Shown here: positions 1-64,000 of the stretch, piece by piece
How positions within the stretch are numbered: the first letter of the stretch is position 1
Layout: each line of letters opens with the position of its first letter
Translations under genes and position numbers: made by a program
The notes under the pieces: generated by a model
Database searches by the model: none
Told to the model about the DNA's origin: nothing
The model's input: only the letters and a program-made list of their open reading frames with translations
Assembly (NCBI GenBank): GCA_902826615.1
Contig: CADEFN010000001.1
Coordinates: 930,001 to 994,000 of the forward strand
From: an uncultured Gemmatimonadota bacterium
Lineage (GTDB): Bacteria; Gemmatimonadota; Gemmatimonadetes; Gemmatimonadales; Gemmatimonadaceae
Direction of reading: 5' to 3'
Length of the DNA stretch: 64,000 bases

Positions 1-96
1 GACGTGGCTGAAGTTTCCGCGAACCTAGCGCGACGAGCGTTCGGGCGCGACCGTTGTCCCGCGCGTGACGTTGCCGTCTCCCCCTGCACGCATTCC

Positions 97-1563
97 GTGA
101 CCGATCTCGAAACACGCTCGGGCCTTCCGGCCTGGACACGCGCCGAACTGCCAGCACCGCCCAATCCTCGAGGTTTGCAGTGGCTTGGTGTGGTGGGACC
201 CGGTGTGATTGTGCTCGGTGCATCGATTGGCAGCGGGGAGTTTCTGCTCGGGCCTGCCGCCTTTGTGAAGTACGGGCTCACGATGTTGTGGGTCGCCGGT
301 GTAGCCATGGTGCTGCAGACGCTGTTCAACCAGGAGCTCATGCGGTACACCTTGGCAACGGGTGAGCCGGCGGTCACCGGGTTCATGCGCACGCGCCCGC
401 GAGCGGGATTCTGGGCGTGGACGTACGCGTTGCTCTATTTCCTGCAGGTTGGCTGGCCGGCGTGGGCCGGCACTGCGGCGGGGGCGTTCTTCTTTCTCTT
501 TACCAAACGCCTGGCTGCAGCTGCCGATACCGGAACGGTCTACGCCATTGCGATCATCCTGTTCCTGGTGTGTGTCAGCGTGCTGCTGGTGGGCAAACGC
601 ATCGAACGCACCCTCGAAATGCTCAACTGGGTGCTGGTGGTCTGCATTCTCGGCTCCTTCACGGTGCTCACCGTGTGGCTGGTGTCGGGTGAGACGTTAG
701 GTGCGGCACTGGCAGGGATGGTGGGATACTCGACGTCGGCTCGCGAATTCCGCTTTATTCCCGAAGGGGCCGACTTCTTTCTCATCTCCGCCTTTGCCGG
801 ATACAGCGGCGCCGGCGGCGTCATCAACATCACCTTGTCCAACTGGGCGCGCGATCGCGGCTACGGTATGGGCGGAGTTGCCGGATTCATCCCGTCGGCG
901 GTAGGCGGTGAAAAACAGACCCTGGCCCACAGCGGGTTCCGCTTTGACAACACGCCGGCGGAACTCGCCAAGTGGCGCGGTTGGTGGCGTGTGGTGGCGG
1001 CCGATCAGTGGGGCGTGTTTTTTCTCGGTGCCATTCTCGGCATGCTCCTCCCCGCGATGTTGTACGTGACCTTCATTCCACCCGGGACTGATATTCGCGG
1101 GTATGGCATTGCCGCGGCGCTGGCGCAGGGGATGGTCGACGCCGGCACACCGTTACTAGGCGGTCTGGTTGCCCTGATTGGCGCCTGGGTCCTGTTCAAG
1201 ACGCAGCTCGATATTGTCGAGGGCATGGCGCGCGCCATCACCGACATCATCTGGACGGGGAGTGCGCGCGTGCGAAGCTGGCGTGGGGGCGATGTACGCG
1301 TGGTGTACTACGCGGTGCTGGCCGCGCTGGTGTGCTGGGGCATCGTGGCGCTCAAGCTGGCACAACCCGTCTTTCTGCTGCAGCTCGGGGCCAACATCGC
1401 GGGTGTCGTCTTTGTCATCTCATCGCTGCAGCTGTTGTACGTCAACACCACGCTGCTCCCCGAGCACTGTCGTCCCCCGCTCTGGCGACGTGTTGGTCTG
1501 GTGTTGGTGGCGCTTTTCTATGGAACGTTTGTCATCATGTGGTTGCGCGGCGTGTTCAGCTGA
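97..1563 (+). CDS. Nramp-related divalent metal transporter-like membrane protein
   Basis: A multi-spanning inner-membrane protein of about 488 residues, related to the Nramp (natural resistance-associated macrophage protein) metal-ion transporters. The first membrane segment reads GPGVIVLGASIGSGEFLLG and is followed by the family-like stretch QTLFNQELMRYTLATGEP. About eleven hydrophobic segments are visible. The canonical Nramp metal-site motif DPGN in TM1 is absent, with GASIGSGE in its place, so the substrate cannot be assumed to be Mn or Fe. The frame is open back to a GTG at position 4, but the first 31 codons look non-conserved, so the GTG at 97 (VTDLETRS) is preferred; the gene could also begin before the window. 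It is followed convergently by the sigma/membrane-protein operon. Confidence 0.75.
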   Translation: MTDLETRSGLPAWTRAELPAPPNPRGLQWLGVVGPGVIVLGASIGSGEFLLGPAAFVKYGLTMLWVAGVAMVLQTLFNQELMRYTLATGEPAVTGFMRTRPRAGFWAWTYALLYFLQVGWPAWAGTAAGAFFFLFTKRLAAAADTGTVYAIAIILFLVCVSVLLVGKRIERTLEMLNWVLVVCILGSFTVLTVWLVSGETLGAALAGMVGYSTSAREFRFIPEGADFFLISAFAGYSGAGGVINITLSNWARDRGYGMGGVAGFIPSAVGGEKQTLAHSGFRFDNTPAELAKWRGWWRVVAADQWGVFFLGAILGMLLPAMLYVTFIPPGTDIRGYGIAAALAQGMVDAGTPLLGGLVALIGAWVLFKTQLDIVEGMARAITDIIWTGSARVRSWRGGDVRVVYYAVLAALVCWGIVALKLAQPVFLLQLGANIAGVVFVISSLQLLYVNTTLLPEHCRPPLWRRVGLVLVALFYGTFVIMWLRGVFS

Positions 1564-1569
1564 TCACTG

Positions 1570-2130
1570 TCAGTCAGATTGCGGAGCGTTGCGGTACCGT
1601 CGCTGAACCACACGCGCTCCCGCCGTCCACACCAGCAGGTAGACGATGGCTGCCAGGCAGCTGAGAACGCTGATGGACCAAGGGCCACTGGTGCGCGTCC
1701 GATACCACGCGAGCACGCCCAGCAGGGGGATGGTCACCGCGGCCAGTCGCTGGACAAACAGAGCGGCACGAACAACCCGCTGGTTGCGTAGGGCTTCAAG
1801 CGCCCGATAGTCCTTCAGCGTGTTGCCCGCGGCTCGCCACGTGCCACGGCGGTTGCGGATCGTAAAGACGCCCATGACGACCGTGAAGACAGTCAGACCG
1901 CCGACAACAAGCCACGCGTCCCAGGAGTTGGCCGTTCGAGCCGCAAAACCAAGGGCGATCACCGCCGCGGTGGTGAAGACCACCTCCAGAAACACGAGCA
2001 CTCGCATCCACTGTGTCCGCCGCCTGACACGCCGCGCCAGCGCCTGCACATCAGGTGTCCCTGACGGCGACTGCCATTCGTCGGTCAGGTGTTCCCAGTC
2101 GTCTTCGGCGACGGTCGTGAATGTGTTCAT
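1570..2130 (-). CDS. Four-helix membrane protein coupled to ECF sigma factor (possible anti-sigma)
   Basis: A 186-residue protein with a soluble acidic N terminus (about 40 residues) followed by four predicted membrane helices (near residues 43-62, 72-92, 125-143 and 150-172). Its ATG overlaps the stop of the sigma factor gene in an ATGA arrangement, so the two are translationally coupled. Membrane proteins in this position are often regulators of their ECF partner, which is the basis for suggesting an anti-sigma role. No zinc-binding HxxxCxxC anti-sigma motif is visible, so the function is inferred from context only. Confidence 0.7.
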   Translation of the reverse strand: MNTFTTVAEDDWEHLTDEWQSPSGTPDVQALARRVRRRTQWMRVLVFLEVVFTTAAVIALGFAARTANSWDAWLVVGGLTVFTVVMGVFTIRNRRGTWRAAGNTLKDYRALEALRNQRVVRAALFVQRLAAVTIPLLGVLAWYRTRTSGPWSISVLSCLAAIVYLLVWTAGARVVQRRYRNAPQSD

Positions 2131-2630
2131 GGGTCCTCTCCCAGAATTCCCCGCAGCGCGGCACGCGCGCGGGTCAGACGTACTGCCACATTGGCATCGG
2201 ACAAGCCGGTCACCTCGGCAATCTCCGCATCGCGCAAACCCTCGAGACGCAGCACCACAACCTGCTCGAGCGAGGCGGGCAGCTGTCGCACCGCCCTCCG
2301 CAGTCGCTCCGCACGGTAACGCCCGATCACATCTGCATCAGCCCATGGAGCCGGGTCGGGCAGCTGCTCGTCGATGGCGCCGTTGTTCTTGTGGCGTCCC
2401 TGACTTCGCCGCCAGGTACTCGCGCGGTTGTGAGCCACTCGGTAAACAAAGGTTCGTTCACTACACTCACGGCGGTACCCTGGCAGCGCTTTCCAGAGTG
2501 CGAACGCCACTTCCTGGAGCAAGTCATCGGCGTCGGCAGCTGTATGTGTGTAGGTACGCGCGAGGCGGGAGAGGGCAGGGCCGTACTCGGCCATGACCCT
2601 CGTCCACTCCGCGTCGCGCGTGTTCTTCAT
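2127..2630 (-). CDS. ECF-type sigma-70 family RNA polymerase sigma factor
   Basis: A 167-residue extracytoplasmic-function sigma factor. Region 2 spans roughly residues 20-85 and includes DADDLLQEVAFALWKALPGY, the typical region 2.1-2.2 signature, followed by the promoter-melting stretch TFVYRVAHNRASTWRR. Region 4 (about 110-160) contains RRAVRQLPASLEQVVVLRLE and the helix-turn-helix DAEIAEVTGLSDANVAVRL. There is no region 1 or 3, as expected for ECF factors. It overlaps the upstream amidohydrolase gene (ATGA at 2627-2630) and the downstream membrane protein gene (ATGA at 2127-2130), so all three are one coupled operon on the minus strand. Target promoters are unknown. Confidence 0.93.
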   Translation of the reverse strand: MKNTRDAEWTRVMAEYGPALSRLARTYTHTAADADDLLQEVAFALWKALPGYRRECSERTFVYRVAHNRASTWRRSQGRHKNNGAIDEQLPDPAPWADADVIGRYRAERLRRAVRQLPASLEQVVVLRLEGLRDAEIAEVTGLSDANVAVRLTRARAALRGILGEDP

Positions 2631-4006
2631 TTGCTGTGGACACCCAGGGCACGTGGATCAAAGCGGCGGCCGCCCAGCCAGGTCGACTCAATGTGAACCG
2701 TGTTGGCGATGTCGGCGAGCGGGTCAGCCGTGAGCAGTACCAGGTCGGCGCGTTTGCCGGCCGTCACCGTCCCCGTTTCGCCGTCGAGACCGAGCGATTC
2801 GGCACCAGAGAGAGTGGCCATTCCCAGCACCACGGGTACCGGAATACCGGCGCGCACCAGCAGCGCCATCTCTCTGTGAAATGAAATGCCCGGCGGGGTC
2901 CAGGGATTGTTGGCATCGGTCCCTACCGTGAGCCGCACGCCAGCGTGATAGAGGTGTCGGACGAAGGCCTCCACGCGCGGCCAGAGAGAGACCGCGTCGG
3001 CATGATCAGCGGCAGTCCATCCCTGCGAGAGGTCAAAGGTCTTCCAGTTCTCCAGCAGCACCGGCGCCGCGTAACGCAGGTCAGGCCCCTCGCGCACGTC
3101 GGGACTATTCCCCCGAAACATCCTTTCAAAGGTGATCAGGGTCGGGTCGAGCCACGTGCGCCGCTGCACCAGGGCTTTTGTCATGGCCTTCAGCTCGGCC
3201 GAGGCGGTGTCGGCAAACCGGAACCACTGCGCATTATACTGGGTGCCGCGCATCGTGGCGAGATACGCAGAGCGCTGCTCCGGGGCAATCAGCATGGGTG
3301 AGCCTGGCACGATGTGCACGACCCCGTCCACCCCTCCCTCGACCGCCTCGGTCCAACTCGTGAAGACGGTGTGGGTAATCGCCTTGATGCCCCGCGCATG
3401 CGCTTCTTCGGCTCCTGCCTTGACGAGCGGCGCCGGCAGTCCGGCGTAGAGTTTGACCATGTCCACTCCGAGGGCAGCCTGACGACGCACTTCTTCGCGC
3501 ATGGCCTCCGGAGTGGTGACGGCACGACCCAAGCCCGCCGTCGCGAAGACGTCGATGAGTTCACCTGCGGTGCGCACCCGCGGGCCGGTAAGCTGTCCAC
3601 GTTCGAGCGAATCGCGAATCGCCACCGCCTGTTCGGTGGGACCGGCCGGATTGCGCACCAGCGTGACGCCAAACGCCAGCAGCGTGCGCAAGGTGTGCAG
3701 CGACGCCTCGTGATCGTAACGAAGGCTCATCTTGGGAACGCCATTCTCCCGTGTAAACGTCACGGGACCAAACGCCACGTGAGCGTGCGTGTCGACAAAA
3801 CCGGGAAGGATGTACTTCCCGCGGCCGTCCACCACGAGAGCGCCGGCGTCGGCGCCAGGGCCGGTGGGGCGCACGGCAGCAATACGGCCGTCGCGCAGCA
3901 TCACATCCTGATGTGCTCGGGCGACCGCAGGGAACCCGTCGACCACGGTCACGTCGCGAATGAGAGTGACCTGAAGGGGAATAACGAAAAGCAGTGCAGT
4001 GAACAT
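2627..4006 (-). CDS. Secreted amidohydrolase family protein
   Basis: A 459-residue metal-dependent amidohydrolase of the imidazolonepropionase/prolidase-like group. The N terminus (MFTALLFVIPLQ) is a short signal sequence. After the beta domain come the metal-binding signature GFVDTHAHVAFG (HxH), a lysine in MVKLYAGLP that could be the bridging carboxylated Lys, His residues in KAITHTVF and GVVHIVPG, and the catalytic Asp in GTDANNPW. The C-terminal GKRADLVLLTADPL is typical of the family. It is the first gene of the operon that continues into the ECF sigma factor. The substrate cannot be read from sequence; secreted members act on peptides or cyclic amides. Confidence 0.9.
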   Translation of the reverse strand: MFTALLFVIPLQVTLIRDVTVVDGFPAVARAHQDVMLRDGRIAAVRPTGPGADAGALVVDGRGKYILPGFVDTHAHVAFGPVTFTRENGVPKMSLRYDHEASLHTLRTLLAFGVTLVRNPAGPTEQAVAIRDSLERGQLTGPRVRTAGELIDVFATAGLGRAVTTPEAMREEVRRQAALGVDMVKLYAGLPAPLVKAGAEEAHARGIKAITHTVFTSWTEAVEGGVDGVVHIVPGSPMLIAPEQRSAYLATMRGTQYNAQWFRFADTASAELKAMTKALVQRRTWLDPTLITFERMFRGNSPDVREGPDLRYAAPVLLENWKTFDLSQGWTAADHADAVSLWPRVEAFVRHLYHAGVRLTVGTDANNPWTPPGISFHREMALLVRAGIPVPVVLGMATLSGAESLGLDGETGTVTAGKRADLVLLTADPLADIANTVHIESTWLGGRRFDPRALGVHSK

Positions 4007-4128
4007 GGGAGAGTGCCGAGAAGTGATGCCAAGGCAGTCCCCCTTTCTCGAAATTCCTTACACGGTCAAGGTGCCCCGCCATCCCAAGTGCGTGAGACGT
4101 TTACCCGGCGCGTGCGCGTGCGGGCTCG

Positions 4129-4689
4129 TCAGACTTGGGCGGGCGGCGTCGCGGGCCTGGTGACCATGGGTCCCGCCTTGGCGGCCATGCGCCGCGCCAG
4201 AGGTTGGGTCAACCACTGCACTGCACTGATGGTCAGCACGAGAGGACTTGTCCGTCGCTCGGCATAGAGACGGAGCATATACGCCCAGCCAATCGGATAT
4301 CCACGCCGCGCCGTCCGGGCGAGACTGCCTAACGCTTCCCATCCCGAGTGCACCAGCTCAACACGTGAGCCGGAACCGTCTGGCGTAAAGCGCACCTCGA
4401 CACGCGTTGCGCTGCTTGTGTCGCGCCCCGGGTGCCAGGTGAAGGCGACCCGATGTGGTGGCGCCCACTCGAGAATCGTGCCCCAGTGCGCCTCCGTCCC
4501 TCCGCGGATCTGCTCAACAATTTCGCCGCCGACAGCTGGGGTCATCGTGACTCCTTCCGACTTCTCCGCGCCAACGGAGTGTGATCCCAGCGGCCACCAT
4601 CGCCCGATGTCAGCGGTAAACCGGCGAAAGGCCTCGGCAGGTGTCCACGAGACGCGAATCGACGAGCGGATGGGAGGGAGTGTGTTCAT
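4129..4689 (-). CDS. SRPBCC / AHSA1-like (START fold) domain protein
   Basis: A 186-residue protein of the SRPBCC superfamily, AHSA1-like branch. Visible markers are the N-terminal strand SSIRVSWTPAEAFRRFTADIGRWWPLG, then GGEIVEQIRGGTEAHWGTILEWAPPHRVAFTWHPG, and the C-terminal amphipathic helix HSGWEALG. Its start codon overlaps the stop of the ArsR-type regulator (ATGA at 4686-4689). ArsR plus AHSA1-like pairs are a common, poorly understood bacterial module in which the SRPBCC partner may bind a hydrophobic ligand. An octamer GCCTAACG lies inside the gene at 4327-4334. Confidence 0.88.
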   Translation of the reverse strand: MNTLPPIRSSIRVSWTPAEAFRRFTADIGRWWPLGSHSVGAEKSEGVTMTPAVGGEIVEQIRGGTEAHWGTILEWAPPHRVAFTWHPGRDTSSATRVEVRFTPDGSGSRVELVHSGWEALGSLARTARRGYPIGWAYMLRLYAERRTSPLVLTISAVQWLTQPLARRMAAKAGPMVTRPATPPAQV

Positions 4690-5006
4690 GACGCGGGGAC
4701 CGGGTCCGGAGGTGATGGGTCGTCTGCGGCAAAGGCGCTGAGTACGTCCCCCCAGAAGGACTCGAGATACCGTTTGAGCTCGCCGAGTCCGTCGTGGGAG
4801 AGGGTGTAGATCCGCCGTCGGCCATGGTGGGTGGATTGCACGAGGCGGGCATGTTCGAGCACCCGGAGGTGCTGCGACACCGCTGGTTGGGTGACGCGGA
4901 GCGCGACAGCCAGCTCGCCCACGGCATGCGGGTGCTGCTTGAGATGCTCGAGCAGCCTTCTCCTTGTGCCGTCCGCCAGCGCCCCCAACACCGAATCATA
5001 AGCCAT
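4686..5006 (-). CDS. ArsR-family winged-helix transcriptional regulator
   Basis: A 106-residue winged-helix repressor-type protein. The sequence DSVLGALADGTRRRLLEHLKQHPHAVGELAVALRVTQPAVSQHLRVLEHARLV shows the ArsR fold with recognition helix QPAVSQHLRVL, followed by the wing HGRRRIYTLSHDG. The ELCVCDL metal-binding motif of ArsR/SmtB is absent, so it is probably not a metalloregulator and belongs with the group paired with AHSA1 proteins. It is transcribed with the SRPBCC gene and probably autoregulates that pair. Confidence 0.92.
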   Translation of the reverse strand: MAYDSVLGALADGTRRRLLEHLKQHPHAVGELAVALRVTQPAVSQHLRVLEHARLVQSTHHGRRRIYTLSHDGLGELKRYLESFWGDVLSAFAADDPSPPDPVPAS

Positions 5007-5124
5007 GACTTATATATTCGGCGCAAACAGGGCCTTCGTCAACCACCAACCCCATCCCTTTCCCCAAAGGAGACCCGGCGGTACCCTCGTATTCCGCCGG
5101 CCCCCCACCTCCCAACCCATCTTC

Positions 5125-5694
5125 GTGTCTGATTTCGACCACGAACTCGACCACTCCTGGCGCCGGCCCCCGGGAATCTTCGTGATCGCCGAGGTCGGGG
5201 GAGAGGTGGGAAAGCAGATTCGCGAGATTCAGCAGCGCTTTGACCCCAAGCTGGCCAACTCACTTCCACCCCACATCACCATTGTGGGCTCGTCCGGTAT
5301 TGGGCCACTCGGCGCCGACTATTCCGCCGCCGAGCTGCGTGAGGCGCTCGAGCCCATCTGTTCGAGCACCGCTCCGATGGAACTCGCGCTGCAGCACCCG
5401 CACCGCTTCATGCAAACGGACATCGTGGTCTTGCCGATGGATCCGCATGGACCGCTGCGCCAGCTGCATGAACGCATCGCCAACGCCGGACTGCGATATG
5501 TGCGGGCGAAACATGCCTTCACCCCGCATGTCACGCTGAGCTTCTACCGCACACTCGAGCCGCATCAAATCCGCGAGCTGCTGGCCATCCGCATCGAGCA
5601 ACCGGTGCGCATCGACTCGATTCGCTGTTCACTCACCAACGAGCCGCTGCCACCCCGCACGCTGCTGGAACTCCAGTTGTCCCGTTCCGGCTGA
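5125..5694 (+). CDS. 2H phosphoesterase / 2'-5' RNA ligase family protein
   Basis: A 2H phosphoesterase superfamily protein. The two catalytic motifs are clear: PPHITIVGSS and TPHVTLSFYR (HxT in each), separated by about 85 residues as expected for the duplicated fold. Members hydrolyse or ligate 2',3'-cyclic phosphate and similar bonds. The frame is open from an ATG at 5005 that overlaps the divergent ArsR start, but the peptide upstream of VSDFDHELDHSW is proline-rich and not conserved-looking, so the GTG at 5125 (189 residues) is preferred. A purine-rich AAAGGAG at 5066-5072 leaves an intermediate start possible. Confidence 0.82.
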   Translation: MSDFDHELDHSWRRPPGIFVIAEVGGEVGKQIREIQQRFDPKLANSLPPHITIVGSSGIGPLGADYSAAELREALEPICSSTAPMELALQHPHRFMQTDIVVLPMDPHGPLRQLHERIANAGLRYVRAKHAFTPHVTLSFYRTLEPHQIRELLAIRIEQPVRIDSIRCSLTNEPLPPRTLLELQLSRSG

Positions 5695-5787
5695 GCTACC
5701 AACGACTGCGGTGGGCGAAAGCCTGGCACGCTGACAGATTGAGGCATCGCGGACGCACCCTCGCCCACTCACGCACCACGAGGAACC

Positions 5788-6735
5788 ATGACCGCTCGCA
5801 AGAAGAAGGTGAAGGCCGAGCCCGCCTCACGCGGTCTCGATGCGCGTCGGCTCGCAGGAGCGGCCCCACCGGCGAGTGTGCAGCATCTCGCCGCCCGCAT
5901 CGAATCCGACGGCGGAAGTGTATTGGCCACGTATCGCGATCCACTCGGCTCCAATTGGCAGATCTTCGCAGCGTTGCCGCTCGATCGCGTGCAGCCCACG
6001 CCCTATCAGCGCAATCTCTCCGAGACGCATGTGGAGCGCCTGACCAAGGCCATCGAGAAGGTCGGTCGCTTTCTCGATCCCATCATCGCCGTGCCTAACG
6101 TCGATGGGATGTACTGGTCTCCCAACGGCTTCCATCGGCTCAGTGCGCTCAAGGCACTCGGTGCCAAGTCGATTGTCGCACTCGTGGTTCCGGAACCCGA
6201 GGTGGCGCATCGCATTCTCGCACTCAACACCGAAAAGGCGCACAACCTTCGTGAACGCGCGATGGAGGTGGCACGTCTCGCCGAGGGGTTGGCCGCGCTC
6301 GATGACCGGCCGGAAAAGGAGTTCGAGCTGGAGTTCGAGGAACCCTCGCTGGTGACACTGGGCTTCTGTTACCTGCAGAACGGGCGCTTTTCAGGCGGGG
6401 TGTATCACCCGGTGCTCAAGCGTTGCGAGCGCTTCTCGTCAGCCAAACTCCCCAATGCATTGGCCACCCGCAAGGCACATGCGGAGAAGTTGTTGCAGCT
6501 CAACGATGCGGTGAACGAGGCCGTGGCGGCACTCAAGGCCAAGGGGCTCGAGAGTCCCTACCTCAAGGCGTTTGTCGTGGCCCGCCTCAATCCCCTGCGG
6601 TTCTCCAAGGGACGCACGGCACACGACTTCGACGAAACGATCGACAAGATGCTGGCCGGTGCCCGCCGCTTTGACGCGTCGAAGATTCGTGCGGATCAGG
6701 TCGCGAGATCCGGAGGCGCGCCAGAGGAGTCTTGA
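5788..6735 (+). CDS. ParB/Srx-like nuclease-domain protein
   Basis: A 315-residue protein with a ParB-like domain in its N-terminal half: LPLDRVQPTPYQRNLSETHVERLTKAIEKVGRFLDPIIAVPNVDGMYWSPNGFHRLSALKALG, in which NGFHRLSAL matches the position of the ParB GERR motif. The C-terminal half is helical and lacks an obvious ParB-type helix-turn-helix or dimer domain, and no parA lies nearby, so it is unlikely to be the chromosome partitioning ParB. A nucleotide-dependent DNA-associated role is possible. A GCCTAACG octamer lies in the sense strand at 6093-6100. It is followed immediately by a long hairpin built from 9-nt repeats. Confidence 0.8.
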   Translation: MTARKKKVKAEPASRGLDARRLAGAAPPASVQHLAARIESDGGSVLATYRDPLGSNWQIFAALPLDRVQPTPYQRNLSETHVERLTKAIEKVGRFLDPIIAVPNVDGMYWSPNGFHRLSALKALGAKSIVALVVPEPEVAHRILALNTEKAHNLRERAMEVARLAEGLAALDDRPEKEFELEFEEPSLVTLGFCYLQNGRFSGGVYHPVLKRCERFSSAKLPNALATRKAHAEKLLQLNDAVNEAVAALKAKGLESPYLKAFVVARLNPLRFSKGRTAHDFDETIDKMLAGARRFDASKIRADQVARSGGAPEES

Positions 6736-6820
6736 GAAGCACGGGAGGCACGGGAAGTACGCGAAGTACGAGAGGCCTCCGTGCCTCCCGTGCCACCCGT
6801 GCCTCTCGTGCTTCCCTAAG
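6736..6820. repeat. Long imperfect hairpin made of 9-nt repeat units (also a possible bidirectional terminator)
   Basis: Both arms consist of variants of a 9-nt unit (GAAGCACGG, GAGGCACGG, GAAGTACGC, GAAGTACGA on the left; the complement of GAAGCACGA, GAGGCACGG, GTGGCACGG, GAGGCACGG on the right), meeting at GAGGCCTCC. The folded stem spans about 40 bp with mismatches. It sits exactly between the convergent ParB-like and TlpA-like genes, so it could end transcription in both directions. The same unit appears at 17736-17780. Confidence 0.75.
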
Positions 6821-7316
6821 TGTTGCCCAGCCCCTTCTTCACCGCCGCCTCAATATCCTGGCCCGCGCCCGCTCCCGCGTAGACAATTTTGCCTGCCTTG
6901 TCGATCACCACGATGGTTGACGTGGCCTTCACGCCATACACCACGTCTGCTTCGCCCTTTTTGTCGTACAGGGTCTCGATGTCGAAGCCGTGTTTCTCCA
7001 TGTGCGCTTTGACACGCGCCGGCGACTGATTGAACGAGACTGCCACGCCGAGGAACTTCATCTTGTCGCCGTATTTCTTTTTCGCGGCGAGGATCCGTGG
7101 TGCCAGGGCTTCGCAGTTCTCGCACCAGGTGGCCCAGACCTCCATCAGCACGGGCGTCTTCCCGATGTAGGCCGAGAGGTTGGCCGGCTGGCCATCGAGC
7201 GTCTGCAATGCCATGTCAGGCGCGGCGGCGCCAATGGGCAGGTCGATCGCGCGCTGCGCATGCGCCGAAAATGGCGCGAGCACGAAGACCGCGGCCAACG
7301 CCAGAATGCGTCTCAT
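6816..7316 (-). CDS. TlpA/ResA-like thioredoxin-fold lipoprotein-type redox protein (periplasmic)
   Basis: A 166-residue exported thioredoxin-fold protein. The signal peptide MRRILALAAVFVLAPFSAHAQ precedes an AhpC/TSA-like domain with the redox site WATWCENC (CxxC) and the cis-Pro-loop equivalent VKATSTIVVIDKAGKIVYAGAG. Its start codon overlaps the stop of the CcdA/DsbD-like gene (ATGA at 7313-7316), so electrons are probably delivered to it across the membrane by that partner. Likely roles are cytochrome c heme-thiol reduction or periplasmic disulfide repair. The frame extends further upstream, but the ATG at 7316 is chosen because it begins the signal peptide and gives the coupled overlap. 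Confidence 0.88.
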   Translation of the reverse strand: MRRILALAAVFVLAPFSAHAQRAIDLPIGAAAPDMALQTLDGQPANLSAYIGKTPVLMEVWATWCENCEALAPRILAAKKKYGDKMKFLGVAVSFNQSPARVKAHMEKHGFDIETLYDKKGEADVVYGVKATSTIVVIDKAGKIVYAGAGAGQDIEAAVKKGLGNT

Positions 7317-8032
7317 ATCAGGAGCTGTCCCATCTTGATGAGGTAGTACTGGGCCACACCCAGCATCACAAAACCGAAGAACTTCTTGATCCGCACCATC
7401 CACATCCCCGCGCGCGGCAACCGCGACATGGCTCCCGACGATACCCCGACCACCACCAGAAGGGTGCACATGCCAAGCGAGAAGACGAACAAGTAGACGA
7501 AGCCGAGGAGCGCGCTTTTGGTTTCGGTCACCCAGGTGAGCACGGCGATCATCACGGGCGCGGAGCAGGGCGCCGCTACCAGGCCCGACATGGCGCCCAT
7601 CACAAAGGCCCCGCCAAACCGCCCCCCTTCACCCGCGCTCGCGGCCCGTTGCAGCAGAGCGGCGGGGGGACGGACCGTGATCACGTCGAGCATGGCCAGG
7701 GCTGCCAGGATCAGCAGGTTGGCCATCCCGAAGTAGAGCCAGGGATTGGTGGAGATGCGCCCGAACATCGTGCCCGAGAGGCCCGCGACGAGCCCGAGCC
7801 CGGCATACACCAGCGCCAACCCCACCACATACGTCAGCGAGAGCAGGAGGGGTCGCGTTCGCGACCTGGTGCCGGACGCCGATGTTTCCCCACCGCCCAC
7901 AATGGCCGCCGTGATCGGGATCATCGGGTAGATACAGGGCGTGAGGCTGGTCAGAACGCCCGCCAGAAAAAGCAGGGGCAGGGCCGTGACCGGGCTTCCC
8001 GAGAGCTGATCCGTGATTCGAGTGAAGTCCAT
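7313..8032 (-). CDS. CcdA/DsbD-type transmembrane thiol-disulfide electron transporter
   Basis: A 239-residue membrane protein of the cytochrome c biogenesis (CcdA)/DsbD-beta family. It has the expected duplicated three-helix units, each with the redox cysteine next to proline: LTSLTPCIYPMIP and LVAAPCSAPVMIA. It moves reducing equivalents from cytoplasmic thioredoxin to periplasmic partners. The coupled TlpA-like gene downstream is the probable acceptor. The two genes form a compact operon. Confidence 0.9.
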   Translation of the reverse strand: MDFTRITDQLSGSPVTALPLLFLAGVLTSLTPCIYPMIPITAAIVGGGETSASGTRSRTRPLLLSLTYVVGLALVYAGLGLVAGLSGTMFGRISTNPWLYFGMANLLILAALAMLDVITVRPPAALLQRAASAGEGGRFGGAFVMGAMSGLVAAPCSAPVMIAVLTWVTETKSALLGFVYLFVFSLGMCTLLVVVGVSSGAMSRLPRAGMWMVRIKKFFGFVMLGVAQYYLIKMGQLLI

Positions 8033-8075
8033 GGCTGCTGGAAGCTAACGCTCGGCGCGCTCCATCGGCCGTGGC

Positions 8076-9233
8076 TCAGCCCGCCTTCCACACCTCGCCG
8101 AGGAGTCGCATCCAGTTGCCACCGATCACCTTCTCGATGCGAGCGGAGGAGTGTCCCGCCTTGGCCATGGCGTCGGCGACCTGCTCCATGCGGCGCGGGG
8201 TGTTGAAGTCGGGCACATAGTTGAAGACGTTTTCGTCTTCCCCCGGTGCGGAAATACCCTGGGCACGTCGTTCCTTCACAAAGCCCGCATGCATCGCGCG
8301 GAATTCGGGAGTGAGGCTGAGCGGAGTGATCGACAAGTCACTCCCGATGCCCACGTGGTCTTCGCCGCAGGTGTTGAGGCAATGATTGAGATGTCGCATG
8401 AAGTCACCGGAATCGGGCTGCCCCTCCGCCTTGAGAAAGGGCATCATGTACACGCCAACGACCCCGCCCTTGTTCGCCAGCTTCTTGAGCACATCGTCAG
8501 GTTTGTTGCGCGGCACATTGACCACGGCTGCGGCGCCGGAGTGCGTGGCGGCCACGGGCACGGTGGAGGCGTCGATGGTCTGGCGCGTCGTCTCCCAGCC
8601 GACATGACTCAGGTCGACCAGCGCGCCTAACGCGTTGAGCCTGGCCACCACCTCGCGGCCATACGGCTTGAGCCCGCGGTCGTTCGGCACCAGGCAGCCA
8701 TCCCCCACCAGATTGGCGCCATTGTAGGTGAGTTGCACAATGCGCACGCCCAGCCGGTGGAAGGTGTCGACACGATCCAGTTTGTCCCAGTACGGGGTGG
8801 TATCCTGAAAGCCGAAGATCGCGCCGACCTTGCGTTGCGCCTTCGCCGTGCGGATGTCGGCCACGCTGCGAATGGGCATGAAGACATCGGGGTGCCGGTC
8901 GAATTCCAGATGCCAGGCCGCGATGTTCTTGACCGTTTGCTCCAGAATCTCGGCCGGGGTGCTCCCGAAGCCATGCACGGTGGAGTTGACCGCAGTGATG
9001 CCCGAGCGCCGGGCGTTCGCCACCATCTCGTCGGTGAGCGGCTTGCCCAGCCAATCGGCGACGTTGAACGGCCCGGCGGTGGCGAGCATGTCGAGCACAA
9101 AGGCGTGCTCGTAGCCCGGCCAGGCCGATTCGGGTGCCGCGGCAACTGTTGGCAGCCAGTCCCGGTTGTGCGAAACGAGCGGGAGGGCCATGGCGCTGGC
9201 AGCAGCCTGGCGGGCAAAATCGCGACGGTTCAT
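8076..9233 (-). CDS. Membrane dipeptidase-like protein (peptidase M19), Tat-exported
   Basis: A 385-residue protein. The N terminus MNRRDFARQAAASAMALPLV is a twin-arginine-type signal. The M19 fold is seen in DLSHVGWETTRQTIDAS, VAATHSGAAAVVNVPRN and DHVGIGSDLS, which carry the second-site His, third His and Asp. The first-site HxD of classical renal dipeptidase is replaced by VLDMLATAG, and the bridging Glu position reads GFQDTTPYW (Gln). The active site is therefore divergent, although similar variants exist as an M19 subfamily. The longer upstream frame lacks family similarity, so the ATG at 9233 is used. Confidence 0.85.
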   Translation of the reverse strand: MNRRDFARQAAASAMALPLVSHNRDWLPTVAAAPESAWPGYEHAFVLDMLATAGPFNVADWLGKPLTDEMVANARRSGITAVNSTVHGFGSTPAEILEQTVKNIAAWHLEFDRHPDVFMPIRSVADIRTAKAQRKVGAIFGFQDTTPYWDKLDRVDTFHRLGVRIVQLTYNGANLVGDGCLVPNDRGLKPYGREVVARLNALGALVDLSHVGWETTRQTIDASTVPVAATHSGAAAVVNVPRNKPDDVLKKLANKGGVVGVYMMPFLKAEGQPDSGDFMRHLNHCLNTCGEDHVGIGSDLSITPLSLTPEFRAMHAGFVKERRAQGISAPGEDENVFNYVPDFNTPRRMEQVADAMAKAGHSSARIEKVIGGNWMRLLGEVWKAG

Positions 9234-9368
9234 GGAGTATGGTGCAAGGGAACTGCAACGATGGACCTGGTCGCGCCGGGCGGCAAGCGATTGCGCGTCG
9301 ACAGTGCCTGGCGCACCTTCGGTCGGGCCGTCTACCGTCTCAGCTCCCCAACCCTTCTCCATCCGTCC

Positions 9369-9572
9369 ATGGAATGGCGCATCATCGGTTCGAATTTTCT
9401 CTACGCCACGCTTGGTGTCGGGCTCATGTTCCTGGCGTTTCGGGTGATCGACTGGCTCACACCCCAGGTGAACTTCAATGAGGAACTGAGGCGGGGTAAC
9501 GTGGCAGTGGCCATCTTTGTAGCCGCGTTGTTTCTCTCCATTGCCCTCATCGTGGGCCAGTCGCTCAACTGA
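9369..9572 (+). CDS. Small DUF350 family membrane protein
   Basis: A 67-residue protein with two membrane helices: NFLYATLGVGLMFLAFRVIDWL and VAVAIFVAALFLSIALIVGQSL, with the connecting segment TPQVNFNEELRRGN typical of DUF350 proteins. Function is unknown for the family. The reading frame is open far upstream, but the ATG at 9369 gives the usual one-repeat DUF350 size. The lytic transglycosylase starts 4 nt after its stop, so the two are likely cotranscribed. Confidence 0.8.
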   Translation: MEWRIIGSNFLYATLGVGLMFLAFRVIDWLTPQVNFNEELRRGNVAVAIFVAALFLSIALIVGQSLN

Positions 9573-9575
9573 CAG

Positions 9576-10169
9576 ATGCGCCGCATCGTCGCCTGCCTGA
9601 CGCTGGTACTCAGCATCCCCCTGCAGGCCCAGGATCGGGAGCGTCTACGCCGCAAGGTGCCCGACTACGACGAGATCTTTCACAAGTACAGCAAGCGGTT
9701 CTTTGGCCCGGGTTTCGACTGGAAGTTGTTCAAGGCGCAGGGGATCGCCGAGAGCAATCTCGACGCGGTGGCACGCAGCCGTGTCGGAGCACGTGGGGTC
9801 ATGCAGCTGATGCCCTCCACGGCCCGCGCCATCAGGTCCGACAACGAAGACCTCAAGTGGGTCGAGGATCCCGAGATGAATATCGCCGCCGGGATCCAGT
9901 ACGACCGCACGTTATGGCTCTTGTGGGAGGCTGACTCGGTGCACGCGAGCCGGAGCGAATTCATGTTCGGCAGCTACAACGCCGGGCGCCGCACCATTCT
10001 CAGGGCGCAGGGGTTCGCCCGCCGCTCAAAGCTGGACCATCGGAGCTGGGAGAGCATTCGCAAGGTTGCGTCGCGAGTGCCGCGCTGGCGGCACGGGGAA
10101 ACGCTCGGGTATATCGAGCGAATCGGTGAGGCGCGGCGCGAGATGGATGTGAAGAAGCCCGGGAGATAA
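9576..10169 (+). CDS. Secreted lytic transglycosylase (SLT domain)
   Basis: A 197-residue exported peptidoglycan lyase. The signal peptide MRRIVACLTLVLSIPLQAQ precedes an SLT/lysozyme-like domain: KAQGIAESNLDAVARSRVGARGVMQLMPSTAR, where the Glu of AESNLD is the expected catalytic acid. Further family features are GIQYDRTLWLLW and FGSYNAGRRTILRAQ. It cleaves the MurNAc-GlcNAc bond forming 1,6-anhydro ends. It probably shares a transcript with the DUF350 gene. Confidence 0.9.
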   Translation: MRRIVACLTLVLSIPLQAQDRERLRRKVPDYDEIFHKYSKRFFGPGFDWKLFKAQGIAESNLDAVARSRVGARGVMQLMPSTARAIRSDNEDLKWVEDPEMNIAAGIQYDRTLWLLWEADSVHASRSEFMFGSYNAGRRTILRAQGFARRSKLDHRSWESIRKVASRVPRWRHGETLGYIERIGEARREMDVKKPGR

Positions 10170-10321
10170 CACGCCCTCGGGAGCGCGAACGCCCCAGCCC
10201 GCGCGGACCGTCCTACCATGGACAGTCTCCGGCTTTGTTTGGAGGTGGCGCGGTCGGTATCCGGTGAATATCGACCGTCGCTAAGTTTCGCCCTCTGTAC
10301 CCCCCACCCGCACCCCGCATC

Positions 10322-11998
<1,677 letters not shown>

Positions 11999-12001
11999 CG
12001 T

Positions 12002-12751
12002 GTGGTCCCCCGCGCGAGCATAACGCGAGTGCTGTCAGGGGCCAGTGCTGCGCTCGCGCCGCGCGGGGTGCTGCGCGTGGCGCTCAACCACGCGAACTTC
12101 CTGCTGGTGCAACGCCCCGCCCCGGATGCCGTCGGCGTGGCGCCCGATCTGGGTCGCGAACTGGCCCGTCGACTGGGGATGCCAGTCCATTTCATTGGCT
12201 ACAACACGGCAGGCGACGTGGCCGATGCGGCGGTACGCGACGAGTGGGATGTGGCACTGATCGGCGCCGATCCGGCGCGTGCGCAGGCGGTGCGGTTCAC
12301 TCCTCCCTACACGGCCATCGACGCCACCTATCTCGTGTCGGCCAGCTCGGGCATCACATCCATCGAGCAGGTCGACCGCGCCGGGATGCGCATCGCAGTG
12401 GCGCAGCGTAGCGCGTATGACCTCTTTCTGCGGCGCCACGTGCGCCACGCTTCCCTCGTCGATGCACCGAACCTCCCTGAGTCCGAGGCGCTATTTGTCT
12501 CTGAGGGCCTCGAAGTGCTGGCCGGTCTGCGGGCGCACCTCCTGCAGGTAGCGCCTCGTGTGCCCGGCAGCCGGGTGCTGGATGGCGTCTTCATGCAGGT
12601 GCAGCAAGCCATGGGGGTGCCGGCACAGCGTGACGCAGCTTTTGCCTATGTTGCCGACTTTGTGCGCGACGTGCTGGCGACCGGTCTGGTGGAATCGTAC
12701 ATCGTCGCGCACGAGGTGCGCGGTTTGTCGCGGCCAATCAGCGAGGCCTAA
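12002..12751 (+). CDS. Solute-binding-domain protein (SBP family 3-like), apparently not exported
   Basis: A 249-residue protein with a periplasmic-binding-protein type 2 fold: GVLRVALNHANFLLVQ, GVAPDLGRELARRLGMPVHFI, DEWDVALIGADPARAQAVRFTPPYTAIDATYLVSASS, then GMRIAVAQRSAYDLFLRR. This matches amino-acid-type SBP_bac_3 proteins. No convincing signal peptide is present after the GTG start, and no ABC permease lies nearby, so it may be a cytoplasmic sensor-like or enzymatic offshoot. It follows ettA by 3 nt and may be read through from it. Confidence 0.75.
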   Translation: MVPRASITRVLSGASAALAPRGVLRVALNHANFLLVQRPAPDAVGVAPDLGRELARRLGMPVHFIGYNTAGDVADAAVRDEWDVALIGADPARAQAVRFTPPYTAIDATYLVSASSGITSIEQVDRAGMRIAVAQRSAYDLFLRRHVRHASLVDAPNLPESEALFVSEGLEVLAGLRAHLLQVAPRVPGSRVLDGVFMQVQQAMGVPAQRDAAFAYVADFVRDVLATGLVESYIVAHEVRGLSRPISEA

Positions 12752-14561
12752 CCACCGGGAGCACGATGTGTGAAGGGCGCGTGGCGTCGCGCCAGATGGT
12801 CACATCGGGGGCACCGTGTGTCACGGCCACATGGGCGTCGCGGTCGGCGCCGAGCACGGTGAGCCGAATGCGGTGCCCTGCACGAAAGTGTTTGGCGGTG
12901 GGGAGGAGGTCGAACACCAGAGGCACAACTGCAGTCCCGGGTTTGTCCAGGTCGTCGGCCCGGCTGGCGGGCCAGGGAAGCCCGAGGTTGCGGTAGGGCG
13001 CGCGACCCTGTCGCCGGTGGGAAGCCCGCAGCACTCCTTCGCTGACGTACACCGAACGCCCATCGGGTGTCACCTCCTCCAGGAGGGCGATGACATCGGC
13101 GTCTCCGGTGGACGACGACAGCCAGAGATGGACCACGGGATGCCCGACCACTTCGAGCGGTGCGGAGAGCGGGGGAGTGGTCCACGACAGTCCCTTCTCA
13201 TCGTTAGGGGCGAGGTTGGGATACCCGATGGCGCCTCCGTAGGTGTTGGCCCAGCGATTGCCCGGGCCAAGGGTGGCGGTTGTGTCCATCACGCGGTGGT
13301 CCCGGGTTCCGCGGGTGGTTGGCGCCCGACGCGTGAGGTGCCGATCGCCGGCGGCCGTGGCGCCCAGGTAGTACGGGGTGGGCCGGGCTTCGGCGATGGG
13401 CCAGCGTCGCGCGGTGCGCCACGCCGACCCGTCCGGGGCGTCAATCACCCGGTAGCGGATGGGTGGCTCACGCATGATCCCGTTGTTGATGCCCTTGAGC
13501 CAGTAGTCGAACCAGCGCAGCCGTTCGGTGGAGAGATCGAAGCCGTCGGTTTGGCCGTGGAACCATGGCCCCACCACGAGCTTCTGCGGCACGGTGAGGT
13601 TGGCAAACCAGAGAAAGGCGTCGCGCGGGAATGCGTCGAACCATCCGGCAAGCCCGTACACCGCCACTCCCGAGGCGTTGATATCCTCGAGGTAGGTGGA
13701 CGGCGAGCGTTCGGTGAGGATGTCCTTCCCGCTCACCGAGTCGATGCTGCCGCGCAGCGGTACGCCACGCCACATCGCCAGCATGTCGCGATTGGTCGCA
13801 TGTCCGGCGATTGCCGAGTCACGTTGCGCCGGGCCCATGGGCCCGTTCACCGGGGCAACCCCCTCAAACCGCGCGCCGTTCCATGAGAACTTCACGCCAT
13901 TGTCCAGTTGGTGCGTCAGGAACTGCCACTTGCTGAAGAAGTCGTCGCGAAACACGCCGCCCGGATGGATGAACGGATACCACTCGAAGACGTACATCTC
14001 CGGAAAGATGGCCGTGAGATGCGGTGGCCGCTGAGCTGCAGTAAAGAGTTGGGTAATGCCGAGGTATGAGCGCCCCACCATCCCGATTTTTCCGGATGAC
14101 CAGGGCTGGGCGGCGAGCCATTCGGTGACCTCGTACGCATCCCGGGCCTCGTCAGGCATGAAAAACCCCTGCTGCGTGCCAAAGGAGGCGCCACCGCCGC
14201 GTGTATCCACCGCCGCCACGACGTAGCCATGTTTCAGGAGCACGTCCACCCCGCGCCCGAACCCCGATGCGTAGTCGATGATGGAGTCATTCCGGGTGAA
14301 GGCCCGGTTGTAGCGGTGGTGCGTCCAGATCACCGGGAGCCGCTCGGTATGCACCGCCCCATCCCGCGTGGGGCGCAGCAGGTCAACGGCAAGCCGCACC
14401 CCGTCCCGCATGGGGAGGTAAAACGAGGAACGCTGGTAGCTGTCATACGTGGGCGCCGAGTATCCGGAGTACTCCCCTGGCCGAGAGACCCGTGAGGTCT
14501 GCGCTTGGAGCTCGGATATCACAGCAAGCGCCAGGAGCAAGCCATGCTTGCGAATTCGCAT
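12738..14561 (-). CDS. CocE/NonD family hydrolase (X-Pro dipeptidyl-peptidase-like), secreted
   Basis: A 607-residue secreted serine hydrolase. The signal peptide MRIRKHGLLLALAVISELQAQ precedes an alpha/beta-hydrolase domain with MRDGVRLAVDLLRP, DTRGGGASFG and nucleophile elbow GMVGRSYLGITQ. The acid is probably in GLAGWFDAFPRD and the His in VVGPWFHGQTD. A C-terminal jelly-roll domain ends with FRAGHRIRLTVLGADRD. Family members cleave acyl esters or X-Pro dipeptides. Its 3' end overlaps the 3' end of the convergent SBP-like gene by 14 bp. The ATG at 14561 starts the signal peptide. Confidence 0.9.
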   Translation of the reverse strand: MRIRKHGLLLALAVISELQAQTSRVSRPGEYSGYSAPTYDSYQRSSFYLPMRDGVRLAVDLLRPTRDGAVHTERLPVIWTHHRYNRAFTRNDSIIDYASGFGRGVDVLLKHGYVVAAVDTRGGGASFGTQQGFFMPDEARDAYEVTEWLAAQPWSSGKIGMVGRSYLGITQLFTAAQRPPHLTAIFPEMYVFEWYPFIHPGGVFRDDFFSKWQFLTHQLDNGVKFSWNGARFEGVAPVNGPMGPAQRDSAIAGHATNRDMLAMWRGVPLRGSIDSVSGKDILTERSPSTYLEDINASGVAVYGLAGWFDAFPRDAFLWFANLTVPQKLVVGPWFHGQTDGFDLSTERLRWFDYWLKGINNGIMREPPIRYRVIDAPDGSAWRTARRWPIAEARPTPYYLGATAAGDRHLTRRAPTTRGTRDHRVMDTTATLGPGNRWANTYGGAIGYPNLAPNDEKGLSWTTPPLSAPLEVVGHPVVHLWLSSSTGDADVIALLEEVTPDGRSVYVSEGVLRASHRRQGRAPYRNLGLPWPASRADDLDKPGTAVVPLVFDLLPTAKHFRAGHRIRLTVLGADRDAHVAVTHGAPDVTIWRDATRPSHIVLPVVRPR

Positions 14562-14589
14562 CGTCAGTCCTCGGTCTGCGGTCAGAGCT

Positions 14590-16293
14590 CTACCTCTGCT
14601 TGCCCACCGGCGCACCCTGCGGAATGGCCGCCCCATCGTGTCGTGGCTCACTGGCGCCAAAGTTCACGCCCCTTGTGGTCCGCAACACCGCCTGACCCCA
14701 CCCGAAGGCGCCGGAACGCGGACCGATACTGGTCACCTCATGCCCCATCGCCTTGAGGGCATCGCGTGTGCCCTGTGGCACCAGCGACTCGATGTTCACA
14801 TCGCACCCATCAAAGGAGTTCTTGGAGAAACGGCCGGCCTCGAGCGCCTCCTGGATGGTCATGCCATAGTCGGCGATGTTCGACACAAACTGCGCATGGG
14901 CCTGCGATTGATTCCACCCACCCATGATCCCGAACGAAATGCGCGTGCCATCCTTCTCCATGAACGCGGGAATGATGGTGTGCAGCGGACGTTTGCGTCC
15001 CGCCAGCACATTCACCGACGAGGCGTCGAGCGAGAAGAGCGAGCCCCGGTTGTGCAGCAGCACACCGGTGCCGGGCGCGGTGAGCGCAGAGCCAAACTCC
15101 GAATAGATGCTCTGAATCAGCGACACCATGTTGCCGTCCTTGTCGACGACGGTGAGATAGATGGTTTCACTGCCCTGCAGGCTGGCAACCGAGTTGTAGG
15201 TGGCCGGGGTCACCTGGCAGGCAGCACGCCCGGCATTGATGGCTCGCGCCCGGTCGGCTGCGCCCTTCTTGTCGAGCATGGCCGCCACGGGCTGTTTGGC
15301 AAAGTGAGGATCGGCGGTGTACTTGAGCATGTCGGCGTAGGCCAGTTTTTTGGCCTCGATCATCGCATGCATGGTGCGCGGGCTGTGAAAGCCCCACTGG
15401 GCCAGCGGATACTGCTCCATGAGGTTGAGCATCATCAGGGCGGCAATGCCCTGCGTTGGCGCCGGGAGTTCGTACACCGTCCACCCCCGGTACGTCGTGC
15501 TGATCGGTGTGACCCAGTCGGCGTTGAGCTGCGACAGGTCGTCGAGCGTCATCAGTCCGCCCTCTTCCTTCGAGAGCTTCACGATCGCCTCGGCCACCGC
15601 TCCCTTGTAGAAGCCGTCACGTCCCTGCTGCGCAATGCGGCGGAAGGTCTTGCCGAGATCGGGATTCCGAAAGACTTCGCCTTCCTGTGGAGCGCGTGCG
15701 CCATCCACCAGGAATGTTGCCTTGGTGTAGGCATTGGCACTCAGCCGGTTGACCGCGCGTCCCCACATGCCCGCTACCTGCTGGGTGACCGGGAAGCCTT
15801 CTTCGGCATAGTAGATGGCGGGGGCAAGCAGGGTGGCGAAGCCTAACGAGCCAAACTTCGTGCGGAGTGCATCCCATCCCGCGACGGCGCCGGGTACCGT
15901 GACGGTGTGAATGCCGCGGGGCATGCTCGTATGGCCCTGTGCGCGCAACGTCGCGGCATCGAGCGCCTTTGGTGCCCACCCGGCCGCATTGAGACCATGG
16001 AGTTGTTTGGTCTTCGCGTCGTACACAATGGCAAAGAGATCGCCGCCGATGCCATCGCCCGAGGGTTCGGTGAGGGCAATCACGGCGTTGGCCGCGATGG
16101 CGGCGTCGACCGCGTTCCCGCCGGCTTCGAGAATCTGCGTACCAGCCTTGGCGGCGAGTGGTGAGCTGGACGCCACGATGCCGAGTTTCGTCGTGACCAT
16201 GGAGCGCCCGACCACGGGCTTGGGGACACCGTTCTGGGCGGAGAGGTCGGCAGTGCTCATGAGAGCCAGGATCGTTGCAAGGAATAGTCGCAT
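14590..16293 (-). CDS. ggt: Gamma-glutamyltransferase, secreted
   Basis: A 567-residue Ntn-hydrolase precursor. The signal peptide MRLFLATILALMSTADLSAQ is followed by GIVASSSPLAAKAGTQILEAGGNAVDAAIAANAVIALTEPSGDGIGGDLFAIVYD, the standard N-terminal part. The autoprocessing/nucleophile region is GSETIYLTVVDKDGNMVSLIQSIY, with a Thr at the expected place (ETI versus the usual TTH), and GTGVLLHNRGSLFSLD follows. It releases gamma-glutamyl groups from glutathione-type substrates in the periplasm. It lies directly upstream of the CocE gene in the same direction (28 nt gap), so both peptidase-like enzymes may be coexpressed. Confidence 0.92.
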   Translation of the reverse strand: MRLFLATILALMSTADLSAQNGVPKPVVGRSMVTTKLGIVASSSPLAAKAGTQILEAGGNAVDAAIAANAVIALTEPSGDGIGGDLFAIVYDAKTKQLHGLNAAGWAPKALDAATLRAQGHTSMPRGIHTVTVPGAVAGWDALRTKFGSLGFATLLAPAIYYAEEGFPVTQQVAGMWGRAVNRLSANAYTKATFLVDGARAPQEGEVFRNPDLGKTFRRIAQQGRDGFYKGAVAEAIVKLSKEEGGLMTLDDLSQLNADWVTPISTTYRGWTVYELPAPTQGIAALMMLNLMEQYPLAQWGFHSPRTMHAMIEAKKLAYADMLKYTADPHFAKQPVAAMLDKKGAADRARAINAGRAACQVTPATYNSVASLQGSETIYLTVVDKDGNMVSLIQSIYSEFGSALTAPGTGVLLHNRGSLFSLDASSVNVLAGRKRPLHTIIPAFMEKDGTRISFGIMGGWNQSQAHAQFVSNIADYGMTIQEALEAGRFSKNSFDGCDVNIESLVPQGTRDALKAMGHEVTSIGPRSGAFGWGQAVLRTTRGVNFGASEPRHDGAAIPQGAPVGKQR

Positions 16294-16452
16294 GGCGGGG
16301 GAGCGCGGAATCGAGGGGTGCGTCGGTGGCCAGACCATCGGTCGGGGGCACGCGAGAGTCAAGGAGATTGCGCGCGCAACGGCTGGTGCCGGGGCGTGCA
16401 AGAGCGCAGAATTGGCACGCTGCGATCGACCGCGATCGCTTACCCGAGACCA

Positions 16453-17739
16453 ATGAACAATCCTGAGGACGAGCCCGAGGCCGAAGCCGGCCAGCTCTCG
16501 CGTCGCGCCCTTCTTGGCACTGCGGCCGTGGCGGCTGGGGGCCTGATTTTCTCCACCCTCCCCGAAGGGAGTGGTGCACAAACTCCGGCGGCTGCTCCCC
16601 CGCCGCCTCCGCCGGTTGCCCCCGTCGACCCCACCAAGGCGCTGGGTGCGCCGACGTCGGCCATCAGTGAGCGCTCCCCCTTTGTCACCACGGGGCGCAA
16701 CCCTACCGGTGCCGTGTCTGGAAGCTCGCTCACGCCGCTCCATCAGTTCACCGGCAACATCACCCCCACCGACCTGCAGTTCGAGCGGCATCACGCGGGG
16801 GTTCCGCTCATCGATCCGGCAAACTACAAACTGCTGGTGCATGGCCTGGTCGATCGCGAGACCGTCTTCACGCTCGACGATCTCATGTCGCTGCCCAGTG
16901 TCACGCGCCTCCACTTTCTGGAGTGCTCAGGCAACGGCCGTTTGGGTTACAAGGGTATCAAGCCCGATCTGTCACCCCAGAACATCGATGGATTGGTGGG
17001 GAATGGCGAGTGGACGGGTGTGCCGGTCAAAACGGTGCTCGCCGAAGTGGGTATGCAAAGCGCCGCCGAGTGGTCGCTGGCCGAGGGTGGTGACGCCGCA
17101 CTGATGTCGCGCAGCGTGCCGGTGAGCAAACTCATGGACGACGCGATGTTTGTGTACGCCCTCAATGGTGAGCCACTCCGCCCCGCGGCGGGTTTCCCGG
17201 TGCGTCTCTTTCTCCCCGGGTGGGAGGGGAACACCAATGTGAAATGGATTCGCCGGCTCGAGCTGAATCGCGAGCCCAACATGTCCAAGGACGAAACGTC
17301 GAAGTACACGGATCCGCTTCCGGGCGGCAAGGCGCGGATGTTCAGCTTCGATCTCGACGCGAAATCCACGATCACCTGGCCCACCTTCCCGAACACGGTG
17401 AAGAAGCAGGGTTGGGTGCAGATCAGTGGTCTGGCCTGGAGTGGTCGTGGGAAGATTACCGCCGTGGATGTCTCCACCGACGGCGGCGCCACATGGACTA
17501 GTGCTGAACTGCAGGGCACGCCCAGCCCGAAGGCGGCGATACGCTTTCGGCACATGTGGGAGTGGAAGGGAGAACCGGCCACCCTCATGAGCCGTGCGGT
17601 TGACGAAACGGGTTATGTGCAGCCGACCTTTGCGGTGTTCAAGGCGGGTCGCGGCCCCGGCACCGACTATCACTACAATCACATCCGGGCGTGGAAGGTG
17701 GCGGCGGATGGGGTGGTGACTTATGGGGGGGAAGCATGA
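16453..17739 (+). CDS. SoxC-like molybdopterin sulfite dehydrogenase catalytic subunit, Tat-exported
   Basis: A 428-residue oxidoreductase of the sulfite oxidase family. A twin-arginine signal (SRRALLGTAAVAAGGLIFS) is followed by a Pro/Ala-rich linker, the Mo-binding domain with the cofactor Cys in RLHFLECSGNGRLGYKG, and GEWTGVPVKTVLAEVGM and MSRSVPVSKLMDDAMFVYALNGEPL. The C-terminal Mo-co dimerisation domain contains GLAWSGRGKITAVDVSTDGGATW. It oxidises sulfite or sulfane sulfur in the periplasm and passes electrons to the cytochrome encoded next, with which it overlaps (ATGA at 17736-17739). Other sox genes are not in this window. Confidence 0.92.
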   Translation: MNNPEDEPEAEAGQLSRRALLGTAAVAAGGLIFSTLPEGSGAQTPAAAPPPPPPVAPVDPTKALGAPTSAISERSPFVTTGRNPTGAVSGSSLTPLHQFTGNITPTDLQFERHHAGVPLIDPANYKLLVHGLVDRETVFTLDDLMSLPSVTRLHFLECSGNGRLGYKGIKPDLSPQNIDGLVGNGEWTGVPVKTVLAEVGMQSAAEWSLAEGGDAALMSRSVPVSKLMDDAMFVYALNGEPLRPAAGFPVRLFLPGWEGNTNVKWIRRLELNREPNMSKDETSKYTDPLPGGKARMFSFDLDAKSTITWPTFPNTVKKQGWVQISGLAWSGRGKITAVDVSTDGGATWTSAELQGTPSPKAAIRFRHMWEWKGEPATLMSRAVDETGYVQPTFAVFKAGRGPGTDYHYNHIRAWKVAADGVVTYGGEA

Positions 17740-17780
17740 GAAGCACGGGAAGCACGAGAGGCACGCGGGGCACAGCTGTC
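17736..17780 (+). repeat. Array of 9-nt repeats forming the start of the cytochrome gene
   Basis: Five degenerate units (GAAGCATGA overlapping the start, GAAGCACGG, GAAGCACGA, GAGGCACGC, GGGGCACAG) cover the ATG and first codons of the SoxD-like gene. The array begins about 4 nt before the ATG. They match the units of the hairpin at 6736-6820. Translated, they give the repeated tripeptides R-S-T / G-S-T / R-G-T / R-G-T. Confidence 0.75.
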
Positions 17781-18365
17781 TTGGGTCTCGTTCTGGTGCT
17801 TGGTCTTGCAGCTTGTCAGGGTACAGGCGAGAACAGCTCAGGGCGCACCGTGCAGGCTGCGGCGGCTTTGCCGGCTCGCTTTGGTGTGGGGCGCGCGGCG
17901 ACACCTGAGGAGGTGGCGGCCTGGAATCTCGATGTGAACGCGAAGGGTGAAGGCCTACCCGCCGGGAGCGGCAACGCCGTCTCTGGCGCGGCGGTGTATG
18001 CCGCCAAGTGCGCGTCGTGCCACGGTGTAAAGGGTGAGGGTGGTGTGCCGCCCAATCCCAAACTGGTGGGGCGCGATCCGCGCGACTTCTCGTTTGCTGA
18101 TAGCGCGCGCGCGGGCAAGACGGTTGGCAACTACTGGCCGTACGCCACCACGTTGTACGACTACATCCGGCGCGCCATGCCGCAGAACGCACCTGGCACG
18201 CTGACCGCCGACGAAACCTATGGCGTGATTGCCTGGATCCTGGCGGAGAACGAAATCGTCACCCGCGACCAGGTGATGGATGCCAAATCATTGCCTGCAG
18301 TTGTGATGCCGTCGCGCGATCGCTTTGTGCGCGACGACCGCAAGGGAGGACCGGGATTCAAGTAG
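17736..18365 (+). CDS. SoxD-like monoheme c-type cytochrome lipoprotein
   Basis: A 209-residue lipoprotein cytochrome. After a basic N-terminal stretch (MRSTGSTRGTRGT) comes a signal with lipobox GLAACQG, then a class I cytochrome domain with AAKCASCHGVKGEGG (CxxCH) and the axial-Met candidate RRAMPQNAPGTL. The tail VVMPSRDRFVRDDRKGG resembles SoxD. SoxD itself is usually a larger diheme protein, so this is a short version. The start codon lies inside an array of 9-nt repeats and overlaps the SoxC stop. It probably accepts electrons from the molybdoenzyme. Confidence 0.9.
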   Translation: MRSTGSTRGTRGTAVLGLVLVLGLAACQGTGENSSGRTVQAAAALPARFGVGRAATPEEVAAWNLDVNAKGEGLPAGSGNAVSGAAVYAAKCASCHGVKGEGGVPPNPKLVGRDPRDFSFADSARAGKTVGNYWPYATTLYDYIRRAMPQNAPGTLTADETYGVIAWILAENEIVTRDQVMDAKSLPAVVMPSRDRFVRDDRKGGPGFK

Positions 18366-18410
18366 GCGCCCGTCGGCACTCCGGACACTCGTTTCACTCA
18401 GGTTGCGCAC

Positions 18411-20126
18411 ATGCTCAAGCCACTCGCTTTTGCCCTCGCCTTCGTCGCTTTTCAGGCGGAGGCCCAGCCCTCCCGACTTCGTTTTGCGGTCACCTTTCCT
18501 GCTGAGCGAAGTCAGCAACCGCTCGATGGCCGTCTCCTGGTGCTGCTCTCGGCCGATAGCAGCGGAAGCCCCAAGGACCAATTCGGGTATGGGCTGAGCA
18601 CCAGCGCGGCCTTTGCCATTGATGTCGAGGGGTGGAAACCCGGAGAAACGCGCTACGTCGACGCCACCGCGTTCGGCTTTCCCGTCAGGCACCTGAAGGA
18701 TTTCCCGGCCGGGCGTTATCGCGTGCAGGGCATCATCAACCGGTACGAGACCTTCACTCGCAGCGATGGCAAGGTGGTGAAGCTGCCGCCCGACAAGGGC
18801 GAGGGGCAGCACTGGAACATCAAGCCCGGGAATCTCTACTCGGCTCCGGCATGGGCGGCCGTCGATCCCGCGAAGAACGACGTCGTGCGGATCACCCTCG
18901 ACCAGGAGATCGCGCCGATCGCCGAGTTCAAGGAGACGCAGTATGTGAAACACGTGCGCATCCGGAGCGAGCGGCTCTCGAAGTTTTGGGGGCGGGACAT
19001 GTATCTCGCGGCCTTTGTCACCCTGCCGTGGGGATTCAACGATCATCCCGGTGCGCGATATCCCCTGGTGATCAACCACGGCCACTTTTCCACCACGCCC
19101 GACAACTGGCGCGAGACCCCACCCGATCCCAATCTCAAGCCCGACTACAGCACACGCTTCTCGCTCTCGGGCTACAATCGCATCCAGCAGGAACTCAGTC
19201 ACCAGTTCTACAAGGACTGGACCGGCCCCGGCTTTCCGCGCGTGCTGCTGGTGCAGATCCAGCACCCCACGCCGTTCTACGACGACTCGTACGCCGTCAA
19301 CTCGGCCAACAACGGCCCGTACGGCGACGCCATCCAGTACGAACTCATCCCCGAAATCGAGAAACGTTTTCGCGGATTAGGGCAGGGCTGGGCGCGGTTT
19401 GTGTATGGGGGCTCCACCGGAGGCTGGGAGTCGATGGCGGTGCAGATGTTCTACCCCGAGGAGTACAACGGGGCCTGGATCGCCTGTCCCGACCCGATCG
19501 ACTTCCGGCACTACACGGTGGTGAACATCTACTCGGACAGCAACGCGTATTACATGCCGTCGCGGTTCAAGAAGACCTTGCGGCCCGGGCATCGCAACTG
19601 GCTGGGGCATGTCGACGCCTCACTCATGGAGATGAACCACTTCGAGCTGGCGTTAGGCACGAAGGCCCGGTCGGGGGACCAGTGGGATGTGTGGGAGTCG
19701 GTGTATTCGCCCACGGGTGACGACGGCTACCCGCGCCGCATCTGGGATCGCGAAACCGGGAAGATCGATCCGGTAACCGCCGCGTACTGGAAGGAGCACT
19801 TCGATCTTTCGTATATCCTGCAGCGCGACTGGAAAACTCTGGGCCCCAAGGTGCGGGGCAAGCTGCGGATCTACGTGGGCGACATGGACAACTACTACCT
19901 CAACAATGCAGTGTATGAGGTGGAGAAGTTCCTCAAAAGCGCGGAACCGGTGGCCGACGCGGTGGTGGACTACGGTGATCGTGACGAGCATTGCTGGAAC
20001 GGCGACCACACCCGTTCCAATGCGTATTCACGGCTGCGCTACAACCAGATGGCGCTGCCCTGGTTTGTGGAGCGGATGCTCACGAGCGCGCCTGCGGGAG
20101 CGGACTTGCGGAGCTGGCGGTACTAG
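18411..20126 (+). CDS. Secreted alpha/beta-hydrolase (putative esterase)
   Basis: A 571-residue exported protein. The signal peptide MLKPLAFALAFVAFQAEAQ is followed by an about 190-residue beta-rich N-terminal domain and an esterase-like alpha/beta-hydrolase domain with YPLVINHGHF and the nucleophile elbow VYGGSTGGWES (GxSxG). The probable catalytic His is in DYGDRDEHCWNGDHTR near the C terminus. It is related to Fes/EstD-type putative esterases. Substrate unknown. It lies 45 nt after the cytochrome and could share its transcript. Confidence 0.85.
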   Translation: MLKPLAFALAFVAFQAEAQPSRLRFAVTFPAERSQQPLDGRLLVLLSADSSGSPKDQFGYGLSTSAAFAIDVEGWKPGETRYVDATAFGFPVRHLKDFPAGRYRVQGIINRYETFTRSDGKVVKLPPDKGEGQHWNIKPGNLYSAPAWAAVDPAKNDVVRITLDQEIAPIAEFKETQYVKHVRIRSERLSKFWGRDMYLAAFVTLPWGFNDHPGARYPLVINHGHFSTTPDNWRETPPDPNLKPDYSTRFSLSGYNRIQQELSHQFYKDWTGPGFPRVLLVQIQHPTPFYDDSYAVNSANNGPYGDAIQYELIPEIEKRFRGLGQGWARFVYGGSTGGWESMAVQMFYPEEYNGAWIACPDPIDFRHYTVVNIYSDSNAYYMPSRFKKTLRPGHRNWLGHVDASLMEMNHFELALGTKARSGDQWDVWESVYSPTGDDGYPRRIWDRETGKIDPVTAAYWKEHFDLSYILQRDWKTLGPKVRGKLRIYVGDMDNYYLNNAVYEVEKFLKSAEPVADAVVDYGDRDEHCWNGDHTRSNAYSRLRYNQMALPWFVERMLTSAPAGADLRSWRY

Positions 20127-20156
20127 TCGACCACTCCGCAGCTGCTGGCTCAGGGA

Positions 20157-21353
20157 TTAGGCGAAACCTCGCTGCAATGCGGCCAGCCGCGGCGCGCGTG
20201 CGCGCGGGCTGTCGAGCGAAAAACTGCGGGCATCACCCAGCTCATTTCGCACGTACGCCTCTGTCTCCTCGATGAGCGCCGAGAGGGCGCGGTCACGAGG
20301 GATCCAGGTGGCCGCCACCACTCGCCCCTGCTCCGGCTCAAACTCCCACAAGCCGATCAGCCGACCCCGATCGAGTATGGCATGACTGGGCAGGTCGCCA
20401 AGCGCGCCTAACGCGATTGGGGTACTTTCGGCCATCACATGCCGTTCCACGTCGGCGTCGTCCAGCAGACCGCGGACGTCACGGCGCGCGGCGCTGAGGG
20501 AATCCAGGGACCCGACCATTGCATACTGTGGTTTGTCCGGCACCTTGAACTTCTGGAAGGCTTCGGCGTCGGCCGGGTGCATGTAGCGGTCGCTCCCGGG
20601 GGCGCTCCGCACCAGCCCGAGTGGTGCCACGATATCCTTGGCCGCCTTTACTCCGAGGCCGGAGAAAAACTGGAACTCGGCCATCGTCGCGGGGCCCACC
20701 CAGGTAAAGAAGCGCCGGGCCAGCTCCAGCAGGGCCTCTTCACGAGTAAGCTTCGAGGCGGCCATGGGGTTCGGTGCCCACCGCGTGTACGAGTACCGCT
20801 GATGATCCAGTCGCCCATTCATGGGGAGGCGGCGGATCTCGCCCTGCGCCTGCAGGCGACCCAGGGCGAGCGGGAGCGTGGTGCTGAGCCCCCTCTTCCG
20901 GCCGGGCTCACCCAGGCTGCGCACCGCACTTCCCGCGGCCGTCCTGAGGGCGTCGGGGTCCATGGGGCGCCCGATCAGTTTATCGAGGACCACCTCGCAG
21001 AGCTTGTCGACCTCTTTCGCCGTGACCCCGAGCTTCTCCGCCTGGCGAATCGGGACTTCGGCATGTTCACTCGCCAGCGTCAAACCAAGTGCAAAGTCCT
21101 GCGCCGGAAGGACATAGGTGCAGCCCCGAGCCGACGGAAGTTCGTGGATAAGGAGTCGGGCGACGGCGGAATCTGTGGCCTCTCTTCGCGCCCGAATGCG
21201 CGAAAACATCGTGAGGTAAGGGCCCACACCACCAACGGACCTCGCCCAGCCGGACCGTGCCAGCACGTCCGCAGCCCCCGCACCCGCCATCGAACCATCC
21301 AGACCCTGGCGATGAAACCACCAGGCACGAAGTCGTGGGGTCATGAAATCCAT
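20157..21353 (-). CDS. Winged-helix DNA-binding (AlkZ/YcaQ-like) protein
   Basis: A protein of about 398 residues resembling the HTH_42 family that includes the DNA glycosylases AlkZ and YcaQ. Recognisable parts are TPRLRAWWFHRQGLDG, SARGCTYVLPAQDFALGLTLAS, a wHTH region GRPMDPDALRTAAGSAVRSLGEPG, and AILDRGRLIGLWEFEPEQGRVV near the C terminus. In AlkZ the catalytic motif is QxQ; the best-aligned stretch here is PAQ, so glycosylase activity is uncertain. The start may be ATG 21353 or ATG 21344; both lie just upstream of the family-like MTPRLRAWW. Divergent from the GNAT gene. Confidence 0.78.
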   Translation of the reverse strand: MDFMTPRLRAWWFHRQGLDGSMAGAGAADVLARSGWARSVGGVGPYLTMFSRIRARREATDSAVARLLIHELPSARGCTYVLPAQDFALGLTLASEHAEVPIRQAEKLGVTAKEVDKLCEVVLDKLIGRPMDPDALRTAAGSAVRSLGEPGRKRGLSTTLPLALGRLQAQGEIRRLPMNGRLDHQRYSYTRWAPNPMAASKLTREEALLELARRFFTWVGPATMAEFQFFSGLGVKAAKDIVAPLGLVRSAPGSDRYMHPADAEAFQKFKVPDKPQYAMVGSLDSLSAARRDVRGLLDDADVERHVMAESTPIALGALGDLPSHAILDRGRLIGLWEFEPEQGRVVAATWIPRDRALSALIEETEAYVRNELGDARSFSLDSPRARAPRLAALQRGFA

Positions 21354-21427
21354 TGAATTGTGTGAACGAAAGTTATCATGTGGGCTCCCTCGCCGCGTCG
21401 CGTTCACACTTATCCAGGGCGTCAGCC

Positions 21428-22141
21428 GTGCACTTCAGCAATCTCGGTCTGCCAATCGGAGAGCCTGTCCCGCACTGGACGCCACGCGCGCGCCCGCCGC
21501 GGACCCCCATGCAGGGTCGATCGTGCGATGTCGTCCCGCTCGATCCAGCACGGCATGCAGCGGAACTCTTCGAGGCCAACCAGCGCGACGTCACCGGGGC
21601 AAACTTCACCTATCTCGTGAATGAGCCGTTCACCACTCTCGACGACTACCGGGGCTGGCTGGACTCCGTGGCGCCAAAGGATGATCCCCTCTTCCACACC
21701 ATTGTTGATCACGCCACGGGGCGCGCGGTGGGGATCGCCTCGCTCATGCGAATTGATCCGGCAATGGGGGTGATTGAAGTGGGGCACATCAACTACTCAC
21801 CACTGCTGCAACGAACACCCGCGGCCACTGAGGCCATGTTCCTGATGATGAAGCGGGTCTTCCATGAGCTGGGATACCGGCGCTACGAGTGGAAGTGTGA
21901 CTCACTCAACGCGCCATCTCGCGCTGCAGCGCAACGCCTGGGATTCACCTTCGAGGGAATCTTTCGTCAGGCGCTGGTCTACAAGGGGCGCAATCGCGAC
22001 ACGGCCTGGTTCTCCATCACGGACACCGAGTGGCCGACGCGTCGCGCGGCGTTCGAGGCGTGGCTCAGCCCTGGCAACTTCAACCCCGATGGATCACAGC
22101 GGCGGCGCCTGCAGGAGTGCCTGGCCGCGTCAGGGGGTTGA
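21428..22141 (+). CDS. GNAT family N-acetyltransferase (RimJ/RimL-like)
   Basis: A protein of about 237 residues with a GNAT fold: VPLDPARHAAELFEANQRD, FHTIVDHATGRAVGIASLMRIDPAMGVIEVGHINYSPLLQRTPAATEAMFLMMKRVFHELGYRRYEWKCDSLNAPSRAAAQRLGFTFEG. The acetyl-CoA loop is the relaxed RTPAATE form seen in the RimJ/RimL branch, and the N-S/R-A motif at the end of the fold is standard. The GTG at 21428 is chosen because the upstream codons overlap the divergent gene's start region. Substrate unknown. Confidence 0.85.
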   Translation: MHFSNLGLPIGEPVPHWTPRARPPRTPMQGRSCDVVPLDPARHAAELFEANQRDVTGANFTYLVNEPFTTLDDYRGWLDSVAPKDDPLFHTIVDHATGRAVGIASLMRIDPAMGVIEVGHINYSPLLQRTPAATEAMFLMMKRVFHELGYRRYEWKCDSLNAPSRAAAQRLGFTFEGIFRQALVYKGRNRDTAWFSITDTEWPTRRAAFEAWLSPGNFNPDGSQRRRLQECLAASGG

Positions 22142-22222
22142 GGCCACGGCGGCCAGCAGCCGCGCGAGAGCGGCCACATCGCGAAGGTCGAGCAACTTCC
22201 GCAGGTCCGTGTGAGTGGGAGC

Positions 22223-24511
22223 CTATTTGGTTGAGCCGATCTGGCGGGTGTACTTCACGGTAAAGGATCGGGCAACCGGAGCGCGCCAGCTGGTGAAGCC
22301 GTCGGCAAGCTCACCATCGTTGAACACGATGAAGAGGCCCGTGCCAGCGGTGTTGAGCCAGGCAAACCGGAGGTTGGCCGTAAAGAAGCGCTGCTGATTG
22401 TTGTACTGCGTGAGGGACTGGAAGAACACCCGCGGCGAGAAGAAGTAGGCAAACTTGAGTCCCACCAGCTTCCGGATGAAGTCGCCCTGCGGGAGGTTCA
22501 CGTCCTGGTAGTCGAGCAGCAGCGACGACGAGATGGAGGAACCCCGCCGAGCCGTGAGGGTGATGCTGCCCCCGTTTCGTGTGCCCGTGTAGAACTGCCC
22601 GAAGTCGGTGCGTCCCGTGATAGAAAGGGGTGCACTGGGATCGGAGGTGAAGTCGAAGCCAAGCTGGCCCCAGTCGTAGGAGCCGACGGGAATCACCACC
22701 GCGGGCACAGTGACTCCGGACTTGTTCACGTATGACGACGCAATGGTGAAGGGCACCTGCAGCCCCTCATGGAAGATGTTGTATTCGGGGCCGAAGCGCG
22801 CGCCGGAGTTGAACTCCACCTCGGTCATGTCGATGTGCCACTGCCCATTCTGGTAGAAGCGATCCGTCGCGTCGAAGTAGCCGCGGAAATTGCTGTGCGG
22901 GTTCCACTGGCGCACCCGCTTCCACTTGGGGCTGCGCACCAGACGCATGAAGGAGACGTCGTAGAAGTTGTAGCCGGCGGGGCGGTTGACGAAGCCCACC
23001 TCGGGGTTGAAGTCCTCCCCTACACGGAGAAAGCGCAGCGCATTGTTCCAGTCGCGGGTACGGTACTCCAGTCGGGCGCTGCCAGCGATGTCGTCGCCGT
23101 CACGACCCGGGGTGAGGGACTTGGAGCCCCAGTAGTCGAAGGTCCATTCCTGGGCGAGTCCCACCCGGCCATCGACGGCAAAAACGCGGTTGTAATCATC
23201 GGCATCCCGCATCCGCAGCCGCTGCACGGCCATCACCCCGATCCGCGACCGCGCCGACGTCTCGCGCAGCGCACGGGCCACGGTGTACGAGTTGCCACTC
23301 ACACCCCCCACATCGTCAGTGAACATCTGCAAGGCGCCCACCGTGAGCCCACCGATACGCCCGGTCAGACGGCCGCCGCCAAGGATCGGTGTTGGTGTAC
23401 CAAGGGAATCGATCCCGATGCGGCGCGTGAAGAAGAGATCCACGGCCTGCGGTGTGCCTGCCGAAAAGATGCCCGCGTTCTCCAGAAAGAAGGGGCGCTT
23501 CTCGGGGAAAAAGATGGGAAAGCGGGTCAGGTTGGTGCGCTGCTCGTCCACCTCGACCTGGGCAAAGTCGGTGTTGTAAGTGAGGTCGAGCGTGAGACTC
23601 GGCGTAATCCCGTACTTGGCGTCAACACCAAACTCCGTCGGCGTACGAAACTTCGACTCGGTGAGGTAGTTGCGGCTGCTGGAGCCTAACGCGTACGGGG
23701 TCACGCTGGCGATGCGCTGAGCGGGCACCTCGAGCCCTTCCAGCGTGCCGGCCTGTGACAACCGCGAGATGGTGAACTGCCGAGCCACTCGACTCCACAC
23801 CACCTCTTCGTTCTTGCGGCGAATGCCGCGCATGATGTTGAAGCCCCACGTCTGCGTCTTTCCGCCGCCATATCGTATGGTCGAAAAGGGGATGCGGAAC
23901 TCGGCGAACCATCCCGTGGAGTCCATGTGGGTGACCACCTTCCACGCCGCGTCCCAGTTGAGGTTCATCCCACCCATCGAACCCGCCTGCGCGCGATTTT
24001 GACCGGCCTGGAACACTCCCCCGCCTTCGCCTTCACGGACCACCTGCGCGTCGTGCTCGATGCCCGACGGGGTGGTGCCGAAGAGGAATCCGTTCTGCCG
24101 GTCGTGATAGGTGTCGAGGATGAATCCGAAGTAGTCGCTGTTGGTGAGCGTCACGTCGCGGATCTTTTCGCTGGGCACGATGAGCCCGGCTTCGCGGTCG
24201 TACATCCAGGCGGCCACATACAGCGCTTCACCATCGGTCATCAGACGCACCTCGGTGCGTTCGGTACCGGGGCTGCCCTCCAGCGGCTCACGCTGGACAA
24301 AGTCGGAAAAGAGGGTCGCTGACTTCCAGGCCTCGTCGTCGAGCCGACCGTCGATGACCGGTGGCGTCTTGACCATGGTCGCCTTGGCGACACGCGCAGA
24401 AGACGCCGACAGCGGAGCCACCAGCGATGACCCGCCGCTCTGGGCCGAGAGGTCGGCGGTAATAAAGGTGAGCAGGGCCGGCAAAAGGGCCCGGATACGC
24501 GAGACAGTCAT
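22223..24511 (-). CDS. CBM9-like / DUF5916 outer-membrane beta-barrel protein
   Basis: A 762-residue exported protein. The signal MTVSRIRALLPALLTFITADLSAQ is followed by a carbohydrate-binding family 9-like domain (PPVIDGRLDDEAWKSATLFSDFVQREPLEG ... TEVRLMTDGEALYVAAWMYD ... WFAEFRIPFSTIRYG). The rest is DUF5916, rich in alternating beta strands with DFAQVEVDEQRTNLTRFPIFFPEKRPFFLENAGIFSAG, a highly conserved stretch of this family, and it ends as an outer-membrane barrel. The family is common in Bacteroidota and Gemmatimonadota. The ligand is unknown; polysaccharide or peptide binding has been suggested from the CBM9-like part. Confidence 0.9.
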   Translation of the reverse strand: MTVSRIRALLPALLTFITADLSAQSGGSSLVAPLSASSARVAKATMVKTPPVIDGRLDDEAWKSATLFSDFVQREPLEGSPGTERTEVRLMTDGEALYVAAWMYDREAGLIVPSEKIRDVTLTNSDYFGFILDTYHDRQNGFLFGTTPSGIEHDAQVVREGEGGGVFQAGQNRAQAGSMGGMNLNWDAAWKVVTHMDSTGWFAEFRIPFSTIRYGGGKTQTWGFNIMRGIRRKNEEVVWSRVARQFTISRLSQAGTLEGLEVPAQRIASVTPYALGSSSRNYLTESKFRTPTEFGVDAKYGITPSLTLDLTYNTDFAQVEVDEQRTNLTRFPIFFPEKRPFFLENAGIFSAGTPQAVDLFFTRRIGIDSLGTPTPILGGGRLTGRIGGLTVGALQMFTDDVGGVSGNSYTVARALRETSARSRIGVMAVQRLRMRDADDYNRVFAVDGRVGLAQEWTFDYWGSKSLTPGRDGDDIAGSARLEYRTRDWNNALRFLRVGEDFNPEVGFVNRPAGYNFYDVSFMRLVRSPKWKRVRQWNPHSNFRGYFDATDRFYQNGQWHIDMTEVEFNSGARFGPEYNIFHEGLQVPFTIASSYVNKSGVTVPAVVIPVGSYDWGQLGFDFTSDPSAPLSITGRTDFGQFYTGTRNGGSITLTARRGSSISSSLLLDYQDVNLPQGDFIRKLVGLKFAYFFSPRVFFQSLTQYNNQQRFFTANLRFAWLNTAGTGLFIVFNDGELADGFTSWRAPVARSFTVKYTRQIGSTK

Positions 24512-24570
24512 TCGGGGGGTGCGGAGTGCGAGAGGACAGAACTTAGGCGTTGCAACGGTCCGGCAGAGGA

Positions 24571-25119
24571 CTACGTGTCCCCACTCCCCTCCGCTGGAAT
24601 CGCGCCGCTCCGGTCAGCGGCCGGGACAAGAACAAAGGAGGGCGAGTGGCCGGTGAGGGAAAGGAAACGGGCGGCGGCGTCGCGCTGCAGCACGAGGGTG
24701 GCGGCATTGGTCATCGGGTGGCAGCGCAGGGCCTCGCCCGTCCAGACGTCGGTGTCGATGACGACCTCCACGTCGCGTGCCCCCTCATGGGCCAGCGCCA
24801 GCAGGGTCACCGAGCCTGGCGTGACGCCCAGGTACTTCAAGAGCCGCTCCGGGGAGCCGAAGCTCAGGCGTCCGGCCCCGATGCGGTCGCCAAGTGCCCG
24901 GATATCCACGGGTTTGGCGCAGGTGGTGACCACCAACCAGTGTCGCAGCCCCTTTTTGTCCCGCAGAAAGAGGTTCTTGGTCTGGATCCCTGCGGCGGCA
25001 GCGGGCACGAGCACGTCCGACTCTTCGCAGGTGAAGACGGGGGGATGATCGAATCGCTCGAACGCGATCTGGTGCCCGGTGAGGTACTCGCAAATGCGGC
25101 GGTCGGCTTCTGTCAGCAT
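24571..25119 (-). CDS. Prolyl-tRNA editing domain protein (YbaK/ProX family deacylase)
   Basis: A 182-residue YbaK/ProX-like protein. The fold is visible in ICEYLTGHQIAFERFDHPPVFTCEESDVLVPAAAAGIQTKNLFLRDKKGLRHWLVVTTCAKPVDIRAL, with the conserved KNLFLRDKK, and GSVTLLALAHEGARDVEVVIDTDVW. These proteins hydrolyse misacylated Ala- or Cys-tRNAPro. The ATG at 25119 is preferred over a GTG at 25134. It is the last gene of the minus-strand run that begins with the response regulator. Confidence 0.9.
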   Translation of the reverse strand: MLTEADRRICEYLTGHQIAFERFDHPPVFTCEESDVLVPAAAAGIQTKNLFLRDKKGLRHWLVVTTCAKPVDIRALGDRIGAGRLSFGSPERLLKYLGVTPGSVTLLALAHEGARDVEVVIDTDVWTGEALRCHPMTNAATLVLQRDAAARFLSLTGHSPSFVLVPAADRSGAIPAEGSGDT

Positions 25120-25149
25120 GCCGAAAGGTGGCACGCGGCGCGGCGCTCG

Positions 25150-25650
25150 TCAGCCCTTTGCCGGCAACGCCGCCATGCACATCACGAACACCCCGTAGCG
25201 GGTTTCGCCCGGACCGGGCTGGCGTGCCTCGGCCACCCGCTGTTCCGCGTCGGTAAAGAGGAGGGCGTCGCCGTAGACGTTGAAGAGGCAGTCGGATCCG
25301 CCGCGACGGAACCGGAGTGACGATTCGTTAGGCGCGTCGCGTGGGTCGGGAGTCCGGGTCCACCCACTGGCCCGCAGCCGCTCGTAGAACAACGCCGCCT
25401 CGCCCGCCAGACCGCGTGTGGTGACCCCCGCGGCCGTGACGCGGCACCCGGGGAGCTTGCGTCCCGTCCGCCAATCGTCGATGGTGTCACGCTCCACCTC
25501 GGCGAACATCTTCCGGTCGTTTGTCATGAAGCGCTCCGCGGCGCTACAGTGCGCCTGGTTCTGCGGTTGTGACGTTGCAGAGAGCGGAGCGAGGATCAGC
25601 GCCACCGACATGAGGGCCGCTTGCCGCAGGCGTTGCACGTGTGGCGTCAC
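25150..25650 (-). CDS. Secreted protein of unknown function in two-component operon
   Basis: A 166-residue exported protein I do not recognise. The signal is MTPHVQRLRQAALMSVALILAPLSATSQ. The mature part has Cys residues in AHCSAAE, LPGCRV, SDCLFN and FVMCMA, possibly two disulfides. Its GTG start overlaps the histidine kinase stop (25647-25650), implying coupling; the ATG at 25611 is an alternative. The context suggests a periplasmic target or accessory of the sensor, but that is inference. CCTAACG occurs in the sense strand (A-P-N-E). Confidence 0.7.
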   Translation of the reverse strand: MTPHVQRLRQAALMSVALILAPLSATSQPQNQAHCSAAERFMTNDRKMFAEVERDTIDDWRTGRKLPGCRVTAAGVTTRGLAGEAALFYERLRASGWTRTPDPRDAPNESSLRFRRGGSDCLFNVYGDALLFTDAEQRVAEARQPGPGETRYGVFVMCMAALPAKG

Positions 25651-27155
25651 GTGTGCGGCGCAGCCGGTGTGGCTACGGGCAACGGCGTGTCCTGCTGATG
25701 GCGGTCGTGGGTCGGAGTGCCCCGTGTGGAAGCGCCAAGCGTCACGGGAAGTGTCAGCCGGAATGTGGTGCCACCGGGGCCAGAGGACGCGAGCTCGAGC
25801 GCGCCACCATGCAGCTCGGCCAGCCCACGCGCGATCGCGAGCCCGAGGCCGGCGCCGTCCATCCGGCTGCGGCCGTCTTTCCCACGGTAGAAACGCTGGA
25901 AAATCCGCTCCTGGTCTTCGCGCGCGATCCCCTCGCCATGATCGATCACCTGGATGATGAACGCATCACCGGAGCGATCGAGGGTCAGCGTCACCTGTTC
26001 CGACTCTGGCGAATGCTTCAGCGCGTTTGTCGCGAGGTTCATGATGGCGCGCTGCAGCAGAGCTTCATCGCCGCGATAGTCGAATGGGCCGCTCTCCACG
26101 CGCGCGTGCACTCGACCGGCCCCGTAGGGCAGGGCATTCAGTGCCCGCCGGCAGTCGTCCACCAGGTCATCGAGGTAGAGAGGTGTCGACTGGATGATGG
26201 CTTCACCCGACCGCAAACGAGCCAGAAGAAAGAGGTCTTCGACGAGCCGCGCCATGACCTGCGACTCCTGGCGAATGAGCCGGAGTGATGCCCGCAGCTG
26301 CCGCGGGTCATTGTCATCGCGTTCAAGAGCCACCTGCGACTCGCCGCTGATAATGGCGACGGGTGTACGGAGTTCATGCGCAGCGGATGCCATGAAGGCA
26401 CGGTGGTCTTCGTCGCGCCGCGCTACCCGATCCATCAGCTGATTGAGCGTATCAACCAGGAACACCCAGATGGGCGACACTTGCGGGGGTACGGAGAAGC
26501 GGTGCTGAAGGTCGCCGTCGGCGATCCGCGCGACATTGGCCTGCAGGTCTGTCACGAAGGCAATGCCACGCGACATGTACAGGTAGGGAACAGCGAGCGC
26601 CACAACAAGGAGGAGAACCAGCCAGGGCCACTGCCGCCGCAGCTCGCCGAGTGTCTTGGCCTTTTCCAGTTCGGCACGAAAAATCGCCATCTGGACCGTT
26701 TCACCCCCCAGCTGAAGTGTCCGCCGCCTGATCCGGAACGATCCGTCAGGGCTTCTCACCGAGCCGACGGCTGTCGGCTCCACCGCATTGCCAAGCAGGG
26801 CCACAATCGAGTCGATCCGTGGCACGCGGAGGAAAATCGCCGCCGGATCATCAGGCGCCATCGCGTCGCGGGCATTGAACACCGCACCGCTGGCCACGTG
26901 CCGGATGACCACATTGGTGTTGCGCGGGCGATAGGTGCGGACCACGGCCGCCGCCGCTTCGCGGACCGATCCCGCGGTTGCCAGCTCGTGTTCGAGGGAG
27001 GAGATGATGAGCTCCTCGGTGACGGCGAGCCCCTCGTCCATGCGTCGTTCCGCGGCTCCCGCCGTGAAACGCCACATCAGGACACTGCCTAACGCAACCG
27101 CCAGCGCGACACACATGGCGGTGATGGGAATGTGCGGTGGGCGTCTAGTCCGCAC
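25647..27155 (-). CDS. Two-component sensor histidine kinase
   Basis: A 502-residue membrane kinase. TM1 lies in the first 32 residues (MCVALAVALGSVLMW) and is followed by a periplasmic sensor domain of about 140 residues. TM2 (WPWLVLLLVVALAVPYLYM) leads into a HAMP-like linker, then HisKA with phosphoacceptor FMASAAHELRTPVAIISG, and HATPase_c with N box MNLATNALKHS, G1 VIDHGEGIA and G2 GAGLGLAIARGLAE. It pairs with the response regulator, whose gene it overlaps by 11 bp. The start is GTG at 27155. Stimulus unknown. Confidence 0.93.
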   Translation of the reverse strand: MRTRRPPHIPITAMCVALAVALGSVLMWRFTAGAAERRMDEGLAVTEELIISSLEHELATAGSVREAAAAVVRTYRPRNTNVVIRHVASGAVFNARDAMAPDDPAAIFLRVPRIDSIVALLGNAVEPTAVGSVRSPDGSFRIRRRTLQLGGETVQMAIFRAELEKAKTLGELRRQWPWLVLLLVVALAVPYLYMSRGIAFVTDLQANVARIADGDLQHRFSVPPQVSPIWVFLVDTLNQLMDRVARRDEDHRAFMASAAHELRTPVAIISGESQVALERDDNDPRQLRASLRLIRQESQVMARLVEDLFLLARLRSGEAIIQSTPLYLDDLVDDCRRALNALPYGAGRVHARVESGPFDYRGDEALLQRAIMNLATNALKHSPESEQVTLTLDRSGDAFIIQVIDHGEGIAREDQERIFQRFYRGKDGRSRMDGAGLGLAIARGLAELHGGALELASSGPGGTTFRLTLPVTLGASTRGTPTHDRHQQDTPLPVATPAAPHT

Positions 27156-27813
27156 TGAGGATGTACCCTGCGCCGCGGCGGGTGTGGATCATTGGCCGAT
27201 CGGCGGCATCGATCTTGGCACGCAGGCGATTGATCGTGACTTCGAGCGCGTTGGAGAGGGGGTCGTGATGTTCGTCCCACACAAATTCGGTCAGTTCGGC
27301 GCGCGACACCACACGCCCCGCGTTCTGTGCGAGGATTTCGAGCATCAGGTACTCCTTGCGGGTGAGCTCGATCGCACGCCCGTCTCTCGATGCCGAATGG
27401 GCGCGAGTGTCTACGCGGAGGGGCCCCACCGCAATCACGGGGTCGGAGAACACCGGCTTGCGCCGGGTCACGGCGCGAAGCCGGGCGAACAGTTCATCGA
27501 CTTCGAAGGGTTTCCCGAGGTAGTCGTCGGCCCCGGCGTCGAGTCCTTCGATGCGCTCGCGCAAGGAGTCGCGTACGGTCAGCATGAGAATCGGCACTTC
27601 GTTGCCGCGTTGACGAAGCGCGCGACAGACCTCGACCCCATCCATGTCCGGCAGCTGCCGGTCGAGTATGACGGCGTTGTACTCATGAACCGAGGCCGAG
27701 GTCACGGCCGCGTGACCAGTCGGAATCACATCGACCTCGTGACCCTTTGCTGTCAGCGCTCGGTCAAGAATGCTAGCCAGGTGTGTGTCATCCTCAACGA
27801 GGAGAATTCGCAT
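27145..27813 (-). CDS. OmpR/PhoB-family response regulator
   Basis: A 222-residue regulator. The receiver domain starts MRILLVEDDTHLASILDRAL with the phosphoacceptor Asp in NAVILDRQLPDMDG and the switch Lys in GKPFEVDELFARL. The C-terminal winged helix (RKPVFSDPVIAVGPLRVDTRAHSASRDGRAIELTRKEYLMLEILAQNAGRVVSRAELTEFVWD ... TRRGAGYIL) is the OmpR/PhoB type. First gene of a four-gene operon with the kinase, a secreted protein and the prolyl-tRNA editing protein. Confidence 0.94.
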   Translation of the reverse strand: MRILLVEDDTHLASILDRALTAKGHEVDVIPTGHAAVTSASVHEYNAVILDRQLPDMDGVEVCRALRQRGNEVPILMLTVRDSLRERIEGLDAGADDYLGKPFEVDELFARLRAVTRRKPVFSDPVIAVGPLRVDTRAHSASRDGRAIELTRKEYLMLEILAQNAGRVVSRAELTEFVWDEHHDPLSNALEVTINRLRAKIDAADRPMIHTRRGAGYILSAD

Positions 27814-28013
27814 GTGCAACTCCGCTGGAGCTCAGGGCGCCCTGCCTGCCAACCCGGCACAAAGGAGTGTGGTGAATCTCTAGGCTGAGGGCTCGAACAG
27901 CTCGCCCGCGCCGTGCACTCGGCGCGCGAACTTGCGCAAGATGGCAGCTGCACTAGTGAATCGCAATCGGGAGAACCCCGGGGGTCCGCCGGTGTTTAGT
28001 GCCGGCTAGGATT

Positions 28014-28031
28014 AAGCTGCATTGCCGCAGC
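28014..28031 (-). terminator. Weak hairpin downstream of the DsbA-like gene
   Basis: AGCTGC and GCAGCT form a perfect 6-bp stem with a 6-nt loop, followed on the minus strand by TTAATCC. It lies 19 nt after the stop of the DsbA-like gene and before the response-regulator operon. The short T-run makes it a weak terminator at best. Confidence 0.4.
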
Positions 28032-28049
28032 TGGCGTGGCAGGGTCGGG

Positions 28050-28694
28050 TCAGCGCCCCGACACCGCCGCCTTGTGGACCGCGTCCAACCCCTTCACGAA
28101 GACGTCCGTCGGCAGCGCCCCCGGGACAACCTCACCATTGATGACAAACGTGGGAGTGCCGCGCACGTACAGTGACTTGGCGAGCGCGTTGTTGCGGGCC
28201 AGCGTTTCGCTTACGCCCTTCCCGCGAATGCACACCCCGTACCGCGCCGGGTCCACCCCCGACTCGGCCGCATACCGAGCCACCAGGGCGACCGGGCTCT
28301 TCGACGCCATCCAGGCCTTCCGGTTGAGGTAGAGCCGGTCATGCATGGGCCAGAACTTCCCCTGTTCCGCAGCGCAGATGGAGCCCTGCGCCGCTTCCGT
28401 GGCGTTGGGAAACATCCCGATGACAAACGGCACAAAACGCCAATACACCTTGCCCGATTTCGTATAGAGGCTGTCGAGTGCGGGCATGGTTTCGGCGGCG
28501 AACTTGGCGCAATACCCGCAGCCGAAGTCGGCCAACTCCACAATCCACACCGGGGCGTCGCGACGTCCCTTTTCCACCCCGTATCCCTCGAGCGAGACCG
28601 TGCGCTCAGCCAGCTGCACCCGCATCTGGGCACGCGCCAGTGAGGGTACGACAGCGAGCACGACGGCAACCACGGTGGGGAGAAGACTGAACAT
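28050..28694 (-). CDS. DsbA-family periplasmic thiol oxidoreductase
   Basis: A 214-residue exported protein. The signal peptide MFSLLPTVVAVVLAVVPSLARAQ precedes a thioredoxin domain with helical insertion: VWIVELADFGCGYCAKFAAETMPAL (CGYC redox site) and cis-proline region SLYVRGTPTFVINGEVVPGA. It resembles the DsbA/Thioredoxin_4 group that oxidises or isomerises disulfides. The ATG at 28694 is chosen because it starts the signal peptide. It is divergent from msrA, and both act on oxidised sulfur in proteins. Confidence 0.9.
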   Translation of the reverse strand: MFSLLPTVVAVVLAVVPSLARAQMRVQLAERTVSLEGYGVEKGRRDAPVWIVELADFGCGYCAKFAAETMPALDSLYTKSGKVYWRFVPFVIGMFPNATEAAQGSICAAEQGKFWPMHDRLYLNRKAWMASKSPVALVARYAAESGVDPARYGVCIRGKGVSETLARNNALAKSLYVRGTPTFVINGEVVPGALPTDVFVKGLDAVHKAAVSGR

Positions 28695-28832
28695 GACGGG
28701 GGAAGGGAAGGCAGAGTCCGGAATACCCGGGACCATCCGGGAAAGATCGCCCCGCAGCTCCGGCCACAGAAGGCCTGCCGGGAATCAATCGGGTCCCTCG
28801 CGTCTTGGAGGTGTGTACCTCATCATTGGACC

Positions 28833-29375
28833 ATGACCAAAATCGAGATGGCCACCCTGGGTGGCGGGTGTTTCTGGTGCCTGGAGGCCGTGTACCAGGA
28901 GCTGGCGGGAGTGAAGGAGATTGTGTCGGGATACGCAGGCGGCCACGTGAAGGACCCGACGTACGAGGAGGTGTGCGGAAAGGAGACCGGGCACGCCGAG
29001 GTGGTGCAGGTGACCTTCGACGCCGAGGTCGTCACCTATCGTGACATCCTCGAGGTCTTTTTCTCCATTCACGACCCTACCACACAGGACCGGCAGGGCA
29101 ACGACGTCGGACCACAGTACCGGTCGGCGATTTTCACGCACGATGACACGCAGCTCGCCGTGGCGCGCGAGATCGTGAAAGAGCTCACCGATGACAAGGT
29201 GTTCGCCGACCCGATCGTGACAGAGATCGCGCCGCTGCCTCTGTTCTACCCGGCGGAACTGTACCATCAAAACTACTTCCGGCAGCACAGCAGCCAGCCT
29301 TACTGCACCTTTGTCATCTCGCCCAAGCTGACCAAGTTCCGGCAGAAGTTTGCGGCCAGGCGAGTTGCGCGTTAG
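28833..29375 (+). CDS. msrA: Peptide-methionine (S)-S-oxide reductase MsrA
   Basis: A 180-residue enzyme with the diagnostic active site TLGGGCFWCLEAVYQELAGV (nucleophile Cys in GCFWC) and the family blocks GYAGGHVKDPTYEEVCGKETGHAEVVQVTFD, FFSIHDPTTQDRQGNDVGPQYRSAIF and FYPAELYHQNYF. It reduces the S-epimer of methionine sulfoxide. There is no signal peptide. The stop TAG is embedded in the octamer CGTTAGGC at 29370-29377. Confidence 0.96.
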   Translation: MTKIEMATLGGGCFWCLEAVYQELAGVKEIVSGYAGGHVKDPTYEEVCGKETGHAEVVQVTFDAEVVTYRDILEVFFSIHDPTTQDRQGNDVGPQYRSAIFTHDDTQLAVAREIVKELTDDKVFADPIVTEIAPLPLFYPAELYHQNYFRQHSSQPYCTFVISPKLTKFRQKFAARRVAR

Positions 29376-29455
29376 GCGCTGACCGATCTGCGTCCGGTGT
29401 CTTGCGGATCGACGGAACGGCCCGTTGGTTTGTCGGGAATCCACCTCTCGATCCC

Positions 29456-30649
29456 ATGACTCGATTGTTTGTCGCGTGTCTCGTGATGCTCGGCGCGGTC
29501 GGCGCCCGGGCGCAGGAAACGCTGGTGGTGCGCGGGGCCACGGTTCATACCGCGGCCGGCGCCCCCATACCCAATGCCACCATCGTGGTTCGCGATGGAA
29601 AAATCGCCGCGGTTGGCGCGAATCTCGCCATTCCTGCCGGCGCGCGGGTCATCGACGCGGCGGGGAAGGTGATCATCCCGGGGATGATCGACGAACACTC
29701 GCATATCGGGAGCCGACCCACCGACCTCAACGACCGGCCGATGATCATCGGACCGCAGCACCGGTTTATCGATGCGCTCGACCTCGACGACCCGGCATGG
29801 AAAGATGCGGTGAAGGGTGGGGTGACCACACTGACCACCGGGCCGGGGAGTGGCGAGAACGTCAGTGGCATGGCGGTCGTCATCAAGACCTTTGGCGCCG
29901 ACCTCCCCAAACGTGTGCTGCTCGAAAAAGGCGGGATGAAGTTTGCCATGGGGCCCAAACGGAATGATGCCTATCCCGCGACGGCGATGGGGGTGGCCGC
30001 CAACCTGCGCCAGTATCTCATTCGCACGCAGGAGTATGTGGCCGCGTGGAAGAAGTACGAGGACGGCGGTCGCCAGGGCACGCCTCCGGCTCGCGACCTC
30101 GGCTACGAGGCGATGGCCGAAGTCCTGAGTGGAAAGGTGCGGGTGCGCACCCACGTGCACAGTGCCACCGATGTGATGACCATCCTCAGGCTCAAGGATG
30201 AATTCGGTTTCAATCTCACGCTCCATCACTCCACCGAGGCCTACAAGGTGGCAGCAGAAGTGGCCAAGCGGGGTGTGAGTGCCGTGGTGCTCCCACTCGG
30301 CCCGCGTATTGGAGTCACCGAAGATGCCATGCGCGGCCCGTATGAGTTGTGGAAGGCCGGCGTGAAGATCGCCATGCACACGGACCACCCCGTCATCAAC
30401 CAGAAGTGGCTGCGGCTGTGCGCCGCTCTCGCCATGCGATACGGCTTGCCAGAGGCCGAGGCGCTCAAGGCGGTGACGATCAATGTCGCGGAGATCCAGG
30501 GTGTGGCTGACCGCGTCGGCAGCATTCAGGTAGGCAAGGACGCCGACTTTGTGGTGATGAATGGGCCGTGGTACGAACCCGTCACGAGGGTGGATATGGT
30601 GTTTGGCAATGGGGCGGTGATCTACGATCGAGCCACGGAGGAGCGCTGA
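29456..30649 (+). CDS. Secreted amidohydrolase, metal ligands intact (first of a coupled pair)
   Basis: A 397-residue amidohydrolase. The signal peptide MTRLFVACLVMLGAVGARAQ is followed by the beta domain and metal motif GMIDEHSHIGSR (HxH). His residues in VRTHVHSATDVM and LTLHHSTEAYK and the AMHTDHPV segment complete an intact site. It ends with GKDADFVVMNGPW. Its stop overlaps the start of the next amidohydrolase (TGATG at 30647-30651). The pair are paralogues, but only this one keeps the metal ligands, so this is probably the active subunit. Confidence 0.9.
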   Translation: MTRLFVACLVMLGAVGARAQETLVVRGATVHTAAGAPIPNATIVVRDGKIAAVGANLAIPAGARVIDAAGKVIIPGMIDEHSHIGSRPTDLNDRPMIIGPQHRFIDALDLDDPAWKDAVKGGVTTLTTGPGSGENVSGMAVVIKTFGADLPKRVLLEKGGMKFAMGPKRNDAYPATAMGVAANLRQYLIRTQEYVAAWKKYEDGGRQGTPPARDLGYEAMAEVLSGKVRVRTHVHSATDVMTILRLKDEFGFNLTLHHSTEAYKVAAEVAKRGVSAVVLPLGPRIGVTEDAMRGPYELWKAGVKIAMHTDHPVINQKWLRLCAALAMRYGLPEAEALKAVTINVAEIQGVADRVGSIQVGKDADFVVMNGPWYEPVTRVDMVFGNGAVIYDRATEER

Positions 30650-31914
30650 TGCGTTCCTGGGTTCTCACGGCGCTGAGCGCCGCCGTCATTCCCGTGGCAT
30701 CCATCTCGGCACAGGCCCGTGCGGTGGTGCTGCGAGGGGCGACCGTTATCCCGATCGATGGCCCCGCGATTCCAAACGGCTCCGTCGTTATGCAGGGCGG
30801 GAAAATCGTTGCGGTGGGCGCGACGGTGCAAACCCCTGCCGGGGCGCAGGTCATCGATGTGCGTGGGAAATACGTCATGCCAGGGCTGGTCGATGCCATG
30901 ACCTCGCTGGGGATTGGTGGCACCGACCTCAATGAGCCGAGCGATCCCGTCACCCCGCAGATGCGTGTGTTCGAGGCCTTCAACCCCTTTGGCACCTTCG
31001 GAAGTGGGACGACGGGTCCGCTGCGTCTTGCCGAGATCCTCAGCGGTGGCGTGACCGCGATGTACATCGCCCCTGCCGACGCGGCGCTGATCGGTGGTCA
31101 GGGCGCGGTGGTCAAGACGGCCGGTGACAACCTCGCGTCCATGGCGTTACGCGATCCCGCGGCCATGGACATGACACTCGGGGAGCAGCCCAAAAAGGCG
31201 GCAGCGGCACGTCAGCGAGACCCGGCCACGCGCATGGCGGAGATGGCCATGATGCGGCAGGCCCTTATCAAGGCGCAGGAGTATGCTCGCAACAAGGCGG
31301 CCAATCCCGCCCTTCCGCGTGATCTGGGTAGCGAGGCCCTGGGCCTCTTGCTGCGCAAGGAAATCCCGGCCCGTATCCAGGCCAACACCGCCGGTGATAT
31401 TCGCAACGCCGTGTCGCTGTCGCGAGAGTTCGGATTCGATCTCATCATCGACGGTGGCGCCAACGCCAAGGCGCAGATTCCCCTGCTCACCGAACAGAAG
31501 GTTCCCGTCGTCCTCGGCCAGGTCTCACATCCGTTTGTGAGCAACGAGGAGATCCCGGATATGTCGGAGTATCCCCCGGTGGACGAACGGACCCCGGCCA
31601 CGCTGACCAATGCGGGAATCAAGACCGCGATCGCCACCTTCTCTCGCGCGTTTGGTTCCCTTGCCCCGTCGGGATCGAGCAAATGGATGCTGCTGGATGC
31701 CGGTATTGCGGTGGGCTTCGGGATGACGGAGGAGCAGGTGCTCCGCGCCGTGACGATTGTTCCCGCCGAGATTCTGGGGGTGCAGCAGCGGATTGGTTCA
31801 CTGACCGCGGGCAAGGACGCCGACGTGATCGTACTCGACGGGCCTCCGCTCTCGATGAAGACGTGGGTGGAGCGGGTGTACGTGAACGGGGAGCTGGTGC
31901 ACCAGAAACCCTAG
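30649..31914 (+). CDS. Amidohydrolase paralogue lacking metal ligands (probable pseudo-enzyme partner)
   Basis: A 421-residue exported paralogue (signal MRSWVLTALSAAVIPVASISAQ). The fold is kept: VVLRGATVIPIDGPAIPNGSVVMQGGKIVAVGA at the start and GKDADVIVLDGPPLSMKTWVERVYVNGELV at the end. All catalytic positions have changed relative to its neighbour: GLVDAMTSLGIGG replaces the HxH motif, RIQANTAGDI replaces RTHVHSATDV, DLIIDGGANAKA replaces LTLHHSTEAYK, and IATFSRAF replaces AMHTDHPV. It is translationally coupled, which suggests a structural or regulatory subunit of a heteromeric enzyme. Confidence 0.88.
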   Translation: MRSWVLTALSAAVIPVASISAQARAVVLRGATVIPIDGPAIPNGSVVMQGGKIVAVGATVQTPAGAQVIDVRGKYVMPGLVDAMTSLGIGGTDLNEPSDPVTPQMRVFEAFNPFGTFGSGTTGPLRLAEILSGGVTAMYIAPADAALIGGQGAVVKTAGDNLASMALRDPAAMDMTLGEQPKKAAAARQRDPATRMAEMAMMRQALIKAQEYARNKAANPALPRDLGSEALGLLLRKEIPARIQANTAGDIRNAVSLSREFGFDLIIDGGANAKAQIPLLTEQKVPVVLGQVSHPFVSNEEIPDMSEYPPVDERTPATLTNAGIKTAIATFSRAFGSLAPSGSSKWMLLDAGIAVGFGMTEEQVLRAVTIVPAEILGVQQRIGSLTAGKDADVIVLDGPPLSMKTWVERVYVNGELVHQKP

Positions 31915-31922
31915 TCCGCAGC

Positions 31923-33590
31923 CTAACGATTGGGATGACTGATCCTGGTGAGCGCCGCCCAGAAGCGTGGGTGGTGGCAGGCCAGTCGGGCGAAGCGACG
32001 TTCCTGCGGCGCGCCCTTGGCCTGCACCAGTGCCCAGAGTGCGGCGCGTTCGGCAGAGGTCCAGTGCGCGATGTCGCTCGCGATCAGGTCGATCACTGGC
32101 CCGAGGAGCCGAAAGCCGCGTTGCTCGCGAGGGCGTAGCGAGCGCCGCGATCCGGTGAGTGTGGTGAGCCAGTGCCGGCCGCGTGCGGTGAGCCACGCAT
32201 CCCGCCCGGCACCAGATGTGTGGTTGAGATGACGGGCGACCAGGAGCCCGAGATTGACCAGGTTCCGCTCGGCGAAGAGTGGTGTGGTCGCGCCGGGAAG
32301 CTCGAGAATCAGATCATCCCGGGCCAGGCGTTTGAGGGAACGGAGTGAGGTGCGATGCTGCGGCGTGCGCGCAAGGTGTTGCCGTTCACGAGCCGCCAAC
32401 GCACCCCCTTCGGCGCTGGCCGCACGAAAACCCAGACGGTCATACAACCAGTAGGCACCCGAGGCGAGGGCTTCGTCGTTCCCTGCTCCAAACTGGTAGG
32501 GGTTCACCACAAAGCGATGGATCCCGAACAACGTGTGAAACGTCTGCAGCGCGCGCGCAAAGAGCCACGGTGCCTCGCTCTGCCTGAAGGCGTCGAAGAG
32601 GTTGATCCCCGTGTTGGCCTGACCAGCGAGTGGTGTCACGCCTCCATACCCCACGGGCACACCACCGGCAAACAAGACGTAGCCGTAATTGGCCTCCAGG
32701 GCCAGACGATGATGGTGGTCCGCTCCAACAATCAGCAGGGCGGTCTGTTCCCCAAGGTCAGCGAGGTAGAGCTCACCCAGGTTGGGGTACATCGTCGGCG
32801 TGACCTCGCGGCAGCGAGCCAGCAGCGCCGCGCGCGCCGCATCGAGCCACCCGATGGCGGTGTCGCCGCGAAGCCTGGTGATACGAGGTGCGGGCGTTTC
32901 GAGCAGGTCGGCCACATGAGGTGGTGGGCGGCGGAAGGGAGCGCTACTGATGTCAGGCGCAACCGGTGCCCGATTGCGCGTCACCGACCATGGCGAGTTG
33001 TGCAACTCCCACGACACCACCGGCTCGGCGCTGCTCCAGGCCGTTTCCAGTTGGGCACTCGATCCGCTCAGCAGCCAGGAGAGTGGGGTTGATGTGTGTC
33101 CGCTGGCACGCGCGACCCACGACTTTGTGGAAAGGCCGCTGTCGTCAAAGGCGTCGTCTTCGGCGGGGAGTAGGTGATGGCGAATGAGCGGTTCGAGCTG
33201 CTCCCATGTCGACTCTGTGTCGGGGTGGAGGGCGATGGCCTCTTCATGATCAGCCAGCCAGCGTGTGCTCCCGAACATGAAAGTGTGCGAGGACCTGGTC
33301 CCCGCGAGCCCCGTGTCGCGCAGCCGGTGTCGCTGAGCGGAGGGGAGTTGCTGTACCGCCCGGTAGGTGCGGCCGATCAGGCGCGTTGCCTTTCGTGCGA
33401 GGGAAGGCGTTTTGGGGAATGCGATGAGGAAGAGCAGCTCGTGGTGTGCGTCCAGGAGGGTGCGCGCTGACTGCAGTGGCGATTGGGCGAGGGCGCTGAG
33501 GAGCTCAGCGGTGCGGCAGATGGCCTGGGGCGAGAAGTCGCGCCGGAGCGAATGGAGCTCTGTGATGATCGACCGGAGGGGAATTGGCAC
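31923..33590 (-). CDS. Conserved-looking protein of unknown function with a GNAT-like C-terminal region
   Basis: A 555-residue protein that I cannot name. The N-terminal third is helical (HELLFLIAFPKTPSLARKATRLIG). Residues about 300-410 read like a GNAT-type fold: YGYVLFAGGVPVGYGGVTPLAGQANTGINLFDAFRQSEAPWLFARALQTFHTLFGIHRFVVNPYQFGAGNDEALASGAYWLYDRLGFRA. No signal peptide or membrane helix is seen. The stop TAG lies in a GCCTAACG octamer (31921-31928), 8 nt from the convergent amidohydrolase stop. Confidence 0.7.
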   Translation of the reverse strand: MPIPLRSIITELHSLRRDFSPQAICRTAELLSALAQSPLQSARTLLDAHHELLFLIAFPKTPSLARKATRLIGRTYRAVQQLPSAQRHRLRDTGLAGTRSSHTFMFGSTRWLADHEEAIALHPDTESTWEQLEPLIRHHLLPAEDDAFDDSGLSTKSWVARASGHTSTPLSWLLSGSSAQLETAWSSAEPVVSWELHNSPWSVTRNRAPVAPDISSAPFRRPPPHVADLLETPAPRITRLRGDTAIGWLDAARAALLARCREVTPTMYPNLGELYLADLGEQTALLIVGADHHHRLALEANYGYVLFAGGVPVGYGGVTPLAGQANTGINLFDAFRQSEAPWLFARALQTFHTLFGIHRFVVNPYQFGAGNDEALASGAYWLYDRLGFRAASAEGGALAARERQHLARTPQHRTSLRSLKRLARDDLILELPGATTPLFAERNLVNLGLLVARHLNHTSGAGRDAWLTARGRHWLTTLTGSRRSLRPREQRGFRLLGPVIDLIASDIAHWTSAERAALWALVQAKGAPQERRFARLACHHPRFWAALTRISHPNR

Positions 33591-33729
33591 CCGGCGAAGG
33601 TTGCGCGGGCAATTCAGACTCAGGTCCGGAGGATGCCGTGTGTTACGTGAGGGAAACGGAGGGGGCGAGCCGGTTGATTTGTCCCCGGGGCATCCGTCAG
33701 ATTAGGTAATGGTCGGCAGTGCCGGCTGA

Positions 33730-33802
33730 TGGGGTGTAGCTCAGCTGGCAGAGCGCCTGACTGTTAATCAGGAAGTCGCTGGTTCGAATCCAGCCGCCCC
33801 AG
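33730..33802 (+). tRNA. tRNA-Asn (anticodon GTT)
   Basis: A 73-nt cloverleaf. The acceptor stem TGGGGTG pairs with CGCCCCA (one G-T), the D arm is TAGCTCAGCTGGCAGAGC, the anticodon loop CTGTTAA carries GTT, and the T arm is GCTGG-TTCGAAT-CCAGC. The discriminator base is G, and no CCA is encoded. Confidence 0.97.
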
Positions 33803-33832
33803 TTTCGTAAGTCTTTCTAGCGGAAACAGATC

Positions 33833-33866
33833 GCGGCTCGACCCATCAAGTGGGTCGAGCCGCTTT
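33833..33866 (+). terminator. Intrinsic terminator after tRNA-Asn
   Basis: A perfect 13-bp stem (GCGGCTCGACCCA / TGGGTCGAGCCGC) with a 5-nt loop is followed by TTTCGTTT. It lies 30 nt after the tRNA and 46 nt before the convergent katG stop, so it can serve both sides. Confidence 0.85.
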
Positions 33867-33911
33867 CGTTTGCTACAATGCGCTCGCAGACGAACACCAG
33901 CGGCAGCGTGG

Positions 33912-37165
<3,254 letters not shown>

Positions 37166-37200
37166 CGCTGTAACGGCCCTGCGTCTCGCTCGTTACAGCG
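37166..37200. promoter_or_regulatory. 10-bp inverted repeat upstream of the lipase-CHAT operon
   Basis: CGCTGTAACG and CGTTACAGCG are perfect inverted arms of 10 bp with a 15-nt spacer. They start directly after the oxyR stop and end 80 nt before the lipase start. No T-tract follows, so it could be an operator for the downstream operon or a factor-dependent end of the oxyR transcript. Confidence 0.55.
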
Positions 37201-37280
37201 GCCTCATCGTTTCTCCGCTGTCGCCAGGGCGTTGCACGAATGCCTCACCTTGCCAATAGACGAAGGGACACGCCGATTGC

Positions 37281-38699
37281 TTGCCATCCGCATTCTCGGA
37301 GCCCTCGGTGCCTTCTGCATTTGGTGACGTCGTCATTCTGCTTCCCGGAATTACCGGGAGCGTGCTCGCCCGCAATGGGAAAGACGTGTGGGCGCCGTCT
37401 GCTGGCGGCATTTTCCGGGCGGTGTTCAGTCTGGGCGGATCCATCAAGGACCTCGAGCTCACCGCCGATGACGCCGACGATGGTGTCACGGCGCCGCGTC
37501 TGATCGGAGACATCACGGTCATACCGGGCCTCATCAAGATCGACGGCTACACGAAGGTTGCCGACTATCTGGTAGAGCAACTGCAGCTCACCCGCGGTGA
37601 GAACTTCTTCGAGTTTCCCTACGATTGGCGTCGCGACAACCGCATCAGTGCTCGCCAGCTTGAAAGCAAGGCGATGGATTGGCTGCAGAAGTGGCGCAAG
37701 AGTTCCGGGAATGCCAACGCCAAGCTGATTCTGCTCGGTCACTCGATGGGTGGCCTGGTATCTCGCTACTTCCTGGAGAACCTGGGCGGGTGGCAGCACA
37801 CACGTACGCTCGTGACCTTCGGGACGCCGCACCGGGGGTCGCTCAACGCCGTCGACTTCCTGGTGAACGGCATGAAGAAAGGCGCGGGCCCCTTCAAGCT
37901 CGACATCACACCGTTGTTGCGTTCGCTCACGTCGGTGTACCAGCTCCTGCCCATCTACCGCTGCGTCGATCTGGGAGGCGCGAAGGACGAGTACATCGCG
38001 GCAGCCGCGACTCAGGGACACCTCGCAGGGGTTGACCCCAAACGCGCAGCAGCTGCACGCGCCTTTCATCAGGAAATCGAAGACGCGCAAAAGGCCAATG
38101 CAGCCGACGCGCGCTATCGCGAGCAGGGGTATCGCATGGTACCCATGGTGGGGATCGATCAACCCACGCTGCAGTCGGCGCGAGTCCGCAGTGGCGTGGT
38201 GGAGTTGCTGCGCTCCCTTGGAGGCAGCGACGACGCCGGCGACGGCACCGTGCCTCGTGTCTCGGCAACCCCCGTCGAGCTGAGTGACGCCGAGGACGAG
38301 GTGTATGCCGCAGAGAAACACGGGTCGCTGCAAAACACCGATGGATTGCTGCAGAACGTGAAGGGAGTCCTCACCCGCCCGAGCTCCGACCGGCTCCGGG
38401 ATCTGCGTTCCAGCGCGTTAGGTGTGTCGGTTGCGCTGGACGTTGAAGACGCATTCGATGCCGGAGAGCCGGTGGTTGTTCGCGCGAAACCTCTGGAAGG
38501 CGCCCCGGCTCTGCGCGTCAGCCTCGTGAATGTGGCCACAGGGGAATCCGTCGTCAGCACTGATCCACTGGGTCGCGGGAGCGAGGGCTGGCAGGTGGGC
38601 GAATACGATCTTCCGCCAGGTGCGTATCGTGTCACGGTCGAGGGTGCAGGAAAGGTGACCCCGGTCCACGATCTCTTTCTGGTGCACGAAAAGGCATGA
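37281..38699 (+). CDS. LCAT-like alpha/beta-hydrolase (predicted lipase/acyltransferase), partner of the CHAT protease
   Basis: A 472-residue cytoplasmic-looking protein of the lecithin:cholesterol acyltransferase/PGAP1-like lipase group. It starts with the typical strand VVILLPGITGSVLAR (oxyanion-loop region), has FEFPYDWRRDNR, and carries the nucleophile Ser155 in LILLGHSMGGLVSRYFLE. The acid is probably the Asp in AGDGTVPRVSATP and the His in AAEKHGSLQNTD. Residues about 375-472 form a separate beta-sandwich-like domain (VSVALDVEDAFDAGEPVVVRAK ... GAYRVTVEGAGKV). There is no signal peptide. The start is TTG 37281 or GTG 37308. Its stop overlaps the CHAT gene start (ATGA at 38696-38699), so the two are made together. 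Confidence 0.85.
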   Translation: MPSAFSEPSVPSAFGDVVILLPGITGSVLARNGKDVWAPSAGGIFRAVFSLGGSIKDLELTADDADDGVTAPRLIGDITVIPGLIKIDGYTKVADYLVEQLQLTRGENFFEFPYDWRRDNRISARQLESKAMDWLQKWRKSSGNANAKLILLGHSMGGLVSRYFLENLGGWQHTRTLVTFGTPHRGSLNAVDFLVNGMKKGAGPFKLDITPLLRSLTSVYQLLPIYRCVDLGGAKDEYIAAAATQGHLAGVDPKRAAAARAFHQEIEDAQKANAADARYREQGYRMVPMVGIDQPTLQSARVRSGVVELLRSLGGSDDAGDGTVPRVSATPVELSDAEDEVYAAEKHGSLQNTDGLLQNVKGVLTRPSSDRLRDLRSSALGVSVALDVEDAFDAGEPVVVRAKPLEGAPALRVSLVNVATGESVVSTDPLGRGSEGWQVGEYDLPPGAYRVTVEGAGKVTPVHDLFLVHEKA

Positions 38700-40990
38700 G
38701 TGCCCTGCTTCGTGGTCTCCGCTGGATGCGCGACGTCTATGAGATCGCGGGAGACGTGCCCGCGATTGTAGCGCTCACGGAGCTCGCTGGATCGTCGGCC
38801 ACATGGGTGGTGGTGCGGCTCGGCGCCCATCGCTGGGTGCTTCGACGTCGCGAGGTTGTGCGGCTGCTCGACACCGACGCCGTGGTGAGTGGCGGAGGGT
38901 GGCGTGGCCTCAAGGTGCAAAAAGCACTCAACCTTTCAGTGAAGGGCACGAGCACCACCACTCCATCGCCCACCATCCTCTCCACTCCGTCTTCTGGCAG
39001 CATGGCTTTTGCCTATCCGCCGGCAAGACGATACGTACACGTCGGGGCCAAGGGAGAGGCCATCGGTGTCGTAGAGCTTACGCCCCAGGCACTCACACGC
39101 GCGGGCCTGCTCGAGCGACCGCTCAAGAAAGGTCGCGGCAGCGTACGAAAGGCGTCGCGCCCTCCCGTAAAAAAGGCGCGCCCTCCAGCAAAAAAGGCGC
39201 GCCTCCCGTTGAGAATGGCGCGCCCTCCCGTAAAGAGGGCCGCGCCGCCGGCCGCCTCAGAGCCAATGGACTTTGAACCCGTCTCGGGTGCTGAGCCGGA
39301 CGAAGCGGCGCCCCCAATGGCAGCTGCTCCAGCACCAGACGAGACTGCGGCTCCGGCTCCACCTCCAGTCATGCGAGGCATGCCGGACGCCCCTCCGCCA
39401 CCGCCGCCTCGGGCGCGCGGCATTCCGGCGATGCCTCGCGGAGTACCGAAGAACGGGCACTCGGCGGAAAGCGCGCCGCCGGCCTCGCCCATGCCTGACG
39501 ATGACGAAGGGACAAATCCACGCCGCTTCCCGTCGTTGGAGTCCGACACGCCACCAGTCCGTGGCCAGCGTATCACCATCACGGTGGATCTCGCGCGTCA
39601 GCAGACGACGCATACCGCTGGCGGCGCACTCGACGTAGGTGAACTTGCGGCCGACTGGAGCACGCTCACCATCGACGCGCGTCTCATGTCGTCGGGGATC
39701 ACGTTCGACGGCGGCGGGCAGGGCCAGGTCACCATACGACGCAACCAGGACTCGATCGCCGCCATGGTCAGCGGCACGGTTACCGTAGATGGTCCAATTG
39801 ATGTTGCTGCTTCATTCATGTGCGGCAGCCGCTTCGTCGGTATGGCGACACGCCGTTTCGAGACCAGTGCGTCTGCCGCTGCGACGCCTGTGACGGTTGG
39901 TGTGGTATCGGTGGACGTTCAGGCGGCACAGCCTGACGTGACCGTGGAGATCTACGTCGAAGATCAGGGTCAGCCAGGCAAGCTGCATTGGGTGGTTCGT
40001 CCACGAGAGCTGTTTGATGGGCTGCCGCCACAGCTCGACGGATACGCCAACCTTGGTACCGGCGTGGCGGAGTTTGCCGGCGCGATGTTCGTGAAGTTCG
40101 CGCAGCTCGAGCGGGGCCAGCACGCCGGGAAAATCGAAAGCCATGGCGACGAGCTCTGGCGCAAGGCGCCGGCCTGCTGGCAGGAGTCTTACTGGGCACT
40201 GGTCGACCACTATCAACGGCCCCTCACTATCCAGTTTGTCACCGATGAGCCCTCGATTGCCTGGGAGCTCATGCGCCCCTCTCGGCGATCAGGGAGCAAG
40301 ACTGAGACGCATAAGCCACTCGCGCTCGAACATTCCGTGGCGCGGTGGGTCGCTGCGCTCAAGGGGATGATGCGGAACCGGCTGCCCAAAGGTCGGCTCT
40401 ACACCATCGTGCCCCGATACAAGAGTGCCTCTCGAGCCCTCAAACGCGCCGAGGCCGAAGGCGAGAAGCTGAAGACCGACTACTCAGCGCAGGTGGTTGA
40501 GGGGAAGTATCAGAATGTTCTGTCGTTGCTGCGGGCCAGCGATCTCACCGAGCCAATTGCCCTCCTGCACTTTGCGGGGCACGGCAAGTTCGACGCTGGC
40601 GCGGTCACGGAATCGGCCATTCTTCTGGAAGATGGAGAGGTGACGGTCTCAGAGCTGGCGAGCCCGGACGTACATCTCGGCGAGAAGTACCGGCCGCTGG
40701 TCTTCTTCAATGCGTGTGAGGTGGGGGCAACCGGGCAGGTGCTGGGCGCGGTCGGCGGGTGGGGGCGCGCCTGCATCGAACGCAGCTTCAGCGGCTTTAT
40801 CGCGCCGCTCTGGGCGGTGGATGATGAGGATGCCGGCACCGTGGCAGCAGAACTGTTGAAGGGGATTTTGGTCGATCACACTCAGCCCGTGAGTTCGGTG
40901 CTGCGCGAGATCCGTCGTACACATGGCCCCACGTCACCCACGTTCTACTCGTATGTGTTTTTTGGTGACGTAACGGCGCGGATCGCCTGA
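38696..40990 (+). CDS. CHAT-domain (caspase-like) protease with N-terminal sensor-like regions
   Basis: A 764-residue protein. The C-terminal CHAT peptidase domain (about residues 560-764) has the catalytic His629 in ALLHFAGHGKFD and Cys674 in LVFFNACEVGATGQ, followed by GFIAPLWAVDDEDAGTVAAELLKG. Residues 1-140 form an unrecognised domain, 142-290 a Lys/Pro/Ala-rich low-complexity linker with four 7-residue repeats, 285-400 a beta-sandwich-like region (RITITVDLARQQTTHT), and 400-560 a pre-CHAT region. CHAT proteases in bacteria act in conflict and programmed-death systems and cleave partner proteins. The coupled upstream lipase is the obvious candidate partner. No gasdermin, STAND NTPase or CRISPR gene is adjacent. 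Confidence 0.9.
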   Translation: MSALLRGLRWMRDVYEIAGDVPAIVALTELAGSSATWVVVRLGAHRWVLRRREVVRLLDTDAVVSGGGWRGLKVQKALNLSVKGTSTTTPSPTILSTPSSGSMAFAYPPARRYVHVGAKGEAIGVVELTPQALTRAGLLERPLKKGRGSVRKASRPPVKKARPPAKKARLPLRMARPPVKRAAPPAASEPMDFEPVSGAEPDEAAPPMAAAPAPDETAAPAPPPVMRGMPDAPPPPPPRARGIPAMPRGVPKNGHSAESAPPASPMPDDDEGTNPRRFPSLESDTPPVRGQRITITVDLARQQTTHTAGGALDVGELAADWSTLTIDARLMSSGITFDGGGQGQVTIRRNQDSIAAMVSGTVTVDGPIDVAASFMCGSRFVGMATRRFETSASAAATPVTVGVVSVDVQAAQPDVTVEIYVEDQGQPGKLHWVVRPRELFDGLPPQLDGYANLGTGVAEFAGAMFVKFAQLERGQHAGKIESHGDELWRKAPACWQESYWALVDHYQRPLTIQFVTDEPSIAWELMRPSRRSGSKTETHKPLALEHSVARWVAALKGMMRNRLPKGRLYTIVPRYKSASRALKRAEAEGEKLKTDYSAQVVEGKYQNVLSLLRASDLTEPIALLHFAGHGKFDAGAVTESAILLEDGEVTVSELASPDVHLGEKYRPLVFFNACEVGATGQVLGAVGGWGRACIERSFSGFIAPLWAVDDEDAGTVAAELLKGILVDHTQPVSSVLREIRRTHGPTSPTFYSYVFFGDVTARIA
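39158..39241 (+). repeat. Four 21-bp coding repeats in the CHAT gene linker
   Basis: Four consecutive 21-bp units encode RPPVKKA, RPPAKKA, RLPLRMA and RPPVKRA (residues 155-182). They form a flexible, strongly basic linker between the N-terminal domain and the beta-sandwich region. Confidence 0.85.
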
Positions 40991-41119
40991 GGCTGCACGG
41001 AGGCGAGCCGCCGCGACGTCGGACCATCGCTGGCAGCATGAGAGTAGTAAAGATGGTTGACCGGGCGCATCCACGGCACAGCCGCGCCGACGAAACCCTG
41101 CGCAAGACGTCGCAGTGCT

Positions 41120-41156
41120 GCACAACGGCCCCGGGTTGAAGGCGAGGCCGTTGTGC
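41120..41156. terminator. 11-bp hairpin between the convergent CHAT and lipoprotein genes
   Basis: GCACAACGGCC and GGCCGTTGTGC form a perfect 11-bp stem with a 15-nt loop. It lies in the 273-nt gap between the CHAT stop (40990) and the convergent lipoprotein stop (41264). No T-tract is present. It is probably a transcription end for one or both genes. I see no gene in the rest of the gap. Confidence 0.5.
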
Positions 41157-41263
41157 TCCAGAGCGAGATGTCAGCGCGAGATCCGTACTTTGTGTTGCGC
41201 CTCCGAAACGATACACCGGTCCGCGGCGGGGGTGTCCCGGCCACGACTCGGCCAACTCCTGAC

Positions 41264-41998
41264 TCAGGTCAGCAGTGGGCCACAACTGACCCGCTGACAG
41301 TCTTCGATGGTCTCCACCAGTTCGCCCGCAACATAGACAAGCCAATCCACGCAGTAAGTGCAGTCCGGTAGCCAGCGGCCGCCTCCGCCGACAACAACTG
41401 GCTTGCAGGCCGGATTGGAGTAGGTGTCTGCAGTCGTGATGAGAGCCTGGCCATACGCCAGTCTGCCGAAGCTCAGCACACCGAAGCTGATCGCGGCGAT
41501 GGTGTTGAACGCTGCCTCGTGCGTGGACGTCACCCTGGCCTTGACGCCGCACGTGGGGACCAGTCCGAGTGTGACTTGCGCATCAGAGCTTTTCCAAAGG
41601 CAAGGATGGGCCCCCCGCTGACACTTTGAGTCAGTGAATTTGGGCTTGGCCTTGGGGTGAACTCCGAAGGGCGTCTCCACCTCGAAATCGACGATAATCG
41701 ACGTTTCGTGCCAGTAGCCGGAATGCCGGGCGACGATCTCGCCAGCGCACCCATCAAGGAAATCGCCACAGGAGAAGTACATCTTTGTGTATGGGAGCAG
41801 GATCTTCGCTTTCACTTCTCCAACCGGGACGTACTCCGCCCCGTCCAGTGCCCATTGAATGCCGTCCTCCGAAATGAGATCAACGGAAGGACCCGTATTG
41901 GCCTCCAGTGGGCGAGGGGCAGTCGGCTCACTGCAGGCGGAGGCCAGCAGTGGTGTCGCGATCAGGATGAACGCGATGCGTGATATGGACCGTATCAT
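41264..41998 (-). CDS. Cysteine-rich lipoprotein of unknown function
   Basis: A 244-residue lipoprotein. The signal MIRSISRIAFILIATPLLASAC ends in a lipobox (LASAC). The mature part has ten further Cys residues (YFSCGDFLDGC, SKCQRGAHPC, PTCGV, PACKP, PDCTYC, EDCQRVSC), an even number that suggests several disulfides made by periplasmic Dsb proteins. I do not recognise a family. The gene is isolated, with long gaps on both sides, in a stretch of orphan secreted proteins. Confidence 0.75.
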   Translation of the reverse strand: MIRSISRIAFILIATPLLASACSEPTAPRPLEANTGPSVDLISEDGIQWALDGAEYVPVGEVKAKILLPYTKMYFSCGDFLDGCAGEIVARHSGYWHETSIIVDFEVETPFGVHPKAKPKFTDSKCQRGAHPCLWKSSDAQVTLGLVPTCGVKARVTSTHEAAFNTIAAISFGVLSFGRLAYGQALITTADTYSNPACKPVVVGGGGRWLPDCTYCVDWLVYVAGELVETIEDCQRVSCGPLLT

Positions 41999-42144
41999 GT
42001 GAGTGCACGTGTGTGAGTGTGTGGGAACCGCGCATTTGCGTCTTCGCCGATGGGGATCCCATGCACCAGAGCCACCGCGGCCGGTGTTGGGCTACGCCCA
42101 CATCACGCACGTACAGGTGTTCAATCAGCTCTATTTGCTACGGC

Positions 42145-43380
42145 CTAGGGACAGGCGCGCGAGCGGACCTGCGTCAACGTCACGGCGGCGTTGAGGCCAT
42201 TTGCCGCGTACTGGACGCCCCACAACAGCAGGGTGCGGCCGCGACCGATCCGGATGGCATAGGGCTGGTTCACCGCTACCCCGCTTTCGAGCACTTCAAG
42301 TCGGCGCCAACCGCTAACGCTCCCTTCGGCATGCTCCAACCCGGGACTGCCTGGGATGCTCGCATAGACGTGCAACGATCCCGAATCGTCCGCGTCGAAT
42401 GCGACATGGTAAGTACCGGGACGCGGCGTCCATGTTGAAGAAGGCAACCAGGTACGCCCGCCGTCCGTGGTCCACGCGGCCCTCACGAGTTTGGTCTCGT
42501 CGTCGGGACCCTGGAACGCCCAGGCGATAATCGCGCGCTGTTCCGAGAGCCCCAGCCACGTAAGGGTCGTCAAGCGGTCCTTTGGCACATGGGCAATGGT
42601 TTGTGCGGCACTCCAGACACCTGTTGATGCATCCAGTCGGCGCGTACTAATGGTGTCGACCTCCCGGCCCATGCCCAGCGTCGCAAGTATGAGGGGACCC
42701 GCACGGCCGAATCGACCGATTGCGGGAGAGCGCTGATTGCCAAGCTTCGTTCGCTGAACCTCTGGATGCACGCGACCGGGCCGAAGGATGCTGGTCTCGG
42801 AGCTCATCCCGATCATGGCGACCACGCTCTCCTCCGAGGCCTGAGCACCCGTGGAGACCCAAGGCCAGCGCCAGCGACTGAGGTCGTTCGCAGGAATCGC
42901 AACCGCCGGTCTTGTCCATGCGCCTCCGCTCCACTCGCTTTGCCAAATTGTGTCATCGGGAACGGAGTCTTTTCCCAGCGGTCGTTTGCGAAACAGCATC
43001 AGGGTCTTCCCCTCGGGTGAGGTGAAGAAGCGAGGCTGGTCCATAGTTGCGACGCCCGGTGGCATCCCGAGGTCTTGCACATCGACCGGTCTTCCGACGC
43101 TGGTGAGTCGCAGCCGGAGACCCGACGATACCACAACACCCGCCTGCTGGTGAAGTCGAGCCTCTGCGGGGAACGTGAAGGCCGGCATTCCGGCGATCAG
43201 CAGCTCCTCTCCAAGCCGGGTGGCGTCGATGGCTTCGACATAGGCGAGATGTCCATTCGCGGTCCGCAGCGTATCCAACCGGGACCACTGATATCGAGAG
43301 CAGCTCGCCTGACCCTCAACAGAACGGGCGAACGAGACCAGCAGTGAGATGTGCGAGAGCAAACAGATTGTACGTCTCAT
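42145..43380 (-). CDS. Secreted beta-propeller-like (BNR/sialidase-type) protein of unknown function
   Basis: A 411-residue exported protein (signal MRRTICLLSHISLLVSFARSVEGQ). Repeated strands such as VRAAWTTDGGRTWLPSSTWTP contain an Asp-box-like S/T-x-D-x-G-x-T-W motif, as found in BNR/sialidase propellers. Other blades are IWQSEWSGGAWTRPAVAI and WSAAQTIAHVPKDRLTTLTWLGLSEQRAIIAWAFQGPD. Catalytic sialidase residues cannot be identified, so it may be a binding propeller. No operon partner. Confidence 0.7.
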   Translation of the reverse strand: MRRTICLLSHISLLVSFARSVEGQASCSRYQWSRLDTLRTANGHLAYVEAIDATRLGEELLIAGMPAFTFPAEARLHQQAGVVVSSGLRLRLTSVGRPVDVQDLGMPPGVATMDQPRFFTSPEGKTLMLFRKRPLGKDSVPDDTIWQSEWSGGAWTRPAVAIPANDLSRWRWPWVSTGAQASEESVVAMIGMSSETSILRPGRVHPEVQRTKLGNQRSPAIGRFGRAGPLILATLGMGREVDTISTRRLDASTGVWSAAQTIAHVPKDRLTTLTWLGLSEQRAIIAWAFQGPDDETKLVRAAWTTDGGRTWLPSSTWTPRPGTYHVAFDADDSGSLHVYASIPGSPGLEHAEGSVSGWRRLEVLESGVAVNQPYAIRIGRGRTLLLWGVQYAANGLNAAVTLTQVRSRACP

Positions 43381-43615
43381 ATGACAGCTGCCTGCAAGTG
43401 CGGGGAGTCAAACATGCAACACGGCGTCACGCCGCTGTCACGTCGCGTTGGCCCGTGACGCGTCAGTGACGGTAGCAGCTAGACTCGGCTACAACGGGCG
43501 ATGGGATGGGCGACCTCTCGGATTGCGGACCCGCTGCGCACGAAATGGGCGTGTCTCAGCCGCCCGGGCGGCCTTCTCCGTGTGCGATCAGGACCACGTC
43601 ATTCGCCAAATTCAG

Positions 43616-44050
43616 ATGTCCTCCATACTCAAGGCACAAACACTTCTCATCCTCTTTTCGGCACTTGGTCTGGGAGCGCAGTCGCCTCGTGCCAGCGTGC
43701 CCAGCACGCCTGCGTTCAGGGCAACACTCCTGCTGGCCGACTCTCTTGATCGTCCGGGCGCCCGAGCTCTTGTTGTCCGTCGCGGCAAGGAGAATGTCAT
43801 CGTTGTTACGAGTACCGCCACACCCGGCGACCTTTTGCGAGCGGCCTCGGCCCTGGCTTCTGCGCGGACGCCAGTCGGGAACCGTGAACTTCGTGCCTAC
43901 ATCCGACCCGATGACCGGCGAAACATCCAATGGCGGCCCAGTACTCAGTCTCTCTCGGTCGCAGCGGAAAAGCTGAGCTCCTTGCGTAGGTCGACTGAAA
44001 CTCGGCAACATCGCTTCGGACGACTCAAGGCACTGGAGCTCGCACTCTAA
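43616..44050 (+). CDS. Small exported protein of unknown function
   Basis: A 144-residue protein with signal MSSILKAQTLLILFSALGLGAQ. The mature part is basic and rich in Arg, Ala and Leu (LLLADSLDRPGARALVVRRGKENVIVVTSTATPGDLLRAASALASARTPVG). No family is recognised. The ATG at 43616 is selected because it begins the signal peptide; the upstream frame is open but unconvincing. The 235-nt gap before it (43381-43615) shows only short GTGACG/CGTCAC-type inverted motifs. Confidence 0.6.
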   Translation: MSSILKAQTLLILFSALGLGAQSPRASVPSTPAFRATLLLADSLDRPGARALVVRRGKENVIVVTSTATPGDLLRAASALASARTPVGNRELRAYIRPDDRRNIQWRPSTQSLSVAAEKLSSLRRSTETRQHRFGRLKALELAL

Positions 44051-44202
44051 GCGCTGCATTGACGGGGCGTGGTCCTTCCGGGGTACAGACTCCAGGTTGG
44101 TGATCCCGGCGCGACCGCGCTCCGCAGTGCGCTCGTTCCTGTTCGACAGCTCTCTCGTCCGGGACGGTTGACCCCGTCATTGCGCGGACACACCTTCGCA
44201 GT

Positions 44203-46554
44203 ATGCGTACCGCCCCGCCCGCCATGTATCTCACACGTCTCGTCCTTCTTTCGAGCTTCGTGCTCGCGCCTTGTCTGGCCTCCGCACAGGGCGCCGCTAT
44301 CCCGACGCCCGCCTCAGTACTCGGCTTCGAACCAGGCGCCGACCGGAAACTGCCAACCTGGAAACAGGTCACCGAGTACTTCACGGCACTCGACAAGGCC
44401 TCGAATCGCGTCGAACTGCGCACCCTCGGAAAGACGGTACTCGGCCGGCCCTTCCTCGTTGCCTTCATCTCCGATCCGGCCAACCTCGCCAATCTCGAGC
44501 GCTACCGGCAGATCCAGCGGCAGCTCATGGACCCGAGACTGCGTACACCCGCGCAGCTGGACAAACTCCTGGATGACGGCAAGAACATCATCCTCATTAC
44601 CTCGTCGATCCACTCCACCGAAGTGGGTGGCTTCCTGACGCCGTTTGTGCTGGCGGACCGGCTCGCGCGCGGCAACAGCGCCGAAGTGCGGTCGATCCTG
44701 CAGAACACCATCATCATGCTGGTGCCGTCGCAGAACCCCGATGGTGTGGACATTGTGGGTAACTGGTATCGCTCCACGCTCGACACACCGGCCGAGGGGT
44801 CGTCGCCGCCCGAGCTCTACCACTACTACACGGGCCACGACAACAATCGCGACTGGTACGCCTTCACCCAGCCCGAAACCCGCTACACGGTGGATTCACT
44901 CTACACGCCGTGGAATCCCCAAATTGTCAACGACATCCATCAGCAGGGGAGTAACACCAGCCGCATCTTCATTCCGCCCTACATGGATCCGGTGGAGCCG
45001 AATATCGACCCGATCCTGACTGCAGGCACCAACAGCCTGGGCATGGAGATGACGTGGCGCATGATCGCCGAGGGCAAGACGGGGGTAGCGACCAATGCGT
45101 CGTACGATCAGTGGTCGCCCGCCCGGCAGTACTCGCTCAATCATCGTGGCGTGCGGATTCTGACCGAAACCGCGAGTGCGCGTCTGGCCTCGCCGATGAA
45201 CATTGCCTTCCAGGCGTTAGGCAACGGACGTGGCTATGAGTCAAAGGTCGCGAGCTGGAACCACCCGGCGGTCTGGAAAGGTGGCACCTGGGGGATCGGC
45301 AATATCGTCGACTACCAGACCTCGGCCTCCTGGGCCATGCTGGCCGCCGCTGCACGTGATCGCCGGCTCTGGCTCTCGAGTTACGCCACGCTCGGGGAGC
45401 GCGCACTGGCCGCCAACGCACCATGGTCCAGCGAATCTCCGGTGCCCTCTGCCTTTCTCATTCCGAAGGATCAGCGCGACAAGCAGGCGCTCGACCGCCT
45501 GGTGTGGACCCTGCAGCACGGGCAGGTGGAAGTGCGCGAAACCACCGCGCCGGCCTCGGTCGATGGCCGCACGTATCCCGCCGGCAGTTATGCGGTACTC
45601 GTCAGGCAGAACTTCGGCGGCTATGCGAAGGCGCTGCTCGAACGCCAGAAGTACCCCGATCTGCGGGAGTACCCCGGCGGCCCGCCCAAACGACCGTATG
45701 ACGTCACCGCGCACACCCTGCCATTGCTCTTTGGAGTGGATGTGGCAACGGTGATGGGTGATGCGCCGGCCACCGGTAACCCCATCGCCTCCATCCCCGA
45801 GCCGAAGTACTCCGTGGCAGGGCTCACCAATGCGCGCGACCGGCGCATCGGCATCTATCGCAGCTACACCGGTTCCATGGATGAAGGCTGGACCCGCTGG
45901 ATTTTCGATTCGCACAAGGTGCCGTTTACGACCCTGGTCGACCGGGACGTGAAGGCGGGGAATCTCAACGCCCGCTTTGACGCCATCCTCATTCCGGACG
46001 CCTCGCCAAACCAGATCCGGCGCGGGCTGCCTAACGCCTACCCCGATTCGCTCCGCGGCGGGCTTGGTGAGGCCGGGACCAAAGCCCTGGTGGACTTTGT
46101 GGAGAAGGGAGGCACCTTGCTCACCTTCAATGATGCGTCGCTCTTTGCCATTGAAGCCATGAAGCTCCCGGTGAAGAATGTGCTGGAAGGTGTACCGAAC
46201 ACGGCCTTCTATGCACCGGGCTCCATCTTCTCCGTCGAAGTCAACCGCAATCATTCCGCGGCGAAGAATTTCACCGCGCCGGTACCGGGTGTCTGGTTCG
46301 AAGACTCCCCCGCCTTCGAGATCACCGAGCCGGGGAAAGCCACCGCGGTCCTGACCTATCCCTCGTCAGGCAACCCGCTGCTGAGCGGATGGCTCATGGG
46401 CCCGGACAAACTGCACGGCAAGGCCGCGATGGTCGAAGCGCCCGTCGGGAAGGGGAAGGTGGTGTTGTACGGCTTCCGGCCGCAGTACCGCGGCCAGACA
46501 AACTCCACACTGCCGCTCATCTGGGACGCAATCGGGAGAGGGGCAGTACAGTAA
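44203..46554 (+). CDS. Secreted M14-family zinc carboxypeptidase-like protein
   Basis: A 783-residue exported metallopeptidase. The signal (MYLTRLVLLSSFVLAPCLASAQ; start at 44203 or ATG 44224) is followed by the M14 domain: zinc ligands in LITSSIHSTEVGG (HxxE) and IVNDIHQQGSNTSR (third His), substrate-binding region DHNNRDWYAFTQPE, and the catalytic Glu probably in RILTETASARL. The C-terminal half (residues about 420-783) is an extra region with VLYGFRPQYRGQTNSTLPLIWDAI at the end, like a glutamine-amidotransferase-type fold seen in this M14 subgroup. The family name is secure; the substrate is not. Confidence 0.9.
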   Translation: MRTAPPAMYLTRLVLLSSFVLAPCLASAQGAAIPTPASVLGFEPGADRKLPTWKQVTEYFTALDKASNRVELRTLGKTVLGRPFLVAFISDPANLANLERYRQIQRQLMDPRLRTPAQLDKLLDDGKNIILITSSIHSTEVGGFLTPFVLADRLARGNSAEVRSILQNTIIMLVPSQNPDGVDIVGNWYRSTLDTPAEGSSPPELYHYYTGHDNNRDWYAFTQPETRYTVDSLYTPWNPQIVNDIHQQGSNTSRIFIPPYMDPVEPNIDPILTAGTNSLGMEMTWRMIAEGKTGVATNASYDQWSPARQYSLNHRGVRILTETASARLASPMNIAFQALGNGRGYESKVASWNHPAVWKGGTWGIGNIVDYQTSASWAMLAAAARDRRLWLSSYATLGERALAANAPWSSESPVPSAFLIPKDQRDKQALDRLVWTLQHGQVEVRETTAPASVDGRTYPAGSYAVLVRQNFGGYAKALLERQKYPDLREYPGGPPKRPYDVTAHTLPLLFGVDVATVMGDAPATGNPIASIPEPKYSVAGLTNARDRRIGIYRSYTGSMDEGWTRWIFDSHKVPFTTLVDRDVKAGNLNARFDAILIPDASPNQIRRGLPNAYPDSLRGGLGEAGTKALVDFVEKGGTLLTFNDASLFAIEAMKLPVKNVLEGVPNTAFYAPGSIFSVEVNRNHSAAKNFTAPVPGVWFEDSPAFEITEPGKATAVLTYPSSGNPLLSGWLMGPDKLHGKAAMVEAPVGKGKVVLYGFRPQYRGQTNSTLPLIWDAIGRGAVQ

Positions 46555-46576
46555 ACGCGACACGAGGCGAGGAGAC

Positions 46577-46951
46577 ATGTCACTGATTCGAGAGATTACC
46601 GTCCAGGGCAAGAGCACCGACACCTTCGGGCGTGTGCTCTGCAGCGCCAGGAACCATCACTTCATTGTCGACGGACCCGTCCAGAATGGGTGCCCCGGCG
46701 AAGCACTCACACCACCGGAGATTTTTCTGGCCTCGGTGGCGGCCTGTGGTGTTGAGCTGGCGCAGGTCATCGCGCGCGAAGACTCACTTCCCGCCACCTC
46801 GGTGTCGGCCTCGATCTACGGCAAAGTGGATCGCGGGAACCCGGTGCGCACTGACCTCACGGTCTTCAATGAAGTGCGGATGACCTTCGCCATCGGCGGG
46901 CTCACGGCCGAACAGGCAGGATCGGTCGTCGAGAAGTTCAAGAAACGTTGA
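46577..46951 (+). CDS. OsmC-family protein
   Basis: A 124-residue OsmC/Ohr-fold protein. The two conserved blocks are GPVQNGCPGEALTPPEIFLASVAACGVELAQVIARED, with a Cys in GCPGE and one in AACGVE, and ATSVSASIYGKVD. Members reduce organic hydroperoxides using two thiols. The Cys arrangement fits the broader OsmC family rather than classical Ohr. It follows the M14 gene by 22 nt. A GGTTGCG-GT-CGCAACC inverted repeat at 46966-46981 lies just after its stop. Confidence 0.85.
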   Translation: MSLIREITVQGKSTDTFGRVLCSARNHHFIVDGPVQNGCPGEALTPPEIFLASVAACGVELAQVIAREDSLPATSVSASIYGKVDRGNPVRTDLTVFNEVRMTFAIGGLTAEQAGSVVEKFKKR

Positions 46952-47197
46952 CCACTCTACGGCACGGTTGCGGTCGCAACCCCGAATGTCGTTGTCGAAG
47001 TGGTCAGCGCTGAGTGACGCGCTTTTTGAAGTGTGGGGCGGTCGATTGAGGTTTCGGGGCTGACGCGTCCGATGCCTCAACGGCACCGGCCCTGCCCCGT
47101 CGTTCTGCCCCTCACTCGCCCCGCCACGCGTCGAATCCCGCGAACCTGAGTCCACTACTTCACGTCCGCAGTGTTGGGCTCGGCTGCAGGTTTGGAC

Positions 47198-47215
47198 ACT
47201 GTGGGATCCCACAGT
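47198..47215. repeat. Perfect 18-bp palindrome
   Basis: ACTGTGGGATCCCACAGT reads the same on both strands. It sits in the 280-nt gap between the OsmC gene and the convergent DUF4403 gene, 16 nt after the DUF4403 stop. It may be a dimeric protein site or part of a transcription end. No gene is seen in this gap. Confidence 0.7.
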
Positions 47216-47231
47216 AGGGGAAACCCTTACA

Positions 47232-48680
47232 TCACTTGGACTTTCTCGCCGGGAGCGCCGCCATCGGCCGGTCGATCTCGATGAGGGCATCCCCCGTTGC
47301 CTCGGCCCGCACTCGGAGGGCCTTCCGGTAAGCGCGAACGCCAACCGCGGAGGCCTTGTCCAGGCGAGACACCAACCGCACTCCGGTGGCCAGGTCCCTG
47401 TTCATCCCCCGCTCGGCCATCTGCCTGAAGCGATCAAGCTGTCCCTGCACGGGGAATCGGGCACGCTCGCGCAAAAAGCCGAGGATGGCGTCGTCCTTGA
47501 GCCAGGCCATTGAACGGACCAGGGCGTTGCTGGTCTGGAGGTCGAACGCGAGGTCGGGTACCAGCAGCTGGTCGGCGACGATGTCGTAGCTGGGCGTACC
47601 TGTGAAGTAGACGCGACCCGACATACTCCCGCCAAAACGCACGCCCAGCGCAACCCGTCCAGCTCCGATCCCGCTCAGCGTAACGTCTTCGATGATCACG
47701 TGACGCTCCCCTCGATCGATGCGCTTCTGGACGAGCGCACGGCGCAACATGTCGGTGGCGACATCGTAGCCCAGCTCCCCATCGAGGGAAACACTCAGCG
47801 CACGAGGGGGATTGCTGCCCCGCCGAAGCGCGGGAAGGGGAGTGAACAAGTCGAAGTCATTCGGGCGATTCCCGGTCTGGATGCGCGGTCGGGCAAATAG
47901 CTGAAGAGCGGCGATAAGCGCCCCCGAATCGTTTCGAATGGCGCCGAGCTGGACATCGAGCGGATTGATGGTGAACCAGACGCTATCGGTCAGGCGGATT
48001 GGCTTGGCGATGGTGCGCCACCATTCCTCGAATCGCGCGCGGGTCTGGAGTTTGGCGATGGACGCGTCGAGCGAGCGCAACTGATCCTCCAGCACCTTTC
48101 GGGTAGCCCCGACCACCCGGTCAGTGACATCGATGCGAAAGACCGTCACGCGGCACCGGTCGCGATTCTCCTGGCTCACTGGCTCGACCGTTGTCAGGCG
48201 CGACCGAGATTTGAGGCCCCAATCCGGAGTGGGGGTGAGATCGCTGATAATCCGCACCCGCACCCTGGGGCGCGGGACTCCATCTGTGCCGCAGGCTGCC
48301 GACACCTCAGGGCCTACGGGCGGATCGTACCAGCCACGCCCCTCGTACTCGACAACGGTTGAGATGGTGGCCTTCTGTCCATCGAAGGCAACGCGAAATG
48401 GGGAGCGAGCTGCCGCAAAGGCAAAATGCGCCCTTTTGTTCGATCCAGCCTCAAGACGTTTGTTGATGTCGCCAAAGCGGCGCGGTGCTGACAGCTCAAG
48501 CGCAGCGAGGGCTGGCTCCAGATCGTAGCGGATCTCCGACGCGATGGTCGATGGCGTGGGGGTCGACAGGGAATCCGCGCTGTCGTCAACCACCAGGGGT
48601 GGTGGCGCATCCACATCGGGTGAGCCTTTACACGCCCAGCCAGTGGCCAGAATCAATGCGACAACTATGCGGCGAACCAT
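47232..48680 (-). CDS. DUF4403 family lipoprotein
   Basis: A 482-residue protein with a lipobox-type signal (MVRRIVVALILATGWACKG). The mature part matches DUF4403: repeated beta-alpha units such as SEIRYDLEPALAALELSAPRRFGDINKRLEAG, VRVRIISDLTPTPDWGLKSRSRL and FFTGTPSYD-like segments (VYFTGTPSYDIVADQLLVPDLAFDLQTSNALVRSMAWLKDDAILGFLRERARFPVQ). Function unknown; the fold resembles tubular lipid-binding proteins, but that is from family knowledge only. Divergent from the multicopper oxidase gene. Confidence 0.82.
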   Translation of the reverse strand: MVRRIVVALILATGWACKGSPDVDAPPPLVVDDSADSLSTPTPSTIASEIRYDLEPALAALELSAPRRFGDINKRLEAGSNKRAHFAFAAARSPFRVAFDGQKATISTVVEYEGRGWYDPPVGPEVSAACGTDGVPRPRVRVRIISDLTPTPDWGLKSRSRLTTVEPVSQENRDRCRVTVFRIDVTDRVVGATRKVLEDQLRSLDASIAKLQTRARFEEWWRTIAKPIRLTDSVWFTINPLDVQLGAIRNDSGALIAALQLFARPRIQTGNRPNDFDLFTPLPALRRGSNPPRALSVSLDGELGYDVATDMLRRALVQKRIDRGERHVIIEDVTLSGIGAGRVALGVRFGGSMSGRVYFTGTPSYDIVADQLLVPDLAFDLQTSNALVRSMAWLKDDAILGFLRERARFPVQGQLDRFRQMAERGMNRDLATGVRLVSRLDKASAVGVRAYRKALRVRAEATGDALIEIDRPMAALPARKSK

Positions 48681-48760
48681 CCTTCAGTGTGGGTGGTTAG
48701 GCGTGGCCCTGTCCAGTGGGAGAGTAGGCACGGGCCGATACAACCGCCGAGATTACCCGC

Positions 48761-50863
48761 ATGCGACCCGCATTTCTCTTCGCGTTCCTGGTGGCGCCCT
48801 GCTCGCTGTTTGGGCAGGAGGCGCCTCGATGCGCCTGGGACGCCGCCCCATTTGCCACGCCGTACTGCGCCGAGTTGGTGGCCACACCCGATCTGGCGAC
48901 GGTAAAAGGGATGCTCGAGCTGCGCTGGGTGCCCACCCCATTCGGGGTCGCGGTAAGACCCGACGGGCAACTGCGGCACAGGCTCGTGGCCCGATTCCGG
49001 GGACTCCCAGCGCCGGCGACGTTGGGGGGCCGGGTCTTCGTTGCCTGGGGCTACGACCTCACCCATCGCGAAGAGGTGCGCCTGGGCGTGGTGACCAATG
49101 GCTCGACATCGCTGGGAGAACTCCCATTCGAGTATTTCCGGGTGATTGTGTCGGCCGAGTCGAGTGCAACGGTGTCCACCCGACGCGGCCGACTGGTGGC
49201 ACGAGCCACCAGCCCCAACTCGCTGATGCTTTCACACCGCGACGCGATGGCGCCGATGCTCGTGACGTCGACGGCAACGGCCGAGCACGCACACCACGGG
49301 GCAAGCGCCGAGGAGTGGCCCACGCCCCCGAACGATCCGCGAATTGCGCCGGCCGCGATGCAGCACACGCCGCCCAGCACAGCGGCGTGGCGCCCCGACT
49401 CGACCGGCCGTGAAGTGGTGCCGCACCGCTCGCGTGAAATGGTTCGACTGCGGCACAACGACACCCTCTCGCTCACCGCGGGACTCGTCAGGCGGAGTGT
49501 CGGTGGGCGCACGGTGCTCATGTACGGCTACAATGGGCAGTCACCCGGCCCGCTGATCGAAGTGGAGAGAGGCACGGAAGTGGTGGTGCATTTCACCAAC
49601 CGCCTCGACGTGGCGACCACCGTGCATTGGCATGGGCTGCGTCTGGAGAACCGCTCTGATGGTGTGCCGGGGCATCCGGCGCCAGCGGTGGAGCCCGGAG
49701 GATCCTTCACCTATCGTCTGCGATTTCCCGATGCCGGCATCTACTGGTATCACCCGCATGTACGCGAGGATATCCAGCAGGACCTGGGTCTCTACGGCAA
49801 CATATCGGTAGGTGAGCGGGGCGCATCACCGGGACGGCAGGAGGTACTCGCCCTCGATGATGTGCAGCTCGACGATCGCGGCCAGCTCATGCCATGGGGG
49901 GCGGACACGGCGAGTCACGCCCTGATGGGGCGGTTCGGCAATCTGCTCCTGGTGAACGGCGAGCCCGCCTGGCGCATGACGGTGTCGCAGGGTGAGGTAG
50001 TGCGGCTGGCTCTGACCAATGTCGCCAACGCCCGCACGTTCAACCTCCGGCTGCCCGGGGCGCGAATGAAACTGGTTGCCTCCGATGTGAGCGCCTTCGA
50101 ACGGGAAAGCTGGGTGGAGTCGATCGTGCTCGCGCCTGCCGAGCGATACGTGGTGGACGTGCGTTTCGACTCGGCGGGTGTGGTGCCGCTGGTCAACAGT
50201 GTGCGCTGGCTCGACCACATGCGCGGCACCACCGCCCCGGCCGAAGACACGTTAGGCACCGTGATGGTGTCGCGGGCGCCACGACACGCCAATGACACCT
50301 TCGAGCGGCTCGGGGAACGTCGTGACGTGCAGCGGGAAATCGCTGCGGTGGTGGCGCAGGCCCCACGTACACCGCAGCACACCCTCACCCTGGGGATGCG
50401 GCTCAAGGATGTGACGCCACAAACGGTCGCGATGCTCACCGGAATTGCCATTCCGATGGACTGGAACGATGCCATGCCGATGATGAACTGGGCGCTCTCG
50501 GCACGCGAAGTGGCGTGGACGCTCCGCGACGAAGTCGGGCGCGAAAACATGCAGATCAGCTGGCGCTTCCGGACGGGTGAAGTGGCGCGGATTCGTCTGG
50601 TAAGTGATCCGGGGGCGACCCACGCCATGGCGCACCCGATCCACTTTCACGGGCAACGGTTTGTGGTGGTGTCGCGCAACGGGGTGCCCGTTCCCAACCG
50701 GGCGTGGAAAGACACGGCTCTCCTGCCAGCCGGTGAGACGATGGACATTCTGCTCGAGCTCACCAACCCCGGCACCTGGATGATGCACTGCCATGTCGCC
50801 GAGCATCTGGGGACGGGAATGATGGGGATGTTTGTGGTCGAAGGTCGAGATCGGGTGAAGTAG
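48761..50863 (+). CDS. Secreted multicopper oxidase with extra N-terminal domain
   Basis: A 700-residue exported laccase-like enzyme. The signal MRPAFLFAFLVAPCSLFGQ is followed by an about 190-residue domain with no copper motif and a His-rich segment (TAEHAHHGASAEEW). Three cupredoxin domains come next: TTVHWHGLRLENRSDGVPG and GIYWYHPHVREDIQQDLGLYG (type 3 copper ligands), then C-terminal HPIHFHGQRFVVVSRNG and WMMHCHVAEHLGTGMMG (HCHVAEH, type 1 Cys). It oxidises Cu(I), phenols or metals. It is divergent from DUF4403, and a heptanucleotide repeat array follows its stop. Confidence 0.92.
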   Translation: MRPAFLFAFLVAPCSLFGQEAPRCAWDAAPFATPYCAELVATPDLATVKGMLELRWVPTPFGVAVRPDGQLRHRLVARFRGLPAPATLGGRVFVAWGYDLTHREEVRLGVVTNGSTSLGELPFEYFRVIVSAESSATVSTRRGRLVARATSPNSLMLSHRDAMAPMLVTSTATAEHAHHGASAEEWPTPPNDPRIAPAAMQHTPPSTAAWRPDSTGREVVPHRSREMVRLRHNDTLSLTAGLVRRSVGGRTVLMYGYNGQSPGPLIEVERGTEVVVHFTNRLDVATTVHWHGLRLENRSDGVPGHPAPAVEPGGSFTYRLRFPDAGIYWYHPHVREDIQQDLGLYGNISVGERGASPGRQEVLALDDVQLDDRGQLMPWGADTASHALMGRFGNLLLVNGEPAWRMTVSQGEVVRLALTNVANARTFNLRLPGARMKLVASDVSAFERESWVESIVLAPAERYVVDVRFDSAGVVPLVNSVRWLDHMRGTTAPAEDTLGTVMVSRAPRHANDTFERLGERRDVQREIAAVVAQAPRTPQHTLTLGMRLKDVTPQTVAMLTGIAIPMDWNDAMPMMNWALSAREVAWTLRDEVGRENMQISWRFRTGEVARIRLVSDPGATHAMAHPIHFHGQRFVVVSRNGVPVPNRAWKDTALLPAGETMDILLELTNPGTWMMHCHVAEHLGTGMMGMFVVEGRDRVK

Positions 50864-50894
50864 CGGTTGACAACGCAGAGGCGCGCGCGACCTT

Positions 50895-50964
50895 CGTCTG
50901 CCGTCTGCCGTCTGCCGTCTGCCGTCTGCCGTCTGCCATCTGCCATCTGCCATCTGCCGTCTGC
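50895..50964. repeat. Ten-unit heptanucleotide tandem repeat
   Basis: Ten consecutive 7-nt units: six CGTCTGC, three CATCTGC, one CGTCTGC. A degenerate copy follows near 50992. It sits in the 144-nt gap between the multicopper oxidase stop and the amidohydrolase start. Because the unit is not a multiple of three, gain or loss of copies would shift any frame read through it. Confidence 0.9.
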
Positions 50965-51007
50965 CGTTTCGCCGTCGACCATCCGCCACCGCCATCTGCT
51001 CGTGACC

Positions 51008-52423
51008 ATGACCCGCGTTCTCGCCCTCTCTTTCCTCCTCGCCACCACGGCTGGTGCGCAGCAGCGCCAGCTTCCGCCGCAGGTCAGGCTCTACACGTCA
51101 GTTGATGCGCCGGTGGTGGCCATCACCAACGCCCTTGTAATAGATGGCACCGGTGCGGCACCCCGGGCCCGGCAAACCATTGTCATCGAGGGCGAGCGCA
51201 TTACCGCGGTCGGGTCGGCCGATCAGGTGAAGGTGCCGGCGGGGGCGCGAGTGATTGATGGGACGGGCCACACCGTGATACCCGGACTCGTTGGGCTGCA
51301 CGATCACATGTACTACAGCTCTCCTGCCGGCGGCTCGATGAAGATGATGCTGGAGAGTTATCCGCGGCTCTTCCTTGGTGCCGGAGTCACGACGGTGCGG
51401 ACGGCGGGGAGCACGGATTCGTATCAGGAGCTCAATACACGCGCCGCGATAGAGAAGGGGCTGCGTGTAGGCCCTGCGATGTTTGTCACCGGACCCTACC
51501 TGCAGGGCCCCGGACCCGGCCCTGGTGCCATGCATCCGGTGGACAGCCCCGATGACGCACGCCGCATGGTGCGCTACTGGTCCGAAGAAGGGGTGAGCTG
51601 GTTCAAGGCGTACACGCAGATCTCGCGTGCGGCCCTCGGCGCGGCGATCGACGAAGCCCACAAACATGGCGTGAAGGTCACCGCACACCTCTGCAGCGTA
51701 GGGTACCGGGAAGCGGTGGCTTTAGGCATCGACAACCTCGAACATGGGCTCTTTGCCAACACCGAGTTCTTCCGGAACAAACAACCCGATGTATGTCCCA
51801 GCGCCGGTGACTCGGCCATCTTTGCCGAGGCCGATACCGACAACCCCGATGTGCAGCGAACGATCAAGGAGATGATCGCAAAAAAGGTGTCGCTCACCTC
51901 TACGCTGGCCGTGTACGAAACCGGGACCCCTTCACGAATCCCCGCAGACCCGCGAGTGCTCGATGCCCTCATGCCCGAGGCGGCCGCAGCCGTGAAGCGG
52001 GTCTACGACAACGGCAAGAACGCCAAGGATGCGGTTGCGAAGAGTGTGCTCAAGAAGACCATGGCGTTCGAAGTGGCCTTCATGAAAGCGGGTGGCTTGC
52101 TCGGCGCCGGCTCTGACCCCTGCTGTGCCCATGTCATTGCCGGGTTCGGCGACCAGCGCAACTACGAACTCCTCATCGAAGCGGGGCTCAACGCGGGTGA
52201 GGCGGTTCAGGTGATGACACTCAACGGCGCCCGTGTGCTTGGGATCGATTCTCGAGTGGGCTCCGTGACCGCCGGAAAACAGGCTGATCTGGTGCTGCTG
52301 CGTGGCGACCTCGCGGCGAACCCCGCCGACATTCGTAACACTGTGACCGTGTTCCGAAATGGGATCGGGTTCGACTCGGCAAAACTCATCGCCTCGGTCA
52401 AGGGACAGATCGGCATCAAGTAA
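51008..52423 (+). CDS. Secreted amidohydrolase family protein
   Basis: A 471-residue exported amidohydrolase (signal MTRVLALSFLLATTAGAQ). The metal site is intact: GLVGLHDHMYY (HxH), then KAYTQISRAALGAAIDEAHKHGVKVTAHLCSVGYREAVALGIDNLEHGLFA, which contains the lysine/His ligands, and AGSDPCC with the catalytic Asp. The end GKQADLVLLRGDLAANPADIRNTVTVF is typical. The open frame extends through the upstream repeat, but the ATG at 51008 starts the signal peptide. Substrate unknown. Confidence 0.9.
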   Translation: MTRVLALSFLLATTAGAQQRQLPPQVRLYTSVDAPVVAITNALVIDGTGAAPRARQTIVIEGERITAVGSADQVKVPAGARVIDGTGHTVIPGLVGLHDHMYYSSPAGGSMKMMLESYPRLFLGAGVTTVRTAGSTDSYQELNTRAAIEKGLRVGPAMFVTGPYLQGPGPGPGAMHPVDSPDDARRMVRYWSEEGVSWFKAYTQISRAALGAAIDEAHKHGVKVTAHLCSVGYREAVALGIDNLEHGLFANTEFFRNKQPDVCPSAGDSAIFAEADTDNPDVQRTIKEMIAKKVSLTSTLAVYETGTPSRIPADPRVLDALMPEAAAAVKRVYDNGKNAKDAVAKSVLKKTMAFEVAFMKAGGLLGAGSDPCCAHVIAGFGDQRNYELLIEAGLNAGEAVQVMTLNGARVLGIDSRVGSVTAGKQADLVLLRGDLAANPADIRNTVTVFRNGIGFDSAKLIASVKGQIGIK

Positions 52424-52499
52424 GGTCGTCATTCCCGCGACGCGGGTGCTTTCGCAGGGACGATAGACGAGAGGCCCTCTCCCCATTTATGGTTCCAGT

Positions 52500-52868
52500 G
52501 TGACCCGCACTTCCACCCCCGCTCCGCGACGTGTCCGGCGACTCGCCCACCTGGGCGGGCAGCTCGCGCTCCTGTTGCAGCTCTTCGTTGGAGCGGTGCT
52601 GCCCCATCTCGACGCTCGCAGCGAGGTCGCGGCCTCGCAGCAGGGTGCACATGTCGAGGAAACCGGGCAAACGGGGTGCGTACCCACTCATGACCCTGGA
52701 GCGTGCGAGGTCTGTCGTGCGCTCCGCACCCCATTCCAGGCCAGCCGCATAGAGCCCTGTGGTGCGCTGGTCACCCGTGCCGCCGGGATTGATGCGCTAC
52801 GGCTGGCGCCTGATTCCGGACGAGCGCAGTACCGGGTCTCCGGTTCACGAGCGCCGCCGCTCGCCTGA
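52500..52868 (+). CDS. Small secreted protein with CxxC/His motif
   Basis: A 122-residue protein starting at a GTG. The N-terminal part is a signal-anchor (RRLAHLGGQLALLLQLFVGAVLPHLDA), and the C-terminal half contains TGCVPTHDPGACEVCRAL (two Cys plus His, CEVC), a possible metal or heme site. The pattern HDPxxCxxCRAL is familiar from small DUF2946-like secreted proteins next to metal-handling genes, but I cannot name it. It is followed by the lipoprotein at 52993. Confidence 0.55.
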   Translation: MTRTSTPAPRRVRRLAHLGGQLALLLQLFVGAVLPHLDARSEVAASQQGAHVEETGQTGCVPTHDPGACEVCRALRTPFQASRIEPCGALVTRAAGIDALRLAPDSGRAQYRVSGSRAPPLA

Positions 52869-52992
52869 TTGCCGCCGCGCCCTGACCGTCAGTGGTCCGT
52901 GCGCACTTCGCGAAGCACAGGCTTGCTCATTCGCATCACGCCACCGCGCGTGATGCACGCGCTCGACTTCAACCACCCCGGAGATTCGTACA

Positions 52993-53433
52993 ATGCGTAT
53001 GCAGCACTTTTCGCGGCGTTTCATCGCCGCCACTCTCGTTCTTTTCGCCGCCACCGCCTGCAAAGAGTCCACGTCGGCCGAGGAAGATGAACCCGAAGTC
53101 GCCACGATGCGCCTGACCATCGGCAGCCAGACCGTAACGGTCGCTGAGAACGGCGCCGTGACCGGCGGACCCCTCCGCATCACCACGGCGGCGCAGACCC
53201 TGACTGCCGCCTTCCTCAAGGCTGACGGCTCGCCGGAGACGCTGGTGAACTCGGACGTCTTCCGCCTCGAAGTAACGGGTGGCACGGGAGTCACCTTCAC
53301 ACGTGCCAGCCAGTTCGCGGGATCGATCCGCGGTGCCGCCGCCGGAAACACCACGGTGAATTTCTCCCTGTTCCATACCGAGGAAAATCACAACGACTTC
53401 GGCCCCTTCCCGGTGGCAGTCCAGATCCAGTAG
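52993..53433 (+). CDS. Small lipoprotein of unknown function
   Basis: A 146-residue lipoprotein: signal MRMQHFSRRFIAATLVLFAATACKES with a lipobox (AATAC). The mature part is a compact beta-rich domain (VATMRLTIGSQTVTVAENGAVTGGPLRITTAAQTLTAAFLKADGSPETLVNSDVFRLEV) ending in SLFHTEENHNDFGPFPVAVQIQ, whose His/Glu/Asp cluster could bind a metal. It is followed by a strong intrinsic terminator and therefore ends the transcription unit with the small CxxC protein upstream. Confidence 0.75.
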   Translation: MRMQHFSRRFIAATLVLFAATACKESTSAEEDEPEVATMRLTIGSQTVTVAENGAVTGGPLRITTAAQTLTAAFLKADGSPETLVNSDVFRLEVTGGTGVTFTRASQFAGSIRGAAAGNTTVNFSLFHTEENHNDFGPFPVAVQIQ

Positions 53434-53456
53434 GCCCGGACCGTGACGAAGTGTGT

Positions 53457-53483
53457 GGGGCGATCGCGGTGATCGCCCCTTTT
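53457..53483 (+). terminator. Intrinsic terminator after the lipoprotein gene
   Basis: GGGGCGATC and GATCGCCCC form a perfect 9-bp stem with a 5-nt loop followed by TTTTCGTTTC. It lies 23 nt after the lipoprotein stop. Confidence 0.9.
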
Positions 53484-53526
53484 CGTTTCTTCCGCGACCA
53501 GCGGTAGGGCGTAGTTTGCACTGACC

Positions 53527-54912
53527 ATGATCACGTTACCCGATACCGTCCTGGACGAAAGCGCCGACGAAGGAGTCCGGCTGGTCGCCATCGCGCTCCT
53601 CGAAGATGCGATGGCTGAACACCGTCGGCTGGCCAATCCGGATGACGCCGAGGCGCTCCACGATTATCGGGTTGCTGTTCGTCGTTTGCGGAGCTGGTTA
53701 CGCACCCATCGGCGGCTCCTGGGCAGGCGGGCGACCAGACAGTCGGCTCGCTTGCTGCGCCGGGTGGCTCGTGCCACCAGCGCCGGGCGTGACGCGGAGG
53801 TGTACGCCGAGTGGCTGGCGGATCCGGGGGATGGTGTGCCCGAGGTGGTCCGCAGCTGGTGCGCAAACCTGGCCACGTCCATTCGGGCGATTGATGTCAC
53901 ATCGGATGATGGCGAGGTGACGCGCGGGTTTCAGCGGGCCGCCGAGTTGCTCTCGGAACGACTCCCGGTGTACCAGGTCACGCGTCGTGTGGGCGCGCCG
54001 GACATACGCGGTGAGCCGTCCTTCGCCTCTGTGCTGGCGGCGGCGGTGCGGCGCAATGTGCTGGCTGTACAGCGTCGTTTGGCCCGTGTCCACGACGCCG
54101 GGGACGATGCGGCGATCCACCGGGCGCGGCTGGCGGGGAAACGGCTGCGGTACACGCTCGAACCGGTGGCGGCACATGTGGCCGAAGGTCGCGAGGTGAT
54201 CCGGCGTCTCAAACAACTGCAGGACACGTTAGGCGACGCCCACGATGTCCATGTCTGGCGCACCGCTTTCCCTGCCCCCGTTGCCACGGACGACGACACC
54301 CGCGCGGTGCAGCAGGCCGTGAGTGACCTGCTCCAGCAGCGCCTCGACGCACGATACGAGACGTTTGTGGCGGAATGGTCGGGGGAGGCGTGGCGGACGT
54401 TCGCCGACCAGGTGGAACGAGTCGCGACTGCGCTGGAGCTGCGGCGTGTGCCCGACATCGAGATCGAGCGGAAGTTTCTGCTCTTCACACTGCCATCGAG
54501 CTGGCCAGCCGCGGAGACCGAGGAAATCGAGCAGGGGTATCTGCCGGGAGAGCGCCTGGTGGAGCGATTGCGGCACACGCAGTCGGAGGCATCGGGTGAT
54601 CACTGGTATCGAACGGTCAAGTCGGGCCGGGGGGTCACCCGTTTCGAGCTGGAGGAAGAAACCACCCGCGCGGTGTTCGAGACGATGTGGCCGCTGACCG
54701 AGGGACGCCGCGTGGTCAAACGACGGCATGCCGTCCCCGCGGGCGATCTGGTCTGGGAGGTGGACGAGTTCACCGACCGCGACCTGGTGCTGGCCGAGGT
54801 TGAGCTGCCCAGTGCGGTGCACCCGGTGGAGATTCCGGAGTGGCTGCAGGCGGTGCTCGTCCGCGAAGTCACGGGCGAAGCGGAGTACATCAACGCCAAC
54901 CTCTCGCGTTAG
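53527..54912 (+). CDS. CHAD-CYTH fusion protein (domain order reversed)
   Basis: A 461-residue protein. The N-terminal CHAD domain (about residues 15-290) has the conserved His-rich helices ALHDYRVAVRRLRSWLRTHRRLL and AIHRARLAGKRLRYTLEPVA and GDAHDVHVW. The C-terminal CYTH domain (about 300-461) starts with the ExExK motif IEIERKFLL and has WYRTVKSGRGVTRFELEEE, VVKRRHAVPAGDLVWEVDEF and VLAEVELPS. CYTH enzymes hydrolyse triphosphate and CHAD binds polyphosphate. Fusions usually place CYTH first; here CHAD is first. Its TAG stop lies in the octamer at 54907-54913 and touches the GTG of the next gene. Confidence 0.9.
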   Translation: MITLPDTVLDESADEGVRLVAIALLEDAMAEHRRLANPDDAEALHDYRVAVRRLRSWLRTHRRLLGRRATRQSARLLRRVARATSAGRDAEVYAEWLADPGDGVPEVVRSWCANLATSIRAIDVTSDDGEVTRGFQRAAELLSERLPVYQVTRRVGAPDIRGEPSFASVLAAAVRRNVLAVQRRLARVHDAGDDAAIHRARLAGKRLRYTLEPVAAHVAEGREVIRRLKQLQDTLGDAHDVHVWRTAFPAPVATDDDTRAVQQAVSDLLQQRLDARYETFVAEWSGEAWRTFADQVERVATALELRRVPDIEIERKFLLFTLPSSWPAAETEEIEQGYLPGERLVERLRHTQSEASGDHWYRTVKSGRGVTRFELEEETTRAVFETMWPLTEGRRVVKRRHAVPAGDLVWEVDEFTDRDLVLAEVELPSAVHPVEIPEWLQAVLVREVTGEAEYINANLSR

Positions 54913-56046
54913 GTGAGGATCGCGGTCGTCACCAACGATTTTCCGCCACGTATCGGCGGAATCAACGACTACGTGCATCAGCTGGTGCGTCGCCTGCCGG
55001 CCGGTTCGGTGACGGTGATTGCCTCCACGTACCGGGGCGCGGCGGAGTTCGACCGGGACTACCCGCAGGAGGTCGTGCGGCTGAATACGGAGATGATGCT
55101 TCCGGTGCCAGGTGTCCGGCAGGAGGTCCACGCTCTCCTGCGCGCGCGCCGACCCGATGTGGTCCTGTTCGGGGCGCTGTGGCCGCTGGGGCACATGGGT
55201 CCGGGGATCCGTACCAAACTCGATATTGCCTATGGCGGGTTCTCACACGGCCTCGAGCTGACGGGAGCGCTGGTGCCGGGCGTGTTGCGGCATATCGGGC
55301 GTCATGCTTCCCTCCTGACGGCGGTAAGTGACTGGGCACGCCGCAAGCTCGAGCCCGCGTTCGGGTGGACGGGGCGGATGCCACTTCTCCCGTCGGGGAT
55401 CGACACGGCGCATTTCCATTCCGGGGTATCCGATCAGGTGGTGCGTGAGCGTCACGCGTTAGGCGACGCCCCGGTGGTGTGTTGTGTCTCGCGGCTGGTG
55501 GCCCGAAAGGGGCAGGACATGCTCATCAGGGCCTGGCCGGCCGTGCGTGCGGCCGTTCCCCGAGCTCGGCTGCTGATCGTGGGGGATGGGCCATATGCCG
55601 GGACCCTCCACGCCCTGGCCCGCGCACAGGGGGTGGCGAGTGATGTGATGTTTACGGGTGCGGTGCCGTATGCCGAATTGCCGTCGTATTTCCGGGCAGG
55701 CGATGTCTTTGCGATGCCATGTCGCGCCCGGTGGTTCGGCTTTGATATCGAGGCGTTAGGCGCGGTGTTTCTGCAGGCGGCAGGGGTGGGACGCCCGGTG
55801 GTGGCAGGGGCATCCGGGGGAGCGCCGGAGGCGGTGCGGCCCGGAGAAACGGGGCTGGTGGTGGACCCCGAATCCCCCGGCGCCATTGCTCGTGAACTCG
55901 TGGCGCTCCTGTCCGATGCGGAGCGCCGGGAGCGGATGGGCGCGGCGGGTGCGGCATGGGTCCACGACGCGTGGAGCTGGGACGTGATGACCACCCGGCT
56001 CCAGATGTACCTCCAGCAGGCCCTCGGTGCGTCGCCGGATGCCTAA
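54913..56046 (+). CDS. GT4 family glycosyltransferase, PimB-like
   Basis: A 377-residue GT-B enzyme of family 4 resembling the mannosyltransferase PimB. N-terminal MRIAVVTNDFPPRIGGINDYVHQLVRRLPAG is the acceptor-side Rossmann domain. The C-terminal domain has ARLLIVGDGPYAGTLHALARAQGVASDVMFTGAVPYAELPSYFRAGDVFAMPCRARWFGFDIEALGAVFLQAAGVGRPVVAG. The GT4 E-x7-E motif reads E-ALGAVFL-Q, so the second Glu is Gln. The start GTG abuts the CHAD stop. Its TAA lies in an octamer shared with the convergent gene. Confidence 0.88.
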   Translation: MRIAVVTNDFPPRIGGINDYVHQLVRRLPAGSVTVIASTYRGAAEFDRDYPQEVVRLNTEMMLPVPGVRQEVHALLRARRPDVVLFGALWPLGHMGPGIRTKLDIAYGGFSHGLELTGALVPGVLRHIGRHASLLTAVSDWARRKLEPAFGWTGRMPLLPSGIDTAHFHSGVSDQVVRERHALGDAPVVCCVSRLVARKGQDMLIRAWPAVRAAVPRARLLIVGDGPYAGTLHALARAQGVASDVMFTGAVPYAELPSYFRAGDVFAMPCRARWFGFDIEALGAVFLQAAGVGRPVVAGASGGAPEAVRPGETGLVVDPESPGAIARELVALLSDAERRERMGAAGAAWVHDAWSWDVMTTRLQMYLQQALGASPDA

Positions 56047-57269
56047 CGAACTTCGGACTCATCCAGCCAGAGGGCCGGTTCGGGTGCGGACGCTGCGCCG
56101 CGCACGCCGTCGGCGACAGGGGTGAGCGGGCGCTCCACCTCACGACGACGGATCCGGGGTTCCCGCACCACCAGGCTGTCGTACACGCCCTCGAGCCGGC
56201 CCACGATGTGATCCCAGGCAAACGTCTGCGAACGACGCTGGCCACGGGTGCCTAACGCCGCCGCCAGTCCCGGGTCGCGCAACACCCGGCGGACGCCATC
56301 CGCGAGGGCGGTGGGGTCCGACGGCGCCACGAGGAGTGCCTCGAGTCCCTGACGTGCCACTTCACGGTACCCCGCGATGTCGCTGGCGACGATGGGGAGA
56401 CCGGCGGCCATCGCTTCCACCAGCACGATGCCAAAGCTCTCGCTGCCGGTCGCCGGTGAGATGAAGACGTCGGCCGCACGATGATACGTCGGCAGTGCCT
56501 CGTTGGAGACCTTGCCAAGCATCTGGACACGGCTGCGAATCTCCGCGGGCAGGGAGTCGATGACCGAACGCTCCGCGCCATCACCCACCACCAGCAGTTG
56601 CAGGTCCGCAAACTCGGCGGCCAGCATGGCGAAGGCACGCACCGCTACCGGAAATCCCTTGCGTGGTTCGAGCCGACCGACAAAGAGCAGCCGTCGCCCC
56701 GGGGGGAGTGTCGCGGGGACGGCGTTGGCGAACACGTCGACGTCGGCTCCATTGGGCACGATCTCCACCTTGCGGTCGTCGTTCATGCGGGAGCACACCG
56801 AATCACGCGCCGCCGCGGAGACGGCGAGATGTCGGTCGACGCGCCGCCACACGGGCCGTAGCAGAGGCGCAAGGGCTGTGTAGACTCGGCCCTCGAAGTG
56901 GTCGCGGGCGAAGTAGGAGTGGAAGGTGGCAACCACCGGCGCCGTCTTGAGCAGCACTCCGAGCATCGATGTGCTCGGCGTGAGGGGGTCGTGCACGTGA
57001 ATGACGTCGGGCCCGAAGACATCGAGGGCCTTGGCGATGACCTGCGCTGAACGTCGCGAGAAGCAAAGACGTGCGACGGACCCGTTGACGTGGACCGGGT
57101 AGGGCCGGCCGACGATGCGTGCGTCGTCGCGAAAGCCCGGCTGATCGCCCGGTGCGAGGACGAGCACCTCGTGGCCGCGCTCACGCAGATGGCGGGAGAG
57201 CTGCCCGATATGCACCTGCACGCCCCCAGGGGCGTCCCAGCTATAAGGAGAAATCTGGATGATGCGCAT
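56043..57269 (-). CDS. GT4 family glycosyltransferase, PimA-like
   Basis: A 408-residue GT-B enzyme resembling phosphatidylinositol mannosyltransferase PimA: MRIIQISPYSWDAPGGVQVHIGQLSRHLRERGHEVLVLAPG is a family hallmark, and HVHDPLTPSTSMLGVLLKTAPVVATFHSYF and SRMNDDRKVEIVPNGADVDVF follow. The donor site carries an intact E-x7-E (SESFGIVLVEAMAAG). The ATG at 57269 is preferred over a TTG at 57275. It is the 3'-most gene of the GNAT, acyltransferase and MFS run on the minus strand and ends by overlapping the convergent PimB-like gene. Confidence 0.88.
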   Translation of the reverse strand: MRIIQISPYSWDAPGGVQVHIGQLSRHLRERGHEVLVLAPGDQPGFRDDARIVGRPYPVHVNGSVARLCFSRRSAQVIAKALDVFGPDVIHVHDPLTPSTSMLGVLLKTAPVVATFHSYFARDHFEGRVYTALAPLLRPVWRRVDRHLAVSAAARDSVCSRMNDDRKVEIVPNGADVDVFANAVPATLPPGRRLLFVGRLEPRKGFPVAVRAFAMLAAEFADLQLLVVGDGAERSVIDSLPAEIRSRVQMLGKVSNEALPTYHRAADVFISPATGSESFGIVLVEAMAAGLPIVASDIAGYREVARQGLEALLVAPSDPTALADGVRRVLRDPGLAAALGTRGQRRSQTFAWDHIVGRLEGVYDSLVVREPRIRRREVERPLTPVADGVRGAASAPEPALWLDESEVR

Positions 57270-57311
57270 GCTCAAACGCCCGGGGGCGCGGCAAGGGAGA
57301 CACGCTGGATG

Positions 57312-58631
57312 TCACTCCGTCGGGACACGGACGACCTGCGGCCGCCGTCTCCCCAGCGTGGTCAAAGCAAGGAATGCACCTACCACCCACAAGGCGACAC
57401 GATACGGCTCCTGCACTCCGAGCCGGCTCATGACATAGATACCGCCCCCAATCAGGAATGCCGTGCCGGCAAACATGGCCGCCACCAGCAGGTCCTTCGT
57501 GGAGAATATCACGCCGCGGCTCGAGGCCGGGGCGTGTTCATGCAGCAGCGTGTCCTGTGCGACCATCACCGGGGCGAGCAGGGCACCGCCGGCAAAGGCC
57601 ACAGGGAGAAAAATGCCAAACGAGAAAAAGACACCGGCCACGATCATCAACACGCCGATGGCTCCGATGCCGACATGGATCACCGTTTCGCGAGCCCAGC
57701 GGTGGCCGACGCTGCCAACGGCAAGGGATCCCACCACCATGCCGCCAGCCAGCGCGCCGCCAAGCACGCCCACGCCGGCGGTTCCACGCCCCATCACGGT
57801 TTGCACCGACACGGTCATGGCCACATACACGGTGCTGGCAAAGAGTGCCAGCAGAATGAGGGACGCAAAGGCGGCGCGCAGTCCGGGAGTTTGCCTGATT
57901 ACCAGCAGGGTTGCGCTGACATCACGCACCACCGAATGGCGCCGAGTCTGTGGGCGATGGGGTTCGCCCCCAACCGGGGTCGTCAGTGCGGCGATGCCCG
58001 CCAGGGTCAATACCGAGAGGGCGAAGGAGGCGGCGTCGAGGTAGAACCCGGCATGATAGGGGGTCCATCCCCAGCGCGCCCATACCGGGGCGGCAATGAT
58101 GAGTCCGCCCCCCACGATCCCGACCACCGTGGCGACCCGCCCTATGGAAGTGAGGGCGGCATTGGCCGGAAGCAGTTGCGAGCGCTCAACCAGGTCCGGA
58201 ATCAGCGCCATCTTGGCGCTGTTGAAGAAGAGGCCAAGCACAAACACGAAAAAGGCGGCGACATAGACGGCCCACAGATGCCCCGTGCTGAGATAGAGCC
58301 ACGGGATGGCCGCGACCAGCAGCGCGCGCAGGGCATCACACACCAGCATCGTGCGGCGCTTGTTCCAGCGGTCAACCAGGGCACCGGCGAGGGGTCCCAC
58401 CAGCACCGCCGGTGCCGTGAAGACCACCGAGAGTTTGGCGAGTTCCAGCCCGCCGGTGTCGGCGCGTGCGCCCGCGCCCACCAGGGCAATCAGCGCCATG
58501 TGGTGCAGCTTGTCGCCCAGCTGGGAGACGGTTTGCCCAATGACCAGCAGCAAGAACCCGGGCCGGCGCAAGACGCCGGCCAGCGAGGCCGGTGCGGGGG
58601 CGGTGCCTAACGCGGATTCAGCGGATGTCAC
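57312..58631 (-). CDS. MFS transporter
   Basis: A 439-residue major facilitator with about twelve membrane segments. The motif between TM2 and TM3 is LAGALVDRWNKRRTMLVCDALRALLVAAIPW, like GxLADRxGRR, and further helices include GVIFSTKDLLVAAMFAGTAFLIGGGI. It resembles the MFS_3 (enterobactin exporter EntS-like) group. The start is taken at GTG 58631, which overlaps the upstream acyltransferase stop; an ATG at 58685 would add 18 residues. An export role for the lipids made nearby is possible but unproven. Confidence 0.85.
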   Translation of the reverse strand: MTSAESALGTAPAPASLAGVLRRPGFLLLVIGQTVSQLGDKLHHMALIALVGAGARADTGGLELAKLSVVFTAPAVLVGPLAGALVDRWNKRRTMLVCDALRALLVAAIPWLYLSTGHLWAVYVAAFFVFVLGLFFNSAKMALIPDLVERSQLLPANAALTSIGRVATVVGIVGGGLIIAAPVWARWGWTPYHAGFYLDAASFALSVLTLAGIAALTTPVGGEPHRPQTRRHSVVRDVSATLLVIRQTPGLRAAFASLILLALFASTVYVAMTVSVQTVMGRGTAGVGVLGGALAGGMVVGSLAVGSVGHRWARETVIHVGIGAIGVLMIVAGVFFSFGIFLPVAFAGGALLAPVMVAQDTLLHEHAPASSRGVIFSTKDLLVAAMFAGTAFLIGGGIYVMSRLGVQEPYRVALWVVGAFLALTTLGRRRPQVVRVPTE

Positions 58632-59484
58632 GCGCTGGCCATGCGGGCTGAAAGACGTACCATTCGTCGGGATGTGACTGCGCAAAGCTGGCCAGCTGGC
58701 TACCGATGCGGCGTACCAGTGTATCGGTGGTGTAGCCCGCGGGTTCCACCGGAGGTTCGAAGGTCAGCCGATAACGCGGGCCCGCCCCCGGCCGGCGCAC
58801 GATAGACCCGACGACCACCGGGGCGTTGGCCGCGATGGCAAAGGCGGCCGGCCCCGTGGGGATATCGCGGGGTGCATCACCAAAGGGTACGGGAATCCCC
58901 GGCGCCCCTGTTCCCACCAATCGATCGGCCACAAGCGCCACGAGGTTGCCCTCCTTGAGCACACGGTACAGCTGGCGGGCTCCGGTGTTCCGGGACACGA
59001 GCTTCACGCCAGTAGCCGTGCGGTACGTCGCCAGGGCCGCTCCGGTTTCCGGTGCCAGGTCTTCCACCATGGCATAGATGGGGAACCCCATGGCGGCCAT
59101 CCATACCGCCCCCAGTTCGTAGGGCCCCACGTGCCCGGTCACAATCACCACCCCGCGCCCGAGATTGAAGGCGGCCCGCAGATGGTCCTCGCCATGCACC
59201 TCTACCAGGTCGCGGACTCCCGTCGCACCCATCGAAGGAAGCCGGAATAAATCGACCGCCGCTTCGAACAGATTGGGCAGGAGCCGCCGGGCCGCGTCAC
59301 GTTGCTGTAACGCGGTCTGTCCGGGCATGAGATGCCGGGCATTTTCGAGTGCGATGGCGCGGCGCGCCGGCGCGAGCCACCAGCCTAACGAGCCCGCGAA
59401 CCGTGCCAGGGCATGCAGCACCCGGGGAGGAAGGTGGCGCGCGAGGAACATGCCCCCTCGCACGAGTGGGGCTGACGGCAGCAC
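58618..59484 (-). CDS. LpxL/PatA-like lysophospholipid acyltransferase
   Basis: A 288-residue acyltransferase of the HtrB/LpxL group that includes the PIM acyltransferase PatA. The catalytic H-x4-E motif is in GVVIVTGHVGPYELGAVWMA. Other features are NARHLMPGQTALQQRDAARRLLPNLFEAAVDLFRLP, LKEGNLVALVADRLVGTGAPGIPVPFGDAPRDIPTGPAAFA and ANAPVVVGSIVRRPGAGPRYRLTFEPPVEP. It transfers acyl chains to glycolipid acceptors at the membrane. It lies between an acetyltransferase and the MFS/GT genes, in one minus-strand run. Confidence 0.88.
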   Translation of the reverse strand: MLPSAPLVRGGMFLARHLPPRVLHALARFAGSLGWWLAPARRAIALENARHLMPGQTALQQRDAARRLLPNLFEAAVDLFRLPSMGATGVRDLVEVHGEDHLRAAFNLGRGVVIVTGHVGPYELGAVWMAAMGFPIYAMVEDLAPETGAALATYRTATGVKLVSRNTGARQLYRVLKEGNLVALVADRLVGTGAPGIPVPFGDAPRDIPTGPAAFAIAANAPVVVGSIVRRPGAGPRYRLTFEPPVEPAGYTTDTLVRRIGSQLASFAQSHPDEWYVFQPAWPARDIR

Positions 59485-59487
59485 AGC

Positions 59488-60066
59488 TCAGTCCGTGACC
59501 ACGGAGACACCAGGCCGCGAGGTGATCTGGCGCCGCATGCGGACAAACCGGACCGCCACGCCATTCGGCATCACATCACTCACGGCCTCCACCTCGACAA
59601 ACCCGTGCATGCGATAGAGGGGCACCCCGGGCAACGTGGCCATGAGTTCAAGCGCCCGATACCCCTCGTCCCAGGCCGCCGCAGTGCAGACGTCGAGGAG
59701 CTGCGTACCGATCCCGCGTCGGGCCCAGTCGGGATGCACAAAAAAGGCGCGAATTCGTGCGGCTTCGGTGGCAGGATCGAGCACTGGTGCTTCGACCATA
59801 CGACGCTGATCGCCGCCGTACAGCGCCCCTCGGCGGCTCCAGCCCCCGCACGCTACCGCGACCCCATCCACCTCACCCACGTAATACGTGCCGTCGCGCA
59901 CGAGGGTGGTGTCGACACCAAAGACGTAGCGGTTGGCGGCGTCGATTTCCTCGGGCGTGTAGAAGCCTGCGCTGAGTGCGTCTGCCGAACGGTGGATCAG
60001 TGCATTGAGCTCGGGGATTTCACCGAGCCCGGCCCGGCGGAAGCCTAACGCGAGGCGTTCGGGCAT
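59488..60066 (-). CDS. GNAT family N-acetyltransferase
   Basis: A 192-residue GNAT protein: RRAGLGEIPELNALIHRSADALSAGFYTPEEIDAANRYVFGVD, YVGEVDGVAVACGGWSRR, and the acetyl-CoA loop AFFVHPDWARRGIGTQLLDVCTAAAWDEGYRALELMATLPGVPLYRMHGF (RRGIGT). It is 3 nt upstream of the acyltransferase gene, so both are probably cotranscribed. Acceptor unknown. Confidence 0.92.
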   Translation of the reverse strand: MPERLALGFRRAGLGEIPELNALIHRSADALSAGFYTPEEIDAANRYVFGVDTTLVRDGTYYVGEVDGVAVACGGWSRRGALYGGDQRRMVEAPVLDPATEAARIRAFFVHPDWARRGIGTQLLDVCTAAAWDEGYRALELMATLPGVPLYRMHGFVEVEAVSDVMPNGVAVRFVRMRRQITSRPGVSVVTD

Positions 60067-60070
60067 ATGC

Positions 60071-60334
60071 TCACGTTCGCGAGGGAACGCTCGCTCGCTT
60101 GCGCAGCAGACCCAGCATCAGGGAGAGTCCGGTGCCGGCGATAGCGGCGCTGATGCCGTCGCCCACAAGACCAGGCGCCAGCGCGCCGCCCAGCAAGGAG
60201 CCACCGCCAACACCCCCAACGGCGCCAACCAGGGAGTTGACCACGAGACCATGTGTGCCACCGCGCCGCAGCAGTGCCGCGAGGTTGCCACCCGCCGCAC
60301 CAGCCACGAGTTGCAGCATGAGGGAGGTCAGCAT
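60071..60334 (-). CDS. Small glycine-rich membrane protein
   Basis: An 87-residue hydrophobic protein (MLTSLMLQLVAGAAGGNLAALLRR, then VVNSLVGAVGGVGGGSLLGGALAPGLVGDGISAAIAGTGLSLMLGLLRKR). Two to three membrane segments with Gly-zipper-like spacing and a basic end. Function not known; similar short proteins are widespread. It is 4 nt from the GNAT gene. Confidence 0.65.
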   Translation of the reverse strand: MLTSLMLQLVAGAAGGNLAALLRRGGTHGLVVNSLVGAVGGVGGGSLLGGALAPGLVGDGISAAIAGTGLSLMLGLLRKRASVPSRT

Positions 60335-60347
60335 GGTGCCGGGTTCC

Positions 60348-60722
60348 CTACTGACAGGCCACTTCGCCGCTTGGACGCGCGCTCACGGCGCGGCCCACAT
60401 ACATCTTGCAGACGAGTCCGGGCACCGCCGAGTGTGTTGCCTCGGCATCAAATCCCGCTTGCAGGTTGGACGACGTGATGACCACCGAGACAAGACTCGT
60501 GGACGTCCAGTCGAGCTGAGTGGTGTCGGTGGAGTAGGCCTGGTTCTCGGCCCAGTACCCCTCTTCGGCGTTGCGCAGCTCCGCCAGGTCTGCCGTCATC
60601 GTGGCAATGTACCCGCGTCGTTTGGCGGCCTGGTAGCGGCCATACGCGATCCCTGCAAGGACCGCCAGGACAAGCATGACGAGCATGAGCTCGATCAGTG
60701 TAAAACCGTGACGACGGCGCAT
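60348..60722 (-). CDS. Type IV pilin-like prepilin
   Basis: A 124-residue prepilin with class III signal MRRRHGFTLIELMLVMLVLAVLAGIAYGRYQAAKRR (cleavage after Gly, Glu at +5), then a globular domain with ENQAYSTDTTQLDWTSTSLVSVVITSSNL. Two C-terminal Cys (LVCKMY, EVACQ) form a probable disulfide loop. It is paralogous to the pilin at 60837-61247, sharing the AENxxYSTDTTxLDW block, and transcribed in the same direction. Confidence 0.88.
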   Translation of the reverse strand: MRRRHGFTLIELMLVMLVLAVLAGIAYGRYQAAKRRGYIATMTADLAELRNAEEGYWAENQAYSTDTTQLDWTSTSLVSVVITSSNLQAGFDAEATHSAVPGLVCKMYVGRAVSARPSGEVACQ

Positions 60723-60795
60723 GCGGAAGGCGATGGGGGAGAGGCCCTGACCTTGGAGTAAGCTAGCCGGTCGCCCGTGCCAAACGCCATGCAGA

Positions 60796-60816
60796 GGGGC
60801 GCAGAAATCGCGCCCC
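60796..60816 (-). terminator. GC-rich hairpin downstream of the second pilin gene
   Basis: GGGGCGC and GCGCCCC form a 7-bp stem with a 7-nt loop, 20 nt after the stop of the pilin at 60837-61247 (minus strand). No T-run follows, so it may be only an attenuator. A CGTTAGGC octamer (60830-60837) lies between. Confidence 0.4.
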
Positions 60817-60836
60817 GCGCCCGATCGTACGTTAGG

Positions 60837-61247
60837 CTATGGAGTTACCCCCGCACCAATACCCGACGCACCGGCGGTGCAGATGATGTCGCCGGAGGCG
60901 GTGTTCACGGCATCGGCCCCGACATATGTGGCACACACGGCTCCCGGGTAGAGCGCGTGGCGTGCCTCGGCAGTGAAACCGGCTGACGGGTCTGCCGCAG
61001 TAAGGCTCAGGGCGACCTTGGAAGAGCCGTTCCAGTCCAGCGCCGTGGTATCGGTGGAGTAGAGATGGTTTTCGGCCCAGAAGGCTTCCTGCGCGACACG
61101 AAGGGACCCGAGTTCGGTACGCAGTGAAGCGAGATATGCCCGCTCCTTGAAGGTCCGGTAGCGAGGCACAGCCACTGCGGTCAGCGCCCCGAACACCGCC
61201 AGGGCAACCAGGACCTCGACGAAGGTGAAGCCGTTTCTCTTGCGCAT
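60837..61247 (-). CDS. Type IV pilin-like prepilin
   Basis: A 136-residue prepilin with class III signal MRKRNGFTFVEVLVALAVFGALTAVAVPRYRTFKERAYLASL (Gly cleavage site, Glu at +5). The globular part shares AENHLYSTDTTALDWNGSSKVALSL with its neighbour and has C-terminal Cys in GAVCATY and DIICTAG. The ATG at 61247 starts the prepilin signal. Probably a major or minor pilin subunit; no assembly genes (pilB, pilC, pilD) are in the window. Confidence 0.88.
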   Translation of the reverse strand: MRKRNGFTFVEVLVALAVFGALTAVAVPRYRTFKERAYLASLRTELGSLRVAQEAFWAENHLYSTDTTALDWNGSSKVALSLTAADPSAGFTAEARHALYPGAVCATYVGADAVNTASGDIICTAGASGIGAGVTP

Positions 61248-61623
61248 GGAGCTACTCCCGGGCAAAGGGACCGAATACGCCGACCTGCAATGGTGATGGG
61301 CAGGTAGGGTGCCAGCGTGTGCTGGCTCACAAAGCTTCGGCCGCGACATCTCGGGCTTGAGCGGACAAGTTGTCCCGAGGGATAGGGAAGAGTGGCGATC
61401 CTAAACCGTTACACAACAACACGTTGAACGGTTTTCGATCCCAAGGAGATTTCGCCACCGGCGGCATCAGGAAAGTCGCTGAAACCATCGGGAATTGCCC
61501 GCCGTTGTATGCAAGTGCCTGCTTGCTCTGTGTCAGGCATTCCGCTATGTGTTCCAGCCCGCTCATCACGCCGGGAGCCAGTCCGGCGGTCGTCTGCGGG
61601 CACTTCATACGTCAAGAGTTGAG
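61248..61623. other. Gene-poor intergenic region between a pilin gene and a TetR gene
   Basis: A 376-nt region where I see no convincing gene; a 93-codon minus-strand frame inside it has no family character. It holds the 5' leader of the pilin gene (leftward) and of the TetR gene (rightward), plus an 8-bp inverted repeat (AAACCGTT / AACGGTTT, 61403-61434). Confidence 0.6.
61403..61434. promoter_or_regulatory. 8-bp inverted repeat upstream of the TetR gene
   Basis: AAACCGTT and AACGGTTT are perfect inverted arms with a 16-nt spacer, about 190 nt before the TetR ATG. The spacer contains CAACACGTTG, itself nearly palindromic. A repressor-binding site or an RNA hairpin are both possible. Confidence 0.4.
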
Positions 61624-62235
61624 ATGATCAGTCGCCAGAAACTGCTTGAAGCTGCGGCCCGGGTATTTGCCGAGTCGGGGTTTCGGGGTGCGACCACGCG
61701 TCGCATCGCGGAGGCGGCGGGGGTGAACGAGGTCACGTTGTTTCGGCTGTTCGGGAGCAAGTCGCAGCTGCTGACGGAGGCGATGCAATGCATGCATCCC
61801 AACGCAGGGCTGAATCTTCCCGCCGAGCCGGGTGACGTCGAACGCGAGCTGCTGACGTGGTCCGAGGGGCATCTCGAGGCCATGCGTTCGATGCGTCACA
61901 TCATTCGCAAGACGATGGCGGAATTGGAGGAGCATCCGGAAATGCGGCAAGTCGTGTGTGACGCCAAGACTCCGATGTTCAATCAGCTGCTGTCGTATGT
62001 GTCGCTGGCGTGGCCCTCGGCGACCGCCGGGGACGAGTCCATGCGACGCACGGCCTGCTCGATGCTGGTGTCGGCAATGTTTTCCGATGCCATCGGCCGT
62101 GATGTGGTATCGGCGGCCTATCCGGTGCCGGCCGAGTCGGCGGCACAGAAGTACCTGACCGTGTTCCTTCGCACGATGGGTCCGGTCCGGCGCCCGACCG
62201 CAGGGCGGACACTGGCAACTGCTGCAAATGACTAG
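61624..62235 (+). CDS. TetR-family transcriptional regulator
   Basis: A 203-residue regulator. The N-terminal HTH is MISRQKLLEAAARVFAESGFRGATTRRIAEAAGVNEVTLFRLFGSKSQLLTEAM; the ligand-binding domain follows. It sits 33 nt upstream of a TolC-type gene and probably represses that efflux operon. The ATG at 61624 fits the family start; the frame is open upstream but unconvincing. Confidence 0.93.
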   Translation: MISRQKLLEAAARVFAESGFRGATTRRIAEAAGVNEVTLFRLFGSKSQLLTEAMQCMHPNAGLNLPAEPGDVERELLTWSEGHLEAMRSMRHIIRKTMAELEEHPEMRQVVCDAKTPMFNQLLSYVSLAWPSATAGDESMRRTACSMLVSAMFSDAIGRDVVSAAYPVPAESAAQKYLTVFLRTMGPVRRPTAGRTLATAAND

Positions 62236-62268
62236 TCCCACCGTCTTCACGAATTTCACAGGATTTCC

Positions 62269-63939
62269 ATGAGAGTTTTTCTCCGAACGCTGGCCGCGGG
62301 GGTCGCCCTGACCCTGATCGCCGCAGACGCACGCGCCCAGGGTGTTCGCGCCATCACCCTCGAAGAAGCCCTTCGCATGGCGGAGAGTCAGAGCGAGGCC
62401 GTGCGTATTGCGCAGGCTGGGGTCAGGCGTGCCGACGGCCAGGTGATGCAAGCCCGGTCGCAGTATCTCCCGCAGATCTCGGGGTCACTCGGCTACACGC
62501 GCACGCTGGCCACGCAGTTTTCGGCCTTTAATACGGCGCCCCCTCCGGTGCCGGCGACTGAGCCACCGGCACCCCCACGCGACACCGTCAGTTACTTCCA
62601 GCCCTGCTTGCGCTATCTCGCGCCCGCGGGCGCGTCGGATGCGGCGCGGGTGCGCGGCCTCGAGACATATGCGCGATGCTCGTCGGGGGGCGGGCTCGAT
62701 TTCACGCGGGTCGGTTTTGGCGCCCAGAACCAGTACCAGTTTGCGGCGAATGGAAGCCTCACGCTGTACTCCGGTGGGCGTGTGCAGCTGCAGAATCGCG
62801 CGGCCGTGGCCGGTCGGCGTTCGGCAGATATCGAACTCACGGCGCAGCGCGCGCAGATGGCCCTGAATGTGACCGAGTCCTACTACGACGCCGTCCTCGC
62901 CGACCGCCTGGTGGCGATTGCGGAATCGTCGCTGGTGCAGACCGAGGGCACGCTCAGACAGACAACATTGGCGCGGCAGGTGGGGAACCAATCGGAGTTC
63001 GAGTTGCTGCGCGCGAAGGTGACACGCGACAACCAGCTCCCGGTGCTCATTCAGCGTAAAACCGACCGTGACCTGGCGTATCTGCGCCTGCAGCAGCTCC
63101 TCAACCTGCCCTATGGTGAACCGCTGCGCCTGACGACGACAATCGAAGACCAATCGCTGGCGACTGTGCAGCTGGTGGCGAACACCACGATGGGCGGCAC
63201 CCAGCCTGATACGAGTGCCTCGGCACGCAGCTCGGTGCGGCAGCTCGACGAGTCGCTGCGGGCCGGTGAGGCGCAGCTCAAGTCGGCGAGCCGGGAATGG
63301 ATTCCCACCATCAGCATGACGTCGGCGTACAGTCGTGTCGGGTTTGGCACCGGCATTCCGTCGTGGGGGAATTTCCTGAACAACTGGACGGTGTCGCTTG
63401 GCGCCAGCTTTCCCTTGTTTACCGGGGGGGCGCTCAAGGGTGCGCAGATGGTTGCCCAGGCGTCGGTGGAGGAAACCCGCGCCCGGCTCGACCAGACCCG
63501 TGAGCTCGCGGCGCTCGATGCGCGGCAGTCGGTGTTTCAGCTGCAGCAGGCCGAAGCAGCCCTCGCCGCGTCGGCTGGCACCCAGGAACAGGCGGCGCGG
63601 GCCTACAGCATTGCAGAAGTCCGGTTCAAGGAAGGGATCTCCACGCAGCTGGAGCTGAGCGAGTCGCGCTTGCTGCTCGAGCAGGCGGCGGTGAACCGCG
63701 TGCAGGCCGCGCGCAACGTGCAGGTGGCGCGAATGCGGCTGACCCTGCTGAAGGATCTCCCGTTAGGCGCGGGGGGTGGCTCGTTTGGTGGTGGTGCGCA
63801 GGGCGCCGGTGGTGCCGGTGGCTTTGGTGGTGCCGCTGCCGGTGCGGGCGGTGGGATACAAGCCCCGCAGCAAGGGGGACAGGGACAGCGCAGGGCGCCC
63901 ACAGCAGCGGCGTCGACGGGAACGGGACAGCCTCAGTAG
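62269..63939 (+). CDS. TolC-family outer membrane efflux protein
   Basis: A 556-residue exported protein (signal MRVFLRTLAAGVALTLIAADARAQ). It has the two repeated coiled-coil/beta units typical of TolC: ITLEEALRMAESQSEAVRIAQAGVRRADGQVMQARSQYLPQISGSLGYTRT and SASRSSVRQLDESLRAGEAQLKSASREWIPTISMTSAYSRVGFG. An insert after the first strands (about residues 80-145) carries two Cys. The C terminus is a long Gly/Gln-rich tail. Part of a TetR-TolC-adaptor RND-type efflux operon. Confidence 0.93.
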   Translation: MRVFLRTLAAGVALTLIAADARAQGVRAITLEEALRMAESQSEAVRIAQAGVRRADGQVMQARSQYLPQISGSLGYTRTLATQFSAFNTAPPPVPATEPPAPPRDTVSYFQPCLRYLAPAGASDAARVRGLETYARCSSGGGLDFTRVGFGAQNQYQFAANGSLTLYSGGRVQLQNRAAVAGRRSADIELTAQRAQMALNVTESYYDAVLADRLVAIAESSLVQTEGTLRQTTLARQVGNQSEFELLRAKVTRDNQLPVLIQRKTDRDLAYLRLQQLLNLPYGEPLRLTTTIEDQSLATVQLVANTTMGGTQPDTSASARSSVRQLDESLRAGEAQLKSASREWIPTISMTSAYSRVGFGTGIPSWGNFLNNWTVSLGASFPLFTGGALKGAQMVAQASVEETRARLDQTRELAALDARQSVFQLQQAEAALAASAGTQEQAARAYSIAEVRFKEGISTQLELSESRLLLEQAAVNRVQAARNVQVARMRLTLLKDLPLGAGGGSFGGGAQGAGGAGGFGGAAAGAGGGIQAPQQGGQGQRRAPTAAASTGTGQPQ

Positions 63940-63954
63940 CCACTCACAACGACC

Positions 63955-64000
63955 ATGACACAGCTCAATCGATACAACTCCCTTGCCGCTGCGGTGGCGC
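63955..64000 (+). CDS. Start of the next gene, probably efflux adaptor (truncated by window end)
   Basis: Begins at ATG 63955, 15 nt after the TolC stop, and runs off the window after 15 codons (MTQLNRYNSLAAAVA), which look like the start of a signal peptide. From operon order it is expected to be the RND membrane-fusion protein, but the sequence shown is too short to prove this. Confidence 0.45.
   Translation, partial: MTQLNRYNSLAAAVA

Follow-up and report, generated by a model that had tools for sequence, protein, structure and literature searches.

A near-constant cysteine-protease neighbour suggests that an LCAT-like bacterial lipase belongs to a self-destruct or defence system that a protease triggers and that attacks the membrane

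A protease of the caspase-like or CHAT type governs its partner in gasdermin systems, in type III-E CRISPR (Craspase) and in SAVED-CHAT, and the gasdermins attack the membrane. Phospholipases execute abortive infection in CBASS, and membranes are attacked by other abortive-infection effectors too. In the MoxR-vWA-VMAP ternary systems an alpha/beta-hydrolase gene was found always to lie beside a caspase-superfamily peptidase gene, and a joint action of the two products was proposed (Kaur et al. 2020, PMC7159879); the words lipase, CHAT and LCAT are not used in that paper. Nuclease-protease pairs have since been described in Hachiman, AVAST, Lamassu and canu, in which cleavage by the partner protease activates the enzyme (Science 2025, PMC12799240). 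The protease of these pro-nuclease pairs is trypsin- or caspase-like, the pairs have moved between immune systems with the protease family changing, and the authors considered further classes of proteolytically activated enzymes to be possible (PMC12799240).

The locus studied here lies in a 64,000-nucleotide stretch of DNA (the window) from an uncultured Gemmatimonadota bacterium and consists of two plus-strand genes, one for an LCAT/lysosomal-PLA2-like lipase (37281..38699, with a TTG start as first called) and one for a CHAT peptidase of 764 residues (38696..40990). Both ORFs were confirmed at these coordinates, and the catalytic sites of the lipase and of the CHAT peptidase are intact. The ATGA in which the lipase stop overlaps the CHAT start, reported in the first-pass annotation, is present at 38696..38699 (plus strand), and translational coupling is expected. 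The TTG start at 37281 given in that annotation is doubted because an in-frame GTG at 37308 has a GGAG (37298–37301) 6 nt upstream and yields a lipase of the same length as its relatives. GTG 37308 is thus probably the true start, and therefore the residue numbers of the lipase used here would probably each be 9 lower (Ser155 becoming Ser146). An inverted repeat, CGCTGTAACG...CGTTACAGCG, is visible in the sequence downstream of the LysR stop and ahead of the lipase gene (37166..37200, plus strand); it was missed by a scan for T-run terminators and is possibly a terminator or operator that sets the pair apart from the LysR gene.

Like the ternary systems, the window has an alpha/beta-hydrolase gene next to a gene for a caspase-superfamily peptidase. 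Chloroflexota relatives of the lipase come closer still, as they adjoin either TGL-VMAP-C and a MoxR-like AAA or caspase-VMAP and a MoxR-like AAA (VMAP-C E 7e-22), and the CHAT proteins of two related loci (L041 and L099) bear TCAD7, the “ternary complex associated domain 7”, by Pfam match. The window pair differs from the ternary systems in having a stand-alone CHAT protein whose gene overlaps that of the lipase, and in having no MoxR AAA+, vWA or VMAP/iSTAND component nearby: none was seen among the eight neighbouring ORFs scanned (30.6–48.7 kb), some of which match no family. With the pro-nuclease pairs it shares an organization of two genes, a candidate effector and a protease, and a protease family that varies. 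The effector in those pairs is an MBL-fold DNase, whereas here it is a phospholipase-like lipase. Unlike gasdermin, Craspase and SAVED-CHAT systems, the pair has an enzyme of the LCAT/LPLA2 fold as its candidate effector; the partner overlapping the protease gene is this lipase and not a gasdermin, and no gasdermin, Cas or SAVED component was seen. The CHAT of the relative L099 gave a weak match to the PADLOC SAVED_CHAT model. The phospholipase effectors of CBASS differ as well, as no cyclase or cyclic nucleotide pathway was seen near the pair and control is seemingly exerted by the protease. The first-pass annotation did not recognise the design as a described system, a view that the alpha/beta-hydrolase–caspase pairing already present in Kaur et al. 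2020 (PMC7159879) contradicts in part. The window pair is a stand-alone, two-gene CHAT version of a known hydrolase-protease pairing and is new as a variant. No lipase-CHAT system was found in the literature searched, and papers beyond it could hold one.

The lipase is a member of the LCAT/lysosomal PLA2-like family, as it matches Pfam LCAT (PF02450, E 3e-14, above the cut-off), has a Ser-Asp-His triad and, in its predicted model, has lysosomal PLA2 and LCAT (4x92 and 5txf) as its nearest folds. The nucleophile Ser155, in the GHSMGG motif that begins at residue 153 (Ser codon 37743..37745, plus strand), is serine in 72 of 74 lipases. The catalytic acid Asp321 of GDGTVP (38241..38243, plus strand) is conserved in all 74 and His347 (38319..38321, plus strand) in 73, and an alignment of all 8 close relatives showed the triad to be unchanged. 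Past approximately residue 390 the model, which is of moderate confidence, is all-beta, and Foldseek matched this part to Ig-like domains, supporting the extra C-terminal beta-sandwich proposed earlier (approximately 38448..38696, plus strand). The absence of a signal peptide also stands: no hydrophobic one is visible, and the lipase starts nearly at its first beta strand. No gating insert was detected in the 74 lipases, in which landmark spacings were the same in partnered and orphan copies (moderate model), and no cleavage site was identified in the lipase.

Membership of the second protein in the CHAT peptidases is based on a Pfam match (PF12770, E 1.3e-10, above the cut-off) and a His-Cys dyad. 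Its CHAT domain (40439..40918, plus strand) was delimited by Pfam, motifs and alignment; His629 (codon 40580–40582) and Cys674 (codon 40715–40717) are unchanged in 17 of 17 CHAT domains compared, including four from fusions, and the HFAGHG and NACE motifs begin at residues 625 and 672, consistent with the residue positions assigned in the first-pass annotation. The N-terminal region (38735..39070, plus strand) is TCAD7-like on the strength of a weak similarity to the N-termini of L041, L099 and L100 (E about 1e-3, one-target search). No direct Pfam match to TCAD7 was obtained for the window CHAT protein, and a TCAD7 search of the window's own genome returned zero matches, with the controls equally silent. 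A linker that is basic and then acidic, and rich in Pro and Ala, follows (39128..39545, plus strand), such that the N-terminal region and basic Pro/Ala/Lys linker described earlier are both present in the sequence. The beta-rich middle region (39548..40000, plus strand) is DUF7363-like, with a weak PF24063 match in the window (E 0.075) and stronger ones at the same place in L041 (2e-5) and L099 (2e-8), and it is conserved between the window protein and the CHAT proteins encoded on plasmids. The predicted structure of the CHAT protein (pLDDT 37) was too poor for use. Members of this CHAT subfamily also have other enzyme neighbours, namely a metallophosphoesterase, with an ATGA overlap, and an MBL-fold protein.

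Among 74 related lipase loci that were fetched regardless of their neighbours, 63 had a cysteine-protease gene directly adjacent. These partners comprised 40 caspases (mostly caspase-STAND), 12 transglutaminase-like-STAND/VMAP proteins and 11 CHAT proteins, and the remainder of the flanks, about 659 kb, contained only 3 such protease domains. Partners had been found in 45 of 60 in an initial round, which used HMMs seeded ahead of any reading of these loci; ten to eleven of the 74 lipase relatives have no recognised protease neighbour. The active-site His and Cys are unchanged in all of the caspase partners (31/31) and transglutaminase-like partners (12/12) compared. The CHAT-partnered lipases, the window's included, form a single clade (12/12; 95/86), and partner type calls for 9 changes on the lipase tree, or 2 when orphans are excluded, against 31 for shuffled partner types. 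Partner type thus follows the lipase tree and is co-inherited, so that effector and protease genes co-occur and co-evolve as in the protease-activated pro-effector pairs. In four further genomes (L037, L046, L050 and L056) lipase and CHAT are fused in a single ORF. The functional coupling of the two genes proposed in the first-pass annotation is upheld by these fusions and by the recurrence of the pair in several phyla and on conjugative plasmids, which answers that annotation's concern that homologues might never co-occur.

The clade of CHAT-partnered lipases is scattered, with members in the window's phylum, Chloroflexota, Actinomycetota and the conjugative plasmids of rhizobia and agrobacteria. 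The lipase family occurs in 69 of 373 sampled genomes of one actinomycete order (about 18%), and 3 full-length copies were found among 395 genomes of the window's phylum. Two scans at E 1e-40 came back empty, one over 386 genomes from the phylum sampled around the Plectonema locus and the other over 397 genomes from the order sampled around the Bradyrhizobium locus; on this basis the close lipase family is considered patchy in those two samples. The segment that holds the window pair is variable, with conserved flanks on either side, and the pair is absent from all four congeners searched. The conflict setting suggested earlier withstands that annotation's co-occurrence test as well. In its favor, the plasmid pairs of Bradyrhizobium, Rhizobium and Agrobacterium have IetS downstream of them, with both IetS and IetA in two of the three; against it, the window copy adjoins katG/LysR and has no recognised defence island around it. 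Neither the lipase nor the CHAT protein matches a PADLOC 2023 or NCBIfam model. A phage-borne origin was considered and rejected, as there was no match in phage records and IMG/VR contained three weak lipase relatives only, a search there with the single protein giving none.

Both genes are intact, the pairing is conserved and in places fused, partner type is co-inherited, and the context is mobile and partly defence-associated. The near-constant cysteine-protease neighbour suggests, from comparison of sequences, a system for self-destruction or defence in which a protease sets off an attack on the membrane. We consider it probable (roughly 60%) that the lipase is a membrane-attacking effector and the CHAT protease its dedicated controller, most likely cleaving and activating it, the two forming a two-component module. 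The cytoplasmic LPLA2/LCAT-like enzyme would be a phospholipase A/acyltransferase-like effector held harmless until needed, with membrane phospholipid as its presumed substrate, and control would run from the co-translated CHAT cysteine protease to the lipase. The TCAD7-like N-terminal and middle regions may receive an infection or stress signal, after which the CHAT domain would, most likely, cleave the lipase, with cleavage as the putative trigger of its activity. The activated lipase would then damage the cell membrane and stop the infected cell, a predicted outcome of cell death or phage defence. The exchange of partners among CHAT, caspase-STAND and transglutaminase-like proteases fits control of the lipase by the protease.

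That three cysteine-protease folds serve as partners points to proteolysis itself as the thing that matters, and it counts against an arrangement in which a signal-dependent assembly joins both enzymes, the protease cuts other cell proteins and the lipase attacks membranes while remaining uncut, an ATPase oligomer switching both on in the STAND-fused versions. Many partners are indeed STAND-fused, such that oligomerization alone could activate them, in the fusions a single chain carries both enzymes, and the lipase has no detected gating insert; however, the gasdermin and pro-nuclease precedents work by cleavage of the partner (PMC12799240), and we regard parallel action as unlikely. Less likely again is that the protease, instead of activating the lipase, holds it in check or removes it by antitoxin-like proteolysis or turnover. 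Tight translational coupling would suit the stoichiometry of a toxin and antitoxin, but the large signalling-type proteases, with their STAND, VMAP and TCAD7 neighbours, resemble sensors, and orphan lipases persist without a protease; therefore, the lipases are not obviously lethal when unrestrained.

A role in housekeeping lipid turnover or in an oxidative-stress response, tied to the neighbouring oxyR-like and katG genes, would accord with the position of the lipase gene 116 bp downstream of the LysR gene on the same strand, and a few Streptomyces orphan relatives do lie near core metabolic genes. This explanation appears quite improbable given the inverted repeat between the LysR gene and the pair, and given the pair's absence from the congeners and its variable segment. 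Moreover, none of the distinct related loci examined (all in clades with CHAT or transglutaminase-like partners) had a katG or LysR homologue close by, and because of this the oxidative-stress link, an alternative raised in the first-pass annotation, is rejected as a general explanation. That the genes are chance neighbours with no shared function is barely credible: only the overall rarity of the family in the window's phylum speaks for it, and the co-occurrence data already refute it through the 63/74 adjacency, the co-inheritance across phyla and the fusions.

Control of the lipase by the protease, our preferred reading, has a more specific form that we hold tentatively, at somewhat short of even odds. 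The pair may provide stand-alone immunity, with a cytoplasmic pro-phospholipase that destroys the membrane once a caspase-like protease has cleaved it. It would then be the enzymatic equivalent of gasdermin pyroptosis and, among proteolytically activated effectors, the first to attack lipids; its lipase family would be wired, depending on lineage, to CHAT, caspase-STAND, transglutaminase-STAND or MoxR-VMAP proteases. The lipase family, whose partners come from at least three cysteine-protease folds and which conjugative plasmids carry, is a concrete candidate for a further proteolytically activated enzyme class after the pro-nucleases of 2025 (PMC12799240). Its CHAT version is small, with two genes, and hence directly testable. 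If cleavage of the lipase proves true, caspase-like signalling would be linked to phospholipase-driven cell death in bacteria.

The two open reading frames called in the first-pass annotation are real, with the lipase at 37281-38699 (Pfam LCAT, E 3e-14) and the CHAT peptidase at 38696-40990 (Pfam CHAT, E 1.3e-10), both on the forward strand, above the curated cut-offs and sharing an ATGA overlap. Ser155, His629 and Cys674 lie at exactly the positions it had named, neither protein shows a hydrophobic leader, in agreement with its claim of no signal peptide, and the extra C-terminal lipase domain it described is seen in the AlphaFold model, the C-terminal part of which resembles Ig-like domains. 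Judged from the sequence, the lipase probably starts at the in-frame GTG at 37308 instead of the TTG at 37281, because GGAG lies 6 nt upstream of it and close relatives start there. The best structural matches of the lipase model (mean pLDDT 68) were human lysosomal phospholipase A2 (4x92, E 2e-11) and LCAT (5txf), and membership of this family predicts a cytoplasmic phospholipase A/acyltransferase-type enzyme. Neither PADLOC nor NCBIfam gave a match for the lipase or the CHAT protein.

Lipase relatives were gathered irrespective of what lay beside them: named genome contigs supplied 35, and others came from 38 plasmid records and profile scans over whole-genome sets. Flanks were inspected at 74 loci (60 newly taken regions and 14 named). 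Initial HMMs, seeded from loci read earlier (2 caspase-STAND, 3 transglutaminase-like (TGL) and 5 CHAT sequences, the caspase seed containing part of the STAND ATPase), gave a partner signal for 45 of the 60 newly taken regions. With HMMs rebuilt on the protease domains only, once the partners had been read, a protease-domain gene directly adjoined the lipase in 63 of 74 loci (40 caspase, 12 TGL and 11 CHAT), while only three such domains occurred elsewhere in ~659 kb of flanks. The pairing recurs beyond chance, as the first-pass interpretation had needed. The E-values of the rebuilt HMMs are not independent, as their training set partly consisted of these very neighbours; independent evidence comes from the initial search, from the invariant His and Cys of the partners (31/31 caspase, 12/12 TGL) and from the matches of sampled partners to Pfam Peptidase_C14, CHAT, VMAP-C and transglutaminase-like DUF553. 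Among the 11 loci with no adjacent protease call, L090 has a TPR-CHAT neighbour by Pfam, and L093, on a Rhizobium phaseoli plasmid (5905-10265), has a distant lipase relative followed by an HExxH metallopeptidase-motif protein and an MBL-fold protein. True orphan lipases exist (e.g., L171, L174 and L192).

All 12 CHAT-partnered lipases, including that of the window, form one clade (support 95/86), and the partner label changes 9 times on the lipase tree versus 31 when shuffled, or twice with orphans excluded. The clade has a scattered distribution. It includes three Gemmatimonadota genomes (window, L099 and L100), one from Ardenticatenales (L041/L191) and five from the order of Kitasatospora, namely L151-L154 and Kitasatospora (L042/L197), the last with CHAT ahead of the lipase; its other members lie on conjugative plasmids from Bradyrhizobium, Rhizobium and Agrobacterium (L076, L077 and L079). 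Full-length lipase copies were found three times in 395 genomes of the window's phylum by profile scan, and in the order of Kitasatospora a lipase relative was carried by 69 of 373 sampled genomes. On these plasmids a convergent IetS gene comes after the pair; two of the plasmids have IetA as well, and PADLOC recognises IetS plus IetA as a known defence system. TniQ/TniB transposition genes adjoin the Rhizobium acidisoli pair, and AbiE toxin-antitoxin genes lie near that of Bradyrhizobium. Large caspase-STAND and TGL-STAND repeat proteins also adjoin lipases in L155-L210, from the order of Kitasatospora, and L199 is an apparent caspase-lipase fusion in which Gly replaces the lipase nucleophile Ser.

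The window pair lies in a segment (~29.3-44.3 kb) that differs in one congener, which carries ~6 kb of other genes there between conserved flanks; the lipase was missing from the four congeners searched. This segment (29300-44300) holds katG, LysR, the pair and ORFs without family, among which 42145-43380 (411 aa) and 31923-33590 (555 aa), both on the reverse strand, had no Pfam or PADLOC match. An inverted repeat, CGCTGTAACG...CGTTACAGCG (37166-37200), directly follows the LysR stop and is a candidate terminator or operator. The suggestion that the pair answers oxidative stress, tied to the adjacent katG, lost ground: no katG or LysR relative was found near the related loci checked, namely loci from the lipase-tree clades with CHAT or TGL partners and not the caspase-partnered Streptomycetales loci, which indicates that this neighbourhood is local to the window.

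The partner proteases also contain regions of a sensor or switch type. In Streptomyces these are STAND ATPases with repeats and in Chloroflexota VMAP, accompanied by MoxR; several CHAT partners have TCAD7 and DUF7363, and the N-terminus of the window CHAT protein is weakly TCAD7-like. The Kitasatospora CHAT protein (L042 3590-5998) contains a region with a weak match (E 3e-4) to an M17 aminopeptidase N-terminal-like domain, and the fused protein of L037 has a middle region that looks similar by eye; this region may sense a ligand. The data show conserved active sites in both enzymes and their pairing, fusion and co-inheritance; direction of control, cleavage and outcome we infer as follows: in the simplest model, a signal would turn the protease on, the protease would cleave and so activate the lipase, and the lipase would then harm the membrane. 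Lipase and protease might instead act side by side with the lipase left uncleaved, which we consider unlikely; a gating insert was sought in the lipase and none was found, in keeping with this alternative.

Activation by cleavage has precedents. Trypsin- or caspase-like proteases activate pro-nucleases in unrelated immune systems, and further proteolytically activated enzyme classes were considered possible (PMC12799240, 2025); the lipase family has one of the two named hallmarks, protease co-evolution, but the second, an active-site-blocking insert, has so far not been seen in it. In VMAP ternary systems the caspase domain always has an alpha/beta-hydrolase gene neighbour (Kaur et al. 2020, PMC7159879), and Chloroflexota relatives of the window lipase sit inside such systems, with TGL-VMAP-C, MoxR-like AAA and NACHT/FGE-sulfatase proteins (L193 9684-17941) or with caspase-VMAP, MoxR-like AAA and TPR-alpha/beta-hydrolase proteins (L194 1465-8124). 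The window, however, falls outside these systems by their defining test, since neither MoxR nor vWA was found in the eight neighbouring ORFs scanned. No lipase-CHAT system was described in the papers searched.

The proposal of a protease-triggered conflict or cell-death system is thus partly supported, and much strengthened in its coupling, through pairing, co-inheritance and fusion. Lipase and CHAT domains occur in one protein, in unchanged order, in L037 (1201 aa), L046, L050 and L056, all of which keep the lipase nucleophile motif and the CHAT His/Cys. The CHAT subfamily also neighbours other enzymes on two Agrobacterium plasmids (L088 3593-6843 and L086 4696-7893): a metallophosphoesterase gene overlaps the CHAT gene by ATGA on a Ti plasmid, and an MBL-fold protein precedes CHAT and IetS/IetA on the other plasmid. 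The window's genome holds a second, independent protease-hydrolase pair (G000:C4 ~325.0-328.7 kb), with a DUF7379 alpha/beta-hydrolase (L039 9145-10668; apparent nucleophile motif CHSRGG) 30 bp downstream of CHAT (L039 7006-9114). Both sides are exchangeable while the logic of a hydrolytic enzyme plus a protease persists, and the window system is a stand-alone, two-gene, CHAT-based version of an already known protease-effector pairing.
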